This document shows positions 1 through 64,000 of a DNA stretch of 64,000 nt, piece after piece (positions within the stretch are counted from its first letter, which is position 1; each line of letters opens with the position of its first letter). A model generated the notes under the pieces. That model did not search any database. It saw only the letters and a program-made list of their open reading frames with translations, and was not told the origin of the DNA. Both the position numbers and the translations under genes were made by a program. This stretch comes from Desemzia incerta (GTDB lineage Bacteria; Bacillota; Bacilli; Lactobacillales; Carnobacteriaceae), in assembly GCF_900115825.1 (NCBI RefSeq), contig NZ_FOXW01000003.1:1-64000 (forward strand). Reading direction: 5' to 3'.

Positions 1-1
1 C

Positions 2-220
2 TTTGCCAATCATTATCAGCTGATTCACAGTATGTCTCGCGTAGGTAAATGCATTGATAATGGCCCAATAGAGAACTTTTGGGGCACCATCAAAGAAGAG
101 ATGTATCGTTTAAAGACCTATACGAGCTTTGAAGCACTAGAACAAGATATCTCACAATACATCAGATTTTATAACACCCGACGGGTGACATTGAAAATGG
201 GATTACGTATTCCAGTATGA
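2..220 (+). CDS. IS3-family transposase OrfB, C-terminal fragment (5' partial)
   Basis: The reading frame is open from the window edge (first full codon at 2) and ends at 220. It encodes the end of an integrase-core (rve) domain: the SMSRVGKCIDNGPIEN segment carries the last acidic residue of the DDE triad (Glu of PIEN), followed by FWGTIKEEMY and the YIRFYNTRR motif near the C-terminus. In the family the final residues usually read like LTPVQYR; here the frame stops after LRIPV, so an indel may have altered the tail. The ATG at 32 is internal, not a true start. Function: transposition of the element by cut and paste through a circular intermediate (family knowledge). Whether the copy is active cannot be judged. 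Confidence 0.8.
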   Translation, partial: FANHYQLIHSMSRVGKCIDNGPIENFWGTIKEEMYRLKTYTSFEALEQDISQYIRFYNTRRVTLKMGLRIPV

Positions 221-226
221 AAAAAA

Positions 227-254
227 GCCATGCATGACAACTGTCATACATGGC
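227..254. terminator. Hairpin inside the IS tail
   Basis: GCCATG-C-ATGAC pairs with GTCAT-A-CATGGC around a short loop. An A-run precedes it on the + strand, so on the minus strand the hairpin is followed by a T-run. It could act as a minus-strand terminator protecting the transposase from outside transcription. Confidence 0.4.
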
Positions 255-277
255 ACAAAGAATTTTGTTTATTTGCC

Positions 278-302
278 TGTCTACTTGACAGGGGGCAGTT
301 CA
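278..302 (+). repeat. IS3-type right terminal inverted repeat
   Basis: The 25-bp sequence starts TGTCTACTTGACAGG and ends GCAGTTCA. The reverse complement begins TGAACTGCCCCCTGTCAAG, the usual look of an IS3-family end (TG...CA). It marks the boundary between the element and resident DNA. Confidence 0.7.
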
Positions 303-303
303 G

Positions 304-330
304 AAAAGAGGCAGAGTCTCTTCTTTTTTT
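304..330 (+). terminator. Weak terminator-like hairpin and T-run next to the IS boundary
   Basis: AAGAG pairs with CTCTT across a 7-nt loop and is followed by C then seven T. The stem is short. It may be the original terminator of the gene that lay upstream before the IS inserted. Confidence 0.35.
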
Positions 331-613
331 GAAGATTTGAAAGAAATATACATACTGGATATTTTACAATTGTGTTACAAATATCTCTTTTTTGTGTTCG
401 CAAAAACGAAAACAGAGATTTAACCGTTATATTTTAATATCAGTTATGTTAGAATAGAAAATGGATTTAAGAAAGAATTCGTTTAGTCAGTTGCTAACTG
501 GCTTTATAAACCCAATAGACAAGTGAAATTGCTAAACCCTTTTTGAGTGGAATAAATGGACTAGCCCCTAAAAAGTTATTACAGTGATTTAAAAAGAGGA
601 CGTGGAAAACACT
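331..613. other. Intergenic region upstream of engB
   Basis: No convincing gene. It holds an imperfect inverted repeat (ATCTC 383-387 with TGTGTTCG 393-400, against CGAAAACA 407-414 with GAGAT 415-419) and an extended -10 promoter candidate (TG 447-448, TAGAAT 450-455) with only a weak -35. The ribosome site AGAGGA is at 595-600. Confidence 0.4.
447..455 (+). promoter_or_regulatory. Extended -10 promoter candidate for engB
   Basis: TG-T-TAGAAT fits an extended -10. No good -35 lies 16-18 bp upstream, so this is tentative. Confidence 0.35.
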
Positions 614-1195
614 ATGAAAGTAAATCGTGCGGAATTTATCATCAGCGCAGTTTCACCAGCGCAATACCCGAATACCAATCTTCCAGAAATTGCTTTAGCA
701 GGAAGATCAAACGTAGGAAAATCTTCATTCATCAATAAAATGACTAACAGAAAGAATCTTGCACGAACTTCAAGTAAACCAGGAAAAACTCAGACATTGA
801 ACTACTATAAAATTGAAGATAAATTTTATTTTGTAGATGTACCTGGATATGGTTATGCAAAAGTCTCTAAAACAGAAAGAGCTAAGTGGGGAGAAATGCT
901 GGAAACCTACTTTACTAAAAGAGAAACATTAAAAGCGGCTGTTTGTGTAGTCGACTTCAGACACCCGCCAACACAAGACGATATCCAAATGTACAACTTC
1001 TTGAAATACTACAATGTGCCTGTTTTAGTTTTAGCAACAAAAGCAGATAAGATACCAAAAAGCAAATGGAATAAACATGAAAAAATTGCAAAAGAAGCAT
1101 TAGATCTAGATCCTTCTGACAGGTTGATTGTTTTTTCTTCAGAATTAGGTACGGGAATAGACAAAGTATGGAACTATATAGAATCTATTATTTAA
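614..1195 (+). CDS. engB: Ribosome biogenesis GTPase EngB/YsxC
   Basis: A TRAFAC-class GTPase needed for late assembly of the 50S ribosomal subunit in the cytoplasm. The product is 193 aa, normal for the family, with the P-loop GRSNVGKS (residues 30-37), the G3 motif DVPGYGYA, G4 TKAD and a G5 SS near the end. The frame is open from a GTG at 602, but that codon sits 1 nt after AGAGGA (595-600). I chose ATG 614, where the protein begins MKVNRAEF as in relatives, although the spacing of 13 nt is long. In many Firmicutes engB follows clpX; here an IS3 remnant lies upstream instead. It is followed after 86 nt by hemA with no terminator between them, so they may be cotranscribed. Confidence 0.95.
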
Positions 1196-1281
1196 CTAAG
1201 TCGATTTGAGTTTACCGGTTTAAACCTGCAACTAACAGTAACTCACGAACTAGGGATAAAAGAACAAAAGGATGATAAACA

Positions 1282-2709
1282 TTGAAAATCTTACTTTATG
1301 GTGTTAGTCATCATTATGCACCAATTGAAATTAGAGAAAATTATGCAGTGGAAGATATTAGTGTGGCTAAACAGCTGGCTGATATCCACGCTTTCTCTGG
1401 CGTAGAAGAAGTGGCTATATTAACAACTTGTAATCGTACAGAATATTATATGTATGTAGATCCTGATTCATTTAAACATGGCGAGTTACTTCACTACTTA
1501 GCAGATTACACAGGATACGATGTTACTGAAGTGATCTCTACGACGTATGGTAAATCAAATCTAAGTGCAGCGACGCATTTATTTAACGTTACTTCAGGTT
1601 TGGATTCCTCTATTATTGGAGAAAGCCAAATCCTTGGACAAGTCAAATCGGCTTACCAAACTGCACAAGAGTCTGAGACCGTTGGACCTATTTTGAGTTC
1701 GTTATTCAATAAAGCTATTGCGTTCTCTAAAAAGATGCATACGGAAACTAAAATTGATCAAGTATCACGCGACGCAGCATCAGCTGCAGTGCAGTTGTTC
1801 AAACAAGAATGGAAAGATTTCTCTGACAGACGCTTTTTGATCATCGGTGCTGGCAAAATGGCGCAATCAGCTGCAAGAGCTTTGGTTTATCAAGGAGCTG
1901 AATCGATTACACTAGCGAGTCGTGATTACGACAAAACAAGTGAAGTGGTTGGGAAGTTGAATGAATGGGCAAATGCTTTAAAAACGAATGAAATGAGCAT
2001 ACGTACTTTCCACACGGGAGATTACGCTCATTTACCAATGTTTTTAGCGAAAGCAGACGGAGTCATCGCGGCCACTAAGTCCACTGAAGTCATCGTGACG
2101 GAAGATGTTATCAAAAAAATGAATGATATTCGTTTTTCAAAGAAAAAACAATTGATGATGGATCTTGCTGTTCCTCGAAACATAGAGATGGACTTGGAGA
2201 AAGATGAGCATATCCTTCTTTTTGATATGGATCGAATTGGTAACGAATTAAAATCGACTACCAAACTGCAAGAGAAAGAATTGAATCACATCAAAACGGA
2301 AATGGAAGAAGCTATCTACCAATTCAACTTTTGGTTTAAAGAGCGCAAATCGGTTCCGTATCTTGAAGAATTCAGCAAGAAAAACAGCCAGTTAAGAGAA
2401 ACGGTCATGCAAAGTTTAGTGAACAAATTGCCTGAATTGACGGAGCGCGAAACAGCGGTCATTGAAAAACACATGCAAAGTATCGTCAATCAAATGGCTA
2501 AAAAACCGATTCAGGCTTTAAAAGACATCACTAAAACCGATTCATCAGAAAAAGCAGATAGAGAATTGAAACAATTTGCTGTTCAAATGGGAATCATTGA
2601 AAAAGAGGTCCCAGCTGAAGAAGCAACACCAGAAGAAAATGAACTACCTGCTAGTACAAAGTTTAGTTTTGAGAGAAAAGAGGTTTTTCAGTATGAGAAA
2701 CACCACTAA
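1282..2709 (+). CDS. hemA: Glutamyl-tRNA reductase
   Basis: Reduces the glutamate of Glu-tRNA(Glu) to glutamate-1-semialdehyde with NADPH, the first step of the C5 route to tetrapyrroles. The N-terminal catalytic domain carries GVSHHYAP and LTTCNRTE with the nucleophile Cys50. [13 protein letters not shown] follows, then the NADPH-binding domain with IIGAGKMA (about residue 190) and a helical C-terminal dimerisation domain. At 475 aa it is slightly longer than usual because of an acidic tail. The start is TTG 1282, behind AAAAGGATG. The last 17 nt overlap hemL, which implies translational coupling. Unlike the Bacillus hemAXCDBL cluster, no hemX, hemC, hemD or hemB follows. Complete heme synthesis is unusual in Lactobacillales, so the use of the product here is uncertain. 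Confidence 0.95.
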
Positions 2710-3982
2710 ATCAGAATCCATCTTTCAAAAGTCGATTGATTTAATGCCAGGAGGCGTCAGCAGCCCTGTTAGAGCATTCAAATCAGTCGATGTTCCGCCT
2801 ATTGTAATGGAAAAAGGAAAAGGCAGCCATATTTTTGATGTTGACGGCAATGAATACATTGATTATGTATTGTCTTGGGGTCCATTGATCTTAGGTCATG
2901 CAAATCCAACTGTGGTTAAAAGTATCCAAGAGGCTGCTGCATTAGGAACTAGTTTTGGAACGTTGACGGAAATGGAAACGACCCTTGCTGAGCTGGTGAT
3001 TGAAAGAGTTCCTTCTATCGAGATGGTCCGATTCGTAAACTCTGGTACAGAAGCTACCATGAGTGCATTGCGCTTGGCTCGAGGGTACACTAAGCGAGAT
3101 AAAATCATTAAATTAGAAGGTAGCTACCACGGGCATGATGATTCTCTATTGGTAAAAGTTGGTTCAGGAGTTGCTACGCTGGGGCTGCCTGATTCACCAG
3201 GTGTTCCAAAAAATACAACTTCTAATACTTATGTAGCGCCTTATAACGATTTAAATGCCATTAAAGAGTTGTTTGCTGCATATCCGGGAGAATTTGCGGC
3301 TGTCATCATGGAGCCTGTCGCTGGAAATATGGGTGTCATTCCTCCTGTAGATGGATTTCTTGAAGGGTTGCGTGAAATCACTCTTCAAGGTGGGGCATTG
3401 TTGATCTTTGATGAAGTCATGTCTGGATTCCGTGTCGGTTACCATAGTGCACAAGGTCATTATGGAGTTACTCCAGACATTACTTGTCTTGGGAAAGTAA
3501 TTGGCGGAGGCGTACCTGTAGGAGCTTATGGCGGGAGAAAAGAAATCATGGAACACATGGCTCCAGCCGGGCAAATCTATCAGGCAGGCACTTTATCAGG
3601 AAATCCAATTGCCATGGCATCGGGCATTGCTACATTATCTCAACTCAAAAAAGCAGATTATGCACATTTTGAAAGTTTAAGCAATCAACTAAAAGAAGGC
3701 ATAGAAGCTTTAAGTGAAAAATACAGTATTGATATTACAGTCAATCAAGCAGGAAGTATGATTGGAATGTTCTTTACAAAAGGTCCTGTAACAAACTATC
3801 AACAAAGTAAAGCCAGCGATACAGTTTTCTTTTCCAACTATTATAGAGAAATGGCGGACAGAGGTGTTTTCTTGCCTCCTTCTCAATTTGAAGGATTGTT
3901 CTTGTCTACAGAACATACAAAAATGGATATTGAAAAGACATTGGCAGCAATGGATGAAAGTTTTGCAGTTTTAACTCAATAA
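2693..3982 (+). CDS. hemL: Glutamate-1-semialdehyde 2,1-aminomutase
   Basis: A PLP-dependent class III aminotransferase-fold enzyme that converts glutamate-1-semialdehyde to 5-aminolevulinate. The 429-aa product starts MRNTTKSE at ATG 2693, behind AAAAGAGG at 2677-2684, and overlaps hemA by 17 nt. An upstream in-frame start at 2576 lies deep inside hemA and is rejected. Visible motifs are [12 protein letters not shown] at the N-terminus, [33 protein letters not shown] and the PLP lysine in CLGKVIGGG (Lys268), then [10 protein letters not shown]. Together with hemA it forms a two-gene unit that supplies ALA and ends in a strong terminator. Confidence 0.96.
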
Positions 3983-3997
3983 TGAACTTTGCTTAGA

Positions 3998-4027
3998 AAA
4001 GCATGGAGAAATCTCCATGCTTTTTTT
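3998..4027 (+). terminator. Rho-independent terminator of hemA-hemL
   Basis: AAGCATGGAGA and TCTCCATGCTT form a perfect 11-bp stem with a 2-nt gap in the middle, followed by a T-run. Confidence 0.9.
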
Positions 4028-4084
4028 ATACACATTTTTTTATACATTAATAAGCAAAATAAAGTGTATAAAAACGTTTTTATA
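4023..4084. promoter_or_regulatory. Nested inverted repeats upstream of the amino acid transporter
   Basis: An 18-bp perfect palindrome TATAAAAACGTTTTTATA occupies 4067-4084. In addition TTTTTATACAC (4023-4033) is the exact reverse complement of GTGTATAAAAA (4064-4074). Further TATAC-like words (4041-4046, 4086-4090) fill the region. This could be an operator array or a leader hairpin; no known regulator consensus is recognised. Confidence 0.4.
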
Positions 4085-4146
4085 TGTATAAATGGCAAAT
4101 ATTTTAAATAAATATTGCATAAATATCCTCCGTTTGTTAAGATATC

Positions 4147-4172
4147 TATAATATTTATGAATAAGTTATTCA
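4147..4172 (+). promoter_or_regulatory. -10 box and start-site palindrome for glnPH
   Basis: A perfect TATAAT lies at 4147-4152 without a good -35, which suggests an activated promoter. The expected start point falls at the beginning of the 15-nt palindrome TGAATAAGTTATTCA (4158-4172), which abuts the ribosome site AGGAGG (4172-4177). The palindrome resembles an ARG box (TGAAT...ATTCA) but with a 5-nt rather than 4-nt centre, so assignment to ArgR is only a possibility. Confidence 0.45.
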
Positions 4173-4183
4173 GGAGGAAAATA

Positions 4184-5674
4184 ATGAAGAATAAAAAAGG
4201 TTTATTGATGTTGTTTTACATACTCACTATGTTTTTATCTTTAGGCTTGAACGCAAGCTCAGCTCATGCGGAAGAAGTCGCGAGCGACTCTTCACTAGAA
4301 GAAATCAAAGAAAAAGGTGTACTGGTCATTGGGACAAGTGCAGACTTTCCGCCTTATGAATTCCATGCAACGATTGATGGAAAAGATACAATCGTTGGGA
4401 TGGATATTGAAATCGCTAAGAAAATCGCAGAGGATATTGGAGTAGAACTGGAAATCAAAGATATGCAATTTGATAGTTTGATTCCGGCGTTGGAAACCAA
4501 TAATATCGATATGATTTTAGCAGGAATGTCGGCTACAAAAGAAAGACAAGTCAGTGTCGACTTCAGCGATCCCTATTATTTTGCTACACAAAACATTGTG
4601 ATAAGAGCAGAAGACGAAGAGTTGTATGCATCGAAAAAGGACTTCAGCGGAAAAGTGATCGGCGCTCAAATGGGAAGCTTGCAAGAAACACTGGCCAAAA
4701 GTGAAATGACGGATTCGGAATTGATCACATTAGGGCAAACAACTGAGCTATTGTTATCATTAAAAACGGGGAAATTGGATGCTGTAGTTATGGAAGGGCC
4801 TAATGCTTTGGCTTTTACAGGAAACGATGAGTCGCTAATTACTTTCGAAGGTGGTTTTGAAGGCGGCGAGACAGATGGAACAGCTATCGCAATGCGAAAA
4901 GACGCAGATACACTAGTTACAGCGGTGAATGAGTCATTGGCAGAAATCAAAGAACAAGACTTGATTCCGGGTTATTTAGCAGAAACAGGGAAACACCTTG
5001 AGACCGCTCCAGCAGAAGGGGAAACTGAAGCAGAAAAAGGTTCTATTTTAGACTATTGGTCTTATTTTTTAGAGGGTACAGGGAATACGATTTTTATTTC
5101 TGTCGTTAGTGTATTGTTTGGTTCGTTGATTGGCGGATTGTTGGCGCTGATCAGAATTGGAGATAACAAGTTCTTGCGTTTCTTCGCTACAGCTTATGTA
5201 GAATTTGTGCGTGGGACACCGATGTTGATTCAAGTGATGTTCATTTATTTTGCGGTTGGTTACCTGATCAATATCCCAGCATTATTGGCAGGGATCATTG
5301 CTGTTTCTTTAAACAGCGGAGCCTATGTGTGTGAAATCATCCGGTCAGGATTGGCCTCAGTTCCAAAAGGACAAATTGAAGCTGCTCGAAGCTTAGGGAT
5401 GAGTAAAAAGACAGCTATGAGACACATTATTTTCCCTCAAGCATTGAAAAATATTTGGCCGGCTTTAGGAAGTGAATTTGTAACGATCATTAAAGAAAGT
5501 TCTATTGTATCAGTTATCGGAGTCAGTGAATTGATTTTCCAAACTCGTGTAGTGACATCGGTATCTTATAGAGGGATTGCTCCGTTAGCGGTCAGTATGG
5601 TCATTTATTTTATTTTGACGTTCAGCTTAACGAAACTATTGAATTACTATGAAGGGAAGATGGCGCATGATTAA
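4184..5674 (+). CDS. Polar amino acid ABC transporter, fused substrate-binding protein and permease
   Basis: This 496-aa protein combines an extracellular solute-binding domain (SBP_bac_3, about residues 38-280) with a membrane permease domain (BPD_transp_1, about 305-490). It is the GlnPH-type architecture used by lactic acid bacteria for glutamine, glutamate or arginine uptake. A signal peptide is visible (MKNKK, hydrophobic core, AHA cleavage site at 27-29). The binding domain has [11 protein letters not shown] and [10 protein letters not shown]; the permease has [20 protein letters not shown], the EAA loop that contacts the ATPase. ATG 4184 is preceded by AGGAGG with 6-nt spacing; the open frame upstream to 4115 covers the promoter and is not used. 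The ATPase gene overlaps its end by 8 nt. The exact substrate is not clear from sequence. Confidence 0.92.
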
Positions 5675-6392
5675 GATCCAGCATTTAGCTAAATCGTTTA
5701 AAGACAACGAAGTATTAAAAGATATCAATGAAGAAATTAAACAAGGGGAGGTCGTTGTGATTATTGGACCTTCCGGTTCTGGCAAAAGCACGTTGCTACG
5801 TTGTTTGAATTTGCTGGAAATGCCTTCTAAAGGAGAAGTCGTCTTTGAAGGAACTTCCCTGACTGGATTGAAAGAAGAAAAACTGAATCATTTGAGAGAA
5901 AAAATGGGGATGGTTTTTCAAAACTTCAACTTATTTCCGCACAAGACGGTATTGGAGAACATGAAAATCGCTCCTATGAAAGTCAAAAATGAAGCAGAGC
6001 CTGTTGCAGAGTCGACAGCCATCAAGTTATTGAGAAAAGTTGGATTGGAAGAGAAAGCTCATATGTATCCAAACAGTCTATCAGGCGGTCAGCAGCAACG
6101 AGTCGCTATCGCTCGAGCATTAGCAATGGACCCTGATGTAATGCTTTTTGACGAACCGACCAGTGCACTTGACCCAGAAATGGTTGGGGAAGTGTTAGGT
6201 GTTATTCAAGATTTAGCTGAATCAGGCATGACCATGGTAGTTGTCACGCACGAAATGGGTTTTGCAAAAAAAGTAGCCGACCGTGTTTTATTTATGGATG
6301 CAGGTTACATTGTAGAACAAGGAACGCCGGAACAAATCTTTAATTCTCCGGTTAATGAACGGACACAAGACTTTCTAGCAAAAGTTTTATAA
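5667..6392 (+). CDS. glnQ: Polar amino acid ABC transporter, ATP-binding protein
   Basis: The cytoplasmic ATPase that powers the fused GlnPH-type permease encoded just upstream. The 241-aa product has Walker [11 protein letters not shown]-loop [11 protein letters not shown] signature LSGGQQQR, Walker B VMLFDEP and the switch histidine in [12 protein letters not shown] 5667 overlaps the upstream stop by 8 nt and is preceded by AAGGGAAG. The longer frame from 5649 starts inside the permease gene without its own ribosome site. Length and motifs match the GlnQ/HisP subfamily of polar amino acid importers. The substrate follows that of the partner and is not determined. Confidence 0.93.
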
Positions 6393-6414
6393 AAAAAGAT
6401 TTATGGGTCTTATG

Positions 6415-6455
6415 ATAAACGTCCTCTGATGTAACAGATCAGAGGACGTTTATTT
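6415..6455 (+). terminator. Terminator of the amino acid transporter operon
   Basis: ATAAACGTCCTCTGAT pairs fully with ATCAGAGGACGTTTAT across a 7-nt loop; only a short T stretch follows. Confidence 0.75.
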
Positions 6456-6571
6456 GTCGAATGAAGCTTTATCTCACTTGTTTGATGGACAAAATGGTAA
6501 AATCAAAGTACAATTAAGCGTGAATGTAGAAGAATCTTTCAAAGTTGGTTAAGGTTCAAACAGAGAATCCA

Positions 6572-6642
6572 GAAGTTTTTCAGAAAAAAAGAAAAACTTC
6601 ATCAATATATAGAATTATTCTAGTCTCAATCAATTGAGGAGG
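6572..6642 (+). promoter_or_regulatory. Leader hairpins in front of obgE
   Basis: Three palindromes stand in the 5' region: GAAGTTTTTC/GAAAAACTTC (6572-6581/6591-6600), TAGAATTATTCTA (6610-6622) and CTCAAT-CA-ATTGAG (6625-6638). The last one takes in the first bases of the obgE ribosome site GAGGAGG (6636-6642), so it could modulate translation. Confidence 0.35.
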
Positions 6643-6651
6643 AAATTAAGT

Positions 6652-7974
6652 ATGTCAATGTTTTTAGATCAAGTCAAAATTAATGTTAAAGCCGGTGACG
6701 GCGGGAATGGAATGGTTTCGTTCCGTCGTGAAAAATATGTGCCGGATGGTGGACCTTCAGGTGGTGACGGCGGGAATGGCGGAAACATCATTTTTATCGT
6801 CGATGAAGGATTACGTACCTTATTAGATTTTCGTTTTAATCGTCATTTTAAAGCTCCACATGGAGAAAACGGAATGACTAAAGGAATGCACGGTAGAGGA
6901 GCAAAAGATCTAACCGTTAAAGTTCCACCAGGTACTGTAGTGAAAAATGCTGAAACGGGAAGAGTATTAGGCGATTTGATTGAAGATGGCCAAACATTAG
7001 TAGTCGCTAAAGGTGGGCGTGGAGGACGTGGGAATATCCGTTTTGCTACTCCTAGAAACCCAGCTCCAGAAATTGCTGAAAATGGCGAACCTGGACAAGA
7101 ATTCGAAATTGAAATGGAATTAAAAGTACTGGCTGACGTAGGGTTAGTTGGTTTCCCTTCAGTAGGTAAATCAACATTGCTTTCCGTTGTTTCTTCAGCT
7201 AGACCAAAAATTGGCGCTTACCACTTTACAACCCTGGTTCCTAATTTAGGGATGGTTCGTACAGAAGATGGTCGCAGTTTTGTTATGGCAGATATGCCTG
7301 GTCTGATTGAAGGTGCTTCTCAAGGTGTCGGTCTGGGAATCCAGTTCTTAAGACATATTGAAAGAACGCGTGTGTTGCTGCATATCATAGATATGAGCGG
7401 AAGTGAAGGACGCGACCCTTACGACGATTTCCAAGTGATTAATAAAGAATTGGAATCATATAACTTGCGCCTGTTAGAACGTCCACAAATCATTGTAGCA
7501 AACAAAATGGATATGCCTGAATCCGAAGAGAATTTAAAAGCATTCAGAAAAAAAATCCAAGAGTTGAAAGAAAATGAATATGACGAAGATATCGCTATTT
7601 TCCCAATTTCATCTGTAACCCACAAAGGGATCAACGCGTTGATGAGCAAAACAGCTGATCTGCTGGAAAATACACAACCATTCCCTGTTTACGATGAGAT
7701 CGAGGAAGAGGAAGAATCTGTTCTTTACAAATATACACCAGAAGAGAAACCATATACCTTGACGAGAGAACCGGACGCATCTTGGACATTAGGCGGAGCT
7801 AAATTAATTAAACTCTTCCAAATGACCAACTTTGATCACGATGAATCAGCATTGCGTTTTGCCCGTCAGTTAAGATCTATGGGTGTGGATGCTGAGTTAA
7901 GAGAGCGTGGCGCTAAAAATGGCGATATCGTTCGCATGAAAGATCAAGAATTTGAATTTGAGTACTTGGAATAA
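6652..7974 (+). CDS. obgE: GTPase ObgE/CgtA
   Basis: A conserved, normally essential GTPase that binds the 50S subunit and links ribosome maturation to growth and stress signalling. The 440-aa product shows the glycine-rich Obg domain (about 1-158, with [17 protein letters not shown] and KGGRGGRGN), the G domain (P-loop GFPSVGKST near 167-175, [14 protein letters not shown]) and a C-terminal OCT domain (about 360-430) found in Gram-positive Obg proteins. ATG 6652 is preceded by GAGGAGG with 9-nt spacing; the upstream start at 6634 overlaps that site and is rejected. It appears to be the first gene of a run with rnz and a dehydrogenase. Confidence 0.96.
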
Positions 7975-8031
7975 GACTGGTTGATATTGAGGGTCAAATT
8001 TTCATAGCTCAAAAAGATTAGGATGGACGAT

Positions 8032-8976
8032 ATGGAATTATTATTTTTAGGAACAGGTTCAGGGGTTCCTTCAAAACAACGCAACGTGACCAGTATTGCT
8101 TTAAAGTTGTTGGATGAAAGAAATTCAGTATGGTTGTTTGATTGTGGAGAAGGTACTCAACAACAAATATTAAACACAACATTAAAACCTAGAAAAATAG
8201 AAAAGATTTTTATTACCCACTTACACGGAGACCATATTTATGGTCTCCCGGGTTTGTTGGCGAGCAGAGCGTTTCAAGGAGGAGACGGACCTTTAACGAT
8301 TTATGGTCCTCCAGGAATTGAGCGGTTTGTGCGGACAACGTTAAAAATCAGCGGGACCTATTTAAAGTATGCCTTGAAATTTCATGAAATTCAGCAAGAA
8401 GGCATCGTTTTTCAAGATAAACAATTTACTGTCAGCTGCAAGGAATTGAATCACGGAATCCAATCTTTCGGATACAGAATTGAAGAAGCCAGTCACCAAG
8501 GTACGCTTCAAGCGGATAAACTGAAAGAAGCAGGTATTCCATTTGGTCCGCTTTTTGGAAAATTAAAAAATGGCGAAACGGTTACTTTAGAAGATGGTCG
8601 CGTTTTTAATGGAAAAGATTTTATTGGAGAACCTCACGAAGGAAGAATCGTAACGATTTTAGGGGATACCAAAAAAACAAAAAACAGCGTACTTTTGGCT
8701 GAGAACGCGGATGTATTGGTGCATGAAAGTACTTTTGACCATAAAAGCCGCCAATTAGCAAAAGAGTATAATCATTCTACCAATGTTGAGGCTGCAGAAA
8801 CAGCTAAAGAAGCAAACGTTAAACGTCTGTTGCTGACTCACATCAGTGCTCGCTTTTTAGCGAATGATGTTCATTTATTGGAAAAAGAAGCTCAAAAGAT
8901 TTTTCCTCACACTAAAGTCATGAAAGATTTTAGCGAAGTAGAAATACCGCTTAAGAAAGACCAAAATCAAGTGTAA
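8032..8976 (+). CDS. rnz: Ribonuclease Z (tRNA 3' endonuclease)
   Basis: A metallo-beta-lactamase-fold endonuclease that trims the 3' trailer of tRNA precursors lacking an encoded CCA. The 314-aa product begins [15 protein letters not shown], as in homologues, and has the zinc motif HLHGDH (63-68), GDTKKT with an Asp ligand and THISAR with a late His ligand. ATG 8032 is chosen because AGG at 8020-8022 gives suitable spacing; ATG 8023 would lie directly on that site. It lies 57 nt after obgE and 13 nt before the dehydrogenase gene, in the same orientation. Confidence 0.95.
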
Positions 8977-8989
8977 AGGGGCTATTGAT

Positions 8990-9790
8990 GTGAAAACTAC
9001 TAACCATTTACAAGATAAGGTTGTTTTTATTACGGGGGCATCTTCCGGATTGGGAGAACAAATCGCCTATGAAGCAGCTTTAAAAGGCGCGACTGTTGTA
9101 GTTGCTGCTCGTAGTTTAGATAAACTAAAGGTAGTGAAAGAAAATTGTGAAAAAATTTCTGGGAAAAAAGCGTATTTATTTTCTTTAGATATTGCAGATC
9201 CAGAAGAAATCGAAGCTACGTTCAATGAGATCATTGAAACAGTTGGACCCATAGATGTGTTGATCAACAACGCTGGATTTGGACATTTTGAAAGTGTATT
9301 GACAACGGATATGAGCATTGCTGAAGATATGTTCCGCGTAAATGTGCTAGGATTAATGTATACTTCTCAATTAGCCGCTATACATATGGCTGATCGTAAA
9401 ACAGGACACATCATAAACATCGCTTCAATGGCAGGCAAAATGGCTACACCTAAATCGACTATTTATTCAGCCAGCAAGTTTGCTGTTATCGGATACACGA
9501 ACGCTTTACGTTTAGAGTTGAAACCTTTATCTATTCAAGTATCTACTGTCAATTTGGGTCCAGTTAAAACATCTTTCTTCGATAAAGCGGATAAAAATGG
9601 AGATTATTTGGAAAAAGTAGATAAGTTAGTGTTAGATCCTAAAGAAGTCGCTTATAAAGTGGTAAAAATGATTGGATCCTCTAAGCGTGAATTGAACCTT
9701 CCGAAATCAATGGAGATTGCTAGTCGTTTTTACACTTTATTCCCAACAGCTGGAGATTATTTGGCTACAACGTTGTTTGATAAAAAATAA
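8990..9790 (+). CDS. Short-chain dehydrogenase/reductase, YqjQ-like
   Basis: A classical NAD(P)-dependent SDR of 266 aa. The Rossmann motif TGASSGLGE is at 15-23, NNAG at 93-96, the catalytic Ser146 lies in IASMAGK, and the YSASK motif gives Tyr159 and Lys163. The substrate is unknown. The GTG start at 8990 follows AAAGGGG with good spacing. It follows rnz closely, an arrangement I associate with yqjQ-like genes in related Firmicutes. It may act on a lipid or ketone, but nothing in the sequence decides this. Confidence 0.85.
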   Translation: MKTTNHLQDKVVFITGASSGLGEQIAYEAALKGATVVVAARSLDKLKVVKENCEKISGKKAYLFSLDIADPEEIEATFNEIIETVGPIDVLINNAGFGHFESVLTTDMSIAEDMFRVNVLGLMYTSQLAAIHMADRKTGHIINIASMAGKMATPKSTIYSASKFAVIGYTNALRLELKPLSIQVSTVNLGPVKTSFFDKADKNGDYLEKVDKLVLDPKEVAYKVVKMIGSSKRELNLPKSMEIASRFYTLFPTAGDYLATTLFDKK

Positions 9791-9818
9791 AAAACTTTAA
9801 TGTGAGGAGTTTTTGCAG

Positions 9819-10196
9819 ATGAAAAGACAATGGACAACAATCATAGCGTTAGTATTGGTCATTTTGATTGCTGCTTTTGCAGTTATGAATACGGAATTGG
9901 TACCAGTAAATTTTGCGTTCACTGTAGCTTCTTGGCCGCTTATTATGGTCATTTTAGGTTCACTGCTGATTGGTGCTTTGATTGCCGTTTTGATTTCTAC
10001 AGGCACGATTATGCATGATCGTAAGGAAATCAAGCAGTTGAAAAAAGAAATTGAGGCTTCAAAGTCTAAACAACAAGAAGAAATCTCACAAATCCATAAA
10101 GAGCATGAAAAAGAATTAAGTGAAAGAAACAATCAGATCCAACAATTGAAAGCCCAGTTAACGGCAACAGATGCTCAAACAGTCAAAATAGACTAG
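9819..10196 (+). CDS. LapA-family small membrane protein
   Basis: A 125-aa protein with two hydrophobic segments (about 5-25 and 38-60) separated by MNTELVPVNFAF, then a highly charged, coiled-coil-prone tail of about 60 residues rich in Lys, Glu and Gln. This matches the LapA/YrvD-like domain (DUF1049), whose E. coli member helps assemble LPS; the role in Gram-positives, which lack LPS, is unknown. ATG 9819 is preceded by GAGGAG with 9-nt spacing; the TTG at 9813 is too close. It lies 28 nt after the dehydrogenase and ends before a strong terminator, so it is probably the last gene of the obgE-rnz run. Confidence 0.8.
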   Translation: MKRQWTTIIALVLVILIAAFAVMNTELVPVNFAFTVASWPLIMVILGSLLIGALIAVLISTGTIMHDRKEIKQLKKEIEASKSKQQEEISQIHKEHEKELSERNNQIQQLKAQLTATDAQTVKID

Positions 10197-10235
10197 GCTA
10201 TTGAGCTTTTTAGAAGCAGGGGTATCAGTGAATTG

Positions 10236-10286
10236 AAAACTACTTTGAAAGTTAGCAAGGAATCCAAAATTCAAAGTAGTTTTTTC
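10236..10286 (+). terminator. Terminator after the LapA-like gene
   Basis: AAAACTACTTTGAA (10236-10249) pairs perfectly with TTCAAAGTAGTTTT (10270-10283), ending in a T-run. Confidence 0.85.
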
Positions 10287-10315
10287 ACTTTCATCATCTA
10301 GTTCTAATAACTAAT

Positions 10316-10344
10316 TTGTCTAGTTATATAGAATGTGTTAAAAT
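10316..10344 (+). promoter_or_regulatory. Sigma-A promoter for the DUF1836 gene
   Basis: TTGTCT (10316-10321), a 17-bp spacer and TAAAAT (10339-10344), placed just after a terminator and 31 bp before the start codon. Confidence 0.65.
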
Positions 10345-10374
10345 AAATTATCTTTTAAAAAAGGATATGAAAAA

Positions 10375-10935
10375 ATGACGTATAATGAAGAGTTAATGCA
10401 GTGGACTGCGGACGTTGAAAAGTATCATTTGCCTAGATGGGATGATTTACCGGATATTGATTTATACATGGACCAAGTGATTACGTTGATTGAAAATTAT
10501 TTGATGATTTTTAATCCGACACACGATAAGAAGATCATTACGTCTTCAATGGTGAACAACTATGTAAAATTAAAAGTGATTCCTAAGCCCATTAAGAAAA
10601 AGTATACTAAGAAGCACTTGGCGTACTTGATTGCGATCTCCATTCTTAAACAAGTCATCACCATTCCTGAAGTGAGAGACGGAATTGTTTATCAAGCTTC
10701 CGTGAGCGGCATCAGGGAAGCTTATAATTTATTCTGCTGCGAACAAGAATATGCTTTAAAAGCGGTTGCATCTCGTATTGGAGAAACAGAGCTGTTACCG
10801 TTGATGAAAGATGATACCGACGAAAAAACGATGCTGGTACGAAATGCCACGCTAGCAGTTGCTACAAAAATTGCTACAGAAAAATTGGTAGCTTCGTTAA
10901 GCGTTGTCAACAGTCAAGAAAGTCAAAATAAGTAA
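10375..10935 (+). CDS. DUF1836 domain-containing protein
   Basis: A 186-aa cytoplasmic protein of the DUF1836 family, common in Firmicutes and of unknown function. The hallmark middle part reads ITSSMVNNYVKLKVIPKP followed by KKYTKKHLAYLIAISILKQV. A short MerR-like helix-turn-helix character has been suggested for such families, but no clear DNA-binding helix can be proved here. No signal peptide or membrane segment. ATG 10375 has only the weak site AAAAGGAT. It stands behind its own promoter and 22 nt before a degV gene, with which it is probably cotranscribed. Confidence 0.8.
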   Translation: MTYNEELMQWTADVEKYHLPRWDDLPDIDLYMDQVITLIENYLMIFNPTHDKKIITSSMVNNYVKLKVIPKPIKKKYTKKHLAYLIAISILKQVITIPEVRDGIVYQASVSGIREAYNLFCCEQEYALKAVASRIGETELLPLMKDDTDEKTMLVRNATLAVATKIATEKLVASLSVVNSQESQNK

Positions 10936-10957
10936 TTAATGGAGGACGATTAGAAAA

Positions 10958-11824
10958 ATGAAGAATGAAAAAATTGCTTTTCTAGTTGATTCAGGATCAG
11001 ATGTTCCGCAAAATATTTTGGAACAAGGAAATATGAAAGTGATCCCGTTGAAAATCATTTATAAAGACGGCGAATACACCGATAAAGTGGATATTCAACC
11101 GGAAGAGTTATACGACCGCTTAAAAGAAGAGATCCCTAAAACGTCTTTACCTGATGGGGAAACCATTAAAAATATGCTGAACGAGATTAAAGCAGAGGGA
11201 TATACTAAAGTTATCGCTATTACGATTTCAAGCGGATTAAGCGGAACAAACAACATGGTGCGCTTAATGGCTGAAGAAGTAGAGGATTTAGATGTATTTG
11301 TCCTAGACACGAAAAACGTAGGGATCGGCAGCGGTCTGCACGCTGTACAAGCGTTGTCTTACGTGGAAGCAGGGATGGATTGGGAAACCATTAAACAAAA
11401 ACTTCAAGATGGAATCGAAAAAATCAAGATTCATTTCTATGTCGATACGTTAGAGTATTTGCAAAAGGGTGGAAGAATTGGTTTGGTTTCATCACTTGTT
11501 GGAAACCTATTGAATCTAAAACCGGTTATTTCGTGTAATGATGATGGAATTTATTATACTGTAACTAAAGCTAGAGGAAGTAAAAAAGGGATTCAAAAAA
11601 CGATTGACTGCTCTATCGAGTTCGCGAACAAAGCTAAAAAGTACGATGTAGCTGTTTGCTATGCTGGAACAGAAACGAAAAAAATTATCGATACAATCGC
11701 TGAAACAATGAAAGAAATGTTGCCGAATATCCGTGATTTTTACTATGACACCATCAGTCCTGCATTGGGTGTGCATACAGGACCTGGATTGATCGGTATT
11801 GCGATAAGTCAATTAGAAGATTAA
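10958..11824 (+). CDS. DegV family protein (fatty acid-binding)
   Basis: Members of the DegV/FakB family bind a fatty acid in a deep pocket and, where a FakA kinase is present, present it for phosphorylation so that exogenous fatty acids enter phospholipids. The 288-aa product has the N-terminal VDSGSDVP loop, TISSGLSGTNN and, further on, YVDTLEYLQKGGRIG, all typical of the family. The C-terminal HTGPGLIGI also fits. ATG 10958 is preceded by GGAGG. A second DegV gene is present on the minus strand at 48646-49488. No fakA lies in the window, so the partner kinase is not shown. Confidence 0.88.
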   Translation: MKNEKIAFLVDSGSDVPQNILEQGNMKVIPLKIIYKDGEYTDKVDIQPEELYDRLKEEIPKTSLPDGETIKNMLNEIKAEGYTKVIAITISSGLSGTNNMVRLMAEEVEDLDVFVLDTKNVGIGSGLHAVQALSYVEAGMDWETIKQKLQDGIEKIKIHFYVDTLEYLQKGGRIGLVSSLVGNLLNLKPVISCNDDGIYYTVTKARGSKKGIQKTIDCSIEFANKAKKYDVAVCYAGTETKKIIDTIAETMKEMLPNIRDFYYDTISPALGVHTGPGLIGIAISQLED

Positions 11825-11834
11825 GCAGCGTCAA

Positions 11835-11881
11835 GACTGTAAAGAGACAGGGAGTAGCCTTGTTCTTTTTACAGTTTTTTT
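11835..11881 (+). terminator. Terminator of the DUF1836-degV unit
   Basis: ACTGTAAA pairs with TTTTACAGT, with an inner CAGG/CCTTG stretch, followed by a run of T. Confidence 0.8.
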
Positions 11882-11964
11882 ATTTGATCGTAAAGCTTTC
11901 CTGCTCACTCTTCTATCAATCAAACCGCTAATTTGATATACTGATAGAGTTGGGAGTGAAGACT

Positions 11965-14298
11965 GTGATTAAAGCTCGTATGAAATGGAAATTAGTAAAT
12001 GAAGAACAACATAAACCGCTCATTAAAGAACTAGCTGAACAACTGTCTTATTCGCCGTTGTTTATTTCGCTGTGTCTGCAAAGAGGGTTAGACACCGAAG
12101 AGAAAATAAAAAGTTTTATTCAACCTACAGAAGAAGGCATACACGATCCTTTTTTGATGCATGACATGGAACGGGCAGTTGCACGCATCATGATGGCAGT
12201 AGAAAACGGAGATAAAATCGTTATTTATGGAGATTATGATGCAGATGGTGTGACAAGTACGTCTGTATTGTTGGAAACTCTTGAAATGATTGGGGCAAAC
12301 GTGGATTTCTATATTCCGAATCGCTTTACAGATGGATATGGGCCTAACACAAAAGCTTTTAAAAAGTTGATCCAAGAAGGCTGCCAGTTGATTGTTACTT
12401 GCGACAATGGGGTCTCAGGACATGAAGCGATTCAAAAAGCGAATGAATTGGGTGTAGATGTCATCGTGACGGATCACCATGAATTACCTGAGCAGCTGCC
12501 ACAAGCATATGCTGTGGTTCATCCGCGTCACCCTGAAGGCCATTATCCATTTGGAGACTTAGCAGGTGTAGGAGTGGCTTTTAAAGTAGCTACTGCTTTG
12601 CTGGGTGAAATGCCTGTAGAGTTATTGGATTTGGTCGCTATAGGAACGATTGCCGATTTAGTTTCTTTACGAGACGAGAACAGAGTCCTAGCTATGCAAG
12701 GAATCGAAGCATTGAAACAAACACAACGCATAGGTTTAAATGCGTTGTATGAGATCGCTAATGTGAATAAAAACGATTTAAGTGAAGAATCCGTCGGGTT
12801 TATTATAGGACCTAGACTAAATGCACCTGGACGACTAGGCGATGCTTCGCCGGCTGTAAAATTATTGACCACATTTGATGACAGTGAAGCCCAATCGATT
12901 GCTCAGTTCATTCAATCAAAAAATGAAGAGCGACAAAAATACGTTAAGCAAATCACCGATGAAGCGTTTGACATGTTGGAAGAAATCGATACAGAAACCG
13001 ATGTTTATGTACTAGCGAAAGAAGGATGGCATGAAGGCGTATTAGGAATCGTAGCCAGCAAAGTTGTTGGGAAGACCGGTAAGCCTACGATTGTTTTAAA
13101 CATCGATCAAGCAAATGGAACGGCTAAAGGTTCGGGCAGAAGTGTACAAGCCTTTCATCTGTATGAAGCATTAGATACTGTGCGCCCATTAACAGCAGCT
13201 TTTGGCGGTCATCACATGGCTGCAGGACTAACTGTACCGCTGGAAAACATTGAGAAAATTCAAGCGAAATTAAATGAATATGCAGTTACACAGCAAGTGG
13301 CTGGAGAAATGGGAGAAGAAGTCCAAATCGATAAGGTGCTTGAGATAAGTGATTTAACGGTTGATGCAATTGAAGAAATCAATCAGTTAGCCCCATTTGG
13401 CACCGATAATCCAAAACCGACTTTTTTATTGGATGATGTTGAAGTTCAATCGATTCGAAAAATCGGAGCGGACGGGACGCATTTGAAGATGTCTGTACAA
13501 CTTGATCAATACCTTTTAGACAGTATTGGTTTCGGATTTGGGGAGTTAGTAGATAAGATTCCTGAGAAAACCGTGTTGTCTACTATCGGAAAATTGGAGA
13601 TCAATGAGTGGAACGGAGCAAGAAAATTGCAATTCCGAGTGGAAGATGTAGCTGTAAAAGGGATTCAATGCTTTGATTATCGTGGGACTCAGATACCGGA
13701 AACTCTATGGAAGAATGAGCAAGCGGATTTTGTGTTTTTTGATCCTGAAAATCATATGCGTTTCAAAGATAAAATCCATCATTCCAGCAAGAGCCACAAT
13801 GTTCAAACTCGAAAAGAAGCTAAAGAATTCAAAATGGAAAATAAACATCTTATACTGGTCGACTGTCCACCATCTATGACGATGCTTTCGTTAGTGCTGG
13901 AAGACAATCAGCCGGAGAATATTTCCTATTCTTTTTATAGTTCATCTAATGACTATTTAGAAGGAATGCCGAGTAGAGAAAAGTTCGCTGAAACGTATAA
14001 GTTTATTCGTTCTCATCAAAACATTGATGTAAAAAATCAACTGTCAATTTTAGCGAAGACATTAAATATCAAAGAAAATCGATTAATTTTCATTATACAG
14101 GTGTTTTTTGAAGTCGGATTTGTTAAAATAGACAATGGACTTTTAAATCAAATCGAAAACCCTGAGAAAAAAGATTTGACTCAAGCCCTAACTTATCAAA
14201 AGAAATTGCAACGAATCAGTGCAGAAGAAAAATTAGTGTATAGTCACTCCTGGGAAGTAGATAAGTGGCTATTGCAACAATTATCCACTGGCGAATAA
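11965..14298 (+). CDS. recJ: Single-stranded-DNA-specific exonuclease RecJ
   Basis: A 5'-3' ssDNA exonuclease used in RecF-type recombination and mismatch or base excision repair. The 777-aa protein carries the DHH phosphoesterase motifs [12 protein letters not shown] (88-98) and VTDHHELP (DHH at 170-172), the DHHA1 region with [11 protein letters not shown], an OB-fold segment (about 460-570) and a C-terminal RecJ extension as in Gram-positive forms. GTG 11965 is chosen because GGGAG (11952-11956) gives about 8-nt spacing; TTG 11950 lies before that site. It is followed after 37 nt by apt, an order conserved in Firmicutes. Confidence 0.94.
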
Positions 14299-14335
14299 TA
14301 TACTTATTCGACTAGTGAACGGAGGACAAACGAAA

Positions 14336-14848
14336 ATGAATTTAAAAAATTATATTGCTGATGTAGAAAACTTTCCTGAAGAAGGAATCATCTTCAGAGA
14401 TATCTCACCACTAATGGCGGATGGCGAAGCTTATCGTTATGCAACTAATGAAATCGTGAAATACGCTAAAGATAAAGGCGTAGAAATGATTGTTGGACCT
14501 GAAGCACGTGGATTTATCGTAGGATGCCCAGTTGCTTATGAACTAGGAATCGGATTTGCTCCTGCTAGAAAAAAAGGGAAACTTCCTCGCGAAACAGTAG
14601 AAGTGAACTATGGTTTAGAATATGGACAAGATACATTACAATTACACAAAGACAGCATTCGACCTGGACAAAAAGTTTTAGTGTGTGATGATTTATTGGC
14701 TACAGGCGGAACGATTGCTGCTACTATTGAATTGATCGAGTCATTAGGCGGAGTAGTTGTAGGAACAGCGTTCATCGTTGAATTGAAAGACTTGAAAGGC
14801 CGCGATAAAATCAAAGGCTATGATATTTTAGCACTTGCTGAATATTAA
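14336..14848 (+). CDS. apt: Adenine phosphoribosyltransferase
   Basis: Salvages adenine to AMP using PRPP. The 170-aa product is of normal length, starts [18 protein letters not shown] and has the PRPP-binding motif [13 protein letters not shown] and the purine-site segment GPEARGF. ATG 14336 is preceded by GGAGG at 14321-14325 with 10-nt spacing; the frame open from 14315 would place the start before that site. It lies just behind recJ, as in many Firmicutes, and ends in a terminator shared with the convergent lexA gene. Confidence 0.96.
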
Positions 14849-14861
14849 GATAAAAACAAAA

Positions 14862-14908
14862 AAATAACCTCGAGAGCTGTTCAAACAGTTCTCGAGGTTA
14901 TTTTTTTA
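14862..14908. terminator. Bidirectional terminator between apt and lexA
   Basis: AATAACCTCGAGA and TCTCGAGGTTATT form a long stem extended by CTGTT/AACAG, with T on the + side and T on the minus side (A-run upstream), so it can serve both convergent genes. Confidence 0.9.
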
Positions 14909-14917
14909 GAAAATGGA

Positions 14918-15541
14918 TTAAGATACATGGCTGCGGTATAAACCAACCACTTTTCCTAAAATGGTTACTTCATCCAATAGAATAGGGCTCATAGAATCGT
15001 TTTCTGGTTGAAGTCTGTAATGATCTTTCTCTACGAAAAATCGTTTGCAGGTTGCTTCATCTTCAGTAGTCATTGCGATAACGATGTCTCCGTTGTCTGC
15101 ACTGGACTGCTTTCTGACGATCACTTCGTCTCCATCAAGAATACCTGCATTGATCATGCTTTCTCCTCGAATGGTCAACATAAACAATGCGCCATTTTCG
15201 TATTCCAAGCTTGGAGGGATAGGGAAGAAGTCTGTTGCCTCTTCTACAGCTAAAATAGGTTCACCGGCTGTAACCGTTCCTAATAGCGGAATTTTATTCA
15301 GTCCCACTCCTAATTGAGTCAATCCTTCAGCGGTTAATTCGATTGTTCTTGGTTTACTAGGGTCACGTTGGATGTAACCATTTTTTTCCAAACGAGATAA
15401 ATGTCCATGGACTGTTGATGTTGAAGACAATGAAACGGCTTGTCCTATTTCTCGAACTGTTGGCGGGAAGCCTTTTTCTTTTACTTGTTCATAAATATAT
15501 TGCAGTACTTCTAGTTGTCTAGATGCTGGCGTTTTTTTCAT
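14918..15541 (-). CDS. lexA: LexA SOS repressor
   Basis: Transcriptional repressor of the SOS DNA-damage regulon, inactivated by RecA-stimulated self-cleavage. The 207-aa product has an N-terminal winged helix ([11 protein letters not shown]...STVHGHL, about 26-50) and a C-terminal S24 peptidase domain with cleavage site Ala92-Gly93 (GTVTAGEP), catalytic Ser128 (RGESMINAG) and Lys166 (EATCKRFF). The ATG at 15541 is chosen, behind GAGGTG; the GTG 12 nt upstream overlaps that site. A match to the Firmicutes SOS box overlaps its promoter, so it probably represses itself. It is convergent with apt and divergent from a DUF896 gene. Confidence 0.96.
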
Positions 15542-15579
15542 AATAGGATACACCTCAATTCTTATTTACTCTTGTTGAT

Positions 15580-15619
15580 AGAATAGCACAAATAGAAACG
15601 TTTTTCAAACAAACGTTCG
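15580..15619 (-). promoter_or_regulatory. lexA promoter with overlapping SOS box
   Basis: On the minus strand TTGAAA (plus 15603-15608), a 17-bp spacer and TATTCT (plus 15580-15585) form a sigma-A promoter. CGAAC-GTTT-GTTTG (plus 15606-15619) matches the CGAAC-N4-GTTYG LexA box and covers the -35. The arrangement implies autorepression. Confidence 0.85.
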
Positions 15620-15766
15620 CCTTTTAAACAAAGAAATGAAATAAAAGACAAAAAAATCTGCGCATTGTTTTTATAAAGCTCTTTTTCATACACAAATAGG
15701 ACAATAAAGGCTGAAATATAGCTGTGTTTTTGGTATATTGGGTAAGTAAAAGAAAGGATGAATAAA

Positions 15767-16009
15767 ATGTTGCCAAAAGATCAAATCAAACGAATCAATG
15801 AATTAGCAAAAAAATCTAAAACTTCTGAAGGGTTGACCATGTCAGAACAAGTAGAGCAAAAACAATTACGTGAAGCTTATCTAGAAGCTTTTAGAGGCGG
15901 TATGAGAAACCATATAGAAGGTATGAAAGTCATGGATGAAGAAGGAAATGATGTAACGCCTGAAAAAGTGAAAAAAATTCAAAAAGACAAAGGTTTGCAC
16001 GGCAGATAA
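15767..16009 (+). CDS. DUF896 domain-containing protein (YnzC-like)
   Basis: An 80-aa cytoplasmic, mostly helical protein of the UPF0291/DUF896 family (B. subtilis YnzC). The typical N-terminus [18 protein letters not shown] and the conserved [20 protein letters not shown] are visible. Function unknown; in B. subtilis ynzC belongs to the SOS cluster yneA-yneB-ynzC next to lexA, and here it is likewise divergent from lexA. ATG 15767 has AAAGGA at 8-nt spacing; ATG 15758 lies directly on that site. The Lys/Glu-rich C-terminus ends KGLHGR. The distance to lexA is about 225 bp and contains the lexA promoter. Confidence 0.88.
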
Positions 16010-16110
16010 ATTTAATGCAAAAAGTTCACCATTTAAGTGTAAAAAATGGTATGATATAAAAGTAATGTAAGCATTTTATTTAGTTTGAAAATTGAAAGGA
16101 ATGATATTTT

Positions 16111-18105
16111 TTGTTCGATAAAGTAGATCAATTAGCTGTAGATACCATTCGTACGTTAAGTATTGACGGAGTGCAAAAAGCCAACTCCGGACACCCTGGT
16201 TTACCAATGGGTGCTGCACCAATGACATATGTTTTATGGAGCAGACATTTAAAAGCAAATCCTAAAAATTCTCACTGGGTAGATCGTGACCGTTTTGTTC
16301 TTTCTGCTGGACACGGTTCTATGATGTTATACAGCATGCTTCACTTAGCTGGATACAAAGTGTCGATTGATGATTTGAAAAATTTCCGTCAGTGGGAAAG
16401 CAACACTCCAGGACATCCTGAAGTTCATTATACTGATGGTGTTGAAGCTACAACTGGTCCACTTGGACAAGGTATCGCAAATAGTGTAGGTATGGCGATG
16501 GCTGAAGCTCATTTAGCGGCTACTTACAATAAAGAAAATCATACGATTGTTGACCATTATACTTACGCTTTATGCGGTGATGGCGACTTGATGGAAGGTG
16601 TTTCTGCTGAAGCAGCAAGTTTAGCAGGACACCTTAAATTAGGTAAATTGATCGTTTTATATGATTCCAATGACATCTCATTAGATGGACCGACATCTAA
16701 ATCATTTACAGAAAACGTTGGTCAACGATTTGAAGCTTACGGATGGGAACACATCTTGGTAAAAGATGGAAACGATTTGGAAGAAGTTAATGCAGCTATA
16801 GAGAAAGCAAAAGCTAATCCTGATCAACCATCATTGATTGAAGTGAAAACTGTTATCGGCTTCGGTTCTCCGGGCGCTGGTTCACATAAAGTCCATGGTG
16901 CTCCATTAGGTATCGAAGGCGTTGAAGCAACGAAAAAGGCTTACGGATGGGAAGGCGAGGACTTCTATGTACCAATGGAAGCACAAGCTCGTTTTGAAGA
17001 AATGATCGTAGATCCTGGTGCGGAAGCTGAAGAAAAATGGAATAAAGCACTCGAAGCTTATCGTCAAGAATTCCCTGAACTAGCTCAACAATTTGAAGCT
17101 GGATTCAATGGCGAGTTACCAGAAGGATGGGACAAAGATTTACCTGTATATGAAGAAGGAGACGCAGCAGCAGCTTCTCGTAAAACAAGCAGTCAAGTAT
17201 TGAATGCAATCGCTAAAAATGTTCCTAACTTATGGGGCGGTTCAGCAGACTTGTCTTCTTCAAACAACACAATGATTGATGGAGTAGCCGATTACGAAGC
17301 TGGTCAATACGAAGGACGCAATATCTGGTATGGTGTTCGTGAATTCGCTATGACGGCAGCGGCAAATGGAATCCAACTTCACGGAGGAACGAAGACTTAT
17401 GTAGGAACGTTCTTCGTCTTTACAGACTACTTGAGAGCAGCAGTTCGTTTAGCAGCGATTTCTAAATTGCCTGTAACTTACGTGTTTACACATGATTCTG
17501 TAGCTGTTGGAGAAGATGGCCCAACTCATGAACCAGTTGAGCACTTGTCAAGCTTACGCAGTATGCCTAACTTAACTGTTCTTCGTCCAGCTGATGGAAA
17601 TGAAGTAGCAGCGGCTTGGGAAATTGCGATGAAATCAACAGATCACCCGACAATGCTTGTGTTGAGTCGTCAAGACTTGCCAGTATTGCCAAAAACGAAA
17701 GAATTAGCTCGCGAGAACATCCAAAAAGGTGCTTATGTCCTTTCTCCTCAAGATGGTGAAAAACCTGAAGGTATCTTGATTGCTACAGGTTCTGAAGTTG
17801 CCTTAGCTTTGGAAGCTCAAAAAGAGTTGAAAGCACAAGGAAAAGACGTTTCAGTTGTATCTATGCCAAGTATGGATCTATTTGAAAAACAAAGTGCTGA
17901 ATACAAAGAAAGTGTTCTTCCAAGAGAAATCCGTAAACGTGTATCAATTGAAATGGGAGCTACATTTGGTTGGGAACGTTATGTAGGTCTTGACGGAGCT
18001 ACAATCGGTATCGACAAATATGGAGCTAGTGCTCCAGGCGCAACTGTAATCAAAAACTACGGTTTTACTACGCAAAACGTTGTAGAAACATTTAATAATC
18101 TATAA
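16111..18105 (+). CDS. tkt: Transketolase
   Basis: Thiamine-diphosphate enzyme of the non-oxidative pentose phosphate pathway that moves two-carbon units between sugar phosphates. The 664-aa protein has the transketolase N-terminal domain ([38 protein letters not shown]...NDISLDG for TPP and Mg binding), a pyrimidine-binding domain ([28 protein letters not shown]) and a C-terminal domain. The start is TTG 16111, 10 nt behind AAAGGA. An extended -10 candidate TGGTATGAT lies near 16046-16054. A terminator follows directly, so the gene is probably monocistronic. Confidence 0.96.
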
Positions 18106-18124
18106 AATTAAATGAATTTGGGAC

Positions 18125-18163
18125 GGAAGCTATACAAAATAATTGTATAGCTTTTCCCTTTTT
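18125..18163 (+). terminator. Terminator of tkt
   Basis: GGAAGCTATACAA pairs with TTGTATAGCTTTTCC; a T-rich stretch follows. Confidence 0.8.
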
Positions 18164-18286
18164 CATAAACCGATGAAAGAAAAATAAAAAAGCGTGGGTT
18201 TTTAAATCTGCGAAAGCCTATTTATTTTTCGGTCAATATTTAGTACAATTAACAACTGAGAGGTTTTTGAAAGGAGTGAAGAAAGA

Positions 18287-18523
18287 ATGAACTTAGGATT
18301 AGCAATTTTATTAATTGTGCTTGCTTTAATTGCAGGATTAGTTGGAGGATTTTTCATCTCTAGAAAATACATGATGGATTATTTTGAAAAAAATCCACCA
18401 GTAAACGAAGACATGCTACGTATGATGATGATGCAAATGGGCCAAAAACCATCTGAAAAGAAAATCAAACAAATGATGGCGTCTATGAAAGTACAATCTG
18501 AGAAAAAAAACAAAAAAAAATAA
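18287..18523 (+). CDS. UPF0154 (YneF-like) small membrane protein
   Basis: A 78-aa protein with one N-terminal transmembrane helix (about 3-25, [20 protein letters not shown]), then the conserved segment [20 protein letters not shown] and a Met- and Lys-rich C-terminus ending in a lysine tract. This is the YneF/UPF0154 family of Firmicutes, function unknown. ATG 18287 is preceded by AAAGGAG. The gene follows tkt as yneF does in B. subtilis, and is flanked on both sides by terminators. Confidence 0.9.
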
Positions 18524-18552
18524 ACTAATCATGGTTAGTTGAATAGTATTTT

Positions 18553-18584
18553 CGAACAGGAAGACATTTCTGTTCGTTTTTTTT
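18553..18584 (+). terminator. Terminator after the YneF-like gene
   Basis: CGAACAG (18553-18559) and CTGTTCG (18570-18576) form a 7-bp stem followed by eight T. Confidence 0.9.
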
Positions 18585-18649
18585 ATCTTTTTTAGTAGGA
18601 TAGAGAGTATACGAAAAGGGTATAAAATTAGGGGTAGGTGACGACGTAA

Positions 18650-20404
18650 ATGGGGATATTCAAGAAATTAGGGTGGTTTTTTAAACAAGAGAAAAAGGCT
18701 TATATCTCTGGAGTAATAGCGCTTTTTATAGTTTCAATTATAGCGTTGCTGCCTCCAAGGATTATTGGGATCATCGTTGACCAAATCGCTTCACAGACGA
18801 TAACGATGCAGTCTTTAATCATGTGGGTCTCTCTCTTGGGGGCTACTGCTGTAGCCCAGTATTTGTTAAGGTACATATGGCGAATCAACATATTCGGGAC
18901 GGCATCAAAGTTGGAACGAATCATTAGAACGCAGTTGTACCAGCACTTTACTGAAATGGATAAGCACTTTTTCCAACGCTATCGAACTGGGGATTTGATG
19001 GCACATGCTACAAATGATCTACGGGCTATTCGAATGGTTGCCGCAGGAGGGATTTTGACCTTAGCAGACTCTGTTTCTACAGGAAGTGCGACAATCATTG
19101 CGATGTTTTTAGTAGTGGACTGGCGGCTGGCATTATTGGCTTTAATTCCACTGCCATTATTAGCGCTATGTTCGCGTATTTTAGGAACAAAAATTCATAA
19201 ATCGTTCAGAGAAGCTCAAGCTGCTTTTTCGCACTTAAACGACAAAACACAAGAAAGTGTTTCAGGAATGAAAGTGATCAAAACTTTTGGACAAGAAACA
19301 GAAGATATCCAAGAGTTTAAGGAAAAAACAGCACAAGTGGTAAAAGAAAACAAAAAAGTTTATATTGTAGATTCTTTATTTGATCCTGTCATTACGATCA
19401 TAACGGGTATGTCCTATGTGCTGACGATGATTTTAGGTGGATCTTTTGTCATTAATGAGGTGATTTCTATTGGAGAATTTGTTACGTTCTTTACTTACAT
19501 CTCTATGTTGACGTGGCCGATGTTAGCAGTTGGACGCTTGTTCAACATTTTGGAAAGAGGAAGTGCAAGTTATGATCGAATCAGAGAACTATTGAACAAT
19601 AAATCTTCTATTCAAGAAAACACAAGCGCCGTGACAACTCCTATATCAGGAAACGTAGATGTAACGATTCAAAAATTTACTTATCCTTCGTCTGATAAAG
19701 CCGTATTAAGTGATGTGCATTTCCACTTAGTAAAGGGACAGACTTTAGGAATCGTTGGTAAAACCGGATCAGGAAAGACCTCGCTTTTTGAATTGATGCT
19801 AAGGGAGTATGACCATTATGAAGGAACGATTCTCTATGGTGGCACGGATATCCGTGATTACTCACTGGATGCGTTATTGAAACGTATTGGGTATGTTCCT
19901 CAAGACAACTTTTTATTTTCGGATACTATAGCAGGCAATATACGATTCGCTGATCCGAACCTAAGTATGGCTGAGGTCGAGCGTGCAGCGAAGTTGACGG
20001 CTATTCACCAAGACATTCTCGAGATGCCTCAGCAATACGAAACAGAAGTTGGAGAACGAGGTGTTTCTCTATCGGGAGGGCAAAAGCAGCGGATCTCGAT
20101 CGCACGAGCATTGATCACCAATCCTGAATTGCTGATATTGGATGATGCCTTGTCTGCTGTAGATGCCAAGACGGAAGAAAAAATTCTTTCCGCCTTAAAA
20201 GATGAACGTTCTGATCAAACGACGATCATAGCAGCCCATCGAATCAGCAGCGTAATGCATGCTCAAGAAATCCTGGTGTTAGAAGATGGTCGTGTGATCG
20301 AAAGAGGTACGCATGAACAACTGCTGGCAAATAATGGCTGGTATAAAGAGATGTACGAGCAACAGCAACTCGAACAACAAATCGAAGGAGGGGCTGTAAA
20401 ATGA
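18650..20404 (+). CDS. ABC exporter half-transporter, degenerate-site subunit (YheI/BmrC/LmrC-like)
   Basis: A 584-aa half transporter with an N-terminal six-helix type I exporter domain (about 15-310) and a C-terminal nucleotide-binding domain: Walker A GKTGSGKTS near 370, Q-loop VPQDNFLFSDTI, signature LSGGQKQR and Walker B LLILDDALSAVD. The residue after Walker B is Asp instead of the catalytic Glu, the hallmark of the degenerate site in heterodimeric exporters such as BmrCD and LmrCD. The next gene starts in an ATGA overlap with its stop, fitting a 1:1 heterodimer. Expected role: export of drugs or lipids across the cytoplasmic membrane; the substrate is not known. Confidence 0.9.
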   Translation: MGIFKKLGWFFKQEKKAYISGVIALFIVSIIALLPPRIIGIIVDQIASQTITMQSLIMWVSLLGATAVAQYLLRYIWRINIFGTASKLERIIRTQLYQHFTEMDKHFFQRYRTGDLMAHATNDLRAIRMVAAGGILTLADSVSTGSATIIAMFLVVDWRLALLALIPLPLLALCSRILGTKIHKSFREAQAAFSHLNDKTQESVSGMKVIKTFGQETEDIQEFKEKTAQVVKENKKVYIVDSLFDPVITIITGMSYVLTMILGGSFVINEVISIGEFVTFFTYISMLTWPMLAVGRLFNILERGSASYDRIRELLNNKSSIQENTSAVTTPISGNVDVTIQKFTYPSSDKAVLSDVHFHLVKGQTLGIVGKTGSGKTSLFELMLREYDHYEGTILYGGTDIRDYSLDALLKRIGYVPQDNFLFSDTIAGNIRFADPNLSMAEVERAAKLTAIHQDILEMPQQYETEVGERGVSLSGGQKQRISIARALITNPELLILDDALSAVDAKTEEKILSALKDERSDQTTIIAAHRISSVMHAQEILVLEDGRVIERGTHEQLLANNGWYKEMYEQQQLEQQIEGGAVK

Positions 20405-22188
20405 AAAACACTCAATCAGCTTGGTCACGAGAAATTCCTTTAAGAGAACAACTGACCACCATGAAACGGATTTTCTCGTTTGCAAAACCTTTTTTAGGAC
20501 AATTTGCAGCTTCGATTGTTTTTGCTGGTTTACTCGCTGTGACCAATGCGTTATTGCCTCGAATCGTTCAAACGTTGATTGATGGCTATTTCACGCAAGG
20601 GACAGCTACAGTGCAAGTCGTTCTTTTATTTGGAAGTTTGTATGCCGGGGCGACCTTACTGAAAGCTGTCATTTGGTATTTTAATTTGTACCATTACAAC
20701 ATGGCTTCTGAAAAAACGGTCGCTGTCATCCGAAATGCAGTCTACACTAAATTGCATAAACTAGGGATGAATTATTTTGACCGGACTCCCGCAGGTTCAA
20801 TCGTTTCAAAAGTTACCAATGATACCGAGACGATAAAAGAATTTTGGACAGTATTCTTAACTGTCATAGAAGGGCTCTTAGGTCTCAGCATTTCCTTTAT
20901 TGCGATGTATACGCTAAATGCAGAAGTCACGTTATGGATCATGACGTTTTTGCCGATTTTGATTGTAGTCATTTGGCTGTACCAGAAAAAGAGCTCGTTC
21001 CTTTATAGAAGTATGAGGGAAAAGCTTGGGATTCTAAATGCCAAGCTGGCGGAATCGATCACTGGCATGAGTATCATTCAACAGTTTAGACAAGAAAAAA
21101 GATTCCAAGAAGACTTTGAAGAAACGAATATGTCTTATTTCCGTTCAAGATACCAAATGACTAAAATCAATACATTGTTGTTAAGCCCAATCATCGATTT
21201 GCTGTATACATCGGCTTTAGTGTTCATTCTTTCCTTTTTTGGATTCGATGCACTAAACGGATTTGTTGAAGTTGGTGTGATTTATGCCTTTACATCCTAC
21301 GTCCGCAACTTTTTTCAACCGATGACGAGAATGATGGACAGTCTAAGTATTTTTCAAGATGGGATCGTTTCGAGCAGTCGGGTATTGGAGGTATTGGATA
21401 ACGAAGAATATGCGCCTGAACAAAATGAGCAGTCAGATGCAAAAATCACTTCCGCAAAGATCGAGTTTAAAGATGTTTCTTTTTCTTACGATGGAAAACA
21501 TAAGGTACTGAAGAATATCAGTTTTACAGCTTATCCCGGACAGACCGTAGCTCTTGTGGGGCATACGGGAAGCGGAAAGAGTTCGATCATTAATTTGATC
21601 ATGCGTTTCTATGAGTTTTATGAAGGAGATATTTTAATTGATGGTGTTTCCATCAAAGATTACCCTCTTAGCGAATTGCGTTCTAACATGGGGCTGGTTC
21701 TGCAAGATTCTTTCTTGTTTTATGGGACTATCAAAGACAACATTCGATTAAAGAATAAAGCGATTACCGATGCTGAGATTAGAAAAGCAGCAGAATTTGT
21801 CCAAGCAGACAAATTTATTGAAGCACTGCCTCACAAATACAATGCGAAAGTAATTGAAAGAGGAGCTAGTTATTCCAGCGGTCAAAAGCAATTGATCTCT
21901 TTCGCCAGCACGATTGTGACGGATCCTAAAATACTGATCCTTGATGAAGCTACCGCTAATATCGATACGGAAACGGAAGTGCTGATCCAAGAAGGTTTGG
22001 AAAAAATGCGAAAAGGGCGTACAACGTTGGCGATTGCTCACAGGTTGTCGACCATTCGTGATGCTGATTTGATATTGGTGTTGGACCATGGTGAAATTGT
22101 TGAACAAGGCACTCATGATGAGTTGCTGGATCAAAAAGGCGTTTATTACGGCATGTATGAACTGCAAAAAAGTGGATTGACAGAATAA
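20401..22188 (+). CDS. ABC exporter half-transporter, partner subunit (YheH/BmrD/LmrD-like)
   Basis: A 595-aa half transporter with six membrane helices (about 30-320) and a nucleotide-binding domain: Walker A GHTGSGKSS near 388, Q-loop VLQDSFLFYGTI, a variant signature YSSGQKQ and Walker B LILDEATANID with the canonical Glu. The pattern complements the upstream subunit: degenerate Walker region there, degenerate signature here, leaving one fully catalytic site. The start overlaps the upstream stop by 4 nt (ATGA). Family members export multiple drugs. A strong terminator shared with plsC follows. Confidence 0.9.
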   Translation: MKNTQSAWSREIPLREQLTTMKRIFSFAKPFLGQFAASIVFAGLLAVTNALLPRIVQTLIDGYFTQGTATVQVVLLFGSLYAGATLLKAVIWYFNLYHYNMASEKTVAVIRNAVYTKLHKLGMNYFDRTPAGSIVSKVTNDTETIKEFWTVFLTVIEGLLGLSISFIAMYTLNAEVTLWIMTFLPILIVVIWLYQKKSSFLYRSMREKLGILNAKLAESITGMSIIQQFRQEKRFQEDFEETNMSYFRSRYQMTKINTLLLSPIIDLLYTSALVFILSFFGFDALNGFVEVGVIYAFTSYVRNFFQPMTRMMDSLSIFQDGIVSSSRVLEVLDNEEYAPEQNEQSDAKITSAKIEFKDVSFSYDGKHKVLKNISFTAYPGQTVALVGHTGSGKSSIINLIMRFYEFYEGDILIDGVSIKDYPLSELRSNMGLVLQDSFLFYGTIKDNIRLKNKAITDAEIRKAAEFVQADKFIEALPHKYNAKVIERGASYSSGQKQLISFASTIVTDPKILILDEATANIDTETEVLIQEGLEKMRKGRTTLAIAHRLSTIRDADLILVLDHGEIVEQGTHDELLDQKGVYYGMYELQKSGLTE

Positions 22189-22199
22189 CTATGACAAGC

Positions 22200-22250
22200 A
22201 ACACAAAAAAGCTATGGCTCCATATAGGACCATAGCTTTTTTGTGTTTTA
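22200..22250. terminator. Bidirectional terminator between the ABC exporter and plsC
   Basis: AACACAAAAAAGCTATGG (22200-22217) pairs perfectly with CCATAGCTTTTTTGTGTT (22230-22247) around a short loop; T-rich on both strands. Confidence 0.92.
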
Positions 22251-22865
22251 TTTGTATTCGTAACGGTAAGTGGGATCGATTTCTCTATCCAATTGATCGA
22301 AAGCAGCTTGTACGTCTTTTTCGATAACAGCAAGACTTTCTTTCGTCAATCTTGTTTTTCGATCTACATAGATAGGATCTCCAAAACGAACGACGATTTT
22401 TTTGCGTTTCAACAGATCTTTAAACGTTAATGGACCTTGGTAGACTGCTGGAACCATTGGCACCCCGCTTAATTTTGCAATAGTTGGGGCTCCTCCTTTA
22501 AGTTCAGCTGAATGTCTTGTTCCAGTTGGGAACATTACTAAACTTAACTTGCCTTCTTTTAGAATTTTTACAGGCGTTTTGATAGCACTTGGACCAGGGT
22601 TCAGTCTGTCTACTGGAAAAGCATTGGCTTTACGAATGATCCAACCAAAAATAGGATTCTTAAACAATTCTTTCTTAGCCATAAAAGCAAAATCTTTCGG
22701 TTTAGCTCCTAAAGCCAAATATATCGGATCAATCCAAGAACGGTGCGGAGCAATTAAAATATAAGATTCATTTTGAGGTAATTTTTCTCTTTGTTGGTAG
22801 TGTGCATTTCCATTCAAAATGAAAACAAGAACTCCCACGAAATCACGTAAAATTCTAAAAAACAC
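22248..22865 (-). CDS. plsC: 1-acyl-sn-glycerol-3-phosphate acyltransferase family protein
   Basis: Transfers an acyl chain to lysophosphatidate to form phosphatidate, the precursor of membrane phospholipids, at the inner face of the membrane. The 205-aa product has a hydrophobic N-terminus and the acyltransferase motifs HRSWID (41-46, the HX4D catalytic pair), FPVDR (motif II) and FPTGTR (112-117, motif III, with Thr where Glu is more usual). GTG 22865 is preceded by AAAGGA on the minus strand. It is convergent with the ABC exporter. PlsC activity is inferred from family; other lysophospholipid acyltransferases share these motifs. Confidence 0.85.
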   Translation of the reverse strand: MFFRILRDFVGVLVFILNGNAHYQQREKLPQNESYILIAPHRSWIDPIYLALGAKPKDFAFMAKKELFKNPIFGWIIRKANAFPVDRLNPGPSAIKTPVKILKEGKLSLVMFPTGTRHSAELKGGAPTIAKLSGVPMVPAVYQGPLTFKDLLKRKKIVVRFGDPIYVDRKTRLTKESLAVIEKDVQAAFDQLDREIDPTYRYEYK

Positions 22866-22912
22866 TATTGTTCAATCCTTTCGCTGAATACATCTTCATA
22901 CTTACTTTTATT

Positions 22913-22941
22913 AGTATGAGCGATAAGACAGATTTTCGCAA
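22913..22941 (-). promoter_or_regulatory. plsC promoter candidate
   Basis: On the minus strand TTGCGA (plus 22936-22941), 17 bp, then CATACT (plus 22913-22918). Confidence 0.45.
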
Positions 22942-22958
22942 CAACTTTATTTCGAACT

Positions 22959-23013
22959 TCAAAGTTTTGGTTCGGTATTTTTCAATGACTTAAAAGATGT
23001 CAAAGTTTTGGTT
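22959..23013. repeat. 14-bp direct repeat in the plsC-sbcD divergent region
   Basis: TCAAAGTTTTGGTT occurs at 22959-22972 and exactly again at 23000-23013, 41 bp apart, near four helical turns. It lies upstream of both divergent genes and could be a binding site pair or a small duplication. Confidence 0.4.
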
Positions 23014-23033
23014 GTTTTCTAAAAAAAAGCTTT

Positions 23034-23061
23034 TCGACTCTCTTTGTTTCTTTGTTATACT
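23034..23061 (+). promoter_or_regulatory. sbcDC promoter candidate
   Basis: TCGACT (23034-23039, 4 of 6 matches to TTGACA), 16 bp, then TATACT (23056-23061), about 35 bp before the sbcD start codon. Confidence 0.5.
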
Positions 23062-23095
23062 AGATAAATGGAAGACGAACGGGAGGGTTTTTAAA

Positions 23096-24238
23096 ATGAA
23101 GTTTTTACATACTGGAGATTGGCATATTGGAAAAAAACTTCACGGGTTTCAACTGCTGCAAGAGCAGCGAGAAGTTTTTCAGCAGATGCTGGATACAGCT
23201 AAAAAAGAAGAGGTAGAGGCAATTGTTATTGCAGGAGACCTCTTCGATCGTTCTGTACCGCCGGCTGAAGCCGTCAGCGTATTGAATCAAATGTTTATAG
23301 ACATGAATTTAACAGAAAAAATACCGGTGCTGGCTATTTCTGGGAATCATGACTCGGCTACTCGTTTAGAAACAGGTAGTGAATGGTTCAAACAAGCCAA
23401 CCTTTACTTGCAAACAAAAATCAATGAGTTTACTTTTCAGCCGATCACTTTAGGGAACACGCAATTTTTTCTGTTGCCTTATTTTGATCCTATTGATGCT
23501 CGGCTTTACTTTAGTGATGATACATTAACTACACATGAAAAAGCTGTTGAAAGAGTCGTTGAAAAAATGAAAGAACAATTCGAAGAAACGAAACATCAAG
23601 TATTGATCTCTCACTTTTTCGTGACAGGAAGTTTGAGAAGTGAATCGGAAACCGGCTCTACAGTCGGCGGGTTGGACAACGTTTCGGCGAGAGTGTTCCA
23701 AGACTTCACGTACGTGGCTTTAGGTCACCTGCACCATCCAGAAGCTCTAAAAAGTGAGGCGGTTCGCTATTCAGGTAGTTTGTTGAAATATTCTGTCTCG
23801 GAAGCTGATCAACAAAAAGGATTCCGAATTATTGAAATCGATGACGAAGGATTGCTGACGCAACAATTTCATCCAGTTCAACCTTCACGGGACATTATTG
23901 TGTTAGAAGAACATTTCAGCACATTAACAGAGGAAGAATTTTACTTGACGATCAAGCGAGATCAATTTATTTACATCAAATTAAAAGATACGGTCATGCT
24001 GCCAAATGCAATGAATCGATTAAGAGAAATTTACCCTTATGTCATCGGGATGGAAAGAGTAAATCAAAGTGGTCTGCTGTCGGGTATTCATCAAACCAAA
24101 AAAGAAGTACCGACTACTTTGGCGCCGCATAAGTTGTTCAGCCATTATTTTGAAGAGCTCACTGAAAATCCATTGACGAAGCAGCAAGAACAATTGATAG
24201 CGTCATTATTTGAAGATTTGCAAAAGGAGGTCCGGTAA
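23096..24238 (+). CDS. sbcD: Exonuclease subunit SbcD (Mre11-like)
   Basis: The Mn-dependent nuclease subunit of the SbcCD (Rad50-Mre11 type) complex, which cuts hairpins and protein-blocked DNA ends. The 380-aa product begins MKFLHTGDWHIGKKL and has the calcineurin-like phosphoesterase motifs GDWHIG, GDLFDR, SGNHDSA, ISHFFVTG and GHLHHPE. ATG 23096 follows GGGAGGG with 8-nt spacing; the upstream in-frame start at 22997 covers the promoter and is rejected. The sbcC start codon follows its stop with no gap. Confidence 0.95.
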   Translation: MKFLHTGDWHIGKKLHGFQLLQEQREVFQQMLDTAKKEEVEAIVIAGDLFDRSVPPAEAVSVLNQMFIDMNLTEKIPVLAISGNHDSATRLETGSEWFKQANLYLQTKINEFTFQPITLGNTQFFLLPYFDPIDARLYFSDDTLTTHEKAVERVVEKMKEQFEETKHQVLISHFFVTGSLRSESETGSTVGGLDNVSARVFQDFTYVALGHLHHPEALKSEAVRYSGSLLKYSVSEADQQKGFRIIEIDDEGLLTQQFHPVQPSRDIIVLEEHFSTLTEEEFYLTIKRDQFIYIKLKDTVMLPNAMNRLREIYPYVIGMERVNQSGLLSGIHQTKKEVPTTLAPHKLFSHYFEELTENPLTKQQEQLIASLFEDLQKEVR

Positions 24239-27200
24239 ATGCGTCCACAGTCTTTAACACTTAAAGCGTTTGGTCCGTATATGGATGAGACGATCGATTT
24301 TTCCGCTTTTTATGAAAACAACATCTTCTTGATCGCCGGGAAAACAGGATCTGGTAAAACCACATTGTTCGATGGAATCTGTTTTGCATTATTTGGCAAA
24401 ACGAATGGCTCGAATCGGGAGCCGAAAGAAATGCGTTCTACATTTGCGGATGCTAAGCAGCAAACGAGTGTCACATTTACTTTCCGCGCCCAAAACAAGC
24501 TGTATGAAATCGTCAGAAGCCCAGCTCAAGTACTGTTGAAACAAAAAGGCGAAGGTACTCGAGACGTACCGGCAAAAGCTTCACTTCGTGTATTTGGAGA
24601 AGATGGAGTAGAATTGCAGCATGTCACTAAAATCAGTGAAGTAGATGAAGTCATTGAAGAAGTGGTGCAATTGAACTGCGATCAGTTTAGACAAATCGTT
24701 ATGATTCCTCAAGGAGAGTTCAGACGATTTTTAAACGCGGACAGCGGAGAAAAAGAAACGATTTTAAGAAAACTTTTTGGAACAGATATTTATCGTCAAT
24801 TGAGTGAAAAGTTGAAAGAAAAGAAAAAAGAGATGCACTATAAATTGGTGGAGAAAGAAAAAGAGTTGGAATCAACCCTTAGTAAAGCGCATTGGACCAG
24901 TATGAAACCTGAAATCGAGTTTACGGGCTTCGCGGCCATGAAAGTGGAGTTAAATCTTCTGCAAGAAGAACAGCAAACCATGGAAAAAGTATTGGAGCAA
25001 TTAGGCACTTCGATTACTGAATTGACACGAGAAGCTGATGAAGCGAATGTTTTTTTAAGTGAACAGCAAACCATCCAGCAATTATTGGATGAAAAGGCAG
25101 CTTTACTGCAGGCTTTAGAATCTTTAAAAGAAGAACAAAGCAACATAACCGCGTTAAAACAGCAAGTGAAAAAATACGAAGAAGCTCAGCAATTTGAGAC
25201 ATTATTGTTTAAATTGTCTGAGAATGAAAAGTCTTTAACGGAATTACAAGAAAAAGAACTGCAAACCCGTGAACAATTGCAAGAAGAGAAAGAACAATTA
25301 AAGAAAGCAAAAACTAAAAAACAGGCTGTTGACAAAGAACTCTTGGGACAAGAAAGTCGTAAAGAACAGCTGGTCTCTTTGAACCAACTGAAAGAAGCCA
25401 TCGCTGCTTACAAAACTAGTCAGCATGAAAATGAGGAACAGGAGCGAGTCGTACAACGACTAGAAAAAGAATTAACGGATTGCCGGAAACAAAAACAGCA
25501 ATTGCTGGAGCAAAAAGAAGAGATGGATCGACTATTGGCAGAGTTGGCTGCCAAACAAAAGAATGTATACTCTGCCAAAGATCAATTGCACAGTTGGAGC
25601 CACGCTGAAGACCTATTGAATCAAGCCATCACAGCTGAAGACCAAGAAAAAAGACTCATCGATCTGCTGACGGAGAAAAAAGAAAGCCTGCAAACAACTA
25701 TCAGTGAACTGGAAACGGTCTCTAATGAACATCGCAAAGCAAAAAGCGACTGGGCAAAAGTGCAGATCCAAAAGTTGTCTGAGGAATTGATTGATGGAGA
25801 ACCTTGCCCTGTGTGTGGTTCTATTGAGCATCCACTCCATGCAGTTGTTGAAATCACATCGACTAAAAGTGCTGCAGAATTAGAACTTTTGGTGGAACAA
25901 ACAGAAACCGAGCTGCATACCCTTAAAGCTAAAAAAGAGGTCTTGGAACAACAAGGATTGGATCTAGAGCAGCAATTGACTGATCAAAAAGCCTTTCTTG
26001 AACAAAAACGTCTCGATTGGACAAATCATCAGCTTTATTCGGAAGTAGGATCGGGGACACTGAAAGGAAATCGTGAAGTCGTTTCTCAAGAAAAAAACAA
26101 GTTGGAAAATCAAATCAATGAGTTGAATTACTCCTTAACTGAGCAACAAATGCACAAAGAAAAACTTTTGGACATTGAAGCTGAGTATCGAAAAAGTCAA
26201 AAAGCTTTGGACACATTAACAACTGACCATCAAACTGAACAAAATCATTTGAGTCAGTTGAAAGGCCAGTTGTCTCATTTGAGTCAAACCATACCTGAAC
26301 AGTACTTGGATATCCCATACTATGAAGCAGAAGTAGCAGCGTTAGAGCAACGTATCCAACAATGGCAACAGGCTTATGAAGAGATTCTTGAACAGACTCT
26401 TGCAGCTGAAAAAGTTGTGGAACAGACCCAGTACCGGTTGGATTCAGTTACTGAATCGCTAGCTGAAGAACATGCGAAGAAAGTAGAACTGAAAGAGGAA
26501 GCGGACAAAGTGTTATCCGGCTCTAGTTTCTTAAGTATCTTAGAAGTGGAAGAAACCTTAGAAAACAAAGAACAAGTAGCTTCATGGAAAGAGATGATTG
26601 ATCAATATGAAAAATCTCAATACAATGCTCAGCAAAACTTGACCTTAAATACGCAAAAACTTGAAGGAAAACCAGCTCCTCAATTGGAACTGGCTAAAGA
26701 GACCTATAATTCAATAGTGGGCCAAAAAACGAAAAAGACAGAAGAAAAAGCGGTGTTGCAAGACCACTTCTTGCAAAATCAAGGAATCATAGCCAACTGT
26801 CAAACAATATTGGATCTGCATCAAAAAAATATGGATGTGTTCACTGAAATATCGACATTATCTGATGTGGCTAACGGAGACAGCGGCATTAGTAAATTAG
26901 GGTTTGAACGGTACGTGCTGTCTTACTTCTTAGAAGAAGTCTTGAGCCTAGCCAATCAGCGATTGCAAAAATTGTCTAATCACCGCTATTTGTTTGATTT
27001 GAACCGAGAAGACGGTTCTTATAAAAACAAGACTGGATTAGAGATCAACATCTATGACGACCATGCTGGGGGTGTCCGCAATGTAGGGACTCTTTCGGGA
27101 GGAGAAAGTTTTATAGCCGCTCTTTCATTGGCTTTATCGTTATCCGATGTTGTTCAACGACAAGCCGGAGGGATTCAGATAGAGGCGATCTTTATCGACG

Positions 27201-27388
27201 AAGGATTTGGTTCGTTAGACGAAGATGCTTTGGATCAAGCTATCGAAGCGTTGATGCAAATAGACGGAGACGGAAAATTGGTAGGGATCATCAGTCATGT
27301 TAAAGAATTGAAAGATCGCATCCCAGACAAAGTCCTTGTTCATGCCTTAGGAACTGGGAAAAGTCAATTATCTGCCAGTCATGGCTAG
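24239..27388 (+). CDS. sbcC: Exonuclease subunit SbcC (Rad50-like ATPase)
   Basis: The SMC-like ATPase partner of SbcD. The 1049-aa protein has an N-terminal Walker A (GKTGSGKTTLFDG, about 34-46), two very long Glu/Gln/Lys-rich coiled-coil arms, and between them the zinc-hook CPVCGS (Cys522 and Cys525) where two molecules join. The C-terminal ATPase half carries the signature LSGGESF and Walker B AIFIDEGFGSLD. ATG 24239 comes immediately after the sbcD stop, with AAAGGAGG inside the end of sbcD. It works with sbcD in double-strand break processing. Confidence 0.95.
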   Translation: MRPQSLTLKAFGPYMDETIDFSAFYENNIFLIAGKTGSGKTTLFDGICFALFGKTNGSNREPKEMRSTFADAKQQTSVTFTFRAQNKLYEIVRSPAQVLLKQKGEGTRDVPAKASLRVFGEDGVELQHVTKISEVDEVIEEVVQLNCDQFRQIVMIPQGEFRRFLNADSGEKETILRKLFGTDIYRQLSEKLKEKKKEMHYKLVEKEKELESTLSKAHWTSMKPEIEFTGFAAMKVELNLLQEEQQTMEKVLEQLGTSITELTREADEANVFLSEQQTIQQLLDEKAALLQALESLKEEQSNITALKQQVKKYEEAQQFETLLFKLSENEKSLTELQEKELQTREQLQEEKEQLKKAKTKKQAVDKELLGQESRKEQLVSLNQLKEAIAAYKTSQHENEEQERVVQRLEKELTDCRKQKQQLLEQKEEMDRLLAELAAKQKNVYSAKDQLHSWSHAEDLLNQAITAEDQEKRLIDLLTEKKESLQTTISELETVSNEHRKAKSDWAKVQIQKLSEELIDGEPCPVCGSIEHPLHAVVEITSTKSAAELELLVEQTETELHTLKAKKEVLEQQGLDLEQQLTDQKAFLEQKRLDWTNHQLYSEVGSGTLKGNREVVSQEKNKLENQINELNYSLTEQQMHKEKLLDIEAEYRKSQKALDTLTTDHQTEQNHLSQLKGQLSHLSQTIPEQYLDIPYYEAEVAALEQRIQQWQQAYEEILEQTLAAEKVVEQTQYRLDSVTESLAEEHAKKVELKEEADKVLSGSSFLSILEVEETLENKEQVASWKEMIDQYEKSQYNAQQNLTLNTQKLEGKPAPQLELAKETYNSIVGQKTKKTEEKAVLQDHFLQNQGIIANCQTILDLHQKNMDVFTEISTLSDVANGDSGISKLGFERYVLSYFLEEVLSLANQRLQKLSNHRYLFDLNREDGSYKNKTGLEINIYDDHAGGVRNVGTLSGGESFIAALSLALSLSDVVQRQAGGIQIEAIFIDEGFGSLDEDALDQAIEALMQIDGDGKLVGIISHVKELKDRIPDKVLVHALGTGKSQLSASHG

Positions 27389-27529
27389 ATAAAATGAGAA
27401 TAAACAGTAAAGCATAACATTAAAGTTTCTTTTTCTTTGAAGATAACGTAAAATAGAAAGATGGAGAATTTTGTTTACCAAAAAAACCATTTGATTTTTT
27501 GGAAAAAGGCAAGAAAGTAGGTTGGTTTT

Positions 27530-30500
27530 GTGAAGTGGAGTATACCTGAACGATTGATTGAAGAGGGAAGAAGCTTAGTAGATGAAAAGCGTGTTCTTTC
27601 CATCAATGCTTCAATCGAGGGAAAAATTTGGACAGCTGATGTGTTGGATGATGATCGTTACCGTATAGAACTGGACGGTACAACACGAGAACAGGATTTT
27701 TGCGAGTGTGATTATTGGAAAAATCATGGTTTTTGCAAGCATACTGTTGCAGTTGAATTGGAATTGAAAGACCGGGAGATTAGTCGTGTCATGACCCCGG
27801 AAAATGCGGAGAAAGTGGCCAAAAATTCCATTAACCCTGGAAAAGAACTGACTTTATTGTTTTCAAGACAATTTCTTGAAGATACCAACAGTTTGTATAC
27901 CGGCGGAAAAAAACAACTTCAAACACTTAAATTAGAATATAAAATTGAACACAAACCAGAAAGTACAGCCTTGATTCGTCATTCAGGCGAGGTACTGGTT
28001 GTCAGTATTAGAGCTGGATTGGATAAATTGTACGTCATTAAAGATTTGCATGGTTTTTTAACCGCTTTTAGCAACAAGGATAAATTCGAGTATAAAAGCA
28101 ATCAGTGGATCGATTTTAGTGAAGTCGAGGTAGAAAAAACAGACGCTGCACTATTGCAAGAATTGTATGTGCAAATGGAATCGCAAAACTTTGTCAGAGG
28201 GAGCTTTGTAGAGGCTAAGTCTATTTTTAACAATAAACGGTATTTCGTTTTGACGCCTTCGTTTGCTAAAACCTTTATTGAGAAATATCAAGAAGAAGCT
28301 GATTTTAGTTTTGATGTTAGTGGGGCTCATTTCAAAACAGTTGCTTTTATTGAAGGACGTTTGCCATTTGGATTCGAATTGAACAGCCAAGAAGGCGCCG
28401 TAAAATTAAACATTGACAACAATACAGATGTGTATCTGAAAGATTACCATTGGTTTTTGGTAGAGGATAAAATTTACCAGCCGACTCGAGAACAATTAAA
28501 GGCTATTCAACCGTTGCAGTCTTTCTTGCAACGACATGAAGGGAATCGGATCGACATTCAGCCGGAAGACATGCCTGACTTTACAGCTTATGTGCTGCCT
28601 ATGATTTCTAAGTTAGCCACTGTTCACATGTCTGAAGAAGTAGAAAATACGTTTATTCATGAACCGTTGAAAACGTGTATTTATTTTACTTATGCAAATG
28701 AACAGTTGCATGCCGTTGTCGAATTCAACTACCGTCATATGGTTTTGTCTACCAATCCAGAAGAAAATCAAATGCCGGAAGAAAACATCCAAGTTATCAG
28801 AGACAGTAAAAAAGAGATCCAAACGCTGAATTTATTGAATGAACTTGGGTACCAACGAGAAGAAACAGATTACACAAAACGATTGGTAAAAGATGAAAAG
28901 TTCTATGAATTTTTCACTAATGAGATTCCGTTACTCGAGCAAACAGCTGAAGTATACGTGAATGACAGTCTAGACAGCATCTTTTTAGATCAAATTGATC
29001 CTGATACGACTGTAGACATTCAACAAGAAGGCGGATTGCTGGACATTCGTTTTGATATCAAAGGCATCAGCAGAGATGAAATTAATCGAGTGCTGCAAAG
29101 TTTGATGGAACGAAAAAGCTTCCACAAATTGGATAACGGCAAGTTGTTGTCATTAGAATCAGAAGAACTGCAGCAAATCAGTCGTGTATTAAGCGAATTG
29201 CGCAGTTCGAAAGAATTTGAAAATGGCGGAATCAGTATACCGAGCTACCGAGGACTTGAACTGTCTCATTTACTAGAGAACGAGTCAGGTGTTCAGCCTG
29301 TATTATCCAGCAAATTCCAAAAAATGGTGTTGGATTTGAATCAACCGCATTCGATTGAAGCTGAATTGCCTAAAGGAATAAACGGCGAATTGAGAGGATA
29401 CCAAGTTACTGGATTTAAATGGCTTAAAATGTTGTCTCAATATGGATTTGGCGGAATACTTGCGGATGACATGGGGCTGGGAAAAACGCTGCAAGTGATC
29501 ACTTATATCCAATCTGAGATCGAAGAAGGCGAAGAAAAACCCTTCTTAATCATTGCACCGGCTTCATTGACCTATAACTGGCATCATGAATTGAAAAAGT
29601 TTGCTCCGAATATTCGTGCAACAGTTGTTTCAGGAAGCAGTGAAGAAAGAGAAGCTCAGATCAATGATGTGGTGAACAACAATGTGTTGATCACTTCTTA
29701 TCAGAGCTTCCGTCAAGATGTAGACCTGTATAAACAGCAAGCCTTCAGTACACTAGTATTGGATGAATCTCAAATGGTAAAAAATTACCACACAAAAACG
29801 TCTCAAGCTTTAAGAAGCTTGTCAGTGCCTAAGAAGTTTGCATTAAGTGGTACACCGATTGAAAATAAAATTGAAGAACTGTGGGCTATTTTCCAATTGA
29901 TCATGCCAGGATTTTTCCCGTCGATCAAAAAGTTTAAAACGTTGACGAATGAAAAAATTGCAAAAATGATTCAACCTTTTGTGCTGCGAAGAGTGAAAAA
30001 AGATGTTCTTCAAGAGCTTCCGGAAAAAATCGAGACCAACATGTTCAGTACGCTGACCAAAGACCAAAAAACGGTTTACTTGGCTTACTTGCAACAGATC
30101 CAAGAAACAGTTCAAGGAATGAGCGGAGACGATTTCAGGAAAAACCGCATCGCCATTTTAGCTTCTCTGACAAGATTACGTCAGATTTGTTGTGATCCTC
30201 GATTATTCTTGGATGACTACGAGGGAGAATCAGGCAAGTTGCTGCAATTGAAAGAAATTGTTTCGACAGCGTTAGAGAACAACAAGCGTATTTTGATTTT
30301 CTCTCAATTCACTTCGATGTTGGACATCATTCAAGCTGAATTGGAAAAAGAGGATATCTCTAGTTTCTATTTAAGCGGAAAAACCAAACCGATCGAACGG
30401 ATCAATATGGTCAATAAATTTAATGATGGAGAGAAGTCTATTTTCTTGATCTCATTAAAAGCGGGAGGAACTGGATTGAATCTTACAGGGGCAGATACTG

Positions 30501-30766
30501 TTATTCTATATGATTTGTGGTGGAACCCAGCTGTAGAAGAACAAGCAGCCGGAAGAGCTCACCGTCTTGGCCAAAAGAACGTCGTAGAAGTATGGCGCTT
30601 GATCGCTGAAGGAACGATTGAAGAAAAAATCAATGCCTTGCAGCAAGAGAAAAAATCGCTATTTGATCAAGTCATTACGGAAGATCATGGGGAAACCAGA
30701 ACGATCAATCAATTGACCGAAGAAGATATCCGAGAGATTTTAAGCATGGGTATGGAATCAGTCTAA
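27530..30766 (+). CDS. SWIM zinc-finger SNF2-family helicase-like ATPase
   Basis: A 1078-aa DNA-translocating ATPase of the SNF2/Rad54-like group. The N-terminus contains a SWIM zinc finger (Cys58, Cys60, Cys69, His71 in FCECDYWKNHGFCKH). A long bacterial SNF2-associated region (about 200-600) follows, then RecA-like domain 1 with ADDMGLGKTLQVI (near 645), DESQ at motif II and LSGTPIENK. RecA-like domain 2 has SLKAGGTGLNLT and QAAGRAHRLGQ. The GTG start at 27530 has only a weak upstream AAAGTAGG. Likely role: remodelling protein-DNA complexes in transcription or repair; the target is unknown. It stands alone, with a structured repeat just downstream. Confidence 0.88.
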   Translation: MKWSIPERLIEEGRSLVDEKRVLSINASIEGKIWTADVLDDDRYRIELDGTTREQDFCECDYWKNHGFCKHTVAVELELKDREISRVMTPENAEKVAKNSINPGKELTLLFSRQFLEDTNSLYTGGKKQLQTLKLEYKIEHKPESTALIRHSGEVLVVSIRAGLDKLYVIKDLHGFLTAFSNKDKFEYKSNQWIDFSEVEVEKTDAALLQELYVQMESQNFVRGSFVEAKSIFNNKRYFVLTPSFAKTFIEKYQEEADFSFDVSGAHFKTVAFIEGRLPFGFELNSQEGAVKLNIDNNTDVYLKDYHWFLVEDKIYQPTREQLKAIQPLQSFLQRHEGNRIDIQPEDMPDFTAYVLPMISKLATVHMSEEVENTFIHEPLKTCIYFTYANEQLHAVVEFNYRHMVLSTNPEENQMPEENIQVIRDSKKEIQTLNLLNELGYQREETDYTKRLVKDEKFYEFFTNEIPLLEQTAEVYVNDSLDSIFLDQIDPDTTVDIQQEGGLLDIRFDIKGISRDEINRVLQSLMERKSFHKLDNGKLLSLESEELQQISRVLSELRSSKEFENGGISIPSYRGLELSHLLENESGVQPVLSSKFQKMVLDLNQPHSIEAELPKGINGELRGYQVTGFKWLKMLSQYGFGGILADDMGLGKTLQVITYIQSEIEEGEEKPFLIIAPASLTYNWHHELKKFAPNIRATVVSGSSEEREAQINDVVNNNVLITSYQSFRQDVDLYKQQAFSTLVLDESQMVKNYHTKTSQALRSLSVPKKFALSGTPIENKIEELWAIFQLIMPGFFPSIKKFKTLTNEKIAKMIQPFVLRRVKKDVLQELPEKIETNMFSTLTKDQKTVYLAYLQQIQETVQGMSGDDFRKNRIAILASLTRLRQICCDPRLFLDDYEGESGKLLQLKEIVSTALENNKRILIFSQFTSMLDIIQAELEKEDISSFYLSGKTKPIERINMVNKFNDGEKSIFLISLKAGGTGLNLTGADTVILYDLWWNPAVEEQAAGRAHRLGQKNVVEVWRLIAEGTIEEKINALQQEKKSLFDQVITEDHGETRTINQLTEEDIREILSMGMESV

Positions 30767-30795
30767 GAATTGTTTTTTGTAAACTGATCTTGGCG

Positions 30796-30968
30796 TAGAA
30801 ATTTCTTACAGAATTGAGTTTGCTTTGTAAGAGCCACGGGAACGCTTGGAGCCAAGGACTCCAAGCTTGCAAGCTAAAAACAAACCCTAAGTGCTGAAGC
30901 ACCAAAGGCTTGTAATTTACATTGCATCCTTTGCGTGGCTAATAGCAACCTCAATTCTTCCAGAAATT
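30796..30968 (+). repeat. Structured intergenic repeat, family B, copy 1
   Basis: About 173 nt closely similar to 56747-56917. Predicted folding: AATTTCT (30800-30806) with AGAAATT (30962-30968), a 3x3 internal loop, AGAATTGAG (30810-30818) with CTCAATTCT (30950-30958), TTGCT with AGCAA, AGCCACG (30832-30838) with CGTGGCT (30934-30940). Inside are the hairpin GCTTGGAG/CTCCAAGC (30844-30866) and a second arm tipped by GTGC-TGAA-GCAC (30891-30902). Several stem pairs differ between copies in a compensating way. No ORF and no T-run at the end. It may be a structured RNA or a non-autonomous mobile repeat. Confidence 0.8.
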
Positions 30969-31025
30969 AAAAGGTTTATATTTTAAACAATTCAAGTTTC
31001 ATCGACTCTAGATAATGAAGAATCA

Positions 31026-31064
31026 AAATCGACAATACTTTTCATGAGTATTGTCGATTTTTTT
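31026..31064 (+). terminator. Terminator upstream of rpsB
   Basis: AAATCGACAATACT (31026-31039) and AGTATTGTCGATTT (31047-31060) form a perfect 14-bp stem ending in eight T. It ends any transcript from the SNF2 gene and repeat B. Confidence 0.95.
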
Positions 31065-31065
31065 G

Positions 31066-31094
31066 TTGCATTATTTAAAAAACGACTGTATAAT
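31066..31094 (+). promoter_or_regulatory. Sigma-A promoter of rpsB
   Basis: TTGCAT (31066-31071), a 17-bp spacer and a perfect TATAAT (31089-31094) directly follow the terminator. Confidence 0.85.
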
Positions 31095-31100
31095 ATAAGA

Positions 31101-31216
31101 CGGTGCAAAAAGCACTAACTATATCACACCTCGAAGGATGCAATAGAAGGTGCTTAAGGTTACTTAAGTCTCTTTGCAGTTGATTTTGAGGGAGGGATAA
31201 ATACAAAACCAAATGG
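31101..31216 (+). promoter_or_regulatory. Long rpsB leader, possible ribosomal protein-responsive element
   Basis: From the expected start point to the ribosome site there are about 115 nt with possible stems: GGTGC...GCAC near the start, a CTTAAG-GTTA-CTTAAG hairpin near 31154-31169, and GCAA/TTGC around it. Ribosomal protein operons often carry autoregulatory leaders. No named motif is recognised here. Confidence 0.35.
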
Positions 31217-31228
31217 AGGAACACAATC

Positions 31229-32017
31229 ATGGCAGTAATTTCTATGAAACAATTGCTAGAAGCAGGAGTTCATTTTGGACACCAAACACGTCGTTGGAAC
31301 CCAAAAATGAAAAAATACATCTTTACAGAAAGAAACGGTATCTACATCATTGACTTGCAAAAAACAGTCAAATTAGCAGATACTGCTTACAAATATGTAA
31401 GAGATGTAGCTGAAAACGGCGGAATCGCTCTTTTCGTAGGTACTAAAAAACAAGCTCAAGAATCAGTTAAAGAAGAAGCACAACGTGCTGGTCAATTCTA
31501 CGTTAACCACCGTTGGTTAGGTGGAACTTTAACTAACTGGGATACTATTCAAAAACGTATTCAACGTTTGAAAAACATCGACAAAATGGAAGCAGATGGA
31601 ACTTTCGAAGTACTTCCTAAAAAAGAAGTAGGTATTTTGATCAAAGAACGCGACCGTTTAGAAAAATTCTTAGGCGGAATCAAAGATATGCCTAGAATTC
31701 CTGACGTGATGTTCGTAGTTGACCCTCGTAAAGAACGTATCGCAATTCAAGAAGCTCACAAATTAAACATTCCTATCGTTGCAATGGTTGATACTAACTG
31801 TGATCCAGATGAAATCGATGTAGTAATCCCATCTAACGATGATGCTATTCGTGCAGTTAAATTGATTACTTCAAAAATGGCTGACGCTATGATCGAAGGA
31901 AACCAAGGTGAAGACGAAGTAGTTGAAGAAACTTTCACTGCTGAAGCTCCAGAATCAACTGAAACTTCTTCTATCGAAGAAATCGTAGAAGTTGTTGAAG
32001 GCGACAACGCTGAATAA
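31229..32017 (+). CDS. rpsB: 30S ribosomal protein S2 (uS2)
   Basis: Component of the small subunit near the neck and platform, needed for binding of S1-type proteins and for initiation. The 262-aa protein starts [27 protein letters not shown] and contains [12 protein letters not shown] and the conserved DTNCDP. The C-terminus is a long acidic extension of about 35 residues (many Glu, Thr). GGAGG precedes ATG 31229. It is followed by a hairpin and then tsf, the usual rpsB-tsf order. Confidence 0.97.
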
Positions 32018-32032
32018 TAACTAGAACATTAT

Positions 32033-32115
32033 AAAAGCTGTCTCGATAAAAGTGAGAAGTGAATAGCGACTTTTTACAAAGCGGCGTCATTTCATTTTTA
32101 GAGGCAGCTTTTTAT
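32033..32115 (+). terminator. Long branched hairpin between rpsB and tsf
   Basis: AAAAGCTGTCTC (32033-32044) pairs with GAGGCAGCTTTT (32101-32112) with one G-T pair, enclosing about 55 nt of further partial stems, and T follows. It probably acts as a partial terminator or processing site that lowers tsf expression relative to rpsB. Confidence 0.65.
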
Positions 32116-32179
32116 ATAAAATTAAACAGACCTCAAAAACTTTTAAAAAGATTTGAACAAGTAAATAGGAGGAATAAAA

Positions 32180-33061
32180 ATGGCAAAAGTAACAGCTGCT
32201 TTAGTAAAAGAATTACGTGATATGACTGGTGTTGGAATGATGGATGCTAAAAAAGCATTAGTAGCCGTTGATGGAGACATGGACGCTGCAGTAGACTACC
32301 TAAGAGAAAAAGGTATGGCAAAAGCTGCTAAAAAAGCTGACCGTATCGCTGCTGAAGGTTTAACAGGTATTTACGCAGAAGGCAACATTGCTGCTTTAAC
32401 AGAAATCAACTCAGAAACAGACTTTGTTTCTAAAAACGAGCAATTCCAAACTTTAGTAGGTAACATTACTGAAGCAATTGCTAAAGAAAACCCAGCAACT
32501 TTAGAAGATGCTAACAAATTAAACTCTGGTGAAGGTACGATTGAATCAGAAATCATTTCTGCTACAACTACTATCGGAGAAAAAATTAGCTTACGTCGTT
32601 TCGTGCGCTTTGAAAAAACTGAAGGCGAAACTTTCGGTTCTTACTTGCACATGGGCGGACGTATCGGTGTATTGGTACATTTAGATGCTGCTGATAAAGA
32701 AGATGTAGCACGTGACGTTGCAATGCATATCGCTGCTATCAACCCTCTATACATCACTCGTGATGAAGTACCTGCTGATAAAATTGAACATGAAACAAAA
32801 GTTTTAACTGAACAAGCTTTGAACGAAGGAAAACCAGCTAACATCGTTGAAAAAATGATCAAAGGTCGTTTAAGCAAATGGTTGTCTGAAATTAGTTTAG
32901 TAGACCAACCATTCGTTAAAGATCCAGACCAAACTGTTGGTGACTACTTGAAAGCTCACGGTGCTTCTGTAAAAGAATTTGCTCGTTTTGAAGTTGGCGA
33001 AGGAATCGAAAAACGTCAAGAAAACTTTGCTGACGAAGTAATGAGTCAAGTTAAAAAATAA
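32180..33061 (+). CDS. tsf: Elongation factor Ts
   Basis: Guanine nucleotide exchange factor that regenerates EF-Tu-GTP. The 293-aa protein has an N-terminal UBA-like region ([19 protein letters not shown]), the EF-Tu contact motif [12 protein letters not shown] (about 76-87) and the [19 protein letters not shown] segment at the C-terminus. AGGAGG precedes ATG 32180. It is second in the rpsB-tsf unit and ends in its own terminator. Confidence 0.97.
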
Positions 33062-33070
33062 ACCATTTTT

Positions 33071-33105
33071 ATAGAGAGGAGTACTTTTATCCTCTCTATT
33101 TTTTG
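33071..33105 (+). terminator. Terminator of tsf
   Basis: ATAGAGAGGA (33071-33080) pairs with TCCTCTCTAT (33090-33099), followed by six T. Confidence 0.92.
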
Positions 33106-33229
33106 TATCATTTTGTCTGCTGAGGCGTTTCCATTATTGAAAAATCTTTTTAATCAATGAGAAACTCGTCTCTTAGTTGAATCTTAATGAAGTTTCCAAC
33201 TGAGTATGATAAAATACTAATGTAAATAG

Positions 33230-34532
<1,303 letters not shown>

Positions 34533-34555
34533 TTCTTTTTTCTGAGCCGGATAGT

Positions 34556-34612
34556 AAAAAGCAGCATGCCTCTTTCGACCTTTACGGTAAGAGCGGCATA
34601 CTGCTTTTTTTA
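34556..34612. terminator. Terminator of frr, usable from both strands
   Basis: AAAAAGCAG...ATGCC...CTCTT pairs with AAGAG...GGCAT...CTGCTTTTTT across a 14-nt loop. An A-run on the left gives a T-run for the opposite strand, where a small gene ends at 34628. Confidence 0.9.
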
Positions 34613-34627
34613 TTTTATGGCCAGCGA

Positions 34628-34747
34628 TTAAAACTTGGCTGTTTTAGGTTTCTTTTTAGAGTCATCACCTAGAATCAGTGATGTCACTTTAGTTGCGATA
34701 GCGGAAATAACTAATCCCACGATAAATTGAACAAGTCTACGTTTCAT
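34628..34747 (-). CDS. 39-aa single-pass membrane peptide, hypothetical
   Basis: A short gene read from the sequence by hand. On the minus strand ATG (34745-34747) follows a perfect AAGGAGG. The product starts MKRRLVQFIVGLVISAIATK, continues VTSLILGDDSKKKPKTAKF and stops at TAA 34628. It has a positive N-terminus, one hydrophobic helix (about 5-25) and a basic hydrophilic tail, a layout typical of small membrane proteins. TATACT lies upstream (plus 34792-34797) as a -10 candidate, and the frr terminator serves as its end. I do not recognise a family. Confidence 0.7.
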   Translation of the reverse strand: MKRRLVQFIVGLVISAIATKVTSLILGDDSKKKPKTAKF

Positions 34748-35016
34748 AGAACAGCCTCCTTAATAGTTTAAACATGTCTTTCAATACATATAGTATACCA
34801 CTGCATGAAGGGATAATCGAAAAATATACTCAGTGGATAAGAGAAAATTAGCTCCTCATGCAGCGTTTTTATCATTTGAAGGAGTGTAAAATAAGTTTTT
34901 AATGCGTCAGTTCGATTGGTTCTAAATATTATATTTTCTTTAAATCATAGGATTTTAAAGAATGATTTGCTACAATAGAAGGGGTAAAGTTTGATAGTGA
35001 AGGGCGGTCAATCGTA
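34748..35016. other. Divergent promoter region between the small peptide gene and uppS
   Basis: No further gene seen. It contains TATACT on the minus strand (34792-34797) and TACAAT shortly before uppS (about 34971-34976) as -10 candidates, both with weak -35 boxes. Confidence 0.4.
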
Positions 35017-35778
35017 ATGAGTGATCAAGAAAGAGAAGATAATCAAGAAGTGTATCACTTCTCGCCAGATGAAAGTGTGCCGAATCATGTGGCCATTATT
35101 ATGGATGGAAATGGACGATGGGCAAAAAATCGCGGTTTCAAGCGGTCAGCAGGCCATCGAGCTGGTATGGATCAAGTAAAAATAATTGCGCGGCATGCCA
35201 ATAAAAGAGGTATCAAAGCGTTAACCGTTTATGCTTTTTCAACAGAAAATTGGAAACGGCCATTAGATGAAGTGAACTATCTAATGCAGTTGCCGATAGA
35301 ATTTTTTGATGAGTTTATGCCGGAAATTATGGAGGCTGGAATACGAGTGACCATGATAGGGCTCCATGAAAAATTACCTAGAAAAACAAAAAAAGTTATG
35401 GAACGTGCCATAAAAGAAACGGCCCATAATACAGGTATGATTTTAAATTTTGCGGTCAATTACGGTGGCCGGAACGAAATAGTGGAAGCAGCGAAAGCAA
35501 TGGCAGAAGATATCAGTGCAGGTAAACTAAAACCGCAAAAATTAACAGAAGAAGATTTTGAAGACTATTTGATGACATCCGTATTAGGAGCTTATCAAAA
35601 TGTTGATTACATGATACGGACGAGCGGAGAAGAAAGAATCAGCAATTTTATGCTTTGGCAAAATGCTTATAGCGAATTCTATTTTTCATCTCTTGCATGG
35701 CCTGATTTTGACGAAAAAGCTTTTGATGAAGCGTTAGCTGTCTATCAAAAACGACAACGCCGATTTGGAGGGCTTTAA
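35017..35778 (+). CDS. uppS: Isoprenyl transferase, undecaprenyl diphosphate synthase
   Basis: Adds eight isopentenyl units to farnesyl diphosphate to make the C55 lipid carrier for peptidoglycan and teichoic acid. The 253-aa product has an extended acidic N-terminus (about 22 residues), then the cis-prenyltransferase motifs AIIMDGNGRWAK with the catalytic Asp, GHRAGMD, TVYAFSTENWKRP, NFAVNYGGRNEI, and DYMIRTSGEERISNFMLWQ with the substrate-binding Arg pair. ATG 35017 is preceded by GAAGGGCGG. The gene leads the uppS-cdsA-rseP run. Confidence 0.95.
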   Translation: MSDQEREDNQEVYHFSPDESVPNHVAIIMDGNGRWAKNRGFKRSAGHRAGMDQVKIIARHANKRGIKALTVYAFSTENWKRPLDEVNYLMQLPIEFFDEFMPEIMEAGIRVTMIGLHEKLPRKTKKVMERAIKETAHNTGMILNFAVNYGGRNEIVEAAKAMAEDISAGKLKPQKLTEEDFEDYLMTSVLGAYQNVDYMIRTSGEERISNFMLWQNAYSEFYFSSLAWPDFDEKAFDEALAVYQKRQRRFGGL

Positions 35779-35809
35779 AAGTTCTCATTGAATATTAGGA
35801 GGAAATAGT

Positions 35810-36595
35810 GTGAAAGAAAGAATAATCACTGCTTTAGTGATGGCAGCTATCTTTATACCTGTAGTGTATACTGGCGGCTGGTTATTAGGAAGTATTATTG
35901 CAATTTTAGCTATTATTGGATTAAGCGAATTATTTAAAATGAAAGGCAATAACATCCTCTCGATAGAAGGTGTCATTTCCATTGTTGCTTTGATGGGGTT
36001 TATTTTTTCGGCAGAACTGAGAGACATTCTTCCGCAAAACTTTAATTCAGACGCGTGGATTCATTTAGCAGCTATTATATTACTTATTCAAACGGTTTTC
36101 TCAAAAAATAATTTCTCTTTCGATGATGCTGCAGTATCTATCTTAGGCATTATCTATATTGGTTTTGGATTCAAATCATTACTAGAGACAAGAGAAATCG
36201 GATTAGAATTGTTGATTTTAGTATTGATCACGATTTGGACGACCGATATTTGCGCTTATTTATTCGGACGCAAAATCGGCAAACATAAGCTGGCTCCAAA
36301 CATCAGTCCGAATAAGACGATAGAAGGTTCAGTGGCAGGAACAGTCAGTGCCATATTAGTGGCTGGCATCTACTTGTATTTCATCGAAGTAGCAGGAGCG
36401 ACTACATGGACATTAGTCTTGATGGCATTGCTGTCTATGGCAGGACAATTTGGCGACTTAGTAGAATCAGCATTCAAACGCTATTACAATACAAAAGATT
36501 CAGGAAATATTTTCCCAGGGCATGGGGGAGTGTTGGATCGATTTGACAGCATTTTATTTGTATTCCCCATTTTAAATCTTGTCGGCTTAGTGTAA
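35810..36595 (+). CDS. cdsA: Phosphatidate cytidylyltransferase
   Basis: Integral membrane enzyme that makes CDP-diacylglycerol from phosphatidate and CTP. The 261-aa protein is mostly hydrophobic helices and ends with the CDS signature: AFKRYYNTKDSG followed by FPGHGGVLDRFDS. GTG 35810 is preceded by AGGAGG with good spacing. It is second in the uppS-cdsA-rseP run; its substrate is the product of plsC-type enzymes such as the one at 22248-22865. Confidence 0.95.
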   Translation: MKERIITALVMAAIFIPVVYTGGWLLGSIIAILAIIGLSELFKMKGNNILSIEGVISIVALMGFIFSAELRDILPQNFNSDAWIHLAAIILLIQTVFSKNNFSFDDAAVSILGIIYIGFGFKSLLETREIGLELLILVLITIWTTDICAYLFGRKIGKHKLAPNISPNKTIEGSVAGTVSAILVAGIYLYFIEVAGATTWTLVLMALLSMAGQFGDLVESAFKRYYNTKDSGNIFPGHGGVLDRFDSILFVFPILNLVGLV

Positions 36596-36647
36596 TAGAG
36601 CGGACGAGTTTAAACGAAATGGAAGTTTAGAGCAGAGGAGCAATTTG

Positions 36648-37919
36648 ATGATAACGACAATTCTTACATTCATTCTTGTGTTTAGTATATTAGTTGTATT
36701 TCACGAATACGGGCATTACTATTTTGCAAAAAAATCAGGTATCTTAGTCCGAGAATTTGCTATTGGATTTGGACCTAAAATCTTTTCGTATCGAAAAAAT
36801 GAAACAACCTATACTGTTCGATTACTGCCGGTTGGCGGATATGTACGTATGGCCGGTTATGAGGAAGACATCGAGATCAAACCAGGAACTCCAATCAGCT
36901 TAGTACTGGATGCGAATGGGAAAGTCAAAACGATCAATACGTCTAAAAAGAAACAACTGGTCAATGCTACTCCAATTGAAGTGTCTGCTGTAGATTTAGA
37001 AAAAGACTTATTTATTGAAGGGTTTGTCAATGGCGAATCCGAACAAGCAACTCGTTTTTCTGTAAACAGAGATGCCTTATTGATTGAAGAAGATGGAACG
37101 GAAGTCCAAATTGCACCACTGGATGTTCAATTTCAATCAGCCAGCTTGCCTCAGCGAATGATGACTAATTTCGCTGGTCCGATGAACAATATTATTTTAG
37201 CTATTGTGGCGTTCATTATCTTGGCATTCATCCAAGGCGGCGTGCCTTCTTATGTAAATGAAATAGGAGAAGTTCTGCCGGACAGTACAGCAGAACAGGC
37301 TGGATTAGTCGAAGGAGACAAAGTATCTGCTATTGATGGAGAGAAAGTTTCCGATTGGAACGAGATGGTCCAAATCATCCAAGCAAATCCAGAAGAAGAA
37401 TTGGTCTTATCGGTTCAGCATGAAGATGGATCCGAGGAAGACATAACGATTGTGCCCGATACAACCAAAGCAACCGATGGCACTGAACATGGCGCTATTG
37501 GGATTCAAGTTCCTATGGATACCAGCTTCTGGGCCAAAATCGGTTCAGGATTTACACAAACATGGGCAGTAGCCACTCAAATCGTTGCGGCGCTAGCTTC
37601 TATATTTACTTCTGGTTTTTCAGTAGATATGTTTGGGGGACCCGTAGCTATTTACGCTACTACAGAAGCTGTTGTAGCTACTGGATTTATAGGAGTCTTG
37701 AATTGGTTGGCGTTTTTAAGTGTCAACTTGGGAATCATCAATTTAATGCCGATTCCTGCTTTAGACGGCGGGAAATTAGTGTTGAATATCATTGAAGGGG
37801 TACGCGGAAAACCACTCAGTGAAGAAAAAGAAGGGGTCGTTACATTGATAGGGGTAGGGTTGCTGCTTTTATTGATGTTGGCTGTAACTTGGAATGACAT
37901 TCAACGTTATTTCCTGTAA
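36648..37919 (+). CDS. rseP: RIP metalloprotease RseP/Eep
   Basis: Intramembrane zinc protease of the site-2 protease family that cuts anti-sigma factors, signal peptides and pheromone precursors. The 423-aa protein has HEYGH in the first helix (His19, Glu20, His23), a PDZ domain (about 205-290) and the second metal motif NLMPIPALDGG in a late helix, with further membrane helices at the C-terminus. ATG 36648 has GAGGAG 8 nt upstream; the TTG at 36645 is one codon earlier. In Enterococcus proS often follows; here a hairpin and polC follow directly. Confidence 0.94.
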   Translation: MITTILTFILVFSILVVFHEYGHYYFAKKSGILVREFAIGFGPKIFSYRKNETTYTVRLLPVGGYVRMAGYEEDIEIKPGTPISLVLDANGKVKTINTSKKKQLVNATPIEVSAVDLEKDLFIEGFVNGESEQATRFSVNRDALLIEEDGTEVQIAPLDVQFQSASLPQRMMTNFAGPMNNIILAIVAFIILAFIQGGVPSYVNEIGEVLPDSTAEQAGLVEGDKVSAIDGEKVSDWNEMVQIIQANPEEELVLSVQHEDGSEEDITIVPDTTKATDGTEHGAIGIQVPMDTSFWAKIGSGFTQTWAVATQIVAALASIFTSGFSVDMFGGPVAIYATTEAVVATGFIGVLNWLAFLSVNLGIINLMPIPALDGGKLVLNIIEGVRGKPLSEEKEGVVTLIGVGLLLLLMLAVTWNDIQRYFL

Positions 37920-37969
37920 ACTGAGAAGTAGGTTTTTGCCGCAGATGTAAAAGAACTATAGAATAAAAA

Positions 37970-38033
37970 ATAGAAATGATAGAAAACAGATTACATCACT
38001 TGTGGTGTTGCTTGAATTCTATCATTTTTCTAT
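37970..38033 (+). terminator. Branched hairpin between rseP and polC
   Basis: ATAGAAATGATAGAA (37970-37984) pairs with TTCTATCATTTTTCTAT (38017-38033), enclosing an ACATCAC/GTGGTGT hairpin. T-rich at the end, so terminator activity is likely. Confidence 0.65.
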
Positions 38034-38075
38034 GGTTACATACCTCGAAGGTTTGAAAGAGGAAGGGATGGACTT

Positions 38076-41000
38076 ATGAGTTTAGAACAAGAAAAGTTGT
38101 TTCGCCAATTATTAGAACAAATTGGCTTGCACCATAAAGAAGAGTATTTCCCTTATTTTGAAAAAGGGAAAGTACAAAAAGTAACGGTGCACAGAGCATC
38201 GAAAATGTGGCAGTTTGATTTCCAATTCGAAGATATCTTGCCTTTTGAAGTGTATCAAAATTTAGAGGAATCTTTGCGAATATCGTTTGCTTCTATTGCA
38301 ACGATCAAAATGACTATTCAAACAGTAAATCCCAAGCTGACGACAGAAAAGTTGGAACACTATTGGTCTTCGGCTGTAAAAAACAGCCAAGTGTCTTCCC
38401 CTATCTGTGATCAGCCGTTTAGAGATCAATTTCCAATCGTTAATGATCGAAAAATTCACTTTATCGTAGAAAATGATATTGTAAAAGAACATTTAAAGAA
38501 TATGTATTTGCCCCCAGTAGAAGAAGCTTACCAAAAAATGGGGTTCCCGGCTTTCAGGATCGAACCAATGGTAGACCAAGAAGCTTATGAACAAAAATTG
38601 CATGAGTTCAAAGCAAAAAAAGAAGAAGCAGATGAATTGCTTGCTCAAAGAGCAGCCGTTAATATCCAAAAGGCTGAAAAAGAAAGAGAAGCCAATAAAG
38701 AACTTCAACCGATTTCTGGTCCCATCGTTTTAGGAAGAAAGATTGCCGATTCTGAAGAAATCAAACAAATGAGCGAAATCGTCGAAGAAGAAAGACGAGT
38801 GACGATTGAAGGATATGTCTTTGATGCAGAGATTCGTGAATTGCGCTCTGGAAGACAATTGTTGACGATGAAAATAACAGACTACACGTCTTCTTTTTCG
38901 ATCAAGAAGTTTTCAAATGGTCCAGAAGATGAAGCAGCATTTGCGGCTATCAAAAAAGGCATGTGGTTCCGTGCCCGTGGAAGTATTCAAGAAGATACGT
39001 ACATGAGAGATTTAGTCATGAACGGACAAGATTTGACTCAAGTCACGCATGAAGACCGAAAAGATACTGCACCAGAAAATGAAAAAAGGGTAGAACTGCA
39101 TTTGCATGGCAACATGAGCACAATGGATGCGACTAATAATGTAGCTGATTATGTAGCCCAAGCTGCAAAATGGGGACATAAAGCTATTGCTTTAACCGAT
39201 CATGCTGGAGCTCAAGGTTTTCCTGATGCATTTAGTGCTGGACAAAAGCACAACATCAAAGTCTTATACGGAATCGAAGCGAATGTGGTCGATGATGGAG
39301 TAGATATTGCTTATAATCCTGCTGATATCGAACTGTCTGACGCAACCTATGTCGTATTTGACGTGGAGACGACAGGTCTTTCAGCGGTATACGATAAGAT
39401 TATTGAGCTGGCTGGTGTCAAGATGCATAAAGGAAATGTGATCGACACATTTGAGCATTTTATTGATCCAGGACACCGTCTGTCTCAAACGACTGTTAAC
39501 TTAACGGGTATAACGGATGAGATGGTACGAGGTTCTAAATCGGAAGAAGAAGTATTGAGATTGTTCCACGAATTCGCTGAAGGAACTATTTTAGTAGCTC
39601 ACAATGCCAGTTTCGATATGGGATTTTTGAATACAGGTTATACCAGACACAATATTCCAGAAGCCACCAATCCCGTTATCGATACATTAGAATTGTCTCG
39701 CTTTTTACACCCTCAGTTTAAGGGACATCGATTAAACACGTTGGCTAAAAAATATGGAGTCGCTTTGGAACAACATCACCGTGCTATTTATGACTCTGAA
39801 ACAACAGGAGCTTTGTGTTGGATATTTTTGAAAGAGGCTGAAGAAGAACATGGAATAACGAACCATAACCAGTTGAATAGCAAAATTGGCGAAGGGGATG
39901 CTTATAAAAGAGCACGTCCTTTCCATGCGACTATTTTAGCCACCACCCAAGCAGGATTGAAAAACTTGTTTAAATTGGTTTCTTTATCGAATACGGATTA
40001 TTTTTTCCGTGTACCAAGGATTCCGCGTTCGGAATTGACGCGTTATAGAGAAGGACTGATTATTGGTTCTGCCTGCAGCAATGGGGAAGTTTTTGAAGCG
40101 ATGATGCAAAAAGGGTATGACGTAGCAAAAAACAAAGCTCGTTTCTACGACTATTTAGAAGTTATGCCTAAAGAAGTCTATGCACCTTTGATTGAAAGAG
40201 AACTTGTACGCGACAACAAAGATTTAGAAGAAATCATTCGCAACATGATTCAAATCGGTGAGGAATTGAATAAACCTGTTGTAGCGACAGGCAATGTGCA
40301 TTATCTAAACCCTGAAGATGCTGTTTATCGGAAAATACTGGTGCATTCTCTGGGCGGAGCGTCTGAATTGAACCGAGCTGAATTGCCGCTTGTTCATTTT
40401 AGGACTACTACTGAAATGCTCAATGCTTTTTCTTTCCTTGGAAAAGAGAAAGCTCATGAAATAGTGGTAACGAACCCTAATCAGATTGCAGATTTAGTGG
40501 ATGAAGATATCACTCCTGTTAAAACGGATCTGTATACACCTAAGATACCTGGTTCAGAAGAAGAAATTCGAAAATTAAGTTATGACGAAGCTCACCGTTT
40601 ATATGGAGACCCTCTGCCAGAGGTGATTGAAAAACGGTTAGAAAAAGAATTGACCAGTATCATCGGGAACGGGTTCTCGGTTATCTATTTGATTTCACAA
40701 AAATTAGTGCACAAAAGTGTTTCAGAAGGTTATTTAGTTGGATCTCGTGGTTCGGTTGGGTCAAGCTTTGTGGCAACAATGACCGGTATTACAGAAGTAA
40801 ATCCGATGCCGCCTCATTACCGTTGTCCAGAGTGTAAATACTCTGAGTTTTTTGAAGATGGTTCAGTAGGTTCAGGGTTTGATTTGCCTGAAAAAGCTTG
40901 TCCTGGTTGTGGAGCCCGCTTGCATAAAGACGGACATGATATCCCATTTGAAACGTTTCTTGGATTCAACGGGGATAAAGTTCCCGATATCGATTTGAAC

Positions 41001-42413
41001 TTTTCAGGAGATTACCAAGCCAAAGCCCATGATTATACTAAAGTGTTGTTTGGAGAAGACTATGTTTATCGTGCGGGTACAATCAGTACGGTAGCTGACA
41101 GAACAGCGTATGGTTATGTTAAGGGGTATGAAAGAGATACCAATCAAAACTTGCGTGCAGCTGAGATCGATCGTTTGGCTAAGGGAGCAACAGGAGTGAA
41201 GAAAACAACTGGACAACATCCTGGGGGGATTATTGTTATCCCGGATTATATGGATGTTTTCGACTTTACACCTGTACAATATCCGGCTGATGATCAAGCG
41301 GCTGAATGGAAAACAACGCATTTTGATTTCCACTCGATTCATGATAATGTTTTGAAATTAGATATTCTAGGGCACGATGATCCAACGGTTATTCGGATGC
41401 TGCAAGATTTATCTGGAATCGATCCTAAGACGATTCCAACAGATGATCCAGAGGTTATGAAAATTTTCCAAGGTACTGACATACTAGGGGTTACACCTGA
41501 ACAAATTTTATCTAAAACTGGTACGTTGGGTATTCCTGAATTTGGAACACGTTTCGTACGAGGGATGTTGGAAGAGACTAGACCAAACACCTTTGCTGAA
41601 TTGCTGCAGATTTCAGGATTGTCACATGGGACAGATGTTTGGTTGGGGAATGCGGAAGAATTGATTCGTAACCACGGTATTCCTTTGTCAGAAGTAATCG
41701 GTTGTCGTGATGATATCATGGTGTACTTGATCTATAACGGATTAGAAGCTGGGTTGGCCTTTAAAATCATGGAGCACGTTCGTAAAGGAAAAGGGATTCC
41801 AGATGATTGGCAACAAGTCATGCGTGATGAAGGGATCGCTGAGTGGTATATCGAATCATGCTTGAAAATCAAATACATGTTCCCTAAAGCCCATGCGGCA
41901 GCATATGTATTGATGGCGTTAAGGGTAGCCTATTATAAAGTTCACTTCCCAATACTGTATTATGCAGCGTACTTCTCTGTTCGAGCAAGTGATTTTGATT
42001 TGGTGGCAATGACTCAAGGAAAAGAAGCTATCAAAGTAAAAATCAAAGAAATCACGGATAAAGGTCTCGATGCTTCGGCAAAAGATAAGAGTTTGCTGAC
42101 AGTATTAGAGTTAGCCAATGAAATGGTCGAACGCGGTTTTGATTTTAAAATGGTCGATTTAGAAAAATCAGATGCGAAGGACTTTATCATTGAGGGCAAC
42201 ACACTGATTGCGCCATTCAGAGCTATTCCAAGTTTGGGAACGAGTGTAGCGCAGCAAATCGTTGAAGCTAGAAAAGAAAAACCGTTCCTTTCTAAAGAGG
42301 ATTTGGCCAAAAGAGGGAAAGTTTCTAAGACAGTTATTGAATATATGAATGAAAATGGTGTCTTAAAAGGATTACCGGATGAGAATCAGCTTTCATTATT
42401 CGATTTATTCTAA
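38076..42413 (+). CDS. polC: DNA polymerase III PolC-type alpha subunit
   Basis: The main replicative polymerase of low-GC Gram-positives, with built-in 3'-5' proofreading. The 1445-aa protein shows an N-terminal OB region (about 240-330), the start of the PHP domain with [13 protein letters not shown] (near 339) and a DEDDh exonuclease inserted in it ([10 protein letters not shown] near 426, [22 protein letters not shown]). The palm has [11 protein letters not shown] (near 970), and a zinc motif CPECKYSEF...CPGCGA precedes it. A helix-hairpin-helix and C-terminal region ends in NQLSLFDLF, a likely clamp-binding peptide (QLSLFDLF). Full length, no frameshift. Confidence 0.97.
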
Positions 42414-42524
42414 ACTGGACACTGTAATCTCTTTAAAAATTGCTCAATAAAAAGTGGTTGTTTTTGCTTGCAGATATGCTGAGATAGAGGGATGATTGTT
42501 TGCGTATTCCTTGATTTTATGGTA

Positions 42525-42581
42525 TTATTTCAAGTGTGTTTAGATATTCAGTTAGAGTGAGCGGAAACGCTCACTCTTTTT
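42525..42581 (+). promoter_or_regulatory. rimP-nusA leader: -10 candidate and GAAA-loop hairpin
   Basis: TATTAT (about 42525-42530) is a possible -10 for the rimP operon. Downstream, AGAGTGAGCG (42554-42563) and CGCTCACTCT (42568-42577) form a perfect 10-bp stem closed by a GAAA loop and followed by TTTTT. It is either the polC terminator or an attenuator in the rimP-nusA leader. Confidence 0.6.
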
Positions 42582-42618
42582 AAGCGATTATATACGTCTA
42601 AAGATAGGAGGCGAAAAG

Positions 42619-43092
42619 ATGAGTAACATAGTAACAATGGTTTCTGATATGATTCAGCCATTAGTGGAAGATTTGAGTTATGAATTGGTAGATGTAGAAT
42701 ACGTAAAAGAGGGTAAGAATTGGTTTTTGCGTGTGTATATTGATCAGCCGCAAGGAGTAACGTTAGAAGATTGTGCGTTAGTCAGCGAAAAGGTGAGTGA
42801 ACGTTTGGATAAAATTACTCCAGACCCGTTTCCTCATGCTTATTTCTTGGAAGTGTCATCTCCAGGAGCTGAGAGACCGATCAAAACAGAAGCAGACTTC
42901 CAGAATGCGGTAGAAAAATACATTCATATTTCTTTATACGAACCCGTTGATGGAGAAAAAGTTTATGAGGGTATTTTAAAAGAATTAACAGAAGAAACGT
43001 TAACGTTAACTGTCAAAATTAAAACTCGTACAAAAGATATCGAATTTGATCGATCAAAGATTGCAAAAGCTAGATTGGCAATACAGTTTTAA
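42619..43092 (+). CDS. rimP: Ribosome maturation factor RimP
   Basis: Assists 30S subunit assembly in the cytoplasm. The 157-aa protein has the family's N-terminal domain (VDVEYVKEGKNWFLRVYID, DCALVSEKVSERLD, YFLEVSSPGAERP) and a small SH3-like C-terminal barrel ending KARLAIQF. AGGAGG precedes ATG 42619. It is the first gene of the rimP-nusA-ylxR-ylxQ-infB-rbfA operon, the standard order in Firmicutes, and lies 37 nt downstream of a terminator-like hairpin. Confidence 0.95.
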   Translation: MSNIVTMVSDMIQPLVEDLSYELVDVEYVKEGKNWFLRVYIDQPQGVTLEDCALVSEKVSERLDKITPDPFPHAYFLEVSSPGAERPIKTEADFQNAVEKYIHISLYEPVDGEKVYEGILKELTEETLTLTVKIKTRTKDIEFDRSKIAKARLAIQF

Positions 43093-43122
43093 ATAGACTA
43101 CAATTGAATAGGAGAGAAAAGA

Positions 43123-44391
43123 ATGAGCAAAGAATTGTTAAATGCTCTTGATGACTTAGAAACAGAAAAAGGCATATCCAAAGAATTGGTTTTAGATGCT
43201 TTGGAAGCTGCACTGGTTTCTGCGTATAAAAGAAATTATAGCCAAGCACAAAACGTAGAGGTTGAATTCAATCACAAAACAGGAAAAATCAGCGTATATG
43301 CTGTTAAAGATGTCGTAGAAACTGTTTATGATTCTCGTTTAGAAGTAAGTTTGGAAGAGGCTGTTAAGATCAATTCCGCTTATGAGATTGGCGATAAAAT
43401 TCGTTTCGAAGTAACTCCAAAAAACTTTGGACGTATTGCGGCACAAACTGCTAAACAAGTCATCATGCAACGTATGCGTGAAGCAGAAAGAAACATTATT
43501 TACAATGAATTCATCGCTTACGAGAATGACATCATGCAAGGGATAGTGGAACGTCAAGACAATCGCTACATTTATGTAAACCTTGGCAAAATCGAAGCTG
43601 TATTATCTAAACAAGAGCAAATACCAAACGAAGTCTACAAGCCTCACGACCGCATCAAAGTGTATGTGACAAAAGTAGAAAACACTTCAAAAGGGCCTCA
43701 AATTTTTGTAAGCCGCAGCCATCCTGATTTGTTGAAACGTTTATTCGAGCAAGAAGTTCCTGAGATTTATGATGGAGTAGTGGAGATCGTTTCTATTGCT
43801 CGTGAAGCTGGAGACCGTGCTAAAGTTGCTGTTGTGTCTAGAGACGAACATATTGATCCAGTTGGAACATGTGTTGGACCTAAAGGCCAACGTGTACAAG
43901 CTATCGTAAACGAATTAAAAGGCGAAAACATGGATATTGTAGAATGGAGCGAAGATCCTTCTACTTATATCGCTAACGCGTTGAATCCTGCTAAAGTTAT
44001 CGATGTAGTCTTTAATGAACAGACAAATAGCTGTCTAGTTGTGGTACCAGATTACCAATTGTCGCTTGCTATTGGTAAACGTGGACAAAATGCTCGTTTA
44101 GCTGCGAAATTAACAGGTTTCAAAATCGATATCAAGTCTGAATCAGATATGCTTGCTGCTGACGAAGCTGAAGAAGAAGTTGGCTTAGTTAGTACAGACG
44201 ATTTGGTAGATGGAGCATTAGTTGATGAACCAATCGAAGCAATCGTAGACGCTGAAGAAGTCGTTGCTCCATTAGTAGAAGATCCTGAAGTAGAGGAAAC
44301 TCTTGTAGCAGATGATGAAACCATTGAAGAATTATTAAATGGCGACGAAACGGACGAAGAATTGGAAGAGCAAGATACTACTGAAGATTAG
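43123..44391 (+). CDS. nusA: Transcription termination/antitermination factor NusA
   Basis: Binds RNA polymerase and nascent RNA, promoting pausing, intrinsic termination and rRNA antitermination. The 422-aa protein has the N-terminal polymerase-binding domain (1-125), an S1 domain (about 135-200, IVERQDNRYIYVNLGKIEAVL) and two KH domains (VGTCVGPKGQRVQAIVNEL; LAIGKRGQNARLAAKLTG). The C-terminus after about 345 is a very acidic, Glu/Asp/Val-rich tail of about 75 residues. AGGAGAG precedes ATG 43123. It lies 30 nt after rimP. Confidence 0.96.
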   Translation: MSKELLNALDDLETEKGISKELVLDALEAALVSAYKRNYSQAQNVEVEFNHKTGKISVYAVKDVVETVYDSRLEVSLEEAVKINSAYEIGDKIRFEVTPKNFGRIAAQTAKQVIMQRMREAERNIIYNEFIAYENDIMQGIVERQDNRYIYVNLGKIEAVLSKQEQIPNEVYKPHDRIKVYVTKVENTSKGPQIFVSRSHPDLLKRLFEQEVPEIYDGVVEIVSIAREAGDRAKVAVVSRDEHIDPVGTCVGPKGQRVQAIVNELKGENMDIVEWSEDPSTYIANALNPAKVIDVVFNEQTNSCLVVVPDYQLSLAIGKRGQNARLAAKLTGFKIDIKSESDMLAADEAEEEVGLVSTDDLVDGALVDEPIEAIVDAEEVVAPLVEDPEVEETLVADDETIEELLNGDETDEELEEQDTTED

Positions 44392-44404
44392 TGAGGTGAT
44401 TTCA

Positions 44405-44689
44405 GTGCCTAAGAAAAAAATTCCATTGCGCAAATGCGTCGTTTCAAATGAAATGAAACCCAAAAAAGAAATGGTCCGTATTGTGAAAAATAAAGAAGAC
44501 CATGTAGATATCGATCCTAGCGGAAGAATGCCGGGACGCGGGGCGTATGTATCTATTGAACCGGAAATCGTTCAGACAGCCTGGGATCAACGAGTATTGG
44601 ATCGTGTACTTGGAACAAAATTAGACGATGCTTTTTATCAGTCCTTATTAGACTATGTAAAACATCAGAAAGCACGGATGAGTTTATGA
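44405..44689 (+). CDS. YlxR family RNA-binding protein (RnpM-like)
   Basis: A 94-aa basic protein of the YlxR family (DUF448), always found between nusA and infB. In B. subtilis a member binds and modulates RNase P (the name RnpM is from memory). It begins MPKKKIPLRKCVVSNEMKPK and has the conserved GRMPGRGAYV loop. GTG 44405 is chosen because GAGGTGA (44393-44399) precedes it at proper spacing; the in-frame start at 44339 lies inside nusA. Its stop overlaps the next start in an ATGA junction. Confidence 0.9.
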   Translation: MPKKKIPLRKCVVSNEMKPKKEMVRIVKNKEDHVDIDPSGRMPGRGAYVSIEPEIVQTAWDQRVLDRVLGTKLDDAFYQSLLDYVKHQKARMSL

Positions 44690-44991
44690 CAAATGAACAA
44701 AAAGCTTTAAACTTACTAGGATTGGCTACTCGAGCGGGAAAATTGATTTCTGGAGAAGATTTAACGCTTAAACAAGTCCGTTCTCAGCAAGCTAAAGTGG
44801 TGCTCATAGCGAAAGATGCTAGTGAAAACACGCAAAAGAAAATTTCGGATAAATGTCAATACTACAACATTCCTTACACTGTTCAGTATTCGAAAGCGGA
44901 ATTAAGTCAAGCGATTGGAAAGGGACGTACAATCATTTGTCTTACGGATAGTGGCTTTGCGAAAAAAATCCGAGAATTATTATCAATTTAA
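44686..44991 (+). CDS. YlxQ-related L7Ae/L30e-family RNA-binding protein
   Basis: A 101-aa protein of the L7Ae/L30e fold, the YlxQ family encoded beside nusA and infB in Firmicutes, expected to bind kink-turn RNA. It has [33 protein letters not shown] and a C-terminal [19 protein letters not shown]. It overlaps ylxR by 4 nt (ATGA). The stop is followed after 14 nt by infB, whose ribosome site GGAGGGTG lies in the gap. Confidence 0.9.
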
Positions 44992-45005
44992 TGGAGGGTG
45001 ATTGC

Positions 45006-47378
45006 ATGGCTAAGAAACGTGTATATGAGTACGCAAAAGAAAAAAATGTTTCAAGTAAAGATGTTATTACCAAAGCTAAAGAGCTTGGAATTGAGTATCA
45101 GACTCACATGTCATCTATGGAAGACAATCAAGTAGAAAAGCTGAATAACGCATTTGCTTCAAATAAAAAAAATCAACAAGCAATTCAGAAAAAAGAGAAT
45201 AATGCTCATTCAACTAGGAATCAGCAGAACCATAAGGGAGATCATACTATAGAAAACCAACAAAACAATCCAAAGAAGAACCAATCGCAACAAAATAAAA
45301 AAGAGCAAGGATCAACAAACAAAGCAGGCTCGACGAAAAAAGTCGTTCCGCGTACTGCTGCTGAAAAACCTAAAACTGACAACCGAGCTCCTAAAAAAGA
45401 TACTGCTGCAAAGAAACCTGCTGCCTCTAAACCAGCCAGCACAACTTCAAGCAGTCAAGGTTCGTCATCGAACAGTTTTGGGAAAAACAAAACTGCCAAC
45501 AAACCTTACCGTAACCGTGGAAGCATGGGAACACATGGCGGATACAACAAACGTAAGAAAAAAGGAAGAAAAGGCGAAACTAAACCTGTAGCACCACCAG
45601 TACCAAGAAAAGAAAGAGAATTGCCAGAAGTATTGGTTTATACGGATGGGATGACGGTAGCGGAAATTTCTAAGAAAATTTACCGTGAGCCAGCAGAGAT
45701 CATCAAAAAATTGTTCTTGCTGGGTGTTATAGCGACACAAAATCAAAGCTTAAGTAAAGAAGCTATTGAACTATTAGCTGCTGAATATGGAATTGAAGCA
45801 GAAGAAAAAGTTCAAGTCGATATTTCTGATTTAGATGTATACTTCAACCAAGAAGTTGCAGAAGACCACTTGGAAGAACGTCCGCCAGTTGTAACGATCA
45901 TGGGACACGTTGACCACGGTAAAACGACTTTACTAGATACTTTGAGAAACTCAAAAGTCAGTGAAGGAGAAGCTGGTGGGATCACTCAACATATCGGAGC
46001 TTACCAAATCACTAAAAACGGCAAAAAAATCACTTTCTTGGATACTCCAGGACATGCGGCGTTTACAACGATGCGTGCACGTGGAGCAGATGTAACAGAT
46101 ATCGTTATTATCGTTGTTGCAGCTGATGACGGTGTAATGCCTCAAACAGTTGAAGCAATCAACCATGCTAAAGCAGCAGATGTTCCAATCATCGTGGCTG
46201 TGAATAAAGTGGACAAGCCAACTGCTAATCCAGATCGAGTGATGCAAGAATTAACAGAATACGGTTTGATCCCAGAAGCTTGGGGCGGAGATACGATCTT
46301 CGTAAACATTTCTGCTAAATTCGGTGAAAACATCGAAGAATTATTGGAAATGATCCTATTGGTTTCAGAAGTTCAAGAATTAAAAGCTGATCCAAAACGT
46401 ATGGCTATCGGAAGTGTGGTAGAAGCACGATTAGATAAGGCCAAAGGACCAATCGCTACTTTACTGATCAAAGAAGGTACACTAAAAGTTGGAGACCCAA
46501 TCGTTGTAGGCTCTACATTTGGCCGTGTCCGTGTAATGGTCAACGAGTTAGGCCGTCGCTTGAAGACTGCAGGACCTTCAGCACCAGTAGAAATCACTGG
46601 GTTGAACAATGCACCTTTAGCAGGTGACCAATTTGTTGTGTTTGAAGATGAAAAAACAGCTCGTTCAGTCGGAGAAGCTCGTGAAAAACAACTTCTTTCT
46701 GAACAACGTGCAACTACAAACCGTGTAACTTTAGACAACTTGTTCTCTAGTTTACAAGAGGGCGAATTGAAAGAAGTTAATGTTATCATCAAAGCTGACG
46801 TTCAAGGTTCAACAGAAGCTTTAGCAGCAAGTTTGAGAAAAATTGAAGTAGAAGGCGTTCGAGTGAAAATCATTCATACGGGCGTTGGAGCGATCAATGA
46901 AAGTGATATTACATTAGCAGCAGCAAGTAATGCAATCATCATTGGATTTAACGTTCGTCCTACTCCTCAAGCTAAATCACAAGCAGATCAAGAAAAAGTG
47001 GACATTCGTCTACACCGTATCATTTATAACGCTATTGATGAGATTGAAACAGCTATGAAAGGTCTATTAGACCCAGAATACGAAGAAAAAGTAACTGGTC
47101 AAGCGATCATTCGTGAAACATTCAATGTTTCTAAAGTAGGAACGATTGCCGGTGCATTTGTTACCGATGGCGTTGTTAAACGTAACAGCGGCGTGCGCTT
47201 GATTCGTGACAATATTGTCATTCATGAAGGCGAATTAGCCAGCTTGAAACGTTTCAAAGATGATGCAAAAGAAGTGAAAAACGGCTTTGAATGTGGTTTA
47301 ATGATTAAAGACTACAATGATATCAAGGTCGATGATGTTGTTGAAGCCTATGAAATGGTCCAAATCGAACCTAAATAA
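45006..47378 (+). CDS. infB: Translation initiation factor IF-2
   Basis: GTPase that brings fMet-tRNA to the 30S subunit and promotes subunit joining. The 790-aa protein has a small N-terminal IF2_N domain ([19 protein letters not shown]), a long disordered linker rich in Asn, Gln, Lys and Ser (about 60-200), a second IF2_N motif ([20 protein letters not shown]), then the GTPase domain (GHVDHGKTT near 299, [14 protein letters not shown]) and C-terminal domains II-IV. ATG 45006 follows GGAGGGTG; the frame open from 44991 precedes that site. A structured repeat begins directly at its stop codon. Confidence 0.96.
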
Positions 47379-47496
47379 GAGAGTATAGAAAGGTGCTCAG
47401 CTTACCGTTTATAAAAAAACTGACCAATTAGGTGTTTTCCTAACCGGACAGATTTGACTTATAGATGGGGAGCTGCCTTTCACAACTCGTCTAAAA
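47379..47496 (+). repeat. Structured intergenic repeat, family A, copy 1
   Basis: About 118 nt related to 56585-56706, beginning GAGAGT right after the infB stop. GAAAGG (47388-47393) pairs with CCTTTC (47476-47481) and AGCT (47399-47402) with AGCT (47471-47474). An inner hairpin uses CTG/CAG (47420-47422/47449-47451) and TTAGG/CCTAA (47428-47432/47439-47443). Shared words are GAGAGT, CTTATAG and CAACTCGTYT. It lies inside an operon, between infB and rbfA. Confidence 0.7.
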
Positions 47497-47513
47497 GAAA
47501 GTAGGGAGACATT

Positions 47514-47861
47514 ATGGCGAATTATAGAGTAGGAAGAGTTGCTCAAGAAATTCAAAGAGAAGTAAACGATATTATCCGTAAACGAGTAAGAGATCCTAGA
47601 GTTCAAGGAATCAACATTACAGACGTGCGTGTAACCGGAGACTTGCAACAAGCAACTATTTTTTACAGCACATTGTCTGATGAAGAAAAAGACGTCGAAA
47701 ATGCTCAATTAGGATTGGATAAAGCTACAGGCTTGATTCGTAAAGAATTAGGTCAACGATTATCTATTTATAAAACACCTGAATTGATGTTTGAAAGAGA
47801 CGAGTCTGTTGCTTACGGTAATCGTATCGATGAATTACTAAGAGATTTAAATAAAGACTAA
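47514..47861 (+). CDS. rbfA: Ribosome-binding factor A
   Basis: A cold-shock-related 30S assembly factor that binds 16S rRNA near helix 1 and helix 28. The 115-aa protein has a type II KH-like fold with the typical [20 protein letters not shown] start, [20 protein letters not shown] and the [18 protein letters not shown] segment. ATG 47514 is preceded by AGTAGGGAG. It is the last gene of the nusA-infB operon, closed by a strong terminator. Confidence 0.96.
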
Positions 47862-47871
47862 CTCAAAATGA

Positions 47872-47911
47872 AAACAGGAAAAGAGATCAAACTCTCTTTT
47901 CCTGTTTTTTT
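47872..47911 (+). terminator. Terminator of the rimP-nusA-infB-rbfA operon
   Basis: AAACAGGAAAAGAG pairs perfectly with CTCTTTTCCTGTTT across a short loop, followed by T. Confidence 0.93.
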
Positions 47912-48018
47912 GTTCTTACATTCATAAGGAGTAAATGCAACTCGCACAGGCCGCTGGGGTGTGATATTTTAAAATGAGGTATATTTTTGTTACAGTAAAT
48001 AAAAAGGAGGCGCGGAAA

Positions 48019-48582
48019 ATGTTAAGTTGGTTTTCAAGTTTTTTTACACAAATAGAAAATTTCTTTGGAACGCCTAAATTACTATTTGATGGGTGGCAGT
48101 CAACTGCACGAATCACGTTAACGACGATTTTGTTGTATATTATTTTAATTGTTCTGTTGAAAATCTTCGGTAGCAGAAGCGTATCTAGCTTCAGTGTGTA
48201 TGACATGATCGCTACGATCACTATAGGATCAGTTATTTCCTCTACATTGGTACTAAAAGAAATTAATTTAATCAATGGTATGGTTGCAATTGTTGTCCTA
48301 TTGATTCTTCAGTTTTCATTATCCAAAGTAGTAACGAAGTGGGAAGGATTGTATCCTTTTGCTAATCCAACGCCAAAAGTAGTTTTTTATAAGGGTGAAT
48401 TTAAAACCGGAAGCATGAAAAAAGCACGTGTCAATAAAGAGGAAATTTATTCAGCTATTCGAAGAGAAGCCGGGACAACCTCAGATAATGTTGAGGCTGT
48501 TTTATTGGAACCTAATGGAGATTTATCCGTCATCAAAAACATTAGTCCGGAATATGAAAACGAAATAACCAAATACATGTAA
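48019..48582 (+). CDS. DUF421 domain-containing membrane protein (YetF-like)
   Basis: A 187-aa protein with hydrophobic segments at about 33-52, 60-80 and 85-105, followed by a soluble C-terminal domain with VVFYKGEFKTGSMKKARVNKEEI and AVLLEPNGDLSVIK. This is the DUF421/YetF layout: three helices and an alpha-beta domain, function unknown, linked to the envelope in Bacillus. ATG 48019 follows AAGGAGG with 8-nt spacing; the frame open from 47974 starts before that site. It is placed between rbfA and truB, which are usually adjacent, and is flanked by terminators on both sides. Confidence 0.85.
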   Translation: MLSWFSSFFTQIENFFGTPKLLFDGWQSTARITLTTILLYIILIVLLKIFGSRSVSSFSVYDMIATITIGSVISSTLVLKEINLINGMVAIVVLLILQFSLSKVVTKWEGLYPFANPTPKVVFYKGEFKTGSMKKARVNKEEIYSAIRREAGTTSDNVEAVLLEPNGDLSVIKNISPEYENEITKYM

Positions 48583-48600
48583 GGTTTGTTTGAACGACAG

Positions 48601-48646
48601 ACCAAAATAACACCTCACCATGAGAATGGTGAGGTGTTATTTTGGT
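48601..48646. terminator. Bidirectional terminator between the DUF421 and DegV genes
   Basis: A perfect 21-bp stem, ACCAAAATAACACCTCACCAT with its complement, around a 4-nt loop GAGA. It serves the two convergent genes, and the minus-strand stop codon touches its edge. Confidence 0.92.
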
Positions 48647-49488
48647 TATCTTGCTTGGTACATAACAGCAAACGCACCTTTTCCTGCGTGAGTCATCAAT
48701 GTTGGGCTGGCATAAGCAATATGGAAAGTTGCTGACGGGAAGGCCGCTTTTAAATCAGCAATGATCTCTTCCGTAAAGTCAGTCAGCCCCACATGAGTGA
48801 TACCAATTTGTTCTATAACCTCAAATTGGTTCATTTCCTCAATAATCTCGTTTACTTTCTTTTTCAAGCTTTTCAATCCGCGCCCCTTAGTTTCGGGTTC
48901 TAATCCTTTGCTGGTTACTTTCAGCATGATTTTCATATTCAGCATCGTAGAAACGCGGCCTAATATTCTCCCGATACGTCCGCCTTTAATTAGATTCTCT
49001 AAATTAACGATACCGACATAAAGAGCACTTTTTTCTTTGATACGGTCTAGTTCAGTTAGAATTTCATCCATAGTTGCATGATTTTGAGCCATTTTAGCAG
49101 CAGCTAATACTTGAAAAGCCATAGCGCGATCCACTGTTTCACTGTCGATGACCGTAACTTTAGATTTTGTCAGATGACTGGCCTGTAAAGCAGCGGAATA
49201 TGTGCCGCTAAGGTATCCGGCGACGTGTATCGATAGAATCTCGCTGCCGTCTTTTCCGAGTTGGTTGTATAATTCAACATATTGTCCAACCGCTGGCTGA
49301 GACGTTTTTGGCAAGACTGCACTGTTGTTCATCATTTGTAAAAATTCCGCTTTGCTGATGGTTTGATTGTCGTAATACATAACGTTGTTTAACATAGCCG
49401 ATAAAGGAATCACTGTTATACCATACTGTTCTTGTTCTTCATGAGACAACTGTACGGTTGAGTCGGTCAGTATTTTAATATCTTTCAT
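48646..49488 (-). CDS. DegV family protein (second copy)
   Basis: A 280-aa fatty acid-binding DegV/FakB-type protein. It shows ILTDSTVQLS at the N-terminus, a TSQPAVGQYVELY loop, HVAGYLSGTYSAA, VNLENLIKGGRIGRI and a C-terminal THAGKGAFAVMY. It differs clearly from the DegV at 10958-11824, so the two probably prefer different acyl chains, as known FakB paralogues do. The start codon at 49488 follows a perfect CAGGAGG. It has its own extended -10 promoter and, with the DUF421 gene, splits the rbfA-truB pair. Confidence 0.9.
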   Translation of the reverse strand: MKDIKILTDSTVQLSHEEQEQYGITVIPLSAMLNNVMYYDNQTISKAEFLQMMNNSAVLPKTSQPAVGQYVELYNQLGKDGSEILSIHVAGYLSGTYSAALQASHLTKSKVTVIDSETVDRAMAFQVLAAAKMAQNHATMDEILTELDRIKEKSALYVGIVNLENLIKGGRIGRILGRVSTMLNMKIMLKVTSKGLEPETKGRGLKSLKKKVNEIIEEMNQFEVIEQIGITHVGLTDFTEEIIADLKAAFPSATFHIAYASPTLMTHAGKGAFAVMYQAR

Positions 49489-49527
49489 TACAAATCCTCC
49501 TGAAAATAAAACTGGTCTATCTGTATG

Positions 49528-49536
49528 ATTATACCA
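49528..49536 (-). promoter_or_regulatory. Extended -10 promoter of the second degV gene
   Basis: On the minus strand TG-G-TATAAT (TATAAT at plus 49528-49533); the -35 is poor, as extended -10 promoters allow. Confidence 0.55.
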
Positions 49537-49606
49537 AAATATTTCAAAAAAATGGAGAATGAGCGATTTATTTAGTGTTCTCTCACTAAAAACCCTGTGT
49601 GAATAG

Positions 49607-49635
49607 TTAAGTCGGTAAAAAAAATATGGTATACT
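49607..49635 (+). promoter_or_regulatory. Promoter candidate of truB-ribF
   Basis: TTAAGT (49607-49612), 17 bp, TATACT (49630-49635) preceded by TGG, which adds an extended -10. Confidence 0.5.
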
Positions 49636-49669
49636 GGTTACTGGCTAATACAGAAAGTAGGGATAGGCA

Positions 49670-50587
49670 ATGGAAGGCATCTTGCCATTATGGAAAGAAC
49701 GCGGCATGACGAGTCATGACTGTGTCTTTAAACTTAGAAAAATACTGAAAACTAAAAAAATTGGACATACGGGAACTCTTGATCCAGATGTAGACGGAGT
49801 TTTGCCTATTTGTATCGGTAAAGCGACTAAAGTTGTCGAATACATGATGGAGACGGGGAAAGCTTATGTCGGAGAAGTTACTATTGGGTACAGTACCACA
49901 ACTGAAGACAGCAGTGGAGAAGTGGTTGACTCTAAACCCGTATCGGTCATTCCTTCTGTTGAAGAAATTGATCAAGCAATGGAAGATTTCTCAGGAGATA
50001 TTGTTCAAATACCTCCTATGTATTCAGCGATCAAAGTAAATGGACGTAAATTATACGAATATGCCAGAGCTGGACAAGAAGTAGAACGTCCAAAAAGAAC
50101 GGTTTCGATTCATAAATTCAAACGAACTTCAGAACCTATTTTAAATGAAGAAACACAAACGGTCTCATGGAGATTTGAAGTGGACTGCGGAAAAGGCACT
50201 TATGTCCGTACTATAGCAGTAGATCTTGGAGAAAAGTTGGGCTACCCGGCTCATATGTCAGATTTGACACGAGTGAAAAGCGGAACATTTACAGTAAAAG
50301 ATTGTCTGACATTAGAACAAGTAGCTGCACTCATGGCAGAAGAAACCATTGAGGAACGATTGTTTCCGTTAGAGTACGCCTTAGACGAAATGGAAAAAAT
50401 CGACATCAACGAAGACTTGTGGGATAAAGTGAAGAATGGAGCTGTACTTCCTATTGATACGTTCCAACAGTCGATCACGTACCCGTTAGTCTTGATGTAT
50501 GAGGGCAGAGCACGCAGTATCTATGATGTGCATCCTACAAAAGGTCATTTGTTGAAACCTATTAAAGTGTTGCGGACATCAGTTTAA
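49670..50587 (+). CDS. truB: tRNA pseudouridine(55) synthase TruB
   Basis: Isomerises U55 in the T-loop of tRNAs. The 305-aa protein has HTGTLDPDVDGVLPIC with the catalytic Asp38, the YSAIKVNGRKLYEYAR motif and RWRFEVDCGKGTYVRTIA-like core sequence near 180-195. A C-terminal domain (about 235-305) follows. ATG 49670 is preceded by AGTAGGGATAGG. It is followed by ribF after 15 nt; truB-ribF is a conserved pair, normally directly behind rbfA. Confidence 0.95.
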   Translation: MEGILPLWKERGMTSHDCVFKLRKILKTKKIGHTGTLDPDVDGVLPICIGKATKVVEYMMETGKAYVGEVTIGYSTTTEDSSGEVVDSKPVSVIPSVEEIDQAMEDFSGDIVQIPPMYSAIKVNGRKLYEYARAGQEVERPKRTVSIHKFKRTSEPILNEETQTVSWRFEVDCGKGTYVRTIAVDLGEKLGYPAHMSDLTRVKSGTFTVKDCLTLEQVAALMAEETIEERLFPLEYALDEMEKIDINEDLWDKVKNGAVLPIDTFQQSITYPLVLMYEGRARSIYDVHPTKGHLLKPIKVLRTSV

Positions 50588-50602
50588 AGAGGAGACTTGA
50601 AC

Positions 50603-51547
50603 ATGGAAATCATAAAAATTCATCACCCGTATCACGAAGACAGTATCCCGAAACAACCGGTTGTTTTAGCACTTGGTTTTTTCGATGGTGTTCATAAGGG
50701 GCATAGAACGGTCATCAATACAGCTAAACGAATCGCAAAAGAAAAAAATGCTCGTTTAGCCTTAATGACATTCAACCAACACCCGTCAATCGTTTTTAAA
50801 AAAGTGAAACCTGAAGCGATCACGTATTTATCTACTATTGAAAGAAAAGAAGAGTTCATGGAAGAATTAGGTGTAGATTATTTGTATGAAGTAGACTTCA
50901 CTTCTGCTTTTGCTTCTTTGAGTCCTCAAGAATTTGTCGATCAATATATTGTCGGGTTGAATGCGGTCGCAGTGGTTGCTGGATTTGACTACACTTACGG
51001 CAAAAAAGAAGTGGCTTCGATGGAGCATTTGCCGAGTTATGCAAAAAATCGCTTTGAAGTGATCGAAGTTGGAAAAGTGACTGGTGAAGGCGAAAAAATC
51101 AGTTCGACTCGCATCCGTCAAGCACTAAGCGATGGGGAAATCATGGAAGCAAACGATATGTTGGGCTATGTGTACCAAACTCCAGGTATCGTTATTCATG
51201 GAGACGCACGCGGAAGAACGTTAGGCTATCCTACAGCTAATATCGATGTAAAACCGAATATCCGATTGCCTAAAGTGGGCGTTTACGCTGTAAGAATAAA
51301 AGTGGGCGAGGAATGGTACGAAGGTATGGCGTCTATTGGGTATAACATTACTTTCGAAGCGGATCGTCAATTGTCTGTAGAAGTAAATATCTTTGATTTC
51401 AACCGCGATATTTACGGTGAAGCTGTGGCCGTAGAATGGCATAAGTATCTTAGAGAAGAAATGAAATTCTCGAATATCGAAGCTCTTATTGAACAGTTGG
51501 ATCAAGACGAAGTCGATGCACGTCAATATTTTGCTCAATTGAAATAA
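50603..51547 (+). CDS. ribF: Bifunctional riboflavin kinase/FAD synthetase
   Basis: Phosphorylates riboflavin to FMN and adenylylates FMN to FAD. The 314-aa protein has an N-terminal nucleotidyltransferase domain (GFFDGVHKGHRT, about 27-38; SSTRIRQALSDGEI) and a C-terminal flavokinase domain (GDARGRTLGYPTANI, about 200-214; EVNIFDFNRDIYGE). ATG 50603 follows GAGGAG with 8-nt spacing; TTG 50597 is too near that site. It shares a transcript with truB and ends at a strong terminator. Confidence 0.95.
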   Translation: MEIIKIHHPYHEDSIPKQPVVLALGFFDGVHKGHRTVINTAKRIAKEKNARLALMTFNQHPSIVFKKVKPEAITYLSTIERKEEFMEELGVDYLYEVDFTSAFASLSPQEFVDQYIVGLNAVAVVAGFDYTYGKKEVASMEHLPSYAKNRFEVIEVGKVTGEGEKISSTRIRQALSDGEIMEANDMLGYVYQTPGIVIHGDARGRTLGYPTANIDVKPNIRLPKVGVYAVRIKVGEEWYEGMASIGYNITFEADRQLSVEVNIFDFNRDIYGEAVAVEWHKYLREEMKFSNIEALIEQLDQDEVDARQYFAQLK

Positions 51548-51561
51548 GCAATACTTCGAAA

Positions 51562-51608
51562 AAACAAACCTTTATCATCCGTTTAAGCGATGACAAAGGT
51601 TTGTTTTT
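51562..51608 (+). terminator. Terminator of truB-ribF
   Basis: AAACAAACCTTT with ATCATC pairs with GATGA and AAAGGTTTGTTT, followed by T. Confidence 0.9.
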
Positions 51609-51667
51609 GTTGATACAGCAAGGAAAAGAAAATAGTCAAAAATAGTCAGAAAATTCCGCTATATACA

Positions 51668-51696
51668 TTGACAAATTTTTTAATCTTTGGTAAATT
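51668..51696 (+). promoter_or_regulatory. Sigma-A promoter of the hrcA operon
   Basis: A perfect TTGACA (51668-51673), 17 bp, and TAAATT (51691-51696), directly upstream of a CIRCE operator. Confidence 0.88.
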
Positions 51697-51706
51697 ATTA
51701 ATTGTG

Positions 51707-51733
51707 TTAGCACTCATTTGTTTAAAGTGCTAA
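51707..51733 (+). promoter_or_regulatory. CIRCE operator (HrcA binding site)
   Basis: TTAGCACTC, a 9-nt spacer, and AAGTGCTAA. It matches the consensus TTAGCACTC-N9-GAGTGCTAA except for one base (A for G at the start of the right arm). It overlaps the expected transcription start of hrcA-grpE-dnaK. Confidence 0.93.
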
Positions 51734-51751
51734 AAAAAGAGGTGAGGCTTT

Positions 51752-52792
51752 ATGTTAACGGAAAGGCAAATTTTGATCCTCAAATCAATCGTAATCTTAT
51801 TTACGAAATATGGTCATCCAGTAGGATCTAAAACGTTATTAGATGAAACGGATATTGACGCGAGTTCAGCAACCGTCCGGAATGAAATGGTACGTTTAGA
51901 AGAAATGGGTTATCTTCAAAAAACGCATTCGTCATCAGGCAGAGTACCGTCTAAAAAAGGCTATCGTTTTTATGTGGATTACTTGTTACACCCTACAACA
52001 GTTGATCACGATAAAGTGGAAACAATACAGAAAGCTTTTGATAATCCATTTTTCCAAATTGATGAAATTGTGGTGAAATCAGCCGAAGTATTATCTAATT
52101 TGACTAGTTATACAGCTATATCCTTAGGACCTGAGATCAAGGAAAGCAAATTGACCGGGTTCCGTTTAGTTCCATTAAACGAACGAAGAGTTATGGCCAT
52201 ACTAGTAACAGATAAAGGTCACATCGAAGAACAAATTTTCACCGTACCAAAAGGTTTTGATTTGAATAATTTGGAAAAAATCGTAGCTTTGTTCAATGAT
52301 CAATTGATTGGACATTCTTTGGTAGAAGTATTCAAAATGCTTCAAGAAGATGTGCCTTTATTGATTCATAAGTATATGCGGACTGCTGAAGGGATGATGG
52401 AACTCATCAATGGGCTATTCATGAAAGCTGTCAGAGAACGAATGCACATTGGCGGAAAAATGAATATGTTGGATTATTCAGACAATATGGACATCCACCA
52501 ATTCAAATCCATTTATTCATTTATGGAAGGCAACCAAGACTTAGCTTCACTCTTGGGGCAGCAAAAACAAGACATCGAGGTTCGGATCGGCAACGAATTG
52601 AATATCGAATTCTTGGCAAATTTCAGTTTGATCTCTGCTACGTATGATGTAGAAGAGTTGGGAACTGGAACCATTGCGATTTTAGGTCCTACGAATATGC
52701 CGTATTCCAAAATGATTGGGCTTATGGATGTTTTCAGGAATGAATTATCAAAAAAAATAATAGATCATCACCATTCGATGGATGACTATTAA
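51752..52792 (+). CDS. hrcA: Heat-inducible transcription repressor HrcA
   Basis: Represses the dnaK and groE operons by binding CIRCE and is kept active by GroEL. The 346-aa protein has an N-terminal winged helix (LTERQILILKSIVILFTKYG, SSATVRNEMVRLEEMGYL), a GAF-like core and a C-terminal dimerisation part. ATG 51752 follows AGAGGTGAGG. It is the first gene of the heat-shock operon, with CIRCE in its promoter, so it regulates itself. Confidence 0.96.
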   Translation: MLTERQILILKSIVILFTKYGHPVGSKTLLDETDIDASSATVRNEMVRLEEMGYLQKTHSSSGRVPSKKGYRFYVDYLLHPTTVDHDKVETIQKAFDNPFFQIDEIVVKSAEVLSNLTSYTAISLGPEIKESKLTGFRLVPLNERRVMAILVTDKGHIEEQIFTVPKGFDLNNLEKIVALFNDQLIGHSLVEVFKMLQEDVPLLIHKYMRTAEGMMELINGLFMKAVRERMHIGGKMNMLDYSDNMDIHQFKSIYSFMEGNQDLASLLGQQKQDIEVRIGNELNIEFLANFSLISATYDVEELGTGTIAILGPTNMPYSKMIGLMDVFRNELSKKIIDHHHSMDDY

Positions 52793-52807
52793 AAGGAGTT
52801 TTGTATT

Positions 52808-53374
52808 GTGGAAAAGAAAGATTCTCATTTAGAGGAACAAGAATCAGCAGATGTGACATCAACTGAAGAAACGGAAACTGCGGTTGAAGAAACTGTAGAA
52901 GAAGTACCCACAGAGGATGCAGCAACTGATGAAGTGGCAGCTTTAAAAGCTCAGCTGGAAGAAAAAGAAGATGCTTATCTTCGTTTGCAAGCTGAATTAG
53001 CCAACATCCAAAAAAGAAATCGCAAAGAAAGAGAAACCGATGCTAAATACCGTTCTCAATCATTAGCGAAAGAATTGATCAACGTTTTAGACAATCTGGA
53101 ACGTGCACTAGCTATTGAAACGACAGAAGAAAACCAAACCTTCAAAAAAGGGATTGAAATGGTTTATGAGAGTTTCAAACAAGCTTTACAAAACGAAGGT
53201 GTCCAAGTGGTAGATCCATTGAATGAGCCTTTTGACCCGAATTACCATCAAGCGGTTCAAACTGTTGAAGTGGAAGACGGTCAAGAAGCTGGAACTGTTG
53301 TGACTGTACACCAAAAAGGATATACTCTGCATGAACGCGTATTGCGTCCTGCAATGGTTGTAGTAGCACAATAA
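52808..53374 (+). CDS. grpE: Nucleotide exchange factor GrpE
   Basis: Releases ADP from DnaK and so drives the chaperone cycle. The 188-aa protein has a long, acidic, Glu/Thr-rich N-terminal tail (about 1-45), a coiled coil (AALKAQLEEKEDAYLRLQAE), then the core with ANIQKRNRKERE and LDNLERAL, and the C-terminal beta domain ending VLRPAMVVVAQ. The GTG start at 52808 follows AGGAG. It lies 15 nt after hrcA. Confidence 0.95.
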   Translation: MEKKDSHLEEQESADVTSTEETETAVEETVEEVPTEDAATDEVAALKAQLEEKEDAYLRLQAELANIQKRNRKERETDAKYRSQSLAKELINVLDNLERALAIETTEENQTFKKGIEMVYESFKQALQNEGVQVVDPLNEPFDPNYHQAVQTVEVEDGQEAGTVVTVHQKGYTLHERVLRPAMVVVAQ

Positions 53375-53392
53375 AAACAGCGTAATGCATAA

Positions 53393-55264
<1,872 letters not shown>

Positions 55265-55285
55265 GCACGAACATTTTAGATTTGA

Positions 55286-55322
55286 GAAAAAGCCAGGGCA
55301 AACTTGCTTTTGGCTTTTTCTT
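55286..55322 (+). terminator. Terminator after dnaK
   Basis: GAAAAAGCCA (55286-55295) pairs with TGGCTTTTTC (55311-55320), with an inner GCAA/TTGC. It should cut most hrcA-grpE-dnaK transcripts before dnaJ. Confidence 0.82.
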
Positions 55323-55383
55323 ATCATTATGATATGCTCTTAAAGCAGGTTTAGTACGAAACTTGTAAGCAGCTGAAAGGTTG

Positions 55384-55411
55384 TTGGCAGGTAGAGTTAA
55401 AACAGTATAAT
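55384..55411 (+). promoter_or_regulatory. Separate promoter of dnaJ
   Basis: TTGGCA (55384-55389), 16 bp, and a perfect TATAAT (55406-55411) lie between the dnaK terminator and dnaJ. No CIRCE element is seen here. Confidence 0.75.
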
Positions 55412-55442
55412 GTGTTAGAGCATGTGCTATTGGAGGGAAAGT

Positions 55443-56585
55443 ATGGCAAAGAGAGATTATTATGAAGTTCTGGGTGTGTCTAAAGGAGCATCTGACGATG
55501 AGATAAAAAAGGCTTATCGAAAGTTGTCGAAAAAATACCATCCGGACATCAACAAAGAAGCTGATGCAGATGAAAAGTTCAAAGAGATTGCTGAAGCTTA
55601 TGAAGTCTTAAGCGACGCTAACAAACGAGCTGCATACGATCAATACGGTCATGCCAGCACAGATCCTAATTTTGGAGCTGGTGGCGGATTTGGCGGAGGC
55701 GGCTTCGGAGGCAGTGGATTTGGCGGTTTTGAAGATATTTTCGATTCGTTCTTCGGTGGCGGAGGTCGTGCAAGATACAATCCGAACGCACCTCGTCAAG
55801 GGGAAGATCTGCAATACACTTTAGATCTGGAATTTGAAGAAGCTGTTTTCGGAAAACAGTCAACGATTCGCTACAATCGCAAGCAAGAATGTGAAACGTG
55901 TCATGGAGACGGTGCTAAACCAGGTACGTCACCAGTGACGTGTTCAAAATGTTCTGGTACAGGTTCAATCAACGTGGAAAGAAACACACCGCTTGGAAGA
56001 ATCCAAACTCGTTCAGTTTGTGATGTATGTAATGGTACTGGTCAAGAAATCAAAGAAAAATGCCCAACATGTGTGGGTGCTGGACACGTGAAAGACCGTC
56101 ACACGGTTAAAGTCACTGTTCCTGCCGGAGTAGAAGACGGCGATCAAATGCGTCTAAGCGGACAAGGTGAAGCTGGTAAAAACGGAGGACCTTACGGAGA
56201 TCTATACGTGATTTTCCGCGTCAAACCAAGCAAACAATTCCAACGCCGAGGTGCTGAAATTTATTACGAAGCACCAATTCATTTCGTGCAAGCTGCTTTA
56301 GGAGACGAAATCCAAGTACCTACTGTCCACGGAAAAGTGAAATTGAAAATCCCAGCTGGTACACAAACAGGAACGACTTTCCGTATCAAAGGAAAAGGAG
56401 CTCCAAGGTTGAGAGGTACCGGTCAAGGAGATCAACACGTTAAAGTAAACATCATTACACCGAAGAACCTAAACTCTAAACAAGCCGAATTATTGAGAGA
56501 ATTCGCTAAAGCCAGCGACATTTCTATCACAGAAGAAGACGGCTCATTCTTCAACAAAGTAAAAGACGTCTTTAAAAAAGATTAG
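55443..56585 (+). CDS. dnaJ: Chaperone protein DnaJ (Hsp40)
   Basis: Co-chaperone that delivers substrates and stimulates DnaK ATPase. The 380-aa protein has the J domain ([22 protein letters not shown] in YHPDINKE), a Gly/Phe-rich linker (about 72-105), four zinc repeats ([32 protein letters not shown]) and the C-terminal substrate-binding domains. ATG 55443 follows GGAGGGAAAG; the frame open from 55422 begins upstream of that site. It has its own promoter behind the dnaK terminator. Confidence 0.96.
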
Positions 56586-56706
56586 AGAGTGGAGAAAAGC
56601 GATTAGCCTATCGACAATAAGAAAATTCCAACAGGCAGGAGCTCTTTACCTGACAGTTGGAATTGGCTTATAGGCGCATAGGCTGCTTTTCGCAACTCGT
56701 TTTAAA
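56585..56706 (+). repeat. Structured intergenic repeat, family A, copy 2
   Basis: About 122 nt starting GAGAGT at the last base of the dnaJ stop codon. GAAAAGC (56594-56600) pairs with GCTTTTC (56685-56691) and AGCCTAT (56605-56611) with ATAGGCT (56678-56684). The inner hairpin is AATTCCAAC/GTTGGAATT (56624-56632/56656-56664) with CAGG/CCTG inside. Its stems differ in sequence from copy 1 at 47379-47496 but keep pairing. No T-run follows the outer stem. Confidence 0.7.
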
Positions 56707-56746
56707 GCAGAGAGCGTAACAAAATCTTCAATTTGTAAAGTTGGTA

Positions 56747-56917
56747 TAGAAATTTCTTCCAGAATCATGGCTGCTTTTGAGAGCCACGGGAGCGATTGGA
56801 GCCATGGTCTCCAATCTTGCAAGCTTCAAACAAAACCTATGCACTAAAGTGCCAAGGTTTTGTAATTCACATTGCATCCTTTACGTGGCTCCTAGCACCA
56901 CGATTCTTCCAGAAATT
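56747..56917 (+). repeat. Structured intergenic repeat, family B, copy 2
   Basis: About 171 nt related to 30796-30968. Pairs: AATTTCT/AGAAATT (56751-56757/56911-56917), 3x3 loop TCC/TCC, AGAATCATGG/CCACGATTCT (56761-56770/56898-56907, one A-C mismatch), TGCT/AGCA, AGCCACG/CGTGGCT (56782-56788/56884-56890). Inside are the hairpin GATTGGAG/CTCCAATC (56794-56816) and the arm CAAAACCT/AGGTTTTG (56831-56862) with tip GCAC-TAAA-GTGC. It lies 40 nt after family A copy 2. Confidence 0.8.
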
Positions 56918-57018
56918 TTTAGGAGTCAGGCTTAAGTGACTGAGTATTTTAACTGACGCTCTAAAATGAAGATTTAAATAGTATAGAGTTTTTACTAAGG
57001 TCTATACGTTAAAACACA

Positions 57019-57063
57019 ACCCCCGAAAGTTGGAAAGTTTTCTAATTTTCAGGGGTATTTTTA
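57019..57063 (+). terminator. Terminator upstream of lepA
   Basis: ACCCC-C-GAAAGTTGGAAA pairs, with G-T pairs, to TTTTCTAATTTTC-A-GGGGT, followed by a T-rich run. A separate GTATAGA/TCTATAC hairpin lies just before it (56981-57007). Confidence 0.75.
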
Positions 57064-57151
57064 TAGTACGGCTTGTTCAAAGATTATTCAGAATAGTGAA
57101 CAGGAAAAACAGAATTTGTATGAGTAGATTAGGCAGGTATTCGGGGAAATG

Positions 57152-57180
57152 TTGTAATTTAGCCCTTAGACTGTTATAAT
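57152..57180 (+). promoter_or_regulatory. Sigma-A promoter of lepA
   Basis: TTGTAA (57152-57157), 17 bp, and a perfect TATAAT (57175-57180), about 48 bp before the start codon. Confidence 0.8.
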
Positions 57181-57227
57181 TCATTAGAATACTCATGGAA
57201 TACTTGAATGAAAGCAGGAAATAACCA

Positions 57228-59051
57228 ATGAATAAAAACGACTATTTGGAACGCCAGAAGCGGATCCGGAATTTCTCGATCATCGCACATATTGATCACG
57301 GGAAATCAACTTTAGCGGACCGTATTTTACAATTGACGCACACTGTAGCAGATAGAGAAATGCAAGAACAGTTACTAGATTCAATGGATCTGGAAAGAGA
57401 ACGTGGAATCACGATCAAACTGAACGCTGTGGAGTTGAACTATACTGCAAAAGATGGAGAGACATATACCTTCCATTTGATCGATACACCAGGACACGTC
57501 GACTTTACGTATGAAGTATCACGTAGTTTGGCAGCCTGTGAAGGGGCTATTTTAGTAGTAGATGCTGCTCAAGGTATCGAAGCTCAAACCATGGCTAATG
57601 TGTACCTTGCTTTGGATAACGACCTTGAAATCATCCCTGTCATCAATAAGATCGACTTGCCAGCCGCAGATCCTGAAAAAGTACGTACACAAATCGAAGA
57701 TGTTATCGGTATTGATGCCAGTGACGCAGTATTAGCGAGCGCAAAATCTGGAATTGGTATTGAAGATATATTAGAACAAATCGTTGAACGTGTACCTGCT
57801 CCATCAGGCGATGTTGATAATCCATTGAAAGCAATGATTTTTGACTCAGCTTATGATGCTTACCGTGGGGTTGTTTTGAACATCCGTGTGATGGAAGGAA
57901 TGATCAAACCAGGCGATACGATGCAAATGATGAGTAACGGTAAAACGTTTGAAGTTTCTGAAGTTGGAATCTTCTCACCAAAACCAATCAAACGCGATTA
58001 CTTGATGGTTGGAGATGTTGGTTATGTAACAGCTAATATCAAAACAGTTCAAGATACACGTGTAGGGGATACGATCACATTAGCGAATAACCCTGCTGAA
58101 GAAGCTTTAGAAGGTTACCGTAAATTAACTCCGATGGTATTCTGTGGAATGTATCCGACAGAATCATCACGTTTTGGAGATTTGCGTGAAGCCCTTGAAA
58201 AATTAGAATTAAACGATGCTGCATTGCAATTCGAAACAGAAACCTCTCAAGCTCTTGGATTTGGTTTCCGCTGTGGATTCTTAGGAATGCTGCACATGGA
58301 CGTTGTTCAAGAACGCTTGGAACGTGAATTCAATTTAGACTTAATCACTACAGCTCCGTCTGTTATTTACCATGTTAACTTAACAAATGGTGAAGAACTA
58401 GTGGTATCGAACCCATCGGAAATGCCAGAACCAGTGAAAATCGAATCCATCGAAGAACCATATGTAAAAGCTAATATTATGGTGCCGAACGAATACGTTG
58501 GAGCGGTAATGGAGATTTGCCAACGTAAACGTGGAAACTTCCTGACAATGGATTATTTAGATGAAATCCGCGTTAATGTGGTTTACGAATTGCCATTGTC
58601 TGAAATCGTCTTTGACTTCTTTGACCGATTGAAATCAAGTACTAAAGGATATGCTTCTTTAGACTACGAGATCATTGGATACAAACAAAGTAACTTATCT
58701 AAGATGGATATCTTATTGAATGGCGAACAAGTCGATGCTTTGAGCTTTATCGTCCACAAAGACTTTGCTTACACTCGTGGTAAAGGTATCGTAGAACAGT
58801 TGAAAGGAACTATTCCTCGTCAAATGTTTGAGATCCCAGTTCAAGCAGCTATCGGACAAAAAATTGTTGCCCGTTCAACCATCAAAGCCTTCCGTAAAGA
58901 TGTTACGGCTAAATTGTATGGTGGAGACCCAACGAGACGTCAAAAACTATTGAACAAACAGAAAAAAGGTAAGAAACGTATGAAACAAGTGGGATCAGTA
59001 GAGATTCCTCAAGAAGCGTTCATGTCCGTTCTGAACATTGATGAAGACTAG
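57228..59051 (+). CDS. lepA: Elongation factor 4 (LepA)
   Basis: A ribosome-associated GTPase related to EF-G, proposed to back-translocate stalled ribosomes or aid initiation and assembly. The 607-aa protein has the P-loop AHIDHGKST (near 20-28), [17 protein letters not shown] and NKIDLP, the EF-G-like domains II, III and V, and the unique LepA C-terminal domain ending [23 protein letters not shown] 57228 follows AGCAGGAAA. It stands behind its own promoter and is closed by a strong terminator. Confidence 0.96.
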
Positions 59052-59127
59052 AAAGTTTGTTAGATTAACGTTTTCAACCATGAATTAAATTTTTGATTTA
59101 AATAATTAATTAATTTTTTCTTACATT

Positions 59128-59172
59128 TTGCCTACCAAAGTCATTTTTCATGACTTTGGTAGGCAATTTTTG
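59128..59172 (+). terminator. Terminator of lepA
   Basis: TTGCCTACCAAAGTCA (59128-59143) pairs with TGACTTTGGTAGGCAA (59151-59166) and is followed by T. Confidence 0.93.
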
Positions 59173-59223
59173 TTTTATCTCAATTGAGTAAGTTCTTTGC
59201 TCTTATGAATGACTTTTTAACAA

Positions 59224-59460
59224 TTAAGAAAAACCATATTGATAATCGCTGCCCTCTACAATCAAGTAGTATCTTCCATGACCATTAACTGAAATAATCA
59301 CAGGATTAGTTTTGTAATGACCACCATAGTATTTAAAACTCTTTCCACTATTGTATTTACGATAGTTTAATTCATCAACTAAAAAGACGTTTGCAGCATT
59401 TTTTAGTTGGACTCTAACAGAAAGATTTCCATTTTCAATCTTATATGGAATTTTGACCAT
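59224..59460 (-). CDS. DUF1883-like small protein
   Basis: A 78-aa protein that looks like a stand-alone DUF1883 domain: VRVQLKNAANVFLVDELNYR, then SFKYYGGHYKTNPVIISVN and GHGRYYLIVEG, a beta-rich pattern. Function unknown. From memory, DUF1883 also occurs fused to TIR domains in some bacterial proteins; no such partner is present here. ATG 59460 is chosen because GAGGTGAT precedes it on the minus strand; the longer frame from 59514 has no ribosome site. A -10 candidate TATACT lies at plus 59485-59490. It stands alone, opposite to its neighbours. Confidence 0.7.
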   Translation of the reverse strand: MVKIPYKIENGNLSVRVQLKNAANVFLVDELNYRKYNSGKSFKYYGGHYKTNPVIISVNGHGRYYLIVEGSDYQYGFS

Positions 59461-59831
59461 CTTATCACCTCGCTTTCTATAGTTAGTATAGCGCTTTCTT
59501 TTATAAAAAAACATTCATTTTTTATTACTTTTTATGTACAGACGCCAAATAGAAAAAGAGTAAAATAAGCAATTTATCTGTGTTTAATAACTACCAGTAA
59601 GCAAAATACATTATATGATGTAAATAAATTACAAGTAAGCTAAATATTGAAGAACTTACAGATCTAGGTTGATGAATTTAAAATGAGATGTTCATTGGAT
59701 CAAAAATATTTAACCAGATAAGTATAATTAAACTAATTTAATTTTCTTCGTAAGAGTATTTAGGTATAAATTTTGCATGAATATAAGGTATACTGGAGAA
59801 GAGACAAAAATATGTATGAGTGAGGGATTGA
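59461..59831. other. AT-rich intergenic region between the DUF1883 gene and mpg
   Basis: No gene seen. It has TATACT on the minus strand (59485-59490), a direct repeat AGTAAGCWAAATA (59596-59608 and 59634-59646) and a TATACT -10 for mpg (59789-59794) with a weak -35. Confidence 0.45.
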
Positions 59832-60443
59832 ATGTCATTTTGGTTTAATACAGATTTACCTACTGAAGAACTTGCACAGCAATTATTAGGATGTTTATTG
59901 ATCAAAGAAACTGAAGAAGGCGTGACTTCTGGTTGGATCGTTGAAACAGAAGCTTATTTGGGAGAAATCGATCAAGCAGCACATAGTTTTGGTTTGCGAA
60001 AAACGCCTCGATTAGAGGCTATGTACCAATCGGCAGGAACGATCTATATCTACCACATGCATACACACACCATGCTGAACATCGTCGCTAAGGAAGCTGG
60101 GAATCCTCAAGGGATCTTGATTCGTGCTTTGGAACCACATAGTGGAGTAGAATTGATGGAGCAACGACGAAACATGTCAGGTCTTGGGGTGACGAATGGT
60201 CCTGGAAAGCTGACTAAGGCCATGGGAATCACAAGAGAGGACTACGGAACGTCTATTTCTGAACCACCTTTGTATTTGTCTTCTGACCAGAGACGCATAC
60301 CAAAAAACATTATTGCCAATCCAAGAATCGGCATCCCAAATAAAGGGAAATGGACAGATGAGCCGCTTCGCTTTACAGTAGGCGGAAATCCCTATGTTTC
60401 CAGAAAAAAAGGAACAGTCGATCTTGATCTAGGATGGCAGTAA
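59832..60443 (+). CDS. DNA-3-methyladenine glycosylase (AAG/MPG type)
   Basis: Excises alkylated purines in base excision repair. The 203-aa protein matches the AAG family: AQQLLGCLL at the N-terminus, GWIVETEAYLGEIDQAAHSF with the catalytic Glu, TIYIYHMHTHTMLNIV with the intercalating Tyr/His region, ILIRALEP and NGPGKLTKAMGI. Length is normal. ATG 59832 is preceded by TGAGGG. It is followed after 45 nt by the DUF3013 gene, probably in one transcript. Confidence 0.93.
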   Translation: MSFWFNTDLPTEELAQQLLGCLLIKETEEGVTSGWIVETEAYLGEIDQAAHSFGLRKTPRLEAMYQSAGTIYIYHMHTHTMLNIVAKEAGNPQGILIRALEPHSGVELMEQRRNMSGLGVTNGPGKLTKAMGITREDYGTSISEPPLYLSSDQRRIPKNIIANPRIGIPNKGKWTDEPLRFTVGGNPYVSRKKGTVDLDLGWQ

Positions 60444-60488
60444 TCCAACTTTAAAACAAACAAAAAGAGTGAAAGAGGGGATAAATAA

Positions 60489-60977
60489 ATGAATACAGAT
60501 ATCGTTGAATACTTAATAGAGAACCTTGAGAAAACTGAAGCGCCCTTTGATTGGGAAGTAAATTGGAACAAAAGACAACACGTCATCGAATTGTTTGTAA
60601 CGATTTATGCAGAAACTTCAGAAGATATGGTTATCGAAGACGTTGAAGGAACTGTCAATGAAGAGGAAGGCATTCAATTTGAAGATGCGATTTGTTTTTA
60701 CGATCCAGAGAAATCTAAAATATTGTTGGATGACTATCTTAAAGCTTTTCCATTTTCAATCAAAAAAGGAATCGAACAAGGCTATTTGGACGCGGTCTTA
60801 AAAATCTTGCGTTTAGTGGTCAGTGAAGGACAAACCAATTTAAATGAATTCGCGCAAAATCCAGAAATCGAAACGTTTGAATTGAACTGGCAAGAAAATA
60901 ACTTCGATCAAACGATCGCAACATTGAAAGATACAAATCGTTACGAAACCAAAACGCTTCCTTATCCAAAGTTTTAA
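60489..60977 (+). CDS. DUF3013 family protein
   Basis: A 162-aa acidic cytoplasmic protein of the DUF3013 family, known mainly from Lactobacillales and of unknown function. Conserved-looking parts are FDWEVNWNKRQHVIELF, DAICFYDPEKS, AFPFSIKKGIEQGYLDAVLK and the C-terminal FELNWQ. No membrane segments. ATG 60489 follows GAGGGGAT. It sits between mpg and prmA with gaps of 45 and 33 nt in the same direction. Confidence 0.8.
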   Translation: MNTDIVEYLIENLEKTEAPFDWEVNWNKRQHVIELFVTIYAETSEDMVIEDVEGTVNEEEGIQFEDAICFYDPEKSKILLDDYLKAFPFSIKKGIEQGYLDAVLKILRLVVSEGQTNLNEFAQNPEIETFELNWQENNFDQTIATLKDTNRYETKTLPYPKF

Positions 60978-61010
60978 TGCAAACATCTATCAGACAGGAG
61001 TCAATCGATT

Positions 61011-61958
61011 ATGAAATGGACTGAAGTAAGTGTACACACTTCAAATGAAGCTATCGAAGCTGTTTCGAATATTTTTATTGAAGCAGGTTCAGGCGGTGTA
61101 GCTATTGAAAATGTACAAGATTTTTTATCAACACCAGATGACGGGTTTGGAGAAATCCGTATTTTAGAAAATCAAGATTACGTTTCGGAAGGGTCTTTAG
61201 TAAAAGCCTATTTCCCTGAAACGAAAAACTTGATGGAATTGATTCCCGAGATCAAGCAACGCATCTTAGCCTTGGAATCGTATGGATTATCTATTGGACC
61301 TAATACATTCAGCATTGAAGATGTCCAAGAAGAAAATTGGGCTTCTGCGTGGAAAAAATACTATCACCCGCAGCAAATCACTCGTTACTTGACAGTGGCG
61401 CCACAGTGGGAAGAATACGAACCAAAATTGGATGGGGAAATCGTTATTCGACTAGATCCAGGTTTGGCATTTGGTACAGGGACGCACGCGACAACTCGTT
61501 TATCTTTACAAGGACTCGAAACGTATATCAGAGGCGGAGAAACAATCTTAGATGTGGGAACAGGTTCAGGTGTGTTAAGCATCGCCAGCAGCGCTTTAGG
61601 AGCTGGAGAAATTCATGCTTTTGACTTGGACGAAGTAGCAGTCAGATCGGCTAAAGAAAACGTAAAAATGAACGCTTACGCTCAGAATGTTTCTGTTTCT
61701 GCGAATGATTTGCTGAAAGGAATCGAGATCCCAGCAGATATTGTAGTGGCGAATATTTTAGCGGAAATCATTGTGCCTTTAATTCCAGATGCTTGGAGAC
61801 TGCTGAAACCGAATGGCATCTTTATTACTTCAGGAATCATCGAAGCGAAGAAAGAATTGATTTTAAGTGAGCTGGAAACACAAGGCTTTACGATCTTGCA
61901 AGTTCTTCAAATGAAAGACTGGTTTGCGATCGTCGCTCAAAAAGTGGAGGAGGACTAG
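61011..61958 (+). CDS. prmA: Ribosomal protein L11 methyltransferase
   Basis: SAM-dependent enzyme that trimethylates ribosomal protein L11. The 315-aa protein has the N-terminal L11-recognition domain (MKWTEVSVHTSNEAIEAVSN) and a Rossmann methyltransferase domain: RLDPGLAFGTGTHATTRL, then motif I LDVGTGSGVLSIA (about 181-193), DLDEVAV and VANILAEIIV. ATG 61011 follows CAGGAG. It is followed 3 nt later by rsmE, a typical pair in Firmicutes. Confidence 0.95.
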   Translation: MKWTEVSVHTSNEAIEAVSNIFIEAGSGGVAIENVQDFLSTPDDGFGEIRILENQDYVSEGSLVKAYFPETKNLMELIPEIKQRILALESYGLSIGPNTFSIEDVQEENWASAWKKYYHPQQITRYLTVAPQWEEYEPKLDGEIVIRLDPGLAFGTGTHATTRLSLQGLETYIRGGETILDVGTGSGVLSIASSALGAGEIHAFDLDEVAVRSAKENVKMNAYAQNVSVSANDLLKGIEIPADIVVANILAEIIVPLIPDAWRLLKPNGIFITSGIIEAKKELILSELETQGFTILQVLQMKDWFAIVAQKVEED

Positions 61959-61961
61959 ATC

Positions 61962-62717
61962 GTGCAACGCTATTTTTTGGCTGAATCTTTAGAGGACTAC
62001 CGCTCAGCGGAGATTGTTCTCGAAGGTGAACAGTTCCATCACATGATTCGAGTCATGCGAATGGAAGAGGATGATGAAGTTATACTGGTCTTACCGGACC
62101 AAACGGCTTTTAAAGCAGCAATCACTGCTGTGTCAAAAGATGAAGTTCATTTGAAATGGACGGCAGATGAGGACCAAAGTAAAGAATTGCCTGTAGACGT
62201 AACAATCGCCAGCGGTCTGCCTAAAGGGGATAAACTAGAATGGATCGTTCAAAAGGGAACAGAATTGGGTGCGCACGCTTTCTTACCTTTTAAATCAGAT
62301 TTTACGATCGTGAAGTGGGACGCAAAAAAAGCTGCAAAAAAACAAGAGCGTTTGAGCAAAATCGCCCAAGAAGCTGCTGAACAAGCTCATCGGACAAAGG
62401 TGCCAGAAGTACATTCCATCGCAACTTTTAAAGAATTGCTTCAACAAAGCGGTACGCATGATTACTGTATCGTAGCATATGAAGAGAATGCTAAAAATGG
62501 AGAAATGCAGAATTTTCGTTCTGTATTGAACCAACTCCAACCTGGTCAGTCTGTTTTGATTGTGTTTGGACCTGAAGGCGGTTTGTCGCCAAAAGAAATT
62601 CAATTGCTGGAAGAACAACGTTTTGTAGTGTGTTCTTTAGGGCCGCGTATTTTACGTACGGAAACGGCTCCATTGTACGCGTTGTCGGTTATTTCTTACA
62701 TTACAGAATTAAATTAA
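61962..62717 (+). CDS. rsmE: 16S rRNA (uracil(1498)-N(3))-methyltransferase
   Basis: Methylates U1498 of 16S rRNA in the decoding region. The 251-aa protein has an N-terminal PUA-like domain (MQRYFLAE, GEQFHHMIRVMRMEEDDEV) and a C-terminal SPOUT methyltransferase domain with GDKLEWIVQKGTELG, FGPEGGLSPKEI and LGPRILRTETAPLYAL, the knot that binds SAM. GTG 61962 is preceded by GGAGGAGG inside the end of prmA. Confidence 0.95.
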   Translation: MQRYFLAESLEDYRSAEIVLEGEQFHHMIRVMRMEEDDEVILVLPDQTAFKAAITAVSKDEVHLKWTADEDQSKELPVDVTIASGLPKGDKLEWIVQKGTELGAHAFLPFKSDFTIVKWDAKKAAKKQERLSKIAQEAAEQAHRTKVPEVHSIATFKELLQQSGTHDYCIVAYEENAKNGEMQNFRSVLNQLQPGQSVLIVFGPEGGLSPKEIQLLEEQRFVVCSLGPRILRTETAPLYALSVISYITELN

Positions 62718-62752
62718 TGATAAAATGTGTTTTTTTAACCGTTGAAGTAAGG

Positions 62753-62758
62753 TATACT
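62753..62758 (+). promoter_or_regulatory. -10 candidate of deoC
   Basis: TATACT, 33 bp before the GTG start; no convincing -35. Confidence 0.35.
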
Positions 62759-62791
62759 ATTAATGGAATATGATGAAAAGAGGGATGTATT

Positions 62792-63475
62792 GTGATAAAC
62801 GATTTAAACAAATATGTTGACCATACATTATTAAAAGCGGATGCGACTGAAGAGCAAATCAAAGTATTGTGTGAAGAAGCAGCAGCTCATCATTTTATGT
62901 CAGTATGCGTTAACCCTACATGGGTCAAAAAAGCAGCGGCATACTTAACAGGATCAGATGTAGCAGTATGTACAGTAATCGGCTTTCCTTTAGGAACAAC
63001 AACTCCTGAAGTTAAAGCATTTGAAGCAAAAAATGCTATTCAAAACGGCGCAACAGAAGTAGATATGGTTATCAATATCGGTGCGTTGAAAGATAAAGAC
63101 GACGAGACTGTAGAACGCGATATCGAAGGCGTTGTAAAAGCTGCTGAAGGCAAAGCGTTGACAAAAGTAATCATTGAAACAAGTTTATTGACCGATGAAG
63201 AAAAAATCAGAGCATGTGAAATCGCGAAAAAAGCTGGAGCAGATTTCGTTAAAACGTCTACTGGATTCTCAACTGGCGGTGCAACAGTAGAAGACATCAA
63301 ATTGATGCGCAGTGCTGTTGGTCCTGAACTAGGAGTGAAAGCAAGCGGCGGCGTTCGTACCACTGAAGATGCTGAAGCTTTCATCGAAGCAGGAGCAACT
63401 CGTTTAGGTTCTTCTAACGGAATTGCTTTGCTTGGAAAATCTTCTGATCAAGCAGACAGTTCTTCAAGCTATTGA
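62792..63475 (+). CDS. deoC: Deoxyribose-phosphate aldolase
   Basis: Cleaves 2-deoxyribose-5-phosphate to acetaldehyde and glyceraldehyde-3-phosphate in deoxynucleoside breakdown. The 227-aa TIM-barrel protein has [42 protein letters not shown] and the Schiff-base Lys154 in DFVKTSTGF, then [12 protein letters not shown] 62792 follows AGAGGGATG. It lacks neighbouring deo genes and is followed by its own terminator, so it is probably expressed alone. Confidence 0.96.
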
Positions 63476-63522
63476 AATAGAAATACGTAAAGAGTATAAT
63501 TAATCTAAGATTAGACAGTTGG

Positions 63523-63549
63523 ATAGCACTCGCTTCGAGTGCTATTTTT
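63523..63549 (+). terminator. Terminator of deoC
   Basis: ATAGCACTCG (63523-63532) and CGAGTGCTAT (63536-63545) form a perfect 10-bp stem followed by T. Confidence 0.92.
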
Positions 63550-63583
63550 ATACACCTAGTTAAATTAAAGAGAAGGTGACAAA

Positions 63584-64000
63584 ATGCCTAAAAATAAAGA
63601 GTATACCGCCAAAGAAGTTATTGCGTTAACATTGACTTATATGAATAGCAACCATGTGGCGTTTGTCAAAAAAGCAAGTGATTTTGCCGAAAGAGCTCAC
63701 GAAGGTCAATTTCGTAAATCTGGCGAACCGTACTTTACACATCCGATTCAAGTTGCAGGCATTCTGGCAGAATTGAAAATGGATCCGGTAACTGTAGCAA
63801 CAGGATTCTTGCATGATGTAGTAGAAGATACTGATTTTACATTTGATGATATCGCGAATGAGTTTTCTCAAGAAGTCGCTGAATTGGTAGATGGAGTAAC
63901 CAAGCTTGGGAAAATCCAATTTCAATCCTTGGAACAACACCAAGCGGAAAACCATCGTAAAATGCTGTTGGCAATGGCCAATGATTTAAGAGTGATCATG
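63584..64000 (+). CDS. Bifunctional (p)ppGpp synthetase/hydrolase Rel, N-terminal part (3' partial)
   Basis: The gene is open to the window end; 139 codons are seen. The start MPKNKEYTAKEV is at ATG 63584 behind AGAAGGTGA. The visible part is the N-terminal HD hydrolase domain: AERAHEGQFRKSGEPYFTHP, VATGFLHDVVEDTDFT with the metal-binding HD pair, and LVDGVTKLGKIQF. These residues fit a hydrolase-competent long RSH protein, the single RelA/SpoT homologue of Firmicutes, which controls the stringent response. The synthetase, TGS and ACT parts lie beyond the window. Confidence 0.93.
   Translation, partial: MPKNKEYTAKEVIALTLTYMNSNHVAFVKKASDFAERAHEGQFRKSGEPYFTHPIQVAGILAELKMDPVTVATGFLHDVVEDTDFTFDDIANEFSQEVAELVDGVTKLGKIQFQSLEQHQAENHRKMLLAMANDLRVIM

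What the first reader, a model, noticed from the sequence alone, without database searches (positions are those of the whole stretch)
30796..30968. Repeat family B: a 172-nt branched RNA-like element with compensating stem changes
Copies at 30796-30968 and 56747-56917 share long conserved blocks (TAGAAATTTCTT, GAGCCACGGGA, TTGGAGCCA, CTCCAA, CTTGCAAGCT, CATTGCATCCTTT, CGTGGCT, ATTCTTCCAGAAATT) and the same predicted fold: a long outer stem broken by a symmetric 3x3 loop, a middle stem AGCCACG/CGTGGCT, and two inner hairpins. Where the copies differ, pairing is mostly kept: C-G to A-T in the first inner hairpin, GTGC/GCAC to GCAC/GTGC at the tip of the second, and T-A to C-G and A-T to T-A in the outer stem (one A-C mismatch in copy 2). 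This is seen directly. It suggests selection on RNA structure, or a hairpin-type non-autonomous mobile repeat. I do not recognise it as a named family.
Basis: partly seen in the sequence, partly recalled or inferred. Interest (0 to 1): 0.78.

Follow-up and report, generated by a model that had tools for sequence, protein, structure and literature searches.

The report
Mobile DNA repeat carrying conserved RNA
Two copies of a short jumping DNA element, found across lactic-acid-bacteria relatives, hold a branched RNA-like fold that evolution has kept by matched base changes, which suggests the fold helps the element spread.

Summary
Both copies share one fold, and most differences keep pairing. 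The element is larger than reported: a ~254-bp non-autonomous transposon (MITE) around a ~172-nt core (30771-31024 and 56722-56975). Among 51 Lactobacillales copies with recognisable ends, the ends resemble those of ISL3 insertion sequences, and 16 have perfect 8-bp target duplications (null 0.16%). The sister Desemzia genome lacks both insertions. A covariance model finds the core in 34 of 295 Lactobacillales genomes (27 of the 34 multi-copy). Rfam 15 gave no match. In a 31-sequence alignment 31 of 57 pairs show two-sided change (shuffles 19.5 +/- 2.1). Three things agree: excess G-U/G-A over A-C/C-U on minus; polarity of the MITE ends; and Aerococcus ISL3 elements carrying the same RNA just 3' of the transposase gene, on its sense strand. 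Structure is held over long divergence while individual copies seem to decay, so selection probably acts on mobile source elements. I infer an RNA that helps mobilisation or keeps insertions harmless; function is unproven. Known kind (ISL3-type MITE), new variant (order-wide covarying RNA core shared with some autonomous ISL3 elements).

The parts
30771..31024 (-). MITE copy 1 (254 bp), between a gene ending at 30766 (SNF2-type helicase, named by recall from its sequence) and the gene at 31229 (rpsB, by recall); strand given is that of the putative RNA
   Evidence: site empty in sister species G001
30771..30794 (+). left ISL3-type terminal repeat, copy 1 (decayed)
30796..30968 (-). structured RNA core, copy 1 (CM R1 177.7 bits, E 2.1e-47)
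30800..30806 (-). outer stem P1, arm (pairs with 30962-30968)
   Evidence: A1 columns 5-11/182-188
30807..30809 (-). one side of the 3x3 internal loop (other side 30959-30961); in copy 2 it reads TCC/TCC on plus, GGA/GGA on minus
30810..30826 (-). outer stem continued, arm (pairs with 30942-30958)
   Evidence: A1 columns 15-34/161-178
30832..30841 (-). middle stem P3, arm AGCCACG+GGA (pairs with 30934-30940 and 30927-30929)
   Evidence: A1 columns 42-51
30845..30865 (-). inner hairpin P4, with variable loop
   Evidence: A1 columns 55-83
30868..30926 (-). inner branch: P5 (30868-30872/30922-30926), conserved internal loop, P6 hairpin (30880-30894/30899-30913)
   Evidence: A1 columns 86-144
31001..31024 (-). 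right ISL3-type terminal repeat, copy 1
56722..56975 (-). MITE copy 2 (254 bp), between the gene ending at 56585 (dnaJ, by recall) and the gene at 57228 (lepA, by recall)
   Evidence: site empty in G001
56722..56745 (+). left ISL3-type terminal repeat, copy 2
   Evidence: 17 of 24 positions match the right one
56747..56917 (-). structured RNA core, copy 2 (CM R1 166.0 bits, E 3.8e-44)
56952..56975 (-). right ISL3-type terminal repeat, copy 2

Best explanation
Each copy is a ~254-bp MITE of ISL3-transposase type whose interior encodes a ~172-nt branched RNA on the minus strand (SHOWN: family, ends, target duplications, covariation. WELL SUPPORTED: strand). The same RNA sits just downstream of, and sense to, the transposase gene in some Aerococcus ISL3 insertion sequences. 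So the MITE looks like such an element stripped of its gene while keeping RNA and ends in the same orientation, with the -10-like end on the RNA's 5' side (SHOWN statistically; the derivation is INFERRED). Mechanism I commit to (INFERRED, about 35% likely): the RNA is made mainly when an element is circular or in tandem, when the -35-like motif of one end and the -10-like motif of the other could form a promoter. It then acts for the element in mobilisation, for example by helping the ISL3 transposase act on its template or by regulating it there. Single inserted copies then decay; source lineages keep the fold. The confidence given is for the identity and strand, not for this mechanism.
For: Family: 34 of 295 Lactobacillales genomes, 19 of 74 genera. 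Covariation on a sequence-only alignment of 31 copies: 31 of 57 pairs with two-sided change, covariation score 0.259 vs 0.106 shuffled, 0 of 500 shuffles as high on all five measures, 89.4% of cells paired vs at most 42.9% when slid; on 106 model-aligned copies 52 of 57 pairs. MITE: of 102 copies with enough flank, 51 have both ends and 240-290 bp; 31 of these 51 have target duplications of at least 6/8 and 16 are 8/8, vs 6.1% and 0.16% for flanks of different copies. Empty sites in the sister species. ISL3 ends: GGYTCT...GTTGGT ends and 8-bp duplications of ISL3 elements. IS linkage: RNA 3' of tnp and on its sense strand in 7 of 7 G103 tnp loci given to R1 and in G020 and G281, whose tnp is 46-47% identical to that of G103. 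End polarity: TATAAT-like motif stronger at the RNA-5' end in 35 vs 13 copies (P 0.002), TTGACA-like at the other end in 32 vs 10 (P 0.0009), as in all 9 ISL3 elements that I picked for comparison (P values treat copies as independent). Strand: against column composition, A-C kept 0.39 vs G-T 0.21 and C-T 0.57 vs G-A 0.13 on plus, i.e. G-U and G-A tolerated on minus; single changes 18:9, 37:16, 84:34, 105:43, 93:36, 34:13 in favour of minus in six divergence bins (pairs disjoint within a bin, the same copies recur between bins). Source-level selection: doubles/(doubles+singles) rises from 0.09 to 0.75 with divergence. Precedent: loss of an antisense RNA of IS256, a DDE element, strongly lowered its circular intermediates (PMC10266640, passages).
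Against: No transcript seen; no RNA-seq available. Most ISL3 elements examined lack this RNA: 3 of 30 tnp loci (one per genome, 30 of the 82 genomes matched) have it 3' of tnp, all three in Aerococcus, so it is not a general ISL3 part and could be cargo. No ISL3 transposase was found in the window genome or in G001 (0 matches to PF01610). The energy advantage of the minus strand (96 of 106 copies, -6.3 kcal on average) is nearly matched by composition-shuffled controls (-5.7, on 60 of the 106) and is not evidence. G-U is rare (about 3% of paired cells), which also fits single-stranded DNA folding. In the four Desemzia copies (L009, L012, L013, L014) the -10-like match is stronger at the wrong end. 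The window copies themselves show no target duplication. The tandem pairs inspected show no clean junction promoter.
Confidence: 0.75

Rival explanations
1. Insulator/UTR element: the fold matters because it keeps insertions harmless or modulates host transcripts (blocks read-through, protects or cleaves 3' ends), as proposed for BOX, ERIC or Correia-type MITEs. It is retained because harmless elements persist. (Confidences of the rivals are odds for the mechanism.)
For: Copies are intergenic (core inside an ORF of at least 100 aa in only 4 of 102) and almost never between divergent genes (1 of 98). In co-directed gene pairs the RNA strand is antisense to the genes 46:18 (simple ORF calling). 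Intrinsic terminators abut the ends in 29 of 102 copies vs 0 and 3 of 102 control stretches. Paired sites diverge less than unpaired sites even between close copies (0.029 vs 0.048).
Against: In the closest bin 16 of 43 single changes from a Watson-Crick pair break it, near what I would expect without constraint (estimate, not simulated). Conserved unpaired bases and a multi-helix branched fold are more than an insulator needs. The same RNA sits inside some autonomous ISL3 elements.
Confidence: 0.3
2. Trans-acting regulator: the RNA is a small RNA that controls ISL3 transposase expression, and MITE copies are its decoys or amplifiers.
For: Position 3' of tnp and on the tnp sense strand; order-wide fold. 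Other ISL3 elements (L119, L122) have a different strong hairpin at the same place, with compensatory differences seen by eye.
Against: Complementarity to tnp was not tested. Genomes with several copies (G000, G001, G015, G187) gave no PF01610 match, so no ISL3 transposase to regulate was found there.
Confidence: 0.15
3. DNA, not RNA: the minus strand folds as single-stranded DNA during transposition or replication, and the structure is a transposase or host-protein substrate.
For: Very high Watson-Crick content with few wobbles. G-T and tandem G-A mismatches are also tolerated in DNA (general knowledge). Strand asymmetry fits single-stranded DNA as well.
Against: ISL3-type ends and 8-bp duplications indicate double-strand DDE transposition (general knowledge). 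The match to the tnp sense strand is explained at once by RNA.
Confidence: 0.12
4. Passive hitch-hiker: stems persist only because the repeat spreads from a few masters, with no selection on the fold.
For: The copies are multi-copy and mobile; column shuffles do not keep relatedness.
Against: Two-sided changes exceed column shuffles, and also the slid controls, which do keep relatedness; they grow with divergence across subfamilies down to 40-60% identity.
Confidence: 0.03

Closest known systems
ISL3-type MITE of Microcystis (187 nt; PMC11448079, passages read)
   Same: Ends GGCTCTTCG as in ISL3 elements, 8-nt duplications, predicted stem-loop RNA, thought to be moved by ISL3 transposase
   Different: Cyanobacterial, homologs reported in other Microcystis genomes; the passages read describe no branched covarying core and no copy of the core inside ISL3 elements
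BOX, RUP and SPRITE of Streptococcus pneumoniae (PMC3049150, passages read)
   Same: Short intergenic repeats of a Lactobacillales member with strong predicted RNA structure, enriched near 3' ends of genes
   Different: RUP ends resemble IS630-Spn1; BOX is modular; found mainly in S. pneumoniae and S. mitis; 'covari' and 'compensatory' do not occur in that paper's main text; sequence relation to the present element not tested
omega RNA of IS200/IS605 TnpB, reRNA of IS607 TnpB (PMC8612924, PMC11061315) and IS110 bridge RNA (PMC11208158); start of abstract in search listing only
   Same: Structured RNA encoded in an insertion sequence
   Different: Those serve RNA-guided nucleases or a recombinase; ISL3 has a DDE transposase, and no guide or target complementarity was tested here
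IS256 antisense RNA (PMC10266640, passages read)
   Same: RNA of a DDE insertion sequence needed for normal circle formation
   Different: Antisense to tnp, different IS family; its fold was not looked at here

Membership tests
MITE (non-autonomous transposon) | terminal inverted repeats | tested here: met
   both ends found in 51 of 102 copies at 240-290 bp; copy 2 ends match 17/24, copy 1 only 10/24
MITE (non-autonomous transposon) | target-site duplication | tested here: met
   family: 31 of 51 at least 6/8, 16 of 51 8/8; null 6.1% and 0.16%. Not visible for the two window copies (copy 1 2/8, copy 2 3/8)
MITE (non-autonomous transposon) | absent from orthologous sites of relatives | tested here: met
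   SNF2-rpsB site empty in G001, G010, G015; dnaJ-lepA site empty in G001, G010, G002, G003, while G015 has its own copy there (by eye)
MITE (non-autonomous transposon) | no transposase gene inside | tested here: met
   254 bp, no ORF of at least 80 aa inside; no PF01610 match in G000
ISL3 insertion-sequence family (as mobiliser) | 8-bp duplication and GGYTCT...GTTGGT ends | tested here: met
ISL3 insertion-sequence family (as mobiliser) | transposase acts on the MITE in trans | not testable with these tools
   needs a transposition assay
Known Rfam RNA family | reaches a gathering score | tested here: not met
   0 in the window; up to E 10, only low-scoring matches far under their gathering scores, mostly outside the core; none on the element in 12 distant loci (two THF riboswitch hits lie elsewhere)
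BOX/RUP/SPRITE | sequence match to those repeats | not tested
   not compared directly
RNA-guided IS systems (omega RNA, bridge RNA) | guide segment complementary to target or donor DNA | not tested
   variable P4 loop noted only; TnpB or IS110 near the copies not searched

The most novel reading that the evidence does not exclude
A DDE transposase family (ISL3) has, in part of its range, an element-encoded structured RNA cofactor made from the 3' end of the transposase transcript. MITEs persist order-wide because they keep this RNA and the ends, i.e. an RNA-assisted DDE transposition system.
Probability: 0.13. Interest if true: 0.9.

Novelty: new variant of a known kind. Interest (0 to 1): 0.62.

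Why it matters
MITEs are usually treated as ends around filler. Here the interior is strongly conserved in structure over an entire order, and it reappears inside some autonomous insertion sequences. That makes a direct test possible of whether an insertion-sequence RNA takes part in, or controls, DDE transposition. It also supplies an RNA family that Rfam 15 did not recognise, with a working covariance model.

Tried and rejected
Named RNA family: rejected. Plus-strand RNA: disfavoured. My first argument for the minus strand, that it folds better in 29 of 31 copies, was withdrawn when composition-shuffled sequences showed nearly the same difference. A strand test on columns with A-C/G-U alone was not significant (32 vs 20 columns, P 0.13); with C-U/G-A added it was 35 vs 19, P 0.04. 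Insertion at terminators with a fixed orientation, an idea noted: rejected, 14 left vs 15 right. Phage or plasmid origin: no blastn match of one Desemzia copy (L009) in phages or plasmids, no viral contig by pattern. All ISL3 elements carry the RNA: rejected. Presence outside Lactobacillales: none seen. The class search matched 4 of 398 genomes, all in families f1, f2, f4 of the order; it used stricter filters and its output does not say how many of the 398 lie outside the order. The strict pattern found 30 stretches from six species, all Lactobacillales (taxonomy); it matches neither window copy exactly, so it misses many members. Some of the weakest of the 34 genomes (E near 1e-4) could be chance. 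Junction promoters read directly in tandem pairs: no clean -35/-10. Literature: the listings show no paper on a structured RNA in ISL3 elements or on this repeat, within that open-access library only.

Rows dropped: five antisense rows of A2 were removed before counts. Four of 106 cores lacked 420 nt of flank and left the context counts. L005, L010, L017-L019, L023-L028, L040, L041 and L045 (14 of the 45 loci then held) were left out of A1 as partial, disrupted or near-duplicate. For A2, 100 loci were chosen by hand from the larger set then held.

Full report
WHAT IS THERE. The two copies exist as described and fold far better than shuffled sequence. A covariance model (R1) built from 31 near-complete copies finds them at 177.7 and 166.0 bits. 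Its other window matches are an antisense echo of copy 1 (29.5 bits) and two weak hits of 15 and 7 bits (E 0.04 and 5.5), which I take as chance. Gene names for the neighbours (SNF2-type helicase, rpsB, dnaJ, lepA) are recalled from sequence; no family search was run on them.

HOW FAR IT REACHES. The window genome has 8 model matches and the sister species G001 22 blastn matches, some partial. Contig lengths identify G001 as Desemzia sp. RIT 804, so the window is a Desemzia (Carnobacteriaceae). R1 finds the element in 34 of 295 Lactobacillales genomes and 19 of 74 genera; 27 of the 34 have two or more matches (at most 9 candidates were scored per genome, so copy numbers are lower bounds). A strict DNA pattern in a collection of 84,980 species gave 30 stretches, from Desemzia, Pisciglobus, Atopococcus, Atopobacter and two Aerococcus species only. 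No family of Rfam 15 matches the element.

THE FOLD IS REAL. On a sequence-only alignment (A1) 31 of 57 pairs have changes on both sides, against 19.5 +/- 2.1 in shuffles; the covariation score is 0.259 against 0.106; no shuffle of 500 reaches any of the five measures. Shuffles do not keep relatedness; the slid controls do, and sliding partners by 1 to 3 columns drops pairing from 89.4% to at most 42.9% and two-sided pairs from 31 to at most 14. An example is the P5 pair G-C in 23 copies and U-A in 8, never broken. On 106 copies aligned to the model, 52 of 57 pairs have compensatory types and 90.5% of cells pair; that alignment leans towards the model. Conserved unpaired bases cluster in the internal loop between P5 and P6 and in the P4 loop.

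IT IS A MITE WITH ISL3-TYPE ENDS. Flanks of many copies show 24-nt ends GGYTCT...GTTGGT, like those of ISL3 insertion sequences, several of which show perfect 8-bp duplications here. Of 106 cores, 102 had enough flank; 51 of these have both ends at 240-290 bp; 31 of the 51 have duplications of at least 6/8 and 16 are perfect, against 6.1% and 0.16% when left and right flanks of different copies are paired. The other 51 copies did not pass the end criteria; in many Aerococcaceae copies the simple end search failed. Of the 31, 19 duplications contain an A or T run of 5 or more, and intrinsic terminators abut the ends in 29 of 102 copies against 0 and 3 of 102 control stretches, on either side. 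The window copies are old: their duplications are not visible. The orthologous SNF2-rpsB and dnaJ-lepA intervals in G001 lack the element. G015 carries its own copy between dnaJ and lepA (by eye).

LINK TO AUTONOMOUS ELEMENTS. In genome G103 the core lies about 20 nt behind the stop codon of an ISL3 transposase (PF01610), on its sense strand, before the 3' end of the insertion sequence, in 7 of 7 tnp loci given to R1; two further copies lie next to tnp by coordinates. G020 and G281 have the same RNA at the same place behind a transposase 46-47% identical. All three share genus label g9, which is Aerococcus by the contig lengths of G180 and G083. Most ISL3 elements lack it: 3 of 30 loci have it behind tnp (a fourth, L136, has two cores upstream of tnp, which I read as separate MITEs). 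The 3' non-coding stretch is 304 and 340 nt in RNA carriers and 33-95 nt in seven RNA-less elements with clear ends (L117, L120, L121, L123, L125, L128, L140). Two related elements (L119, L122) hold instead another long hairpin there, with matched differences by eye and z -8.6 and -8.4.

WHICH STRAND. Three lines favour the minus strand. First, corrected for column composition, A-C and C-U mismatches on plus (G-U and G-A on minus) are retained about 1.9 and 4.4 times better than G-T and G-A on plus, and single changes favour minus by 2.0:1 to 2.6:1 in six bins of disjoint pairs. Second, minus is the transposase sense strand in the insertion sequences. Third, MITE ends are polar: the TATAAT-like end lies on the 5' side of the minus-strand RNA (35 vs 13 copies, P 0.002) and the TTGACA-like end on the other (32 vs 10, P 0.0009), as in the nine ISL3 elements I picked for comparison; P values treat copies as independent, which they are not fully. 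The four Desemzia copies go against this polarity for the -10 motif. If the ends abut with about 5 bp between them, the two motifs would be about 17 bp apart; this is arithmetic, not observation, and the tandem copies inspected show no clean example. The folding-energy difference is NOT evidence, because composition alone nearly reproduces it.

WHERE SELECTION ACTS. Two-sided changes make up 9% of classified changes between copies 93-99.9% identical and 75% between copies 40-60% identical. Of 43 single changes from a Watson-Crick pair in the closest bin, 16 break it, about what unconstrained decay would give (my estimate, not simulated). So individual copies seem to decay while the lineages that spread keep the fold. 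Paired sites still diverge less than unpaired ones in the closest bin (0.029 vs 0.048), so some constraint on single copies is not excluded.

CONTEXT. Only 4 of 102 cores lie in ORFs of at least 100 aa. Of 98 other copies 46 lie between genes co-directed with the plus strand, 18 between genes co-directed with the RNA strand, 32 between convergent genes, 1 between divergent genes and 1 with one neighbour only (simple ORF calling). By the ORF list both window copies belong to the first class.

INTERPRETATION. Most likely an ISL3-type MITE derived from, or sharing parts with, ISL3 elements that encode a structured RNA behind tnp. A role of the RNA in mobilisation (about 35%) is my commitment; insulation of host transcripts (about 30%) is the main rival. 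There is precedent that an RNA of a DDE insertion sequence matters for circle formation (IS256; PMC10266640, passages) and that ISL3-type MITEs exist (PMC11448079, passages). MITE transcripts with strong folds are known in general (PMC10969869 and PMC3049150, passages). The searches listed no paper on this repeat or on an ISL3 RNA.

Noticed in passing
window 31095-31228: The leader of rpsB (S2, by recall) looks conserved with matched changes in G001, G010 and G015 (by eye), with no Rfam hit at gathering score; possibly an r-protein leader regulator.
   Followed up: no
L005, L018, L019, L092 and the Aerococcus IS in L076-L082: A second repeat module (GCCGTAGGAGCAAYGCGACGTACGGATATAG-like, by eye) is inserted at differing places in the inner part of some cores, in both orientations.
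   Followed up: no
L119, L122 (ISL3 elements of G188, G070): A different long perfect hairpin 3' of the ISL3 transposase, with compensatory differences between the two elements.
   Followed up: partly
L130, 3' of tnp: A third kind of structured 3' non-coding stretch (GTGAGGG...CCCTCAC), z about -4.
   Followed up: partly
L206, L207, L064: Tandem pairs of the element with starts about 240-270 bp apart, suggesting insertion next to or into existing copies.
   Followed up: partly
L263 (G015, dnaJ-lepA interval): A MITE of another subfamily in the same interval and orientation as window copy 2: independent insertion or a hot spot.
   Followed up: no
L017, L023 (Desemzia G001): Short deletion forms joined within the core at a GCTACCAGC-like junction, arisen twice or copied (by eye).
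   Followed up: no
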